Position numbers and translations under genes: made by a program
Part shown: in pieces, positions 1 to 39,570 of the stretch
Layout of the letters: each line of letters opens with the position of its first letter
How positions within the stretch are numbered: position 1 is the first letter of the stretch
Assembly: GCA_003165335.1 (NCBI GenBank)
Contig: PLTD01000227.1
Span: 1 to 39,570, forward strand
Origin: Rhodospirillales bacterium
Lineage (GTDB): Bacteria; Pseudomonadota; Alphaproteobacteria; BOG-932; Roseiterribacteraceae
DNA: 39,570 bases
Reading direction: 5' to 3'
Notes under the pieces: model-generated
What the model saw: the letters and a program-made list of their open reading frames with translations, nothing else
Database searches by the model: none
Told to the model about the DNA's origin: nothing

Positions 1-88
1 CGGCATTGCCGCCTGCGCCGCCGACACCGATGACGGTGATACGGGGGTGTAGTGGGGAATCTGTTTCGGGAACACGAATGTTGATCAT
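1..88 (-). CDS. ftsZ: Cell division protein FtsZ, N-terminal fragment (cut by window edge)
   Basis: Only the first 29 residues are in the window. They begin MINIRVPE and run into ITVIGVGGAGGNA, the first nucleotide-binding strand and glycine loop of FtsZ, the tubulin-like GTPase that forms the division ring. The ATG lies at 86-88 and has an AGGAGG ribosome site about ten bases upstream. It follows ftsA by 88 bases, as in other alphaproteobacterial dcw clusters. The remainder of the gene lies outside the window. Confidence 0.95.
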   Translation of the reverse strand, partial: MINIRVPETDSPLHPRITVIGVGGAGGNA

Positions 89-176
89 CTAAAAGGCCTC
101 CTCGTCGGTAATATTTGATGGGGGTGTTGGCCGACGATTGGTCGGCGGAGCGCGTTAGGGTGGTGGGTTGAGCGGG

Positions 177-1454
177 TCATAAATTTTCTCGCAGCCAAGA
201 GCCCACCCTGCCGAAAAGGCCTGGCGCGACCTGGGAGCCAGCAGTTAGGCCGGATAGGTCTTCGACCGGATGTTGGGCGAAAGCGAGCAATCCAACCGCA
301 GTGGCGAAAGCTGAGCCTGAAACTGCTTCAGGTTGCCCCAAGAGGCGTTTGGGTTTGCCAATGCGGACTTGTTTGTCGAGCACAAGTTGGGCCAGTTCGC
401 GGACACCGCCGAGTTGACTGGCGCCACCGGTCAACACAACGCGTCGTCCTGCGACCTGATAGAATCCTGAAACTTCTAAATGCTGGCGCACGAGCTCAAA
501 GGTTTCCTCCATCCTGGGCTGAATGATCCCAACCAGGAGTGAGCGAGGCAGATGATTGGCTTGCACTGGTTCGTCTTCGCCGAATTCGCCAACCTGGGGG
601 ACATCAATTAATTCCCGGTCGTCTGTCGAGGTGGCGATACAGCTACCGTAAAGCGTTTTGATCCGCTCAGCGTGAGCCATTGGTGTTGTCAAACCACGAG
701 CCAAGTCGCTCGTTACGTGTGCGCCGCCCACTGGTACGCAATCGGAATGAACCAGGACACCATCAAGAAATACGCCGATTTCGGTTGTGCCGCCGCCCAT
801 ATCGACAATCGTCGCTCCTAATTCCTTCTCATCTTCGACGAGCACCGAAAGACCGGAGGCGTAAGGAGAAACACAGCAACGATCGACCGCGAGATGCGTG
901 TCGGCGATGCAAGTAGTGAGGTTTTTGATTGCACCGACATTTGCGGTCACGGCATGAAGTTGAACTCCCAGCGCCTGGCCAAACATCCCGCGAGGGTCTT
1001 CAATGCCGCGATTGCCGTCGATGGCATAACCGGTAGGAATGGCATGCAGAAGCTCAGTTTCTCCTGGCCGCTCCATGCTGCGTGCATGGGCCAAAGCCCG
1101 TCTCAAATCCAAATCGCCGACCTGATGCCCGGCAATCGTGACCTCAATGGTCACGCCGTGTGATTCGATATGTCCCGCGGATAGATTTACGAGCACCTCA
1201 TGAATTGTCTCTCCGCACATCTGCTCAGCAGCATTAACGGCTTGGCCGATCGCATGGGTGCAACTGGCCATGTCGACGATTGTACCGGCTTTGAGGCCCA
1301 GAGAACTCTGGTGGCCCACGCCGATAATACGCAATTCGTCGCCGTCTTCGACGCGGGCGATAAAGCACACGATCTTGGTCGTGCCGACGTCGACTACGGC
1401 GACAATGCTGCCGCGTGGTCGGTGGCGGATGCGTCGACTAGCCGTCATGCTCAT
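177..1454 (-). CDS. ftsA: Cell division protein FtsA
   Basis: FtsA is the actin-like ATPase that tethers FtsZ filaments to the inner membrane and recruits later divisome proteins. The 425 residues show the actin-fold landmarks: phosphate-1 loop VDVGTTKIVCF at 21-31, phosphate-2 motif VDMGGGTTEIG at 217-227 and the adenosine motif VLTGGASQLGG at 340-350. The protein ends in GSWLRENL, consistent with the amphipathic membrane-targeting helix of the family. An AGGAA sequence precedes the ATG. It sits between ftsQ (28 bases upstream) and ftsZ (88 bases downstream), so the three are probably co-transcribed. Length is typical. Confidence 0.97.
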   Translation of the reverse strand: MSMTASRRIRHRPRGSIVAVVDVGTTKIVCFIARVEDGDELRIIGVGHQSSLGLKAGTIVDMASCTHAIGQAVNAAEQMCGETIHEVLVNLSAGHIESHGVTIEVTIAGHQVGDLDLRRALAHARSMERPGETELLHAIPTGYAIDGNRGIEDPRGMFGQALGVQLHAVTANVGAIKNLTTCIADTHLAVDRCCVSPYASGLSVLVEDEKELGATIVDMGGGTTEIGVFLDGVLVHSDCVPVGGAHVTSDLARGLTTPMAHAERIKTLYGSCIATSTDDRELIDVPQVGEFGEDEPVQANHLPRSLLVGIIQPRMEETFELVRQHLEVSGFYQVAGRRVVLTGGASQLGGVRELAQLVLDKQVRIGKPKRLLGQPEAVSGSAFATAVGLLAFAQHPVEDLSGLTAGSQVAPGLFGRVGSWLRENL

Positions 1455-1482
1455 CGCGATATTCCTGTCTGATACGGCAAAC

Positions 1483-2328
1483 CTAAATCCCCTGTTGTGG
1501 TTTGGTTTTGACTGGCTGAGATGCTTCGTGTGCCAGTCGGACGACCATTTTCCCGGCCAGACGCAGGTCGATGGCGGCGACGTCGCGTTCGAGAAGCCGC
1601 GACGAAGCCTCCGCTTCGGCTAACTGACGAAGCGCTTCGGCGACACCTACTTCCGGCAACCGAACTTCAATTCCGTTATCCAGCTTAAGATCCCAGCGGC
1701 GGCTGCCGATCCAACTCGACGCTTGGACCCGCTTTTCGATATCGGGGTGTTCGGCCAGCAGTCCCAGCAATTCTGAAGCGTGGGAGGGGGCATCGCCGCC
1801 TACGACGAGAGGTAGAGGCGGAGCCGTTTCGATTGCGACCGTGCCAAGGTTGGCACCCGCAGAATCAATCAGGGAAATTTTTTCATTGTGCTGCCAAAGA
1901 GCAATCGGTCTGCGTTCGATAATTGTTATCGCCACCGTGTCGGGTAAGCGACGCTCGACGGCGGCGCTGGCGACCCAGGGTAATCCCTCGATTCGTTGAC
2001 GGGCGGCTTCAGGGCTAAACATTAGAATTGGATCTCCCCGTTTGAGCCCCGCAGCAGCGAGAAGTGCTTTGGGGTCGGTTTGGTCGCGGCCGATTACATC
2101 GACTTGCTCGACGCGAAAACCGAATTTTGCTGAAACTACGATCGTGTCGCTGCCGACTCTGTTGAGTGCTGCTTCGAGTTGCCCCGAGCGCCAGTAAATG
2201 GAGACGATGCCCGTGGCGATTAGCAGTGTCCCAACCTTCAAGCCGCGCTTTACCCAGCGCATAGTCCCAGAGAGTTTTCTAGGTTGCCGTCTCACGGTGC
2301 GGGACAAAGGGGCGGTCAATGTCTGCAT
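1483..2328 (-). CDS. ftsQ: Cell division protein FtsQ
   Basis: FtsQ is a bitopic inner-membrane protein that links FtsL/FtsB and the septal synthase to the cytoplasmic ring. From the ATG at 2328 it has 281 residues: a basic cytoplasmic tail, one membrane helix at about residues 30-47, a POTRA domain beginning around FRVEQVDVIGRD, and the FtsQ/DivIB beta domain. I chose ATG 2328 over the in-frame ATG at 2349 because GGAGGG lies six bases before it and the earlier ATG has no ribosome site. The gene overlaps the end of ddlB by 13 bases, so translation is probably coupled. The C-terminal tail is Lys/Pro/Gln-rich. Confidence 0.94.
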   Translation of the reverse strand: MQTLTAPLSRTVRRQPRKLSGTMRWVKRGLKVGTLLIATGIVSIYWRSGQLEAALNRVGSDTIVVSAKFGFRVEQVDVIGRDQTDPKALLAAAGLKRGDPILMFSPEAARQRIEGLPWVASAAVERRLPDTVAITIIERRPIALWQHNEKISLIDSAGANLGTVAIETAPPLPLVVGGDAPSHASELLGLLAEHPDIEKRVQASSWIGSRRWDLKLDNGIEVRLPEVGVAEALRQLAEAEASSRLLERDVAAIDLRLAGKMVVRLAHEASQPVKTKPQQGI

Positions 2329-3266
2329 GTTGCGCCCTCCACCATCCATTCAACCAAATCGCCATATGACATGCCGATTTGTTGGGCTTGTTCTGGAACA
2401 AGAGAAATAGGCGTCATTCCAGGCTGAGTGTTGATTTCCAGAAAATACAGACCGGTGGAGTTTGACAAAGAATCATCCCATCGAAAATCGCTGCGTGTAA
2501 TCCCTGTGCAACCTATTATTTCATGAGCTAACTCTGCATATTTCATTGCTGCAGAATATATTGAGCTTGGAATTTCGGCTGGTAGAATATGTTTTGCATA
2601 TCCTTCAGAGTACTTAACAGTAAAGTCAAATACATCTGATGAGTATTTGATTTCAGTTACACCTAATGCGCGGGGTGTTTGGCCTTTCTGACTCATGACT
2701 CCGACAGTTAGTTCTCGGCCGGGAATGTAGGGTTCGACTAAGAGTTTCGCGTCGACCTCCCAACCTGGCGCGGAAACGATTTGGTTGTCGCCATCGCGGA
2801 CAATGACGACGCCGACACTCGACCCTTCGGCGACGGGCTTCACCACGTAGGGTGGTGGAATGGGATGACCTTTTGCCAATTCCGCCGGAAGAGCGATTAT
2901 CCCCAGGGGGCTGGGCACACCTACTGTCCCGACAACGCGTTTCGCCAGCGGCTTATCCATGGCGACAGCGGATGCACGCATCCCGGAATGTGTATATGGC
3001 ACCCCGATGATGTCTAATATCGCCTGGATTGTGCCGTCTTCACCGCCCGTTCCATGCAGCGCGTTGAAGACCACATCAGGCCGTGGAGACAGTCCTGCTG
3101 CAATCCCCATTAGATCGCGTGGTGGATCAAATGTTGTTACATTATAGCCGCGCTCAATGAGCGCGTCGGCCACGCCGCGTCCACTGACCAATGACACCTC
3201 GCGTTCTGCGGACCAGCCCCCCATCAGGACGGTGATATTTTTGGGGAGTTGCTTAGCGACGCTCAT
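2316..3266 (-). CDS. ddlB: D-alanine--D-alanine ligase
   Basis: Makes the D-Ala-D-Ala dipeptide used by MurF, in the cytoplasm. The 316 residues carry the N-terminal signature VLMGGWSAEREVSL (13-26), the NALHGTGGEDG loop (68-78), the ATP-grasp lysine segment YVVKPVAEGSSVGV (about 145-158) and the metal/substrate motif FLEINTQPGMTP near residue 280. The ATG at 3266 overlaps the murB stop as ATGA, so I prefer it to an upstream in-frame start at 3296. The C-terminal third is encoded by unusually AT-rich DNA: by my count 93 G/C in 240 bases at 2461-2700 (39%), against 57-58% in two sampled 60-base lines at 2701-2760 and 2821-2880. The reading frame and motifs are intact. Confidence 0.96.
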   Translation of the reverse strand: MSVAKQLPKNITVLMGGWSAEREVSLVSGRGVADALIERGYNVTTFDPPRDLMGIAAGLSPRPDVVFNALHGTGGEDGTIQAILDIIGVPYTHSGMRASAVAMDKPLAKRVVGTVGVPSPLGIIALPAELAKGHPIPPPYVVKPVAEGSSVGVVIVRDGDNQIVSAPGWEVDAKLLVEPYIPGRELTVGVMSQKGQTPRALGVTEIKYSSDVFDFTVKYSEGYAKHILPAEIPSSIYSAAMKYAELAHEIIGCTGITRSDFRWDDSLSNSTGLYFLEINTQPGMTPISLVPEQAQQIGMSYGDLVEWMVEGATCRH

Positions 3267-4183
3267 CGGGGATTCCCGATCCGCATGATTTCCCACGAGA
3301 GATCTATTCCAGTCGCCGCACGGACACGCCGCCGAACCTCTTCGCCCAAAGTCTCGATGTCAGAGGCTGTGGCGGCACCGGTGTTAATTAGAAAATTGCA
3401 GTGCTTCTCGGATACCTGTGCACCACCGAGGGTCAGTCCTCGGCAACCCGCGCGATCGATCAGCTCCCATGCCTTGGCGCTATTTGGGTTGGCGAACGTC
3501 GATCCTCCGGTACGAGCCCGAATGGGCTGGGTTTCGGATCGAAGAGCCTGAATCTCTTGCATCCGTTTGGAAATTGAATCTGGCGTGTCCGGTGTGCCGC
3601 GCAGTGTAGCCTCGACCACTATGGCACCGTCGGGCAACGCACTGTGACGATAACTAAGTCCTAGTGCGTCTCCAGCAAGCGTCACAACCTTGCCAGTCCG
3701 AGTCACAATGACTGCAGACTCGACTATATTGATGATCTCGCGACCATAGGCGCCGGCATTCATTTTAACCGCGCCGCCAATGGTTCCGGGTATGCCGCTC
3801 AGGAATTCGAGACCAGCAAGGCCGACAGCAAGCGCCTCCTCGGCTACAGTCAGATCCAACGCGCCAGCGCCGGCAACCAAGTTCATCCCGTCCTGGCGAA
3901 CTCGCGCGAATTCGCCACCTAATCGGATCACGACGCCAGAAAGGCCGCCGTCCCGAACGAGCAAGTTGGAAGCTACGCCCAAGGTAACAACCGGTATGTC
4001 GGGAGGACATGCAGATAAAAATGCCGATAGGTCTTCAATATCTGCTGGACGGAACAGAATTTCTGCGGGGCCGCCGACGCGAAACCAGGTCATCGGCGCA
4101 AGCTCGACCCCAGCCCGAATCCGCCCGCGTACGGACGGAAGTCGGTCCATAAGGTCAGGTTGGAGGCGCGAGGCGGCCATCAT
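3263..4183 (-). CDS. murB: UDP-N-acetylenolpyruvoylglucosamine reductase MurB
   Basis: NADPH- and FAD-dependent reduction of UDP-GlcNAc-enolpyruvate to UDP-MurNAc. The 306-residue protein has the FAD-binding segments [12 protein letters not shown] (69-80) and [18 protein letters not shown] (130-147), the substrate loop SYRHSALP and the GGSTFANP motif carrying the catalytic serine. No extra type I tyrosine-loop domain is evident, so it looks like the shorter type II MurB. It starts at an ATGA overlap with murC and ends at an ATGA overlap with ddlB, so it is coupled on both sides. Confidence 0.97.
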
Positions 4184-5619
4184 CGGGCAACTCCCGCGAC
4201 TTCCGCATACAAGGCCTGCAGTTCACTTGGCAGAGAAGTAGCCCAGTTCGTTATACTGCCGGCGCCAAGGCAGACGACGAAGTCACCCGATGAAGCAATT
4301 TCGGAGACCATGAGAGCAAGCGCAGCGGGTTCGGACAGCGCAGCAACGTGGCGATGCCCATGAGCCTGCAACCCAGCAACCAGCGAATCACGGTCAATGC
4401 CCGAAATTGGCGCTTCGCCGGCGGCATAAACATCGGCGACGATAACAACATCCGCATCATTGAAACAGGTACAGAAGTCTTCGAACAGGCTGGCGAGGCG
4501 AGTGTATCGGTGTGGTTGGACTACCGCGATCACTTTAGCGCTTGGTCTGCTTGCCACCGCCAACCTAGCTGCTTTCAACACTGCCGATATCTCGACCGGG
4601 TGATGCCCATAATCGTCAATTATAGTTACGCCTCCGGCTACACCGGTTTTGGTAAAGCGGCGTTTGACACCCTGAAAGCGAGCGAGCGCGCTTCGAATCG
4701 CGTCGTCATCGATTTGCATCTCGTTCGCCACAGCAATCGCTGCGCAGGCATTTTGCACATTGTGTCGCCCCAGCATCGAGAGATGGATGCGTCGAACGAC
4801 TCGCGTATCGCCGCCTCGGCCATTGATCTCAATGTCGAAGATCGAACCATCGGGGCTGGTATCGACGTTGAGCGCGCGAATATCCGCTTGGGGTGAGAAG
4901 CCATATGTGATGATACGCCTGTCGGCGACACGGGGGATCATCGCCTGAACCTCGGGATGGTCGATGCAAAGAGCGGCGAAACCGTAGAAGGGGATGTTCT
5001 GAACGAAGCTGTCGAACGCCGCCTTCACTCCGTCGAACGTGCCGAAATGATCGAGGTGCTCAGGGTCGATATTGGTGACAATAGCAATAGTGGCTGGGAG
5101 CTTCACGAAGGTCCCGTCGCTTTCATCGGCTTCAACCACCATCCAATCGCCTGCGCCTAGGCGGGTATTGGTGCCATAGGCGTTTATAATGCCGCCGTTG
5201 ATGACCGTGGGGTCATAGGCCGCACCCTCCAACACAGCCGCGACCAGCGAGGTGGTGGTGGTTTTTCCGTGCGTGCCAGCGACTGCAATTGACCATTTCA
5301 ACCGCATCAATTCGCCGAGCATCTCGGCGCGTCGCACTACCGGCAGAAGGGAAGCGCGTGCTGCAGCCAGTTCCGCATTGTCTGCTTTGATCGCCGATGA
5401 AACGACCACCACTGCGGCGTCGCCGAGATTCTCTGCTGAGTGACCGATTGCGATCTGTATTCCGAGTGCGCGAAGCCGGCGAACATTTGGATTGTCGGCA
5501 ACGTCGGAACCCTGGACCGAGTAGCCCAGATTGTGCAGGATCTCGGCGATGCCGCTCATTCCGATTCCGCCGATTCCGACGAAATGAATTGTGCCTATGG
5601 TGAGAGGAAGCGCCCTCAT
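4180..5619 (-). CDS. murC: UDP-N-acetylmuramate--L-alanine ligase MurC
   Basis: First Mur ligase: adds L-Ala to UDP-MurNAc using ATP. The 479 residues start with the UDP-binding Rossmann motif [15 protein letters not shown] (12-26). The Mur-ligase P-loop GTHGKTTT is at 115-122, the conserved [10 protein letters not shown] is in the central domain, and IIDDYGHHP marks the start of the C-terminal domain. Both ends overlap neighbours by four bases (murG upstream, murB downstream). Confidence 0.98.
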
Positions 5620-6752
5620 GCCGCGATTTCCTTGATCGATGTTCTTATCGGAGGCAGAACCGGGTGGGCGGCTATTTCGGCGATAACAAGTTCCGCGAAT
5701 CTTTCCGCGGCGTCGGGGCGACCCTCCTGCCGTGCGGCTTCTGCCGCCCGCGCCAGCGTATCGGGGCGTGACGCCAATGCGGCAATGCGATCAGCCAGAA
5801 ACTTGGGCGTCAGAATGCGCTGGCTAATGACCCAGCCAGCTCCCCTTTGAGTGAAGGCTTCGGCATTGCTTGTTTGATGATCGTCAGTCGCAAAAGGATA
5901 TGGGATGAGGATTGCGGGTCGTCCGGCGACGCCGAGTTCGGATACTGTTGAAGCACCCGATCGGGTGATGGCCAAATGGCAGGCAGCTAACCGAGCGGGA
6001 ATATCCGCGAAGAATGTAGCAAGCTCCGCGTCGACGCCGGCAGCGCTGTATTGAGCCGCAACATCGGAGATGTCTTCCTGCCTGCATTGCTGAACGATCT
6101 TTAGACGCGCTTTCAAACTCGGAGGGAGCATTGCCGCGGCGCTTGGCACGACCTCGCTTAAGATTCTGGCACCCTGGCTTCCGCCGGTGACCAGGATAGA
6201 AAACGGCCCATCTGTGGTCGGCGGGATATAAGGTTCTGCGCGAACGTGAATTATATCGGAACGAACTGGGTTACCGATCAACGTCGTCCGTCGACCTGCT
6301 GGAACCCCTGCGACAGATTCGAACGACGTTGCGATGGTTCGCGCACGCGATGCCAAACGGCGGTTGGCGCGGCCCAATAGCGCGTTCTGCTCATGCAACA
6401 CAATCGGGATTTTTCGCAGCGATGCCGCGAGCACTGTGGGGATTGATGGGTAACCACCGAACCCAACAACGAGTGCGGGGTTAAGTTTGCCAAGCAGACT
6501 GCGGGCCTCAAGTCCACCTAGCCCCATCTCGATCACTGCTCGCAAGCGGTCGATTGTATGGCGGGGCAATCGGCTGGCTCGAATGCGATAGACCTCAACC
6601 GATGTCAGATTATCACCAAATGCCTGGCCACGCTGGTCGGTAATGAGTGCTACCCTGACGTGCCGGGCAATCAGCGCTCGAGCCAAAGCTTCAGCCGGGA
6701 ACATGTGGCCGCCTGTGCCTCCCGCAGCGAGTATGACGAGCGGTTCGGTCAC
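5616..6752 (-). CDS. murG: UDP-N-acetylglucosamine--undecaprenyl-PP-MurNAc-pentapeptide transferase MurG
   Basis: Adds GlcNAc to lipid I to form lipid II at the cytoplasmic face of the inner membrane. The 378 residues form a GT-B glycosyltransferase. The N-terminal loop [13 protein letters not shown] is at 11-23 and [12 protein letters not shown] lies in the acceptor domain. The donor-domain signature SQGARILSE is followed by the [22 protein letters not shown]-type UDP-binding region. It overlaps ftsW and murC by four bases each. Length is slightly above the roughly 355 residues of E. coli MurG, with extra residues at the C-terminus. Confidence 0.97.
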
Positions 6753-7888
6753 CTCGACTCACTTCCGGGGAAGCGAGTTCGAGTCAAGGCAAGCGCCATA
6801 CCTGTTCCCATTCCCAGAGCCAGCATCGACGACCCGCCATAGGAAATGAAAGGCAGCGTCATCCCCTTTGCCGGCAAAAGATGCAGAGACGATCCCATAT
6901 GGATGAGTGCCTGCAGACCGAATTGCGTAAATAGTCCGCCGACTGCGAGCACGACAAAGAGGTCCGAATCTTTCAGTGCGCGCGCAAAGCCGCGGAGCAC
7001 GATGAAGCCGAACAACGCGACAATGAATAGAGTCGCGGCGAGTCCCAGTTCTTCGCCTGCAACTGCGAATATGAAATCCGCATGGGCATCTGGGAGTGAG
7101 AGCTTAACGGTTCCCTGGCCGGGACCAGTGCCGGTCAAACCACCGTGAATGAAGGCTTCGAGGGATCGATCGACCTGGTATGTATCGCCCGAGGCGGGAT
7201 CGAGGAAGCGATCTATACGGCTGGCAATATGCGGAAATATGAAATAGGCGCCCACTAACCCGCCGACCGCCATCACCGCCAGTGCTAGGACGAAAACGAT
7301 CGGCAATCCGGCTAGAAAGAACTCTGCAAACCAGATCGCCGTACAAACAAACGTCATCCCGAAATCGGGTTGCAGCATCAGCACCAGGACAACACCAAGG
7401 AACGCGACTATTGCCAAGAAATATCCGGGAAAAAACTGCCCTGAGACCCGTGCTGCGTGCTGGCGAGCGAACAGCCAAGCACTGACAACGGCAAAAGCTG
7501 GTTTTAGGAATTCTGAAGGTTGGAGTGACAATGGTCCCACCGAAACCCATCGCGTCGCACCCTTGATTTCGTTTCCAGCGACTAAAGTGAGCGCGGTCAG
7601 CAGGTAGAAGATAACGAACGCCCCAAGTGCCAGTCGTCGCACACCGCGGGGACTCAAAAGAGATACGCCCAACATCAGGACCAAGGTCGGCACAAGCATC
7701 ACGGCCTGATGGATTACGAAATAAAACGTCGGCAAGTGAATGCGTTCCGCGACCGAGGGGCTTGCCGCCGTTACCAGCAAAGCACCGACCCCAATCAGAA
7801 CTGCCAGGGCCACAAGGGTCCAGCGATCGACCGTCCACCACCAACGGCCTACGATTGAATGGTCAGTGCGTGCAAAGGCCGCTGTCAT
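6749..7888 (-). CDS. ftsW: Septal peptidoglycan glycosyltransferase FtsW
   Basis: SEDS-family polymerase that works with FtsI to build septal peptidoglycan. The ATG at 7888 forms an ATGA overlap with the murD stop, so I start here rather than at upstream in-frame codons that would add a non-membrane extension. That gives 379 residues with about ten membrane helices. Family motifs are seen: GATRWVSVGPLSLQPSEFLK, the loop FAVAGEELGLAATLFI, and FISYGGSSMLALGMGTGM near the end. The acidic residue essential in the SEDS family lies in the large loop, but I cannot assign it with certainty by eye. Confidence 0.96.
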   Translation of the reverse strand: MTAAFARTDHSIVGRWWWTVDRWTLVALAVLIGVGALLVTAASPSVAERIHLPTFYFVIHQAVMLVPTLVLMLGVSLLSPRGVRRLALGAFVIFYLLTALTLVAGNEIKGATRWVSVGPLSLQPSEFLKPAFAVVSAWLFARQHAARVSGQFFPGYFLAIVAFLGVVLVLMLQPDFGMTFVCTAIWFAEFFLAGLPIVFVLALAVMAVGGLVGAYFIFPHIASRIDRFLDPASGDTYQVDRSLEAFIHGGLTGTGPGQGTVKLSLPDAHADFIFAVAGEELGLAATLFIVALFGFIVLRGFARALKDSDLFVVLAVGGLFTQFGLQALIHMGSSLHLLPAKGMTLPFISYGGSSMLALGMGTGMALALTRTRFPGSESR

Positions 7889-9300
7889 GTCCTGGCCTCC
7901 AGTGTGGCGGATGCCAATGAATTGACGGCTGCTACGAAAAAGCGGCCCCGAACCTCGAAGTTCGGGAATTGATCGAACGAAGCACAGGCCGGCGAGAGCA
8001 AAATCACGCCTCCGATACCGTCCGCTTTTGACATCGCATAGGCTGCGCATACGGCTCGGTCGATAGTCTCGACAATCGTCGCAGGGGCCTTGCCTACCAG
8101 CCAAGCGGCGAATTCAGGAGCGGCTTCGCCGACCAAGAAAGCATGAACGACGCGCGGCATCAGGTCCTCTAGACCGGATAGGCCGCCGTCCTTCGCGCGC
8201 CCACCAGCGATCCAATAGATGCGTTCATAGCTGCCGAGTGCCTTTTCAGCGGCATCGACATTCGTCGCTTTGCTGTCGTCTACGAAGGTAATGTCGCCGA
8301 TTGAGCGGACTAGTTGTTGGCGATGAGCAAGACCAGGAAAGCTTTTTAGCGAGCTGATGATATCCGGCTTCGCTACACCCGAAACACGAGCTACCGCCCA
8401 AGCAGCCGCAGCATTCTGCCAATTGTGCGTTCCCGGCAGGCGCTTGATTGATTTTAGGTCAATTTCTCGCGTTCCTAGGCCGTCAAGGTCATCTATCAAC
8501 CATCCATCGATGACGGAAACGCCACGAGGTGCAGCTTTGTTTACGGAAATCGCAATGAGATGTCTGTGATGCTTCGCTGCGAGCCGATCTGCGACCTCCT
8601 GTGACGGTGCGCTGTCGACCCCAACGATTGCAGCCTTTGTCCCGGTTTGCCCCGCAAATATGCGTTCTTTGGCAGCAATGTAGCCGTCCATGCCACCATG
8701 GCGGTCGAGGTGATCTGGTGTGATGTTCAGCAGGACTGCTGCATCAAAAATGAGTGTGTCGATTAGATCCAGTTGGTAGCTGGACATTTCGAGCACATAG
8801 GTTCCGCTGGCACCAAGCGCTGGAAAGGTCAGCACCGCAGTTCCCAGATTCCCGCCTACCGCGATCGGCAGGCCAGCCTCTGACAATATGTGCCCGATCA
8901 AAGAAGTTGTGGTCGATTTGCCGTTGGTCCCGGTGATGCCCACATATCGGGCATTAGGCTCGGCCCGGTAGAGCAATTCGATATCGCCGATTATTGCGCA
9001 ACCCGCCTCCCTCGCGCGCTTTGCGATAGGGTGCGGGTCTGGGAAATGCAGTGGTATGCCGGGAGAAAGTACCAGGAACTGCATGTCGCTGAGGTCAGCT
9101 TCAGTGAGATCCACCAATGGTATTCCCAGGTCTGCTGCGGCTCTTCGACCGGTTGCCTCGTCATCCCACGCAGCGACATCCACTCCATTTGCATGCAGTG
9201 CAGCTGCGGTTGCCATGCCAGATTTGCCGAGACCCAGCACGGCAACTGGTGCTCCACCGCGCAGGAAGCCGAAGTCGAGACTGTTGGGTTCCGTGTTCAT
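7885..9300 (-). CDS. murD: UDP-N-acetylmuramoylalanine--D-glutamate ligase MurD
   Basis: Second Mur ligase: adds D-Glu to UDP-MurNAc-L-Ala. The 471 residues have the Rossmann motif [10 protein letters not shown] (21-30), the P-loop GTNGKSTT (124-131), [16 protein letters not shown] in the central domain and [12 protein letters not shown] at the start of the C-terminal domain. GGRAKDGGL is also family-typical. It overlaps mraY and ftsW by four bases each. In E. coli ftsW also follows murD, so the order is standard. Confidence 0.98.
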
Positions 9301-10379
9301 CGAAGTTTCAAGCTCGAGAGGCCGATCAGCGCCAGGATTGCAGCGATGATCCAGAAACGGATGACAACAGTGGGTTCGGCCCAGCCCTTCTTTTCAAAAT
9401 GATGGTGCAGAGGGGCCATGCGGAAGACACGCTTGCCCGTCATCTTGAACGAAGCCACCTGAACGATTACCGACGCCGTCTCGAGTACGAACAAACCTCC
9501 GATTATCGCGAGGACGATTTCATGTTTGGTGATGATACTGACGGATCCCAAGGCGGCGCCGACAGACAGCGATCCGGTGTCGCCCATAAACACCATTGCT
9601 GGCGGCGCGTTAAACCACAGGAAACCCAGGCTGGCTCCAACCAATGCACCACAGAAGACCAATAACTCGCCGGCACCGGCCACATGCTGCAGCTGCAGAT
9701 AATTAGCGAATATGACGTTTCCGACGAGATAGGCGATCAGACCGAAGCACGCGGTTGCGATCATGACAGGTACGATCGCAAGGCCATCCAATCCGTCTGT
9801 CAGATTTACCGCATTCGAGGCGCCGACGATGACGAACACAGCAAAGATCGGAAAGAAATAGCCGAGATTGATCAGCACATCCTTGAGGAACGGTAAGGCG
9901 AGCTGGGTGGAAAGTGGTTGGCGAGTAACATAGGCGATCAATATTGACGCCACAGCGGCGATTGCGATCTGCCAAAGCAGCTTGACGCGACTGGAGAGTC
10001 CTTTTGAGTTTCGCTTTGTTAGTTTGAGGTAATCATCGCCGAACCCCACCCCACCAAATCCGATTGTAACCAGCAGTACAATCCAGGTGTATGCATTGTG
10101 AAGGTCAACCCATAGGAGCGTTGATATTATGACTGCCAACAGGATCATCACCCCGCCCATCGTAGGGGTTCCCTGTTTTTTTAAATGCGTTTCAGGGCCA
10201 TCCGTACGGATCGGCTGGCCAGCACCTTGCCGTGACTTCAGCCAGCGAATGATCCCTGGCCCGAAGATGAAACACACGAGCAGAGCAGTCATTACTGCTC
10301 CGCCCGTGCGGAATGTCTGATAGCGCAGGAGATTGGCCAGCACGTATTTGTCTGCAAAAGGCCTGGCAAGATCATACAG
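9297..10379 (-). CDS. mraY: Phospho-N-acetylmuramoyl-pentapeptide-transferase MraY
   Basis: Transfers phospho-MurNAc-pentapeptide to undecaprenyl phosphate, making lipid I in the inner membrane. Ten membrane helices are plausible. Motifs seen are [43 protein letters not shown] and the histidine loop [11 protein letters not shown]. The family usually begins M-L-Y, and here the aligned codons are ATA CTG TAT, with no ATG, GTG or TTG at that point. A GGAGG at 10389-10393 lies nine bases from the CTG (10379) and six from the ATA (10382). I placed the start at the CTG, which gives 360 residues. A TTG or ATG further upstream inside murF is possible but would add a 12-36 residue non-conserved leader. 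Confidence 0.93.
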
Positions 10380-11796
10380 TATGACGCGCCTCCATTGGTG
10401 ACGAGGCAAGCGATCGAAGGACCTCGACAACCGTGCCCATACGCGAGCCGGCCGAACCTTTGACGAGGACGATATCTCCAGGGCCAACAGCAGATGCTAC
10501 CAGCGGTGCTAAAGCTGTTGAGTGATCGGCATGTCCGCCCTGCAGCGATCTGGGCAATGCTTCGTGCAGATTGCGCATCAGCGTGCCGGCGGTGAAAACG
10601 AGATCTACGCGGGCGTCAAAGAGGCTGTTGACGAGGCCGGCATGCTCAGTGAGGCCGGCTTCGCCCAACTCCAGCATGTCGCCCAACACTACTATCCGTC
10701 GTCCGCTCGGCGGTGCCGTCATCATTCCAAGCACCGCCAACGCGGCGCGCACCGAAGCTGGGCTGGCATTATAGGTCTCGTCGATAAGCCGAAAGCCGCC
10801 TCCCGTGATTTCAACTTCGCTGGTTACGCCGCGCCCTTTTACGGGCTCGAGTCCTTCCAGGTCTTTAGCAGCTGCAACGAGATCACCGCCTACAGCAGCC
10901 ACACCCAGCAGCACAGCGAGAGCGTTTTGCACCTGGTGACGACCTGGTAACGGGAGCTGGAATTGAATTCTGTGGCCCAAAATCGAGGCCTCGACATTCG
11001 ACCCCGAGGCTTCTACCGCAGCAGAAATCAGCCGGGCATCCGCTTGCGCATGTATGCCGAAGCTCCAGATGTGATGTACGCCGCGATGCTTGGCGTGTGC
11101 CTGAAGTCGCAGGAACTGCGCGTTGTCGCGGTTCAGTACTGCGATACCATCACTATCCATTCCGACGAATATCTCGGCCTTCGCGTCTGCAATTGCCTCG
11201 ATGTTGGCGAAGTACTCCAGATGTACGGCCTCAACATTGGTAATGATCGCTACATGAGGACGTAACATTGTCGAGAGCGGTGCAATCTCGCCGGCATGGT
11301 TCATGCCGGCTTCGAAAACGCCGAATGCGACGCTCGCAGGCATTCGGGCAAGGGACAACGGGAGACCGATCTGGTTATTGAGGTTTCCTGAAGTCGCGTG
11401 CGTTGTGCCCTGAGCGCTCAATAATTTTGCCAGCGCATCTTTTGTGCCTGTCTTACCGACGGATCCTGTGACAGCGATGACTTTGGCCGAGGTGCGTGCT
11501 CGAGCCGCAATTGCCAAGGCTTCGAGGCTGGCCTGGGTGTTCAGGACCGTTAGCAATCGGACAGGGTCGGCATCCGGCATCGGGTGATCGATCATCGCGG
11601 CTGCGGCGCCGTTTGAAAGCGCAGCTATGACAAAATCATGTCCGTCAAAGCGTTGTCCTTTTAGCGCTATAAATAGGTCATCGGGCGCAACCGCGCGCGT
11701 GTCTATCGACACGCCTTGCGCGATCCAACTCGCGTCCGGCCCCAACAAGCCGCCGGTCGCCAGTGCTGCCTCATTTGCTGTCCAAAGTGCAGTCAT
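10372..11796 (-). CDS. murF: UDP-N-acetylmuramoyl-tripeptide--D-alanyl-D-alanine ligase MurF
   Basis: Adds the D-Ala-D-Ala dipeptide from Ddl to the UDP-MurNAc-tripeptide, completing the pentapeptide. The 474 residues contain the N-terminal [16 protein letters not shown] segment (32-47), the P-loop GSVGKTGT (111-118), [13 protein letters not shown], the central [10 protein letters not shown] and [12 protein letters not shown]. It starts in a four-base overlap with murE. Its 3' end runs 8-11 bases past the probable mraY start. Confidence 0.97.
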
Positions 11797-13286
11797 GACA
11801 GGTTTCCGGCTGCGAAGGTGCGCGCCACTTCTGCGTCGTCGAAGGGGCGCACAGTCGCACCTATGATCTGCCCCTGCTCATGCCCTTTGCCGGCAATTAC
11901 GAGTATATCACCCGGACCGAGTTCTCGAATTCCTGCCGCGATCGCGTCTGCGCGGTCGCCGATTTCGATCGCTCCTGGTGCTCCTGCCAGAATCGCTGCG
12001 CGGATCGCGGCTGGGTCTTCACTGCGCGGGTTATCGTCGGTCACGATGACCCGGTCTGCGAGGCGTGCGGCGATTTTCCCCATTATTTGGCGCTTGCCGG
12101 GATCGCGATCGCCACCACAACCGAACGCAACAATAAGCTTGGCAGAGGTATGCGGGCGCAGTGCGTTCAGAACCGCAACCAATGCGTCGGGCTTATGCGC
12201 ATAATCGACATATACCGATGCGCCATTTGCCAGTGTCGCAACATGCTCAAGCCGACCGCGGACGCCGTTCAGGGTTTCGAGTCCGGCGACAACTTGGGAT
12301 AGGTGTTTCGAATCTTCCCCAAGAATCCGGCCGTCGGCCTCGCTTGCGACCACCAGACCGAGCGCGCAGAGCGCATTCATAAGTTGAAATTCGCCAGCTA
12401 GAGGAAAGGCGATTGCAAATTCGCGGCCGAAGATCCTCAGCGAGACCTGCTGCCCGCTGGTTGTCGCTTTGCGCCGGACGACGCAAAGTTCGCTTCCACG
12501 CCATCCATAGGATAGCACTGGATGCCCGGCGCGTTGCGCCGCCGCATTAAGTTGAGCAAATTCGGGAATGTCAGCGTTAAGGACCGCATAACCACCGGGT
12601 TTAAGCACATCGGTGAACAGCCGAATCTTTGCTGCCAAATACGAATCCGAGGTTGAGTGATAGTCGAGATGGTCGCGGCCGAAGCTTGTAAATCCGGCGA
12701 CTCGAATTTGTACGCCATCTAGGCGATATTGATCGAGCCCATGAGATGACGCTTCCATAGCTGCATGAGTGACGCCGGCGTCGGCTAATGCAGCAAGATC
12801 CGCATGAAGTTCTACGGGATCAGCGGTTGTGAGCGTGCCATAACGTGTGATCGGTTTTGATTCGATGCCTAGTGTACCCAGACTTGCTGCATCGAAACCC
12901 AAATATGTCCAAAGTTGTCTAGCAAAACTGACGGTCGAGCTTTTTCCGCTGGTTCCTGTCACGGCGACGATTGTATCAGGCTGCCTGCCGTAGAATGCGG
13001 CTGCCATTTGGGCAAATAATTGGCGGGGCAATGGCGCTTCGATAACCGGGATCGCTGGAAGATTCGGCGCGAGACTCGTTCCAAGTGGGGCCACAATACC
13101 AACGGCCCCGCGGCGGGCTGCTTCAGCTATGAAATCGACGCCTGAAGTCTTGCCACCTGGCAGCGCAGCGAAAATATATCCTGGACGCACAGCACGGGAA
13201 TCGGCGGTAAGGCCAGCAATCTCAACCGTCTTAAGAGCAGCCAGAGCGTCAACGTTGCGCGCATCATGTGTGGTTGTGCTGATCAT
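11793..13286 (-). CDS. murE: UDP-N-acetylmuramoyl-tripeptide synthetase MurE (meso-DAP type)
   Basis: Adds the third stem amino acid to UDP-MurNAc-L-Ala-D-Glu. From the ATG at 13286 it has 497 residues. It shows LTADSRAVRPGYIFAALPG (26-44), the P-loop GTSGKSST (111-118) and DHLDYHST in the central domain. The DNPR motif at 418-421 is the signature of meso-diaminopimelate specificity, fitting a Gram-negative. A TTG at 13316 would add ten residues overlapping ftsI; I prefer the ATG, although neither has a strong ribosome site. It overlaps murF by four bases and lies four bases from the ftsI stop. Confidence 0.96.
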   Translation of the reverse strand: MISTTTHDARNVDALAALKTVEIAGLTADSRAVRPGYIFAALPGGKTSGVDFIAEAARRGAVGIVAPLGTSLAPNLPAIPVIEAPLPRQLFAQMAAAFYGRQPDTIVAVTGTSGKSSTVSFARQLWTYLGFDAASLGTLGIESKPITRYGTLTTADPVELHADLAALADAGVTHAAMEASSHGLDQYRLDGVQIRVAGFTSFGRDHLDYHSTSDSYLAAKIRLFTDVLKPGGYAVLNADIPEFAQLNAAAQRAGHPVLSYGWRGSELCVVRRKATTSGQQVSLRIFGREFAIAFPLAGEFQLMNALCALGLVVASEADGRILGEDSKHLSQVVAGLETLNGVRGRLEHVATLANGASVYVDYAHKPDALVAVLNALRPHTSAKLIVAFGCGGDRDPGKRQIMGKIAARLADRVIVTDDNPRSEDPAAIRAAILAGAPGAIEIGDRADAIAAGIRELGPGDILVIAGKGHEQGQIIGATVRPFDDAEVARTFAAGNLS

Positions 13287-13290
13287 GAGG

Positions 13291-15093
13291 TCAATTAGGC
13301 GCAATGTGGCGGCCAACAGGATTGACGTCGATTTCCATCTTGGCCTGGATTACAGGCGAATCGGCATCGACCGGTGGTATCCCGAGAAGTGGACCCATCG
13401 ACGAAATGACGCGTGCGACTGCCGGCGCAGCGACCCAGCCACCGGTTTCGAAGCCAGCACTTTTCTTGTTGCCGTGGGGCTCGTCGATTGTCGCAAAAAC
13501 CGCATACCGCGGATCGTTCATTGGGAAGACGCCGACGAATGAGCTGAGGTTGGCGTGCTTTTTGGCATATGCACCGAGCATGATCTTTTCGGCCGTGCCC
13601 GTTTTGCCGCCCACGAGATAGCCCGGAACATTGCCGAATTGTTTGGCGGTGCCGCCGGTCACGACTAACCGCATCAGGCGTCGCATGGTGTCGGATGTTT
13701 CGTTGGAGATCACTCGAACCCCTTGAGGCACCTCACCATCCGGGCGCTCAATCAAGGTTGCAGGCCTTAGGATTCCCCCGTTGGCGATTGAACAGATCGC
13801 GCTTACCAACTGAACCGGCGTCACGGAAATGCCGTGGCCGAACGCGATGGTCAGCATATTGATTGGGCGCCACGGGTGAGGAATTCTGGGAGTACCCACC
13901 TCCGGCACTTCGAGCGACATTTTCTTTGTAAGGCCAAGTTCATCCATGAAGCGCTCCTGCGCTTCTGGGCCGACCTGCTTCACCATCTGGGCCGACCCAA
14001 TATTCGACGATATCTCAAAGATTTTGGCGACCGACGAATAGCCCGGCAATTCGTCGCCTTTAAAATCATGTATTGTGAATCGTCCGATCTTGATCGGGTG
14101 CCAAGCATCGAAATAATCGGAAAGCCTTACCTTGCCGCTATCCAGTGCCAGGGCGGTGTTGAACACCTTGAAAATCGAACCCATTTCGTAGACCCCGAGG
14201 GTCATGCGATTGAAATGCGGATCAGGCTCGCCTTGAGCGGGCTTCGGCTCTGCACCCGGCTGCTCGGGATCGAAATCAGGCAACGACACCATGGCGAGAA
14301 TTTCGCCTGTATGCGTGTCCATAATAAGGCCGCCACCGCCCATGGCATGGAATTCATCGACTTGCGCCGCGACTTCGCGATGGAGGATGTGCTGCAAGCG
14401 GATGTCGATCGAAAGGCGCAACGGGTCAGTGCCTTTGGCAAGATATCCGTCGAAGGACTGCTCTATACCGGCTATTCCGTGGCTATCGATATCGGCATAA
14501 CCGATAACCTGTGCGACTTCGCTCCCCTCGGGATACAGCCTGCGCTCATCGGGTTGAAAACCGACGCCCGGTATTCCCAATTGGTTGACATCATATTGTT
14601 GGCGCGGCGTTAGATGCCGGCGAAGCCAAGTGAATCGGCTTTTGCCCTGCAGTTTCTGGAGAAATTCCCCGTAGGTGATATCGGGGAAAAGTGTCGCGAG
14701 TTGTCGCGCAGCATCTGGCGCGTCGATGATCTTTGCCGGATCTGCGAACAAGGAAGCCGTGGCGATGGAGGTTGCTAGCACGTGCCCATTCCGATCGAGA
14801 ATATCGGCACGCACGACACGATCTGCCGGTGGCAGCATGTGATTCTGATTGCTAGCTCCGGTCCCTCCGAGCACAGCGAGATCGATAAGGCGACCCGACA
14901 CAACCAATAATGCTAGCCCAAAAAGAGCTCCAACGACGACAAGGCGGGTGCGAGCTTGTTCGAGAGTCTGCCGGGCTATCCCTTCGACAGTCACTATCAT
15001 TGATGAGGGCTGTGCGACACTTTCAGGCAAGGCGGGGCCAAGGCGTGAACCGATCACGCCTTCCAACGGAATGAGGGTTTGACCCCGCTTCAT
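13291..15093 (-). CDS. ftsI: Septal peptidoglycan transpeptidase FtsI (penicillin-binding protein 3)
   Basis: Class B penicillin-binding protein that crosslinks septal peptidoglycan in the periplasm and partners with FtsW. The 600 residues have a cytoplasmic tail of about 50 residues, one membrane anchor at about 50-68, and the PBP dimerisation region (RADILDRNGHVLA, 95-107). The transpeptidase active-site motifs are SIFK at 306-309 (nucleophile S306), SSN at 362-364 and KTG at 497-499. A Pro/Glu-rich insert at about 276-292 lies just before the active-site helix. It overlaps the ftsL stop by one base. Confidence 0.97.
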   Translation of the reverse strand: MKRGQTLIPLEGVIGSRLGPALPESVAQPSSMIVTVEGIARQTLEQARTRLVVVGALFGLALLVVSGRLIDLAVLGGTGASNQNHMLPPADRVVRADILDRNGHVLATSIATASLFADPAKIIDAPDAARQLATLFPDITYGEFLQKLQGKSRFTWLRRHLTPRQQYDVNQLGIPGVGFQPDERRLYPEGSEVAQVIGYADIDSHGIAGIEQSFDGYLAKGTDPLRLSIDIRLQHILHREVAAQVDEFHAMGGGGLIMDTHTGEILAMVSLPDFDPEQPGAEPKPAQGEPDPHFNRMTLGVYEMGSIFKVFNTALALDSGKVRLSDYFDAWHPIKIGRFTIHDFKGDELPGYSSVAKIFEISSNIGSAQMVKQVGPEAQERFMDELGLTKKMSLEVPEVGTPRIPHPWRPINMLTIAFGHGISVTPVQLVSAICSIANGGILRPATLIERPDGEVPQGVRVISNETSDTMRRLMRLVVTGGTAKQFGNVPGYLVGGKTGTAEKIMLGAYAKKHANLSSFVGVFPMNDPRYAVFATIDEPHGNKKSAGFETGGWVAAPAVARVISSMGPLLGIPPVDADSPVIQAKMEIDVNPVGRHIAPN

Positions 15094-15599
15094 CAGCGTC
15101 GCTCAACCCGAGCTAGTACTAAACGTGCTTCGCCAGCGGTATTTCCAGCCTGCGTCACGTGTTCTGAGTGGGTGTTAATCGTCGTGGTTGTTAGTAGCGC
15201 AACGGCGGGTGGCCCTTTGGCGGCCTCTTCAGGTCGATTCAATGCCGGTCGAGAATTTCCCCGCGGACCCTTTCCAACTTTGGCAGACGCTGCTGCACTG
15301 AGATTGGCAAGCTGCTCTTCGGAAGGCCTTAAAGGAATCTCTTCCAAAGTGACCACACGCGCTATGGGCGTCGATTCTAGAGCTAGGTAACGCTTTGCTA
15401 AGCCATCAATTCTTTGGGGATCATTAAGAGTGTCCCACTCGGCAGTAAGAATGCGGATAGCCTCTTGCTCTTGGCGCGTATCTCGAGCCAGATCGGAAAT
15501 GTGTTTCTCGACATGTCGAACCTGATAACTCACGTGCATGACTGTACCGCCCGCAACGACCAGTAGGGCGATCCAAAGCAGTGTCGTAATTCGGATCAT
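15093..15599 (-). CDS. ftsL: Cell division protein FtsL
   Basis: Small bitopic protein of the FtsQLB complex that activates FtsWI. The 168 residues have a very short cytoplasmic end, one membrane helix at about 6-24, and a coiled-coil-like stretch ([20 protein letters not shown] region) ending with LAKRYLALE. Past about residue 95 there is an Ala/Pro/Arg-rich tail of roughly 70 residues with low complexity and no known fold, longer than in E. coli FtsL (121 residues). Identity rests on position between rsmH and ftsI and on topology, since FtsL is weakly conserved in sequence. It overlaps rsmH by four bases. Confidence 0.9.
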
Positions 15600-16558
15600 G
15601 CTGCCTCTCCCATCTGGTCGCCGTTAGGCCACGGCGGTGCGGAGGTGCGTTCGGCTGCGCGTAGCTTCGCCGATCGGGCTCGAGGGTTTAGTCGAACCTC
15701 TTCGGCGCTCGGGGTGATGGGTTTGCTGGCCAGCAGTCGGAACGATGGAAGTCTTGCTGCGGGGTGGGAGGGAAGATGTCGCGAGCCGGCCGATGCTTTT
15801 CCTGATCGTTGTTGCAGGAAGGATTTTACGGGTCGGTCCTCAAGCGAGTGAAATGTTACCACGGCTAGCCGCCCGCCAGGTGAGAGCAGCCGCTCTGCTG
15901 CACTCAGGCCGCGGCTTAGTTCACCGATCTCGTCATTGACGGCGATTCTCAGCGCTTGAAACGTGCGCGTCGCGGGATCGATGCCATCACCTTTTTTGGG
16001 GACAACCCGACGAATTATGAGCGCCAGCTCGGAAGTCCGGGAAATCGGGCGGGCGCGTACGATCGCGCCCGCAATACGACGCGCGAAACGATCTTCCCCG
16101 AAGTCATAAATCAAATTCGCGAGCGCTGATTCTTCCAGATGATTGACAATATCGGCTGCGCTTTGTCCTTTGCGAGCCATGCGCATGTCGAGCGGACCGT
16201 CAGATCGGAATGAAAATCCCCGTTCTGCGCGGTCTAGTTGCATCGAAGATACGCCCAGATCTAGAGCCACCCCATCGACTGACTGGATGCCGCAGGCTCT
16301 GAGCAGCCGCTCCATATCGCCAAAGTTTCCCTCTACGAGCGTCAGTCGACCAGGGAAGCGCGCGATAAGTGCGGCCCCGAACTTTAGTGCGTCAGGATCT
16401 CGGTCAATGCCCCAGACTTGGCAGTTGGCGGCAGCAAGCAGGGCTTCGCTATAGCCCCCCGCACCGAATGTGCCGTCAACGTAGTGGCCGCCAGCCACTG
16501 GGGCTAATGAAGCGACCACCTCATCGCGTAGCACGGGAATATGGCTCGGGGCGCTCAT
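15596..16558 (-). CDS. rsmH: 16S rRNA (cytosine-1402-N4)-methyltransferase RsmH
   Basis: AdoMet-dependent methyltransferase that N4-methylates C1402 in the 16S rRNA P site (formerly MraW). The 320 residues begin with [15 protein letters not shown] (6-20), followed by the AdoMet loop [14 protein letters not shown] (28-41), [12 protein letters not shown], and [16 protein letters not shown] near the C-terminal third. [11 protein letters not shown] is also family-typical. It sits second in the dcw cluster as in most bacteria, with four-base overlaps to mraZ and ftsL. Confidence 0.97.
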
Positions 16559-17037
16559 AAGAGCATCCCTGCAGGAAGTGTCGGAAAGGGTACCGCCCCG
16601 GCCTTGATCGCTTCAGCGGAATCAGCGGCGCGCCTGGCCAGCGCCGATGGTTCCCAGATCTGAAATGTCGCGCCGCGTCCGAGGAAGGCAACCTCTGCGC
16701 CGATCTCGACTTGATCGAGCAATGATCTTGGCAATGAACAGCGACCCTCGCCGTCATAAATCAAAGCTTGGGCAGCCCCAAATATTGCTGTTTCAAAATA
16801 GGCGCGCTCAGTTGCGAATGGAGGGAGGCTTTCCAGCGCCGAAGCCATCTGCTGCAAACGCTCGACAGTCATTCCCTCGATCGCGGGATCCGATAGTGAC
16901 CGAAATATAACTAACCCGAGGGACTTTCGAGATTCGACGGCGGTTCGAAAAGGCGCGGGGAAGGATACGCGTCCCTTACCGTCAATACGGTTGGTGTGCG
17001 TACTCAAGAACAAAGCCGTGTTCACGTACAGTGACAT
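16555..17037 (-). CDS. mraZ: Transcriptional regulator MraZ
   Basis: First gene of the dcw operon; a DNA-binding protein of the AbrB/SpoVT fold that represses its own promoter in E. coli. The 160 residues contain two copies of the fold. The first has [16 protein letters not shown] at about 16-31. The second has [14 protein letters not shown], followed by [11 protein letters not shown]. The ATG at 17037 has no obvious ribosome site, and the in-frame GTG at 17025 would also fit the family start. A TGGG repeat array about 90-120 bases upstream is the likely target. The gene overlaps rsmH by four bases. Confidence 0.94.
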
Positions 17038-17124
17038 CGCGCTGTGTGCCCAGACCGTTCCCGCTCGGTTAGCCCCTCAAATCGCGCGCGGTCGCGCAAA
17101 CGACTAGGGCATCCCACCTCTAGA

Positions 17125-17159
17125 TGGGACAGGGAGGGATATCATGGGATTTGATGGGT
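17125..17159 (+). promoter_or_regulatory. Probable MraZ operator: four TGGG-type boxes at 10-bp spacing
   Basis: On the plus strand TGGG occurs at 17125, 17145 and 17155 and AGGG at 17135, giving four boxes in exact 10-bp phase, that is, on one face of the helix. Five-base (G)TGGG repeats with five-base spacers are the known target type of E. coli MraZ. The array lies 88-122 bases upstream of mraZ. The boxes read on the strand opposite to the operon, and a further TGGGA in reverse orientation (TCCCA at 17112-17116) faces the first box. The site call is inference from spacing and position. No convincing -35/-10 was recognised between it and mraZ. The rest of 17038-17358 shows nothing else I can identify. 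Confidence 0.6.
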
Positions 17160-17358
17160 AGCAACGGAGAAACGTAGTAGAGCTTAAGTGCTCACAGGAT
17201 AAAATTTGCGCCGCGACGCTAAATCAGATCCTTTTATGTGACCAAAGCCCGCACGAACGAAATTGGACAAAGTTTTTCCGAAGAAATGTTCTTGTTGTGT
17301 TCCGTTCCCCTATTTTAGGTGTTGCAAAAAGTATGTCGGGATCGTGAAGGCAAATAAT

Positions 17359-17775
<417 letters not shown>

Positions 17776-17782
17776 ACAAATA

Positions 17783-17812
17783 AGCTTACCCCAATCCTGA
17801 TTTCTTTACCAA
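17783..17812 (-). promoter_or_regulatory. Candidate rnpB promoter inside the 3' end of the amidase gene
   Basis: Minus-strand TTGGTA (17812-17807), an 18-base spacer and TAAGCT (17788-17783) lie seven bases before the first base of the RNase P P1 helix. The putative -10 element overlaps the TAA stop codon of the upstream amidase gene. The match to the -35/-10 consensus is only fair; the position is the main support. Confidence 0.4.
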
Positions 17813-18484
17813 CGTGAGTAGCCGCGCTCGGGTTTCATCGTCGGCTATGCCGGAAATTGCAGTCGGATGAAAATGGCGTTGAAATGCGGTGATTGCCTCT
17901 GACGACGAATCTGCATAGCCAAACTTGCACATATGCTTGGAAAATTCTGTAGGATTTACTTCCTCTGATGCAATCGGTTCGGGCCATAGACCAACTCCCG
18001 CCTCAGCCAGGCGCTTCCAGTCGAATAGCTCGCCAGGGTCCTGTTTTCGGTCGGGAGCGACATCCGCATGCCCCAATATGCGATGGGCTGGAATTGAGTG
18101 GCGGGAAAGAACGCCTCTGGCTAGTTCTTCCAAAGCCATCATTTGTGCATCTGGAAACGCACGGTAGTTAGGCCCGTGTCCTGGATTAACAAGCTCGATG
18201 CCGATCGAGCAGCTATTGATGTCGCTTTCCCCTGCCCAAAATGAAGTCCCTGCATGCCAGGCCCGTCGCTCTTCGGGCACAAGCCGCCAGACCGTGCCGC
18301 CCTCATCAATCAAATAATGTGCGCTAACCGTGAAGCTGGGGTCGCATAATCGCCTGAGTGCTACGGCCGTATCGGTCATGCCAGTATAATGGATTATGAG
18401 CATGTCGATTGCTGCGCCGTTGCGCCGGGGGCCATGGTTGGGAGAAGGAAGCTCTCGCCAGTTCGGTTTATTGCTCACAGTCAC
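17786..18484 (-). CDS. N-acetylmuramoyl-L-alanine amidase, AmpD/AmiD type with peptidoglycan-binding domain
   Basis: Zinc amidase of the Amidase_2 family that cleaves the MurNAc-L-Ala bond, used in cell-wall recycling or remodelling. The 232 residues show zinc ligands H32 (IIHYTG), H139 (RILGHADVAP) and D149 (KQDPG), with E97 in GIELVNPG and H77 in WHAG. A peptidoglycan_binding_1-type three-helix domain follows at about 178-228 (EAITAFQRHFHP, DDETRARLL). No signal peptide is seen, which suggests a cytosolic, AmpD-like recycling role, although the extra binding domain is like AmiD. It overlaps the EamA gene by four bases. I leave the symbol open between ampD and amiD. Confidence 0.9.
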   Translation of the reverse strand: MTVSNKPNWRELPSPNHGPRRNGAAIDMLIIHYTGMTDTAVALRRLCDPSFTVSAHYLIDEGGTVWRLVPEERRAWHAGTSFWAGESDINSCSIGIELVNPGHGPNYRAFPDAQMMALEELARGVLSRHSIPAHRILGHADVAPDRKQDPGELFDWKRLAEAGVGLWPEPIASEEVNPTEFSKHMCKFGYADSSSEAITAFQRHFHPTAISGIADDETRARLLTLVKKSGLG

Positions 18485-19365
18485 GGCGAGTTAGTCGCAA
18501 CTGTTTGGATGCTTCCACGGGGCCGCCGTAAAATAATGAGACTGACACCTATGACAGTCAAAAAGCCGCCACTCGCGATGTCGGGGGTCATTCGATCGCC
18601 ATTGAGAACGACGCCCCCCAGGATCGCGAAAAGTGGAATGGTAAGCATGAAAGGTAGCGTCTGACTTACAGTGTAGCGCGCGACCAGACGTGCCCACAGT
18701 CCGAAGGCAACTATCGTGGATATCAGTCCGGTATAGAAGATTCCGATCCAACCTCGCCAACCGGAGGCGGCAATGAACGCTAATGGCGATCCTTCGAGTA
18801 CTCTACTGACACACAAGAGCTCGATCGCTACGAAGAGCCCCAGCCAGCCATTAAGCGTAAACGGGTCGATGGGCGCCAATTTCTTTAGTTGAACCGTGCT
18901 AAGACCCCAAGCGGTGGCAGCGATCAATAGATAGACTATTCCGATCCGGTTAGCTTCAAGCCTAGGAGCTCCGGCTATCAGACCAACGCCAGCGAAAGCG
19001 ATGATCATACCAAGCCCATGCTTCCAGTTTAGTTTTTCTCCAAGGAGCAATGCAGCCATTAGGACTCCCAGCGGAACCTGCAGCTGAAGCACGATCGCTG
19101 ATGTTGAAGCGTCAAGAAGCGCCAATCCCGAAAATACCAGCGGGAAGTGGAGAAAGCCGAGTAAAGCCGCGAGAAGCATGATTGGTTTCAAGGAAGGCGG
19201 ACGACGGCAGAATGGAAGGATAACCAGCGCAACCAAGGAAAATCGCAGTGCCGTAAGAAGAATTGGCGGAAACTCTCCTAAGGCTAATTTGGCGACGGCG
19301 AAGTTGAGACCCCATAGGAACATTGCCAATAGCGCGAGAAGGATATCTTGGATTCGCATCCTCAT
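18481..19365 (-). CDS. EamA-family drug/metabolite transporter
   Basis: Inner-membrane exporter of the DMT superfamily, with 294 residues and two tandem EamA repeats of about five helices each. The first begins LLALLAMFLWGLNFAVAKLA and the second IVYLLIAATAWGLSTVQLKK. It resembles the O-acetylserine/cysteine and amino-acid exporter group (FLHFPLVFSGL, ILGGVVLNGDR), but the substrate cannot be read from sequence. It is coupled to the downstream amidase gene and divergent from ecfG across a 150-base gap. Confidence 0.88.
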   Translation of the reverse strand: MRMRIQDILLALLAMFLWGLNFAVAKLALGEFPPILLTALRFSLVALVILPFCRRPPSLKPIMLLAALLGFLHFPLVFSGLALLDASTSAIVLQLQVPLGVLMAALLLGEKLNWKHGLGMIIAFAGVGLIAGAPRLEANRIGIVYLLIAATAWGLSTVQLKKLAPIDPFTLNGWLGLFVAIELLCVSRVLEGSPLAFIAASGWRGWIGIFYTGLISTIVAFGLWARLVARYTVSQTLPFMLTIPLFAILGGVVLNGDRMTPDIASGGFLTVIGVSLIILRRPRGSIQTVATNSP

Positions 19366-19390
19366 TGCCTAATGGAAAGTTCAAGCAGTT

Positions 19391-19415
19391 GGAACCCTGC
19401 GCGGTCGAGAAGGCT
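19391..19415 (+). promoter_or_regulatory. Degenerate EcfG-type promoter upstream of ecfG
   Basis: GGAAC at 19391-19395 is followed after 16 bases by GGCT (19412-19415), one base off the GGTT seen at the better sites in this window. Autoregulation of ecfG is common in the family, so the position in the EamA-ecfG gap is suggestive. It leaves about 95 bases of untranslated leader. Confidence 0.3.
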
Positions 19416-19515
19416 TCTATTGTGCGAACTCAACCTTATGTCTCTGGGCAGTATATGCTCGGCGCTCGGCGGGTACCCGGTTGCTTTGTCCCGTGTTGTG
19501 CAGCGAGAAATCATT

Positions 19516-20145
19516 ATGGAAGCCAAAAGAATGGTTCCCGACGACAAGGACAACAACCATTCCCAGCCACGACCGGGCACTGAAGCCGGGTCAGTTTTTC
19601 GGGACGAGTTGGTTGCGTATCTCCCGCATCTACGTGCGGTCGCCCGGGGGCTGACAGGACATCGTGATCGAGCGGACGACTTGGTTAACGATACAGTTCT
19701 CAAGGCATTGTCGGCGGAAGCGCAGTACCAACCAGGCACAAATCTAAAAGCTTGGCTTATGACGATTCTGCGCAACCATTACATAAACGGGCTCCGGCGT
19801 ATGCGGATCGAGGTGGAAACAATAGGGGATATTCCTGAAGCGGCTCTTCCGAGTGCTCCGAACCAAGAACATGTGGTTGAGGTTAATGAGATTGCGGCAG
19901 CTCTCCTTCGAATGTCGCCGGAGCACCGCGAAATCCTCGTTCTGGTTTCGGCTGCGGGACTTAGCTACGAAGAGGCGGCTGATGTTTGCGGTTGTGCAGT
20001 TGGCACGATCAAGTCCCGGCTGAATCGTGCACGTAGTGAATTGAGGAGGGTTTTAGCGTTGTCTCATGGATTGGCAGGGGAGCCGCGTCGAGACGGATTG
20101 GGACGTGAAGGGCTACCAGTCGCCCGTCGGGGTGAATCACGCTGA
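19516..20145 (+). CDS. ecfG: General stress response sigma factor EcfG
   Basis: ECF sigma factor that directs RNA polymerase to GGAAC-type stress promoters and is held inactive by NepR. From the ATG at 19516 it has 209 residues. Region 2 is at about 30-98, with the core-binding/-10 helix RADDLVNDTVLKAL and WLMTILRNHYIN. Region 4 is at about 126-180, with RMSPEHREILVL and the recognition helix CAVGTIKSRLNRARSEL. The frame is open upstream to 19348, but that part lacks family character and would run into the EamA gene. An ATG at 19528 is an alternative. phyR follows 212 bases downstream on the same strand. Confidence 0.92.
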   Translation: MEAKRMVPDDKDNNHSQPRPGTEAGSVFRDELVAYLPHLRAVARGLTGHRDRADDLVNDTVLKALSAEAQYQPGTNLKAWLMTILRNHYINGLRRMRIEVETIGDIPEAALPSAPNQEHVVEVNEIAAALLRMSPEHREILVLVSAAGLSYEEAADVCGCAVGTIKSRLNRARSELRRVLALSHGLAGEPRRDGLGREGLPVARRGESR

Positions 20146-20357
20146 GAGCGCGGAATACATTTTAATTTGTGAGGCGAGTACTCATTTTGCCACCGATATG
20201 GACCCTAAGCGTGATTGCCGGGTTTATGCCATATTGGTTCGATAGAATTTTCAGCAGGACGTGTAAGTCGATTCCACCTTAGTCTGCTACCGAAATATTG
20301 ATGAATGCCACGTCAGTGTTGAGCGCTGACGGCGAAAAATGAAATGAGGTCGTGTTT

Positions 20358-21146
20358 ATGAGCGTCTCCCACGATATTGTCCGCCTATTGCCCTACCTGC
20401 GCCGCTATGCACGAGCTTTAACAGGAGCGCAATCGACAGGTGATGAGTATGTTCGTCTCTGTCTCGAAGCGATTCTTGCCGAACCTGAAAGGATCAAGAA
20501 AGCCAACGACTTGCGCGTAGAGCTTTTCGCTGTCTTCCACGACGCCTGGGGTGCCGTTGACAGCGCGGTTCCCGCTGCTCGGGGTGAGGGCAGTGGACTA
20601 AACCGCCAGTTGGCTGCGCTACCTTCAATTGAACGCCAAGTTTTGCTGCTCATCGCATTGGAGAGATTTTCAACCTCCGAGGCGTCGCAAATATTAAAAC
20701 TCGATGAGACGGATGTCGTGCGCAAACTGGACGTCGCAAGGCAGGAATTGCGGCGACAAGCGACTGCACGCGTGCTGATAATCGAAGATGAGCCCGTTAT
20801 TGCCATGGATATCGCAGGAATTGTCGAATCTCTTGGGCACGAAGTTATTGGAATTGCGGGGCGACACGCCGAAGCAGTTGAACTCGCACGTCAGTACCAA
20901 CCAGGGTTGGTACTGGCTGATGTGCAGCTACAAGATGGCGACAGCGGCATTTTAGCCGTTCAGGAGATCATGCGCTCCATGGATGCGCCCGTGATTTTCG
21001 TAACGGGCTTTCCTGAACGGCTTTTGACGGGCGACCGAGTTGAGCCAGCCTTTATTGTCACCAAACCATTTGATCAGGAAACATTGAAAGTGGCGATCGT
21101 TCAGGCGTTATCATTCTCAGTGCCCCCACCTTCCAAGCGGATATAG
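20358..21146 (+). CDS. phyR: Anti-anti-sigma response regulator PhyR
   Basis: Master switch of the alphaproteobacterial general stress response: when phosphorylated it binds NepR and frees EcfG. The 262 residues combine an N-terminal sigma-like domain (about 1-130, IVRLLPYLRRYARALTG and LPSIERQVLLLIALE) with a C-terminal receiver domain. Receiver residues are the acidic pair E143/D144, phospho-acceptor D188 in LVLADVQL, T216 in FVTGF and K236 in TKPF. The ATG at 20358 has GAGG eight bases upstream. A GTG two codons earlier is the other option. The gene converges on nepR with 57 bases between. Confidence 0.95.
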   Translation: MSVSHDIVRLLPYLRRYARALTGAQSTGDEYVRLCLEAILAEPERIKKANDLRVELFAVFHDAWGAVDSAVPAARGEGSGLNRQLAALPSIERQVLLLIALERFSTSEASQILKLDETDVVRKLDVARQELRRQATARVLIIEDEPVIAMDIAGIVESLGHEVIGIAGRHAEAVELARQYQPGLVLADVQLQDGDSGILAVQEIMRSMDAPVIFVTGFPERLLTGDRVEPAFIVTKPFDQETLKVAIVQALSFSVPPPSKRI

Positions 21147-21203
21147 CCTGAGTGCGCTAATAGCGCGTCGTGCCATTGCCTAGATCTCCATAAAATCGTC
21201 AAG

Positions 21204-21386
21204 CTAATCCTTTAACTTTTCTGAAATCAGCTGGATTAAATCGTCGGGAATCGGTTCATCGAGAACGGAGTTGTAGGCGCTACGCAGTTTCGTTTCTAGC
21301 CAAACATCAAATCCTGTCGCATCCCCATTTACAGCGTTTTTACTACTTCCGGGCATCTTGCGTCGCAATTTCTGCTTCTGTTCCAC
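21204..21386 (-). CDS. nepR: Anti-sigma factor NepR
   Basis: Small protein that sequesters EcfG and is itself captured by phosphorylated PhyR. The 60 residues end with the conserved NepR core: FDVWLETKLRSAYNSVLDEP (about 26-45), then IPDDLIQLISEKLK. The N-terminus is short and basic, as in the family. The start is GTG at 21386 with GGAGGG five bases upstream. It is transcribed against phyR and ecfG, whereas in most relatives nepR sits directly upstream of ecfG on the same strand, so here anti-sigma and sigma are not co-transcribed. Confidence 0.88.
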   Translation of the reverse strand: MEQKQKLRRKMPGSSKNAVNGDATGFDVWLETKLRSAYNSVLDEPIPDDLIQLISEKLKD

Positions 21387-21561
21387 ATTCCCTCCGCATT
21401 ACCCACGCATGGTGCGCCCCTATTGGATCGGAAAGCACCCACTATAACGTGCTTCCCAATGCTCCCCAATAAACAATGGCCATATCGATATAAGCTCAAC
21501 ACGCGGGACACGGAAATGTGTCATTGTCTTAGTGAAAAAAAGCCGTTGCGGTCTTTCGCGT

Positions 21562-21586
21562 GGAACCAACATCGGAAGCGTGGGTT
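21562..21586 (+). promoter_or_regulatory. EcfG-type promoter GGAAC-N16-GGTT in the nepR-yqjD gap
   Basis: GGAAC (21562-21566), 16 bases, GGTT (21583-21586): the same architecture as the two sites at 24278-24302 and 24744-24768. Transcription would begin near 21593. The next solid gene starts at 21862, leaving a leader of about 270 bases, or else serving a small transcript. The predicted start falls beside an ATG (21594) opening a 13-codon frame (MSIEKLESTDQHS). A second GGAAC at 21794 has only CGCA at the right distance. The 475 bases from 21387 to 21861 hold no other gene I can support. Confidence 0.55.
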
Positions 21587-21861
21587 GGAAGAAATGTCAA
21601 TTGAAAAGCTGGAATCAACGGATCAGCACAGCTAGCTCCGATGTCTGTGATGCGATTCTGATGGTGTTTGTATTAGCCGATCATGCGAAAGCGAGCCCTA
21701 TGCTGAAACTGTTTTTCGTCAGGCAGATTGTGGAGCGACCATTTTGTGCAGATGCGAATTGATATGCCGCAATGCGCGCCGGACAGTTTAAAGGAACAAA
21801 TCTATCGTAGTCACGCAATTCGGGCGTAATATTTTGCGTCCCTTAAACGAGGAGACAAATA

Positions 21862-22152
21862 ATGGCGTCACATGATGTCGAAGGTGAATATAGTGCTGTG
21901 AAGGAAGATTTGGCCAAGTTGCGCAGTGATGTTGCGAGTCTAAGCGCAGCCCTCAGGGATCTGACGTCAGAAACAGTGCACGAGCGAATCGACTCACTTC
22001 GTAGCAGCGTCGATCATCTGGCTGGCGATGCGAAGAACCAAGGAAAACAAACGCTGGACGATTTGGCCAGCCATATCGAAGATCGCCCTCTAGCTAGCAT
22101 GATGATTGCGCTTGGAGTGGGAATCTTGCTCGGTCGGTTGATCGATCGATGA
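21862..22152 (+). CDS. YqjD/ElaB-like (DUF883) membrane-anchored protein
   Basis: The 96 residues show a charged helical N-terminal part (DLAKLRSDVASLSAALRDL, then HERIDSLRSSVDHLAG) and a single C-terminal membrane helix at about 76-93 (MIALGVGILLGRLID). This is the layout of the YqjD/ElaB/DUF883 family, whose E. coli members are stationary-phase, RpoS-dependent, ribosome-associated inner-membrane proteins. Its place inside the stress island, 41 bases before a YqjE-like gene, matches the yqjD-yqjE pairing. A GAGGAGA ribosome site precedes the ATG. Confidence 0.8.
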   Translation: MASHDVEGEYSAVKEDLAKLRSDVASLSAALRDLTSETVHERIDSLRSSVDHLAGDAKNQGKQTLDDLASHIEDRPLASMMIALGVGILLGRLIDR

Positions 22153-22192
22153 AGTTCAATCTTCAGGCTGAGGATTATAAGGCAGCTGGCCG

Positions 22193-22735
22193 GTGAGCGG
22201 ATTTTTGTCGCAGATTCTTCGCAGCACCTTCTCCATTCTGGTCAATACTGCTGAAATTTACATTGGTAGTGCTTTGGTCAAAAAAGCCAAAGAACGGCTA
22301 GTTGGACTCATCGCATTATACGCTCTGCTGACCGTACTCTCACTCGCAGTCGTGACTTTCTTTTTCATATTTTTGTACCGCTGGCTTTCTGTTCGAGTGA
22401 ATGGAGAGTACGCGGCCGCAATCTTGTGCGGCGCCAGCCTTTTCGTAATCATAGCAATCCTGATCTGGCGCAAGCTCTCGCAACGCCGGCGAAAGATTCC
22501 CGAACGCCGCGCAATTGGTGGTCTCGTCGAGACGCTCGCTAGTGTATTGGAGGCGCAGGATCCAAATTTGGAGGCCGGATTGGCTTTGGGTCGTCGGTTG
22601 CGCGATAAGCTGAAAAATGTGACACCCGAACTCGTTATCGCGGCCGTACTCGTGGGCCTGATAATTGGAGTCCGCCCTGAGGTCCTGGGGTCATTTCACC
22701 GAGAAGACCCGGAATCGAAAAAGACTGGTCAATAA
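22193..22735 (+). CDS. YqjE/phage-holin-superfamily-like membrane protein
   Basis: A 180-residue membrane protein starting at GTG 22193. Two strong helices are at about 41-62 (LSLAVVTFFFIFLY) and 77-95 (ILCGASLFVIIAILIW), and a weaker hydrophobic stretch is near 145-160 (LVIAAVLVGLIIGV). The middle is basic (KLSQRRRKIPERR). The two-helix hairpin after a YqjD-like gene points to the YqjE/DUF1469 group. Function is unknown. It is probably co-transcribed with the preceding gene. Confidence 0.65.
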   Translation: MSGFLSQILRSTFSILVNTAEIYIGSALVKKAKERLVGLIALYALLTVLSLAVVTFFFIFLYRWLSVRVNGEYAAAILCGASLFVIIAILIWRKLSQRRRKIPERRAIGGLVETLASVLEAQDPNLEAGLALGRRLRDKLKNVTPELVIAAVLVGLIIGVRPEVLGSFHREDPESKKTGQ

Positions 22736-22750
22736 AACGCAACGATTACC

Positions 22751-23794
22751 TCATACTGCCCAGGCGTATTTTCGCACTGCATCGCTTGGTATGGCGTAAG
22801 GTTTATACTTGTTGACGAATTCGATCATGACAACGGTTCCCGGTGGCCCGCTGATTGTCAAAGTGCCGTCGACTTGGCGGGCGAATGCCTTGATCAGTGA
22901 CATGCCCAAGCTTGATTGCGTCCCCTGAGCGAGCGCTTGAGCGTCGGTCAAACCTACCCCATTATCTTCAACGCTGAACCGCACGACGGAATCTGGCATT
23001 GACTTCAGCACAATCCTTATCACGCCCTGTCGCCCCTGCGGGAACGCATGCTTCAGTGCGTTGCTCATTGCTTCTGTCATAAATAACGCTAGCGGAACTG
23101 CTCTGTCGGAGACATCCCAAACTGATTCCGCATCGACTTCGATCGCAACCTGCTCCTCGGAAATCCCGTAAGACAGCTGTAGGCTTGCTGCGAGCTCCTT
23201 TAGGAATGCCCCTAAGTTTACTGACTGCAAATCCTCACTCTCGTAAAGATAGCGGTGTACGAGAGCCAATGCTCTTACACGAGTCTGTATGTCGTTGAAC
23301 GCGCGCTTAGCTCCGTTGCCTTCGACGGCTTTCGCTTGAAGATTTAATAGGCTGGTAACAATTTGGAGATTGTTTTTTACGCGATGATGAATCTCGCGCA
23401 TCATCGCCTCGCGCGTTTCGACTGCGTCGCGCAACTCGCCCTCACGACGATCGATGCGCACGGCCATCTCGTTAAACATTGCGGATAGATTCCTCAGTTC
23501 TGCAGGCCCAATCAGCGGCAGGCGAGAGGAGAGATCGCCATTGCTATATGCTTCGGCGGCACGAATCAGACGACGCATTGGGCGACTGATCTGAATGTCC
23601 GTAGCAAACCACACAACACCGACCGCCACGAGTGATAGTGCAATTGGTCCTATTACTAGAAGGGCGCGCGCTACCGTCTGTTGGTTGGCATAGGACCAAC
23701 CTAACAATATCGTATAGTCAACAACCGGTAAGAGAAGAAGCGAGAGCGCCAACGTTAACCGAAAGCGGACGCTGCGAACCCGATTAAGGGACAT
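22751..23794 (-). CDS. HisKA_2-family sensor histidine kinase (possible PhyR kinase)
   Basis: A 347-residue membrane kinase. Two helices (about 14-32 and 43-65) are separated by only some ten residues, followed by a HAMP-like linker (RPMRRLIRAAEAYSNGDL, 71-88). The HisKA_2 dimerisation helix carries the probable phospho-acceptor H137 in EIHHRVKNNLQ (134-144). The ATPase domain has TEAMSNALKHAFP (N box) and EDNGVGL (G1). Kinases of this class phosphorylate PhyR in other Alphaproteobacteria (PhyK, PakF), and the gene sits 1.6 kb from phyR, so a role in this pathway is likely. No sensor domain is visible, and how it receives a signal is unclear. Confidence 0.85.
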   Translation of the reverse strand: MSLNRVRSVRFRLTLALSLLLLPVVDYTILLGWSYANQQTVARALLVIGPIALSLVAVGVVWFATDIQISRPMRRLIRAAEAYSNGDLSSRLPLIGPAELRNLSAMFNEMAVRIDRREGELRDAVETREAMMREIHHRVKNNLQIVTSLLNLQAKAVEGNGAKRAFNDIQTRVRALALVHRYLYESEDLQSVNLGAFLKELAASLQLSYGISEEQVAIEVDAESVWDVSDRAVPLALFMTEAMSNALKHAFPQGRQGVIRIVLKSMPDSVVRFSVEDNGVGLTDAQALAQGTQSSLGMSLIKAFARQVDGTLTISGPPGTVVMIEFVNKYKPYAIPSDAVRKYAWAV

Positions 23795-24038
23795 TCAGAA
23801 GTGCCGTCCAGATTGCAGCATGTCACGCATCCCTATTTTGGGCGGATCTGCATTCCGCATCTCATGCCGAGCGCGCATCATTTACTTTCGAACTTATAAG
23901 CGTTGGTCGACCGCATCGGCAAATATGGAGCGCCAATTTGCTTTTGAGTCAAACGACCTAAGCATCAAGCACACCGACTATCGAATATGAATGGCAGATC
24001 CGACCGACAGCTTGGTCGCCCCTGCTAAAATGCTACTC

Positions 24039-24248
24039 TTAGTGGGTGGCTGCTCCGACGGCGGCCCCGGCTCCTGCTCCGACCGCCGCGCCGACTAGGG
24101 GATTGAATCCAGCCACTGCGCCCAGAAGCGCACCGCCACCCGCGCCGACCGCGCTGTCTCCGAGCATGCGATTTCCGCGCGGAGTGCTACAGGCTCCAAG
24201 CGCCAAGCTGGAAGCTACGCAAAGAACAATTGTTACGGACTTAATCAT
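24039..24248 (-). CDS. Small glycine-zipper lipoprotein
   Basis: A 69-residue protein with a lipoprotein signal peptide ending LALGAC (lipobox; lipidated Cys at about residue 20), then a glycine/alanine-rich glycine-zipper stretch (GAGGGALLGAVAG, VGAGAGAAVGAAT). Proteins of this type sit in the outer membrane or periplasm and are often stress-induced. The ATG at 24248 has GGAG upstream, and an EcfG-type promoter ends 29 bases before it, so it is very probably a direct member of the EcfG regulon. The upstream gap 23795-24038 on the far side, between it and the kinase start, shows nothing recognisable. Confidence 0.82.
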   Translation of the reverse strand: MIKSVTIVLCVASSLALGACSTPRGNRMLGDSAVGAGGGALLGAVAGFNPLVGAAVGAGAGAAVGAATH

Positions 24249-24277
24249 GATGATCTCCAAAGGCAGGTCCATCGCAT

Positions 24278-24302
24278 AACCCGCTCGGAGAAGATTGGTT
24301 CC
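24278..24302 (-). promoter_or_regulatory. EcfG-type promoter of the glycine-zipper lipoprotein gene
   Basis: Minus-strand GGAAC (24302-24298), 16-base spacer, GGTT (24281-24278). Transcription would start near 24271, giving a 22-base leader that contains the GGAG ribosome site and then the ATG at 24248. Spacing and position are ideal for the alphaproteobacterial general stress sigma factor (family consensus GGAAC-N16/17-[CG]GTT). Confidence 0.75.
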
Positions 24303-24341
24303 TGGCGCTTGCCGCAAGCAAGCATCGGTTTGGTTATCGTG

Positions 24342-24378
24342 AAAAAAAGCCTCCCACCGCATATTGCAATGGGAGGCT
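24342..24378 (-). terminator. Rho-independent terminator
   Basis: On the minus strand AGCCTCCCA (24378-24370) pairs perfectly with TGGGAGGCT (24356-24348) across a 13-base loop, followed by a run of T (24348-24342). It lies about 100 bases after the DUF1328 stop and would end that transcript before the lipoprotein gene's own promoter. Confidence 0.85.
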
Positions 24379-24479
24379 ATAAGTCAGGACCTAACAGGAT
24401 GAGGGATGTCACTACCTGTCAGATTTAAAAACACGTTGAGCAGGATACGGTTCCAAATTTTTTTGTGACTGGACGCTAC

Positions 24480-24662
24480 TCAGATGGCTGGTGGCGGACG
24501 GCGACCAACTACAAGATGCCAGACCAACGAAATGAGAAATAAAATTAAGAAAATGACGAACAGAATTTGCGCGATGGACACGGCGCTTCCGGCGATGCCA
24601 CCGAAACCCAACGCAGCAGCGACAATAGCGATTAAGAAAAAAGTAATTGACCAACCAAGCAT
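24480..24662 (-). CDS. DUF1328 small membrane protein
   Basis: A 60-residue hydrophobic protein beginning [20 protein letters not shown], with [19 protein letters not shown] as a second helix: the classic two-helix DUF1328 (YtjA-like) pattern. It ends in a short basic/proline tail. Function is unknown. Homologues are commonly stress-induced. An EcfG-type promoter lies 82 bases upstream and a strong terminator lies downstream, so it appears to be a monocistronic member of the stress regulon. Confidence 0.85.
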
Positions 24663-24743
24663 GCTTATGTCCCCGTTAAGCGGCCACGCGGGCCTCTAAT
24701 CAGAGGTTGCCATAGCAAAGCTGCGCGGCACCCGTAGGGACTG

Positions 24744-24768
24744 AACCCCGGTCAGAGCCACTGGTTCC
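24744..24768 (-). promoter_or_regulatory. EcfG-type promoter of the DUF1328 gene
   Basis: Minus-strand GGAAC (24768-24764), 16 bases, GGTT (24747-24744), identical in form to the site before the lipoprotein gene. The start would fall near 24737, giving a leader of about 75 bases to the DUF1328 ATG at 24662. It lies between the DUF1328 gene and the converging 3' end of the peroxiredoxin transcript. Confidence 0.72.
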
Positions 24769-24827
24769 CTACGGGAAGGACGAGTGGACGCAGAAGGTCA
24801 AACGACGGTCCGCGCCCACCTGGAGGT

Positions 24828-25304
24828 TCAGACTAGAGAGAGCATCGATTCGGCGCTCGAAACATCGAATGCGCCAGGCTTCTCCACTTGCAGGTTCTTC
24901 ACTACGCCATCGACAGCATAGAGCGCAAAGCGTTGACCTCTCGTACCGAGGCCAAAACCGGAACCATCCATCTCAAGGCCCAAGGCTTTGGTGAAAATCC
25001 CGTTGCCGTCGGGCAGCATTTCGACCTTGCCTTCGACCTTATTCTGTTCACCCCAAGCCTTCATCACAAAAGCGTCGTTTACGGCGAGGCATAATATACG
25101 GTCGACACCCTTTGCTTTGAATGCATCCGCCTGTTCGATGAATCCGGGCAAATGTTTCATTGAGCAGGTTGGCGTGAAGGCTCCGGGAACCGAAAACAGG
25201 ACGACCTTGCCGCGAAATAGCGTATCAGTGGAGACTTCTTCCATGCCGCTGGCACCGAATCTTTTCAGCGTCACTGTTGGTATTTTTTCGCCGATTTTAA
25301 TCAT
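24828..25304 (-). CDS. Peroxiredoxin, Prx5 (AhpE/type II) family
   Basis: Thiol peroxidase that reduces peroxides, probably using glutathione/glutaredoxin or thioredoxin. The 158 residues show the active-site motif PGAFTPTCS with peroxidatic Cys47, preceded by RGKVVLFSVP, and a second cysteine C72 (RILCLAVND) typical of the Prx5 group. FGLGTRGQRFALYAVDGVV is also characteristic. It lies at the edge of the stress island, but no GGAAC-type promoter was seen in the 196 bases upstream, so control by EcfG is not shown by the sequence. Confidence 0.92.
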   Translation of the reverse strand: MIKIGEKIPTVTLKRFGASGMEEVSTDTLFRGKVVLFSVPGAFTPTCSMKHLPGFIEQADAFKAKGVDRILCLAVNDAFVMKAWGEQNKVEGKVEMLPDGNGIFTKALGLEMDGSGFGLGTRGQRFALYAVDGVVKNLQVEKPGAFDVSSAESMLSLV

Positions 25305-25500
25305 CAGTCTCGCTCCATCGAATGAATAGGATTAGATTTCCAGTCGGACTTACGCGGCGGAGCGGTAATTGTCGAGATGCCTGCGCATCGTGAATTGGCC
25401 GCCCTTGCCGGACAACAATAAGCGGTGTTGACTAGATTTGTAGATTTACCCCGCCTCGCCGGTTGAAGGTTGCGGCAGCGAGGCCCAATTTTCTGGAATT

Positions 25501-26094
25501 ATGAGCATTACCTCGATGAGCGGAGAGTTACCAAACCCTGATCCAACTTGGCTGAATGGCCAGTTGCTGATCGCAATGCCTGGAATGCAGGATCCTCGTT
25601 TCGGACATACGGTTCTCTATATCTGCACGCATTCATCCGAAGGCGCGATGGGATTGGTCATTAACCGGGCGATTGGCGAGATTCGCTTCGCCGATCTGAT
25701 GAGCCAACTTGGAATCGAAGGCGCGTCTGATCAGGATCGGCCTGTCCATTTTGGCGGGCCGGTTGATTCAAGCCGCGGGTTTGTCCTGCATTCAGCGGAG
25801 TTCCGGACTGACCAAACGCTGGTTATCGACGATCATGTCGCGTTGACGGCCACCAAGGATATTCTCCAGGCCATCGTCGATGGAACGGGACCAGACAGCG
25901 CAATTTTTGCGCTCGGCTACGCAAAGTGGTTTGCCGGTCAACTCGATTCCGAGATTCAAGCCAATGCATGGCTGACAGCACCGGCCGACAGGTCCCTCAT
26001 CTTTGATCGCGAGCTCGATACGAAGTGGGAGCGAGCGATTGGGCAATTGGGGTTCCACCCGGCGATGCTGTCGGGCCACTCTGGTCACGCCTAA
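25501..26094 (+). CDS. YqgE/AlgH family protein (DUF179)
   Basis: A 197-residue cytosolic protein of the conserved YqgE/AlgH family, whose biochemical role is not settled. Hallmarks are GQLLIAMPGMQDPRFGHTV (20-38), EGAMGLVINRAI, VHFGGPVDSSRGFVLH and the C-terminal IFALGYAKWFAGQLDSEI and AWLTAP. It converges on leuA with only six bases between the stop codons and no visible terminator. The 196 bases upstream show no recognisable element. Confidence 0.92.
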   Translation: MSITSMSGELPNPDPTWLNGQLLIAMPGMQDPRFGHTVLYICTHSSEGAMGLVINRAIGEIRFADLMSQLGIEGASDQDRPVHFGGPVDSSRGFVLHSAEFRTDQTLVIDDHVALTATKDILQAIVDGTGPDSAIFALGYAKWFAGQLDSEIQANAWLTAPADRSLIFDRELDTKWERAIGQLGFHPAMLSGHSGHA

Positions 26095-26100
26095 AGTCGT

Positions 26101-27860
<1,760 letters not shown>

Positions 27861-27862
27861 GG

Positions 27863-27961
27863 TCAGGGGCGCGTAAGTCGCAGCAGGAGAAGAGGCAGGC
27901 GCGCGCCAAGCGGGCCAAAAAGCCCGGTAATGCCCAACAGAATGTCGCCAGTGCGCGTCAT
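27863..27961 (-). CDS. leuL: leuA leader peptide
   Basis: A 32-residue frame starting at ATG 27961 with 10 leucines. The end reads RLPLLLLRLTRP, with four leucine codons in a row (CTT CTC CTG CTG). It stops 100 bases before leuA. A run of codons for the end product just upstream of its biosynthetic gene is the hallmark of ribosome-mediated attenuation: when charged leucyl-tRNA is scarce the ribosome would stall in the leucine run and favour read-through. Ribosome site is weak (AGGA close to the ATG). Position, composition and length are all as expected; function is inferred. Confidence 0.7.
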   Translation of the reverse strand: MTRTGDILLGITGLFGPLGARLPLLLLRLTRP

Positions 27962-28029
27962 GATCCTGGTGTCATACACGAGGATTGGGCGGGCACGCAA
28001 CGCTTTGGCCAGCCCGATGGTCGCAAATC

Positions 28030-28521
28030 TTAGCGAGGTTGAAACTCCTGGTCCGGAAAATCTGAAGCTTTCGGTGTTTTGATGGCAATGAATCCGTTGC
28101 TGGTAGCCTGATGGCAACTATCGCAAGCTGCAGTTACACGGTGATATGCCTTCTCGAAATCACCGGGACTTTTCGCCCTGATCGCCTGGTCAAGTTCAGC
28201 CAATGGCGGCATGAGGTTCGAATTGGCCAACTGGGAGATCGGGAAATTATTCCACTCCGGCTGATAGACGGTGATGTCTTCGAAGGTTTCTCGCAGTTCC
28301 TTGGCTTCGTATTCCGCCAACGTCCAGTTCCCGGCATGGCCTGCAAGCCAGATTTTGATGTGATGCGGTTGAACATAAGCCGTCATGAAATCGCCCAAGC
28401 CGGGCACATAAGATTCGTGCGGCTTTTGAGGCTCCTCGGCGTAAGCCATTTGCAGGCTTTGGTGAAAGGCAACAGTAGACACGGCGACTGTTGCCGAAAG
28501 CAGCAACGGAAGTTTATTCAT
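28030..28521 (-). CDS. Exported c-type cytochrome, C-terminal CxxCH
   Basis: A 163-residue protein with a signal peptide (cleaved around AYA-EE, residues 26-29), a mostly helical body and a single heme-attachment motif CDSCH at 133-137, close to the C-terminus as in four-helix cytochrome c' proteins. HH and Met residues (QPHHIKIWLAGHAG) could supply the second ligand or bind metal. I do not recognise a named family beyond c-type cytochrome. The ATG at 28521 is chosen for its AGAGGA ribosome site; it starts nine bases after the PCu(A)C stop codon begins. Probably last gene of the four-gene cassette; the periplasmic location fits its neighbours. Confidence 0.78.
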   Translation of the reverse strand: MNKLPLLLSATVAVSTVAFHQSLQMAYAEEPQKPHESYVPGLGDFMTAYVQPHHIKIWLAGHAGNWTLAEYEAKELRETFEDITVYQPEWNNFPISQLANSNLMPPLAELDQAIRAKSPGDFEKAYHRVTAACDSCHQATSNGFIAIKTPKASDFPDQEFQPR

Positions 28522-28529
28522 GCGTCCTC

Positions 28530-29000
28530 TCACATCTTCATTCCGGGCATATCTGCCATTGGCTTTGGGCTTGCTTTAATCGGCGCGACCTCAACAGTAA
28601 CGGTTACGACGCCGGCATGAGTAAAGTTGAGCGTCAGCGGAAAGCTGTCGCCCAGTTTCAGCGGCTGGTGCAGTCCGGTCAGCATGATGTGAAGACCGCC
28701 GGGCGTGAAGGCAATACCGTCATTTGCCTTGACGGCCAAGGTGGGCACCGCATCCATCCGCATGACGCCGTTCTCATTGACCGTCCGATGTATCTCCGCT
28801 TTGTCGGCGACAGGCGTCGACAGGCCGGTAATCGTATCGTCGCTCTGACCGTGATTCATAACAGTCAGATAGACGGCTCCCGCCCCGCCGGGGCTAGCCG
28901 GACGGGCCTTGGCATCGACAATGTGAATTGGGTCGGTGCTTTCAGCGATTGCGGGCACCGCCAGTGCAAGCAGCACCGGCAGCAAGAACAAGATTCTCAT
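28530..29000 (-). CDS. Periplasmic copper chaperone, PCu(A)C family
   Basis: Periplasmic Cu(I)-binding protein that helps metallate the CuA site of cytochrome oxidase or buffers copper. The 156 residues have a signal peptide ending AIAES (about 20) and the exact family motif H-X10-M-X21-H-X-M: H71, M82, H104, M106. A Met/His-rich C-terminal end (MADMPGMKM) adds further possible copper ligands. It sits between the beta-barrel gene and the cytochrome gene and is probably co-transcribed with both. Confidence 0.93.
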   Translation of the reverse strand: MRILFLLPVLLALAVPAIAESTDPIHIVDAKARPASPGGAGAVYLTVMNHGQSDDTITGLSTPVADKAEIHRTVNENGVMRMDAVPTLAVKANDGIAFTPGGLHIMLTGLHQPLKLGDSFPLTLNFTHAGVVTVTVEVAPIKASPKPMADMPGMKM

Positions 29001-29030
29001 GGTCGAAACTCCTTAAGTTCACAATGGAGA

Positions 29031-30008
29031 CTAGAACATGTAGCTGACGTTCAGCTTGACCAGCACCGGCGCGGTCAATTGGTTGCCGGTGACATGCTGA
29101 TAAACCGGCAACGCGACATTGGCGTACACTTTAAAGCTCGATACATCGACCTCGAATCCGGGTGCGATCAGCAGACGTTCATAGCCGCTGTCGGGACGAT
29201 TCGAATTGATCCCGCTATCATGCAGGCGATAAGAACCAACCGCTTCGAGCACTGGGGCAAGCTTAATGTCACCGACCGACCAATTATTGTAAGAAATGCC
29301 CATGACCGCATCGAGTTCTCCTCCCGGACGGTATCCGTCCTGAACTGAGACGGGCTCGTCTATCTGGGCGTTGGCAAACCAATTCCAGCTGTAATCCGGC
29401 GTCAGGTTCCCGACATGATAGGCGCCGAGAAGAATGTCGGTGCTCCCGGTCCCGATCGAAGTATCACGATCGAAATTGGGATAAGTAAAATCACCCGTCG
29501 GTAGCTTGACCCCAAATGTGATGCCGGTGGTTTTGTCATCCGAAAAGCCTGAATAACTTGCCTGGAGACGAACATCGCCGATTGCGCTGTGCTTGAAGCC
29601 GACGATGTCTCCGCTATCGTCCGTGGTCTTGAAGAAACGGTTCCAATAGGGAAGTTCAGCCGTAATCCCCCAGCCATCGGCAAACACATACTGAAATCCG
29701 CCGGTGTAAAAGCTCGTGCGGATACGCTTGTCGTCGTTGTTGCCGGCGGGCGCTGATGAGTTTCCGCTCCAGTTCTTGTTCTGGTTCATGAAGTCATATT
29801 CGACGAACGCCATCGCTCCGGCATCGGTCGGGAAGCTGGAACTGGTTCCCACTGCGAACACGCCGCAGCCGCAGGCGCAGGCCCAGGCAACACTGGGTAT
29901 AAAGCCCAAAGTCAGTGCTGAAGCCCGCAACAGGCCACGGGACAGTTGGGAACGGAAAGCAGGTCTATGGTCGGCGGCCTTGGGCACGCCGAGAAGTGTT
30001 GAGTGCAT
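29031..30008 (-). CDS. Putative outer-membrane beta-barrel protein with N-terminal CACGCG motif
   Basis: A 325-residue exported protein. The signal sequence ends near VAWA, and the mature end begins with a cysteine cluster C44-A-C46-G-C48-G. The rest is a series of alternating amphipathic strands rich in aromatic residues and Gly/Asp (e.g. FVEYDFMNQNKNW, YHVGNLTPDYSWNWFA), ending in SYMF with the terminal Phe typical of barrel proteins. It resembles transporter-like MetA-pathway-of-phenol-degradation barrels. The cysteine cluster and neighbours suggest a metal-related role, which is inference. Confidence 0.68.
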   Translation of the reverse strand: MHSTLLGVPKAADHRPAFRSQLSRGLLRASALTLGFIPSVAWACACGCGVFAVGTSSSFPTDAGAMAFVEYDFMNQNKNWSGNSSAPAGNNDDKRIRTSFYTGGFQYVFADGWGITAELPYWNRFFKTTDDSGDIVGFKHSAIGDVRLQASYSGFSDDKTTGITFGVKLPTGDFTYPNFDRDTSIGTGSTDILLGAYHVGNLTPDYSWNWFANAQIDEPVSVQDGYRPGGELDAVMGISYNNWSVGDIKLAPVLEAVGSYRLHDSGINSNRPDSGYERLLIAPGFEVDVSSFKVYANVALPVYQHVTGNQLTAPVLVKLNVSYMF

Positions 30009-30084
30009 GTTGGAATACTCGCCTAAGCAGACAGGTGACCGGCGCGGCCTTATCGGTGCGCCGAGTTCAGAGACTTAAAATTGC

Positions 30085-30492
30085 TCAGACGAGGAAGGGG
30101 GGAGCGCGCGGCTGTTGCTTAGTGTTGGGCCATTGGCCCGGCAGGAAGACGAATACAGGGGCAGGACCGATGACGTCAGGGTCATTTCTAACGGCAATAA
30201 CCGGCACCGTAGGCGGCACGAACCCGCCAACGGCATGCATCGCCGAGCAGAGGGCGCACGGCGAGATATGATGCGACGGCGTCTTGCCGGGATCATCAGG
30301 AGTCGTGCTGCCGGGCGATAGGCAAAGATGCTGGCCTGATGCTAGGCCGGGGGGGGCCGCCACTGCCATACCGGCAGCATCGTGAATCGCCGGTAGAACT
30401 GCCTGGAGAACAATGGCGAATACCGCGAGCCACGAGGCTCGCTGGGCCGCTTTACTGTTTCGACGCCAGATCATTTTGGGAATTAAGCGCAT
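30085..30492 (-). CDS. DUF2946-like small membrane/exported protein
   Basis: A 135-residue protein with one hydrophobic helix near the N-terminus (ASWLAVFAIVLQAVLPAIHDA) and a segment with closely spaced His and Cys (HHISPCALCSAMHA), the pattern of DUF2946, a family often found beside copper chaperones and TonB receptors. I start at ATG 30492; TTG 30513 and GTG 30510 are in frame upstream and none has a clear ribosome site. It heads the four-gene cassette, 76 bases before the beta-barrel gene. Confidence 0.6.
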   Translation of the reverse strand: MRLIPKMIWRRNSKAAQRASWLAVFAIVLQAVLPAIHDAAGMAVAAPPGLASGQHLCLSPGSTTPDDPGKTPSHHISPCALCSAMHAVGGFVPPTVPVIAVRNDPDVIGPAPVFVFLPGQWPNTKQQPRAPPFLV

Positions 30493-30516
30493 CGTCGTTC
30501 GCAGCGCCACCAAAAA

Positions 30517-30566
30517 GAAACTGTTGCGACAGTAAGGCCGGCGGCGATCAGGCCGCCCGGCCTTTC
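30517..30566 (-). terminator. Probable transcription terminator after ilvC
   Basis: A strong stem (AAGGCCGGCGGC at 30534-30545 with GCCGCCCGGCCTT at 30552-30564) lies a few bases after the ilvC stop. It is followed on the minus strand by a small CTGT/ACAG hairpin and a TTTCTTTTT run at about 30519-30511. Together they plausibly end the ilv transcript just before the metal cassette. The T run is not directly adjacent to the large stem, so efficiency is uncertain. Confidence 0.55.
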
Positions 30567-30571
30567 AATCG

Positions 30572-31621
<1,050 letters not shown>

Positions 31622-31659
31622 CTAAATAGGCCTGACGATAAATTCTGGCTAGTGGAGGG

Positions 31660-32193
31660 CTAGATGCTCTCCGGCCCGCGCGACAATGCGACGATGCCGG
31701 TGCGGGCGACTTCAAGGCGGCCCAACCCCACCATCATGGATAGAAACTGATCAACCTTCTCAGTCGACTCCGTGACTTCGAACACGAAACTGGATTCGCT
31801 GGAATCGATGATGCGTGCGCCGAATCCCTCGGCGATTCTCAGCACATCGCCCCGGCGAGTATGGCCTCCGCCTGTCTCGCCGACGACTTTTACGAGCGCC
31901 AGCTCGCGCCCGACAAATGGCCCTTCTTCGGTCAGGTCCCGGACGCGCCGGATCGGCACCAGCCGTTCCAACTGGCTCTTAATTTGGTCGATAATCATGC
32001 GCGTGCCCGACGTCACTAATGTGATTCGCGACAGGCCTTTATCGCGTTCGACCTCAGCGACTGTCAGACTCTCGATATTATAACCTCGACCCGCGAACAG
32101 CCCAATGACGCGAGCGAGAACGCCCGGCTCGTTAACCACAAGGACGGCAAGCGTATGGCGCTCGATCCGTTCAGAACTGCCTGAAACGATCAC
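31660..32193 (-). CDS. ilvN: Acetolactate synthase small (regulatory) subunit
   Basis: ACT-domain subunit that binds valine and gives feedback control to the large subunit. The 177 residues contain the N-terminal ACT signature HTLAVLVVNEPGVLARVIGL (12-31), FAGRGYNIESLTV and, in the C-terminal domain, GARIIDSSESSFVFEVTEST. Length is in the IlvH/IlvN long form. The ATG overlaps the ilvB stop by four bases, as expected for two subunits of one enzyme. Confidence 0.97.
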   Translation of the reverse strand: MIVSGSSERIERHTLAVLVVNEPGVLARVIGLFAGRGYNIESLTVAEVERDKGLSRITLVTSGTRMIIDQIKSQLERLVPIRRVRDLTEEGPFVGRELALVKVVGETGGGHTRRGDVLRIAEGFGARIIDSSESSFVFEVTESTEKVDQFLSMMVGLGRLEVARTGIVALSRGPESI

Positions 32194-33956
32194 ACCAGCA
32201 CCATGCCCTCTTCCCGGGCCGCCGGGTCAGACTCGGTCCGATCCTGGCGTCTCAGCATGATCTCGTTATGCGCCGCACCACCCGGGATCATCGGGAAACA
32301 CATTTCTGTCTCGTCGACCACGACATCGAGGATGACAGGCCCGGGTGCTGCCAGCATCTTGGCGATCGCCTCATCCAGATCATCGACAGTCGTCGCGCGC
32401 AAACCCGTACCGCCAAATGCTTCGGCCAGCTTTACGAAATCAGGCAAGGCCGCGGTATAGCTTTCGGAGAAGCGGCCCCCGTGGAGCAACTCCTGCCACT
32501 GACGGACCATGCCCATCCATTTATTGTTCAAAATGAATATCTTGACGGGTAGGCGGTATTGCACCGCAGTCGACATCTCTTGAATATTCATCAAGATCGA
32601 GGCCTCACCCGCCACGTCGATGACCGTTGCACCGGGATGGGCCATTTGCACGCCGACTGCGGCAGGTAACCCATAACCCATCGTACCCAAACCACCGGAG
32701 GTCATCCAGCGATTTGGCTTTTCGAACGGAAGGAACTGGGCCGCCCACATCTGGTGCTGGCCGACCTCTGTCGTAATAAACACGTCGTCTCGGCCCTTAA
32801 GAGCATCGCGCAGCCGCTCCAGCGCATACTGAGGTTTGATAACTGGGTCAGCGCGCTCATAGGCGAGGCAGTCGACAGCTCGCCACTTATCGATCTGCCG
32901 CCACCAGGCTGCCAGAGCCTCGGCCTTCACTTGGAGGCCACTTTCTCGCCAAGAGCCTAGAATCATTTCAAGGGCTCGTCCGGCGTCGCCTACCACAGGC
33001 AAATCCACGCGCACATTCTTATTGATCGAACTGGCGTCGATATCGATATGGATTTTCTTCGATCCGGGCGAAAAGGCCGATACTTTGCCGGTCACTCGGT
33101 CGTCAAATCGCGCGCCGACACAGATCAGCAAATCGCAGCCATGGGTTGCTAAATTGGCTTCATAAGTGCCGTGCATGCCCAGCATGCCGAGAAAATGCGG
33201 GTCGGATGCCGGAAAAGCTCCTAATCCCATCAACGTCGATGTGCAGGGTATTCCTGTCAGCCTTACCAAATCGGTCAGCGCCGTCGCAGCTTGGGGACCG
33301 GAATTGATTACGCCCCCGCCTGTATAGAACAGCGGCCGTTCTGCTTCGGCAATCATGGCGATTACTTTTTCTATAGCAGCCGCTTCCGGTTCATAGGCTG
33401 GGCGATAAGAAAAGTTGCATTCATCGGGCGTGCGATAAGTGCCGGTTGCGAACTGTATGTCTTTAGGAAGGTCGATCAAAACTGGGCCTGGCCGCCCGCT
33501 GCGTGCAACATGAAAGGCCTCGTGAATCGTCGCGGCCAGTTGCTCGACGTCCTTGACCAGGTAATTATGTTTCGTACAGGGCCGTGTGATTCCGGTTGTG
33601 TCGGCCTCTTGGAATGCGTCATTGCCGATGAGATGTGTCGGAACCTGACCGGTGATACAGACAAGCGGGATCGAATCCATCTGGGCGTCGAGCAATCCTG
33701 TGACCGCATTTGTCGCACCTGGACCGGAAGTAACCAGTACGCAGCCGACCCTGCCTGTTGAACGCGCATAACCTTCCGCCGCGTGAACTGCGCCGCCTTC
33801 CTGGCGGACGAGAACGTGGCGAATTCGGTTTTGTTGAAATATCGCATCGTAAATCGGCAGCACGGCGCCGCCGGGATAACCGAAGACGGTTTCCACACCA
33901 TTATCCGCCAGCGCCGCGAGAACCATCTCCGCGCCACTCATTCGCCGCTCAGACAT
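32190..33956 (-). CDS. ilvB: Acetolactate synthase large (catalytic) subunit
   Basis: Thiamin-diphosphate enzyme that makes acetolactate or acetohydroxybutyrate. From ATG 33956 it has 588 residues: N-terminal VFGYPGGAVLPIYDAIF with the following RHEQGA-type segment (LVRQEGGAVHAAEGYAR), GPGATNAVTGLLDA, and the cofactor-binding region VIDVAGEASILMNIQEMST with NNKWMGMVRQWQ. The GEAS form in place of GDGS is common in Alphaproteobacteria. The frame stays open to 34013, overlapping miaA, but homologues start at the MSERRMSGAE point. It lies 53 bases after miaA. Confidence 0.96.
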   Translation of the reverse strand: MSERRMSGAEMVLAALADNGVETVFGYPGGAVLPIYDAIFQQNRIRHVLVRQEGGAVHAAEGYARSTGRVGCVLVTSGPGATNAVTGLLDAQMDSIPLVCITGQVPTHLIGNDAFQEADTTGITRPCTKHNYLVKDVEQLAATIHEAFHVARSGRPGPVLIDLPKDIQFATGTYRTPDECNFSYRPAYEPEAAAIEKVIAMIAEAERPLFYTGGGVINSGPQAATALTDLVRLTGIPCTSTLMGLGAFPASDPHFLGMLGMHGTYEANLATHGCDLLICVGARFDDRVTGKVSAFSPGSKKIHIDIDASSINKNVRVDLPVVGDAGRALEMILGSWRESGLQVKAEALAAWWRQIDKWRAVDCLAYERADPVIKPQYALERLRDALKGRDDVFITTEVGQHQMWAAQFLPFEKPNRWMTSGGLGTMGYGLPAAVGVQMAHPGATVIDVAGEASILMNIQEMSTAVQYRLPVKIFILNNKWMGMVRQWQELLHGGRFSESYTAALPDFVKLAEAFGGTGLRATTVDDLDEAIAKMLAAPGPVILDVVVDETEMCFPMIPGGAAHNEIMLRRQDRTESDPAAREEGMVLV

Positions 33957-34009
33957 GCCGCATTTCCTTGAATTGTCGGGGCGCAACCTAAAAGCGGAAA
34001 CGCGGCGGG

Positions 34010-34999
34010 TCAACCGGGGCGCAGAATAAATGATATGATTTCGTCCAAATTCCTTTCCGAAAGTTCCGCGAACTGCGCATGCCTGACATGCGAAGTGGAG
34101 CTATTATTTTCGATAGGCAACTGGTGCCGAAACCAGGTCACCTGTCTTTTAGCATAATTGCGACTGGCTTGCTGAGCTAGACGCGTCGCTGCTGACAATT
34201 CGATTTCGCCTCTTATGTGACGCCGCAGTTCGGGCAATCCAAGAGCTTTGTTTGATGGGAGCGATGGCGATAGCCTTAGCGCATCGAAACGGGTTGCTTC
34301 GGCCAGAGCGCCTAGCTCCAGCATTGTCTCGAAACGCCGATCGATCCTCTCGTAGAGATGAGAGCGCTCTGGCATTAGTCCGACGAAGTAAAACGTCAGC
34401 CTATGGGCCGGGTCACGGGGTTGTTTCTGCCAATCCGACAGGGATGTTCCTGTCGCCTCGACGACCTCCCAGGCGCGAATCAATCTTTGGCGATCCCCGG
34501 CCATCAGACGAGTCGCAGCTACAGGATCGCGAGAAGCTAAAGCGACCCGAAAAGCCTCTCCGCCGATTTCATCGTGAAGTGCGCTTGCCCGCGCGCGGGC
34601 TTCGGCATCTGCTGGGGGCACCGGCGACAAACCTTCGATCAAGGTCTTTAAATATAGACCGCTGCCTCCAGTGATGATCGGATATTTTCCCAAGGCGCGG
34701 GCGGCGGCGATTTCGCTTAGAGCTAAGTCGCGCCAAAGCGCAGCGGACCCAGGCTCTGATACGGGCAGAATGCCGAAGAGACGATGCTGCGCGCGCGATA
34801 ACGCCGAATCGTCTGGCCGGGCAGTCAGTATTTTAAGTTCGGTATAAAGTTGAAGGCTGTCGGCATTTACGACTATCCCATCCAACCTTTCAGCCAAGCT
34901 GACGGCGAGGTCTGATTTGCCGCTCGCTGTCGGTCCGTATACGACAATTACGGGACGACCGGGCTCGGCTAGGTTGGGGTGCACCCCAACCGCCGTCAC
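34010..34999 (-). CDS. miaA: tRNA dimethylallyltransferase
   Basis: Adds a dimethylallyl group to A37 of tRNAs reading UNN codons. The 329 residues show the P-loop GPTASGKSDLAVSLA (22-36), the substrate loop NADSLQLYTELKILTARP, ITGGSGLYLKTLIEGLSP and the C-terminal RNYAKRQVTWFRHQ. It overlaps the sspB stop by four bases, so the two are coupled. Leu/Ile/Val genes follow; miaA-ilv linkage may place a tRNA-modification gene under shared transcription, but no attenuator was seen before ilvB. Confidence 0.97.
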   Translation of the reverse strand: MTAVGVHPNLAEPGRPVIVVYGPTASGKSDLAVSLAERLDGIVVNADSLQLYTELKILTARPDDSALSRAQHRLFGILPVSEPGSAALWRDLALSEIAAARALGKYPIITGGSGLYLKTLIEGLSPVPPADAEARARASALHDEIGGEAFRVALASRDPVAATRLMAGDRQRLIRAWEVVEATGTSLSDWQKQPRDPAHRLTFYFVGLMPERSHLYERIDRRFETMLELGALAEATRFDALRLSPSLPSNKALGLPELRRHIRGEIELSAATRLAQQASRNYAKRQVTWFRHQLPIENNSSTSHVRHAQFAELSERNLDEIISFILRPG

Positions 35000-35478
35000 T
35001 TCTTGCGAAATTTATCGAGCGACACGACTTCGCCGGATTTCTCGCCATCTTCGACTGCCTTAGCGGCTTTATCGGGAACGGTTTTGGGTTTCGCCACGGC
35101 AGGAGCCTCTTCCAGTGGAACCTCGGCTGGCTGAAAGGGCAAGACGAAATTGACCGACGGATCGGCGAAGACCGTGATGGCGCGAAGCGGAATGACCAGC
35201 CTTTCTGGGGCGTTATTGAAAGTCAGGGTTACGCTGAAGGTCGTATCGTCGACATGAAGATCGTAGAACTGAAATTGCAGCACTATCGTCATTTCAGCCG
35301 GATAGCGTGCCTTCAGGTATTCGGGTACCTGTACGCCGGGATAGGCAGTGCGGAACGTGATGTAGAAATGGTGGTTTCCTGGGAGACCCGCTTCGGCAAC
35401 CTCAGTTAACGCTTGGCGTGCGACCGCGCGCAGGGCGGCTTCGACCATCACACTATACTGTAAAATTTCTTTTGCCAT
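34996..35478 (-). CDS. sspB: ClpXP protease adaptor SspB (alpha type)
   Basis: Delivers ssrA-tagged proteins to the ClpXP protease. The 160 residues from ATG 35478 begin MAKEILQYSVMVEAALRAV and contain HFYITFRTAYPGVQVPEYLK and MTIVLQFQFYDLHVDDTTFSVTL, the DUF1321/SspB fold. A disordered Pro/Ala/Lys linker then leads to the C-terminal ClpX-binding tail VVSLDKFRKK. An upstream in-frame start at 35610 would run into the tmRNA gene and is rejected. The gene is about 110 bases downstream of ssrA on the same strand, placing the tag and its adaptor together. Confidence 0.93.
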   Translation of the reverse strand: MAKEILQYSVMVEAALRAVARQALTEVAEAGLPGNHHFYITFRTAYPGVQVPEYLKARYPAEMTIVLQFQFYDLHVDDTTFSVTLTFNNAPERLVIPLRAITVFADPSVNFVLPFQPAEVPLEEAPAVAKPKTVPDKAAKAVEDGEKSGEVVSLDKFRKK

Positions 35479-35589
35479 GATCGTCAACCCGGAATGCTGC
35501 AACGGTGATCGTACTGCGCTGTTGGTATCAAATATAGCGGGAGAATCACGCAAGGCGGCGTGAAGTGGGGGGCTTCTGTTGCCCGGTGC

Positions 35590-35860
35590 CCCCCGGACCG
35601 CGCTTATCACTGCTGTTTAGGCAGCGAGAGCGAGGGTTTCAACGTTATCGTTGGCACCTAGTGTGTTTGACCCGATAACGGCGGTATCATGCCGAGCAAA
35701 AACTTTCCCTTTACTACGCGTGTCGAGCCTATTTCGCCCCCTCAGGCTCAACCGGCATGCCGGTTGAGAGATGGTGGAGGCGCCGGGTACCGCCCCCGGG
35801 TCCACAACGTCTATTCCAAAAAGCGTTTATCGCCATAGTCAGGCAGGACCTGACACGGTT
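35590..35860 (-). ncRNA. ssrA: Transfer-messenger RNA, circularly permuted two-piece type
   Basis: tmRNA rescues stalled ribosomes and tags the nascent chain. In gene order the acceptor piece comes first and ends in CCA at 35772. Its T-arm is CCGGG-GGCGGTA-CCCGG and its acceptor strand CGCCTCC pairs with the coding piece 5' end GGGGGCG (35741-35735), a seven-pair stem. The tag frame (35655-35617) reads ANDNVETLALAA then TAA, starting at a GCC resume codon. A 30-base intervening segment (35742-35771) holds a perfect 22-base palindrome and would be cut out. Outer ends are approximate. The rest of 35479-35939 holds no further gene I can see. Confidence 0.93.
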
Positions 35861-35939
35861 AGATATAGTCGCTCGCCTGCCCGTTCGCCAGCCTTATGCA
35901 AAACGGCTACGGGTTTATTAGAGGAGATATTCTGTTCCG

Positions 35940-36875
35940 ATGAACCTGACACCCGACCAGCAAGACGAAATCAATGTGTTGCGAGCGCAATCTGCTCCTA
36001 CCCGCCGCGCAGTTTCACCTGGGCTGGAGGCCATCCTTTATCAGGCTATCCCAATATTGGATCACGGATTCATTCGCGTCGTCGATTATATGGGCGACGA
36101 TGCAGCGATTGTGCAGGCGGCACGCGTTTCCTATGGGCGCGGTACGCGAAAAGTATCCGATGACCGGGTGTTGATCCGCTATTTGATGCGCCATTTCCAT
36201 TCGACGCCATTTGAGATGTGCGAGATCAAATATCACGTAAAGCTGCCGATCTTCGTCGCCCGGCAGTGGATCAGGCACCGAACGGCCAACGTAAACGAGT
36301 ATTCCGCGCGCTATTCGGTATTGGACAATGAGTTTTATATTCCGGCACCCGACCAACTGGCCGCCCAATCGTCCGACAATCGTCAGGGCCGGGGCGCCAT
36401 CCTAACCGGCGACGAAGCTGCGCAGGTTTTGGACCTGCTCAAGCATGATGCAGAAAAGTCATATCGCGATTACGCCTGGATGTTGAATGAAGGTGAAGAG
36501 GGGCTTGCAGTCGATCCTGATCGCGCTGGTTTGGCGCGTGAGTTGGCGCGGATCAACTTGACGCTAAACACCTACACGCAATGGTACTGGAAGACCGATC
36601 TGCACAATCTGATGAACTTCCTCAGGCTCCGCGCCGACCCACACGCTCAATATGAAATCCGCGTTTATGCCGACGCGATGATCGAGTCTTTGGACGCTTG
36701 GGTGCCGCTCGCGGCCGAAGCTTTCCGAGAATACCGTCTGGGCTCGGCGCAACTGTCTGCAACAGCACTGAAAATAGTGAAGCGTATGCTGGCCGGTGAA
36801 ACGGTCGAGGCTGCCCAAAGTGGGTTGGGCAAACGCGAATGGACCGAATTGATGGCCTTGATCGGGCGCACGTGA
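35940..36875 (+). CDS. thyX: Flavin-dependent thymidylate synthase ThyX
   Basis: Makes dTMP from dUMP using FAD, NADPH and methylene-tetrahydrofolate; replaces ThyA in many Alphaproteobacteria. The 311 residues carry the ThyX signature RHR-x7-S (R112, H113, R114, S122) within [15 protein letters not shown], preceded by [20 protein letters not shown], and [14 protein letters not shown] in the C-terminal half. A GAGGAG lies upstream at a rather long distance from the ATG. It is divergent from the tmRNA gene and overlaps the next membrane-protein gene by one base. Confidence 0.97.
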
Positions 36876-37657
36876 TGGGTCAGGTGCAGCCAAGGCGGCT
36901 GCCTGTCGATGCTGTCGTCAAGCGCAGTTTTCTTTTTGCCTGGGAAAGCAGAGCTGTTTTGGCAGGCCCTTACGTCATCTATGCAATGGTGACGATAGTG
37001 GCAGATTTGCTGTTGAGCAGAGCGCTGAGCCCTGAAAATAAGCTGGCGCTTTATTTGTTGACCGCAGCGGAACAGATATTCGCGATGGCATTTGCGGTTG
37101 GCATCCACCGTTACGTCCTACTGGCTGAAATCCGACGGGGATTTCAGTTTTTCCGCTGGGATCGCCATTTCATCCAATATGTGCTCATCGCGGTGTTGCT
37201 GTTTATCTTGGCGGTTACCGCCGCGTTGATGATTTTCGGCATCATCGGTGATGATCCATCGGGGACGCCGCCCGGGGTGGCTGGCTTTACGGCGATATTC
37301 GGTTTGGCTGTTATGCTGGTCGTAGCGCTTTTAATTAGTCGACTTTCTCTGGCATTGCCTTTGGCTGCAGTGGGCGATCAGATTCGCACTCGAGCGATTT
37401 GGCAGGCGACAGATGGCAATGGATTTCGGCTGCTCGCAACGACATTAATAACGGTTTTGCCTTTCCTTGTTGTGGAGGCCGCGTTGCTGCGGCTCATGCC
37501 GGAACCCAGCGGCGGGACATTGGAGATTCTCCTGACAATTGTGCTGGGGCTAATCTCGCCAATTCAATTGATCGTTGTAACGATCATGCTGTCACTATCT
37601 TACGATGTCTTAGTCCGTGGGGGCGGACCGCCGCCCATTGGCTCGGGACCGGTTTAG
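36875..37657 (+). CDS. Six-helix membrane protein, paralogue 1 (unknown function)
   Basis: A 260-residue hydrophobic protein with roughly six membrane helices. It begins [20 protein letters not shown], has helices around residues 28-50, 57-75, 100-120, 137-160, 185-207 and 220-242, and ends SLSYDVLVRGGGPPPIG. The ATG overlaps the thyX TGA (TGATG). The next gene is a clear paralogue: both start with R-R-L-P-V, share the spacing of helices and end with L-S-L-x-Y-D-V-L-V-R-G-G-G-P. No named family recognised. Confidence 0.75.
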   Translation: MGQVQPRRLPVDAVVKRSFLFAWESRAVLAGPYVIYAMVTIVADLLLSRALSPENKLALYLLTAAEQIFAMAFAVGIHRYVLLAEIRRGFQFFRWDRHFIQYVLIAVLLFILAVTAALMIFGIIGDDPSGTPPGVAGFTAIFGLAVMLVVALLISRLSLALPLAAVGDQIRTRAIWQATDGNGFRLLATTLITVLPFLVVEAALLRLMPEPSGGTLEILLTIVLGLISPIQLIVVTIMLSLSYDVLVRGGGPPPIGSGPV

Positions 37658-37720
37658 GAGTTTATGGGCACGGTCGCTTGAGGTAGTTTTATTCAGCGCA
37701 AGTTAGATCGGGAGGATGAA

Positions 37721-38575
37721 TTGGAATTTGTGTCCGTTCGACGCCGTCTCCCGGTATGGGCCATAGTTATGCGGAGCTACGGCTATGTCTGGGACCATCG
37801 CATTTTACTCGCGATACCGATCGCGTTGGTCTTCGGCGTGCAGCTTGCCAGTGCGATTTATGTCCAGGACATGATGGCGTCCGTCGGGCCGGAACAGATG
37901 TCGAAAGGATTAGTTTTTCTGATCAGTGCCGCCGTGCTCGTATTTTCGATGTCGGTGATCGTCGGAATTCATCGCACAGTGCTTCTTGATGAGACGCGGC
38001 GAGGCATCGGTTTTTTGCGGCTAGACGGAAATTTGCTGCGCTATATAGGCACTTGGCTGATGCTCATGCTTGTGGGCATTTTATTGGCAGTAATCTTCAT
38101 GTTGGTTGCATTTATCGGCGGGTTGGCGAGCGGATTAAGTCAGCAGCGGCCGCCCCATCCTGGGATAATCGTGTTGAGCGTCTCTGTTTTCGCGCTTGTG
38201 ATCGGTATCCTGTTTCTTCGTTTCATGTTGGCGCTACCGGCCGCAGCTGTGGGTTCGAAAGACGGTCTGGGCGTATCTTGGTCCGCGACAAGTGGGAATT
38301 GGCTAAGGCTTGTGGCCACCGGCTTTCTAACGTTCCTTCCGTTTGTAATTCTGAACGCTTTACTTCTGATTCCCGTAATGCACACAGCCGTCTCGGCAGT
38401 GCATGATGGACTGGTCACCCCCGTCAAACAGCCTATTGCAATCTTGATTGCCTCATCACTAATCAAGGCGCTCGACTTGGCTGTCCTGACCGTTATGCTC
38501 TCTTTGACTTATGACGTTTTGGTTCGCGGAGGCGGCCCAACAACAGGCGAACCACCCATGACCGTTGTCGACTAA
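37721..38575 (+). CDS. Six-helix membrane protein, paralogue 2 (unknown function)
   Basis: A 284-residue membrane protein starting at TTG 37721; GGGAGG five bases upstream supports this rare start. It begins LEFVSVRRRLPVWAIVMRSY and ends MLSLTYDVLVRGGGPTTG, matching the preceding gene at both ends and in helix layout, so the two arose by tandem duplication. The conserved cytoplasmic-looking segment H-R-T-V-L-L-D-E-T-R-R-G (HRYVLLAEIRRG in paralogue 1) follows the third helix in both. Function unknown. Confidence 0.75.
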   Translation: MEFVSVRRRLPVWAIVMRSYGYVWDHRILLAIPIALVFGVQLASAIYVQDMMASVGPEQMSKGLVFLISAAVLVFSMSVIVGIHRTVLLDETRRGIGFLRLDGNLLRYIGTWLMLMLVGILLAVIFMLVAFIGGLASGLSQQRPPHPGIIVLSVSVFALVIGILFLRFMLALPAAAVGSKDGLGVSWSATSGNWLRLVATGFLTFLPFVILNALLLIPVMHTAVSAVHDGLVTPVKQPIAILIASSLIKALDLAVLTVMLSLTYDVLVRGGGPTTGEPPMTVVD

Positions 38576-38584
38576 AGACAAACC

Positions 38585-38995
38585 ATGAGTTTGATCCTCA
38601 ATGTTCTATGGTTCATCCTTGGCGGCTTCTGGATGGGAATGGCATGGGTTTTTGCCGGCCTGATCATGATCGTCACGATTGTCGGCATCCCCTGGGCGCG
38701 CGCAGCTTTCAGCATTGCGAGCTTTTCGTTCTGGCCTTTCGGCCGGATGGCGGTGGACCGACGGATGCTAACAGGTCGGGACGACATCGGTACGGGCGCC
38801 CTGGGAGTGGTAGGCAACGTCGTATGGTTTTTGCTGGCCGGATGGTGGCTGGCTCTAGGGCATCTGGTGGCAGCGCTCGCTCTTGCGGTCACCATTATCG
38901 GCATTCCGTTTGCGTTTCAGCATGTGAAGCTGGCGTTACTGGCAGTCGCCCCTATCGGCCGGGAAATTGTTCCAATAGGCGGCAGAGTTTTCTAA
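38585..38995 (+). CDS. yccF: YccF-domain inner membrane protein
   Basis: A 136-residue protein with two copies of the YccF repeat. The first reads LNVLWFILGGFWMGMAWVFAGL then TIVGIPWARAAFSIASFSFWPFGR. The second reads NVVWFLLAGWWLALGHLVAALALA then TIIGIPFAFQHVKLALLAVAPIG. The N-x-x-W-F and T-I-x-G-I-P motifs recur in each. Function is not known. It starts nine bases after the preceding gene, apparently in one unit with thyX and the two paralogues. Confidence 0.88.
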   Translation: MSLILNVLWFILGGFWMGMAWVFAGLIMIVTIVGIPWARAAFSIASFSFWPFGRMAVDRRMLTGRDDIGTGALGVVGNVVWFLLAGWWLALGHLVAALALAVTIIGIPFAFQHVKLALLAVAPIGREIVPIGGRVF

Positions 38996-39004
38996 CACCT
39001 GCGG

Positions 39005-39570
39005 CTATTCGAATAGTATGACCGGTGCTGGGCGATTGACCACGTCAGACTCCAGGGCCGCGATGACACCTTCCGCGACTTTTCGATAAGCCGCGGCATG
39101 AGGCCCGAGCGGTTGATCGATGACGATCGGGCGGCCTTCGTCCGACGTCACGCGAATGGCCATGTCCAGCGGAATTTCACCCAGGAAATGGACTCCCAGC
39201 CGGATCGCTTCGGCTCGGGCTCCGCCATGCCCGAAAATCGGCGTTTCGTGTTGGCAGTTTGGGCATATGAAGGTGCTCATATTCTCGACAATTCCCAAAA
39301 CGGGCACCGCCACCTTATTGAACATGGTGACCCCGCGAGCCGCATCGATCAACGCCAGGTCCTGAGGCGTAGAAACGATAACCGCGCCGGCCAGCGGTAC
39401 AGTCTGGGCGAGTGTCAATTGAGCGTCGCCGGTGCCGGGCGGCATATCGACGATCAAAAAGTCCAATTCGCCCCAGTCAACTTCGCGCAATAGCTGCTGA
39501 ATCGCACTCATCACCATCGGACCGCGCCAGATCATCGCATCATCCTGGTTCACCATGTAGCCGATCGACA
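39005..39570 (-). CDS. Mrp/ApbC family iron-sulfur cluster carrier ATPase, C-terminal part (cut by window edge)
   Basis: About 187 C-terminal residues of a P-loop ATPase that loads Fe-S clusters onto target proteins. Visible motifs are SIGYMVNQDDAMIWRGPMV, FLIVDMPPGTGDAQLT (Walker B region), VSTPQDLALIDAARG, GIVENMSTFICPNC with the CxxC that bridges a cluster between subunits, and HFLGEIPLDMAIR. The 5' part with the P-loop lies beyond the window. It converges on yccF with a ten-base gap. Symbol left open (mrp/apbC). Confidence 0.95.
   Translation of the reverse strand, partial: SIGYMVNQDDAMIWRGPMVMSAIQQLLREVDWGELDFLIVDMPPGTGDAQLTLAQTVPLAGAVIVSTPQDLALIDAARGVTMFNKVAVPVLGIVENMSTFICPNCQHETPIFGHGGARAEAIRLGVHFLGEIPLDMAIRVTSDEGRPIVIDQPLGPHAAAYRKVAEGVIAALESDVVNRPAPVILFE

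Follow-up and report, generated by a model that had tools for sequence, protein, structure and literature searches.

The Core Locus

The window, i.e., the whole stretch of 39,570 nucleotides analysed here (a Rhodospirillales bacterium, contig PLTD01000227.1 of assembly GCA_003165335.1), carries genes for an EcfG-type sigma factor, the response regulator PhyR and the anti-sigma factor NepR. All three genes are intact and are arranged as ecfG> phyR> <nepR, with the coordinates and strands given in the first-pass annotation. The locus and its surroundings comprise the following features:

17356-17774, - strand: RNase P class A RNA gene (bacterial; RNA family search)
19391-19395, + strand: GGAAC element 5' of the sigma gene, conserved in the genus
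19516-20145, + strand: sigma factor gene of EcfG type (ECF15-like), product 209 aa (Pfam, NCBIfam, tree, best PDB match 5uxx)
20200-20224, + strand: putative phyR promoter of EcfG type, GGACC-N16-GGTT with a single mismatch, conserved within the genus
20358-21146, + strand: phyR, for a 262-aa response regulator (anti-anti-sigma factor) that has an N-terminal sigma-like domain (Pfam, NCBIfam, alignment)
21147-21203, no strand: convergent gap of 57 bases between the phyR stop and the nepR stop (terminator scan)
21204-21386, - strand: nepR (nepR1), anti-sigma factor, 60 aa (Pfam)
21562-21586, + strand: EcfG-type promoter match, GGAAC-N16-GGTT, before the DUF883 gene, in 5/5 family genomes
21862-22152, + strand: DUF883-like glycine-zipper protein gene (below Pfam cut-off; synteny)
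22193-22735, + strand: holin-superfamily-III-like membrane protein gene (below Pfam cut-off; synteny)
22751-23794, - strand: HAMP-HisKA_2 sensor kinase gene, PhyK-like (Pfam, NCBIfam, synteny)
24278-24302, - strand: EcfG-type promoter match before the YMGG glycine-zipper gene (motif search)
24744-24768, - strand: EcfG-type promoter match before the DUF1328 gene (24480-24662, - strand; motif search)

RNase P was the single RNA family matched around the locus. Comparisons within the family rely on five genomes assigned by GTDB to two genera: the window genus (G000, which contains the window, G001 and G002) and a sister genus (G003 and G004).

The sigma gene product contains Sigma70_r2/r4_2 domains (Pfam), its top NCBIfam models are sigma-factor models with scores under their cut-offs, and 5uxx is its best solved relative. 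In a sigma tree of 45 rows the five family copies form a single clade (support 100/97), which is placed weakly (95/72) with L174, the EcfG of a canonical locus, among nepR-linked EcfGs; the deep branches of this tree are weak and the deep position of the window sigma among EcfGs is poorly resolved. The window sigma is classed as an EcfG/ECF15 factor and groups with nepR-linked EcfGs. PhyR shows the Pfam domains PhyR_sigma2, PhyR_sigma-like and Response_reg and is recognized by NCBIfam as a PhyR-family anti-anti-sigma factor (322 bits versus a cut-off of 240). Its receiver domain is C-terminal and has the phospho-acceptor Asp, and D144, D188, T216 and K236 are kept in 10/10 aligned PhyRs, with D188 and K236 invariant; no relative in the named collection is closer than 55% identity. 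The nepR product matches NepR PF18557 with 33.1 bits (cut-off 25.7), and the GTG start of its gene is conserved in 5/5 family genomes. Mutation of the Sphingomonas melonis NepR showed that L32 and Y36 matter for activity (PMC6599016), and both residues (S. melonis numbering) are present in 9/9 family NepRs.

Judging from the protein families and the contact residues that are conserved, NepR would bind the sigma factor and phosphorylated PhyR would bind NepR, by which the sigma factor would be freed. The retention of L32 and Y36 indicates that this partner switch is most likely ordinary. The HAMP-HisKA_2 kinase is a candidate upstream kinase of the switch; it has 347 aa and no recognised sensor domain in the window, whereas its counterpart in the sister genus (L053:5552-7234) is 560 aa long and also has a dCache sensor domain. 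A single-domain response regulator is found beside the locus kinase in the sister genus.

Gene Order in the Family and in the Class

The order ecfG> phyR> <nepR is common to 5/5 family genomes. In all five the DUF883 and holin-like genes then adjoin nepR, and the HisKA_2 kinase gene comes next wherever the contig extends far enough (3/4 relatives; the contig of G001, a genome that is 65% complete, stops within the holin-like gene). Chance is excluded as the cause of the order because the same order occurs in all four family relatives, and what had been taken for an oddity of one genome is in fact standard among its close relatives (4/4). That an assembly or binning artefact produced the order is virtually impossible: the window genome is indeed a draft of 265 contigs with an estimated contamination of 4.5%, but the order recurs in the assemblies of all four relatives, of which one consists of 3 contigs, and this refutes the explanation.

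The class sample combined 80 named loci from a PhyR-profile scan with about 50 loci that came from surveying NepR across the class, classified with home-made profiles. Among 119 phyR loci classified in this sample, which is skewed to Rhizobiales and Sphingomonas and whose loci are not independent, 77 have the order <ecfG <nepR phyR> and 16 the order <nepR phyR> ecfG>, a few showing other orders; phyR> <nepR occurs in none of the 110 loci outside the family in which phyR and nepR are found together. The departure from the usual <ecfG <nepR phyR> layout pointed out by the first-pass annotation is thereby upheld, as phyR> <nepR appears in no other sampled lineage. The separation of nepR from ecfG, also regarded there as unusual, is already standard in Sphingomonas (<nepR phyR> ecfG>). 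The window genome itself does not appear to be that of a sphingomonad, since G016, which is Sphingomonas-like in its EcfG and gene order, shares only the class with it. No description of the phyR> <nepR order was found in the available parts of the open-access literature on nepR/phyR and "convergent", an absence that constitutes weak evidence.

The locus resembles the canonical phyR/nepR-ecfG locus of Rhizobiales and Caulobacterales in its three protein families with their conserved functional residues, in the EcfG-type promoters at the locus and in the presence of a HisKA_2/HWE kinase nearby. It differs in that the nepR and ecfG of canonical loci form one operon, nepR first, which diverges from phyR, whereas in the window ecfG and phyR share a direction and nepR converges on phyR. 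With the Sphingomonas nepR/phyR-ecfG locus it shares a nepR that is apart from ecfG and a phyR and ecfG on the same strand; however, in Sphingomonas nepR is divergent from phyR and ecfG lies downstream of phyR, while in the window ecfG lies upstream and nepR is convergent. The order amounts to an old rearrangement of a known system, specific to this lineage, and not to a new mechanism.

Promoter Matches and the Supply of NepR

EcfG-type promoters were searched as GGAAC-N16/17-[CGT]GTT, a motif with a background of 4.7% per 350 bases. Before phyR, the sister genus has a perfect GGAAC-N17-CGTT and the window genus a degenerate motif with one mismatch inside a conserved block. The motif precedes the DUF883 gene throughout the family and is also found near the YMGG and DUF1328 genes; the DUF883-like and holin-like proteins are likely members of the stress regulon. 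The GGAAC element before the sigma gene, a possible site of autoregulation, is conserved as TTGGAACC in the three window-genus genomes, with a poor -10 part.

The strict motif precedes nepR in 0/5 family genomes, and consensus search found no conserved sigma-70 promoter before this gene. In published canonical loci the nepR-ecfG unit and phyR are each preceded by an EcfG promoter (PMC4814048), in contrast to the window nepR, at which no EcfG-type match was found. The strict motif was detected before nepR in 49/77 canonical loci and in 14/16 Sphingomonas-type loci, the latter again unlike the window; the absence in the family is weak evidence, as its five genomes are not independent and 28/77 canonical loci also have no strict motif.

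Sigma and anti-sigma genes are usually co-transcribed, which fixes their ratio. In this family phyR and the neighboring target genes have EcfG-type promoter matches, while nepR is uncoupled from ecfG and has no such match, so that the locus would lack the usual provision of NepR, which is driven by the sigma factor and coupled in translation. The feedback of expression, rather than the switch itself, was most likely altered by the rearrangement, as the distribution of motifs points to.

In the sister genus (L053:8306, L055:2124) the EcfG-type promoter of the DUF883 gene has its -35 element immediately next to the nepR start codon of the opposite strand, and sigma binding at this promoter might interfere with nepR expression.

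The Convergent Gap

The 57-base gap between phyR and nepR was recovered as first described, and no intrinsic terminator was found in it. Convergent gaps measure 30-99 bases across the five family genomes. Within the window genus none was found to contain an intrinsic terminator, the terminator-like sites of the congeners lying inside nepR only, whereas the gaps of the sister genus bear a strong GC-rich terminator-like hairpin followed by a T tail. The hairpin of G003 is AAAAAGGCCGGCGAGAGCCGGCCTTTTT (region z-scores -3.5 and -5.0) and that of G004 is similar (z -2.1 and -2.5).

These gaps bear on the proposal that phyR transcripts run into nepR as antisense and lower NepR under stress, the convergent layout being a regulatory device. 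The short gaps in all five genomes, the window gap devoid of a terminator-like site and the location of congener sites within nepR are compatible with it. However, a missing intrinsic terminator does not prove read-through because Rho may act, and the sister genus, whose order is identical, has its strong hairpin precisely in the gap; the order is therefore not dependent on read-through, and antisense provides no shared reason for it. We regard this explanation as very unlikely, and there is no sequence evidence that the read-through suggested by the first-pass annotation is functional. The accompanying suggestion of a changed sigma/anti-sigma stoichiometry receives indirect support only, from a nepR with no EcfG-type promoter match and from an orphan second nepR, described below.

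A Second NepR and Additional Sigma Factors

Another NepR-family gene, a possibility raised at the outset, does occur in the window genome, on contig C109 and with no sigma partner; searches of this draft of 265 contigs brought up no further intact nepR-ecfG operon. The additional genes are:

C109:11051-11128, gene L045:10925-11143 (G000, contig C109): nepR2, orphan second NepR-family gene of the window genome
L145:9207-9410 (G002, contig C310): nepR2, orphan, orthologue of the G000 gene in a congener
L046:10049-10636 (G000, contig C93), also L048 and L051: gene for a third EcfG-like sigma factor, detected in the window genus only

In G000 and G002 nepR2 sits between phhB and hemA, 18 bases from hemA in G000. 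The same phhB-hemA interval of the sister genus contains an overlapping, canonical nepR2-ecfG2 pair in which ecfG2 adjoins hemA. Within the window genus ecfG2 is matched best by the window sigma (52%) and the C93 type (46%), and ecfG2 is therefore absent from both well-covered genomes of this genus. The simplest history would be that ecfG2 was lost and nepR2 retained in the window genus; the second NepR would then derive from a canonical nepR2-ecfG2 operon kept whole in the sister genus. R33 is retained by the NepR2 of the sister genus, but the orphan nepR2 product has V or S at this position. Both nepR1 and nepR2 appear to be under purifying selection (wherever dS could be estimated, dN was far lower), and the product of the orphan nepR2 is probably an additional regulator of the NepR type.

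Second NepR-like genes located off the core operon are also represented by S. melonis NepR2, the NepR homologues of Methylobacterium extorquens and RsiA2 of Sinorhizobium meliloti, the last of which offers an earlier example of a NepR that is not under sigma control (PMC4814048; PMC6599016). In contrast to these paralogues, the orphan nepR2 of the window genus arose, as synteny shows, when ecfG2 was lost from a canonical nepR2-ecfG2 operon located between phhB and hemA.

A motif GGAAC-N16-TGTT lies 78-83 bases 5' of the third sigma gene in 3/3 window-genus genomes, which suggests that this sigma factor is downstream of the first. The C93 sigma might share the role of the window sigma, and it may be a relocated ecfG2, a point that the sigma tree does not resolve.

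The canonical, overlapping nepR2-ecfG2 pair of the sister genus leads to a different reading of the locus, in which the window sigma is a diverged EcfG paralogue (EcfG2-like), the true NepR-controlled EcfG of the family was the one linked to nepR2, and the locus in the window would be a secondary module. The poorly resolved deep placement of the window sigma would allow this, and an interaction of NepR with the second EcfG was not seen in Caulobacter crescentus and Sphingomonas (PMC3892343). However, both well-covered genomes of the window genus have been left with the window sigma and the C93 type as their only close sigma relatives, and the window sigma lies beside a NepR and the only strong full-length PhyR found in each genome in 5/5 cases. 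On these grounds this reading is unlikely.

Origin and Significance of the Rearranged Locus

We consider it probable that the window contains the alphaproteobacterial general stress core locus, which underwent a single rearrangement before the family split into its two genera and has been maintained since as ecfG> phyR> <nepR, with a switch that is most likely the usual one and an expression feedback that has most likely changed. A stronger version, in which the switch itself was rewired, nepR having left EcfG autoregulation while phyR stayed in it (net positive feedback) and the orphan NepR2 having been recruited as a second PhyR brake, is tentative and on balance doubtful. A family in which the coupling of sigma and anti-sigma genes was broken and is still broken, and in which an anti-sigma factor appears to have outlived its sigma factor, provides a natural test of coupling and autoregulation in partner switches.

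The class-wide comparison also yielded two records from Steroidobacteraceae (L068 and L069, ~5970-7771; a Steroidobacter MAG and Peristeroidobacter soli JW-3) that contain a complete <ecfG <nepR phyR> locus. The EcfG-NepR-PhyR system has been described as confined to Alphaproteobacteria (PMC3892343), and Steroidobacteraceae is a gammaproteobacterial family; no open-access literature naming Steroidobacter together with PhyR was found. In the sigma tree the Steroidobacteraceae sigma sits on a long branch among EcfGs of the Rhizobiales type, which suggests horizontal transfer.
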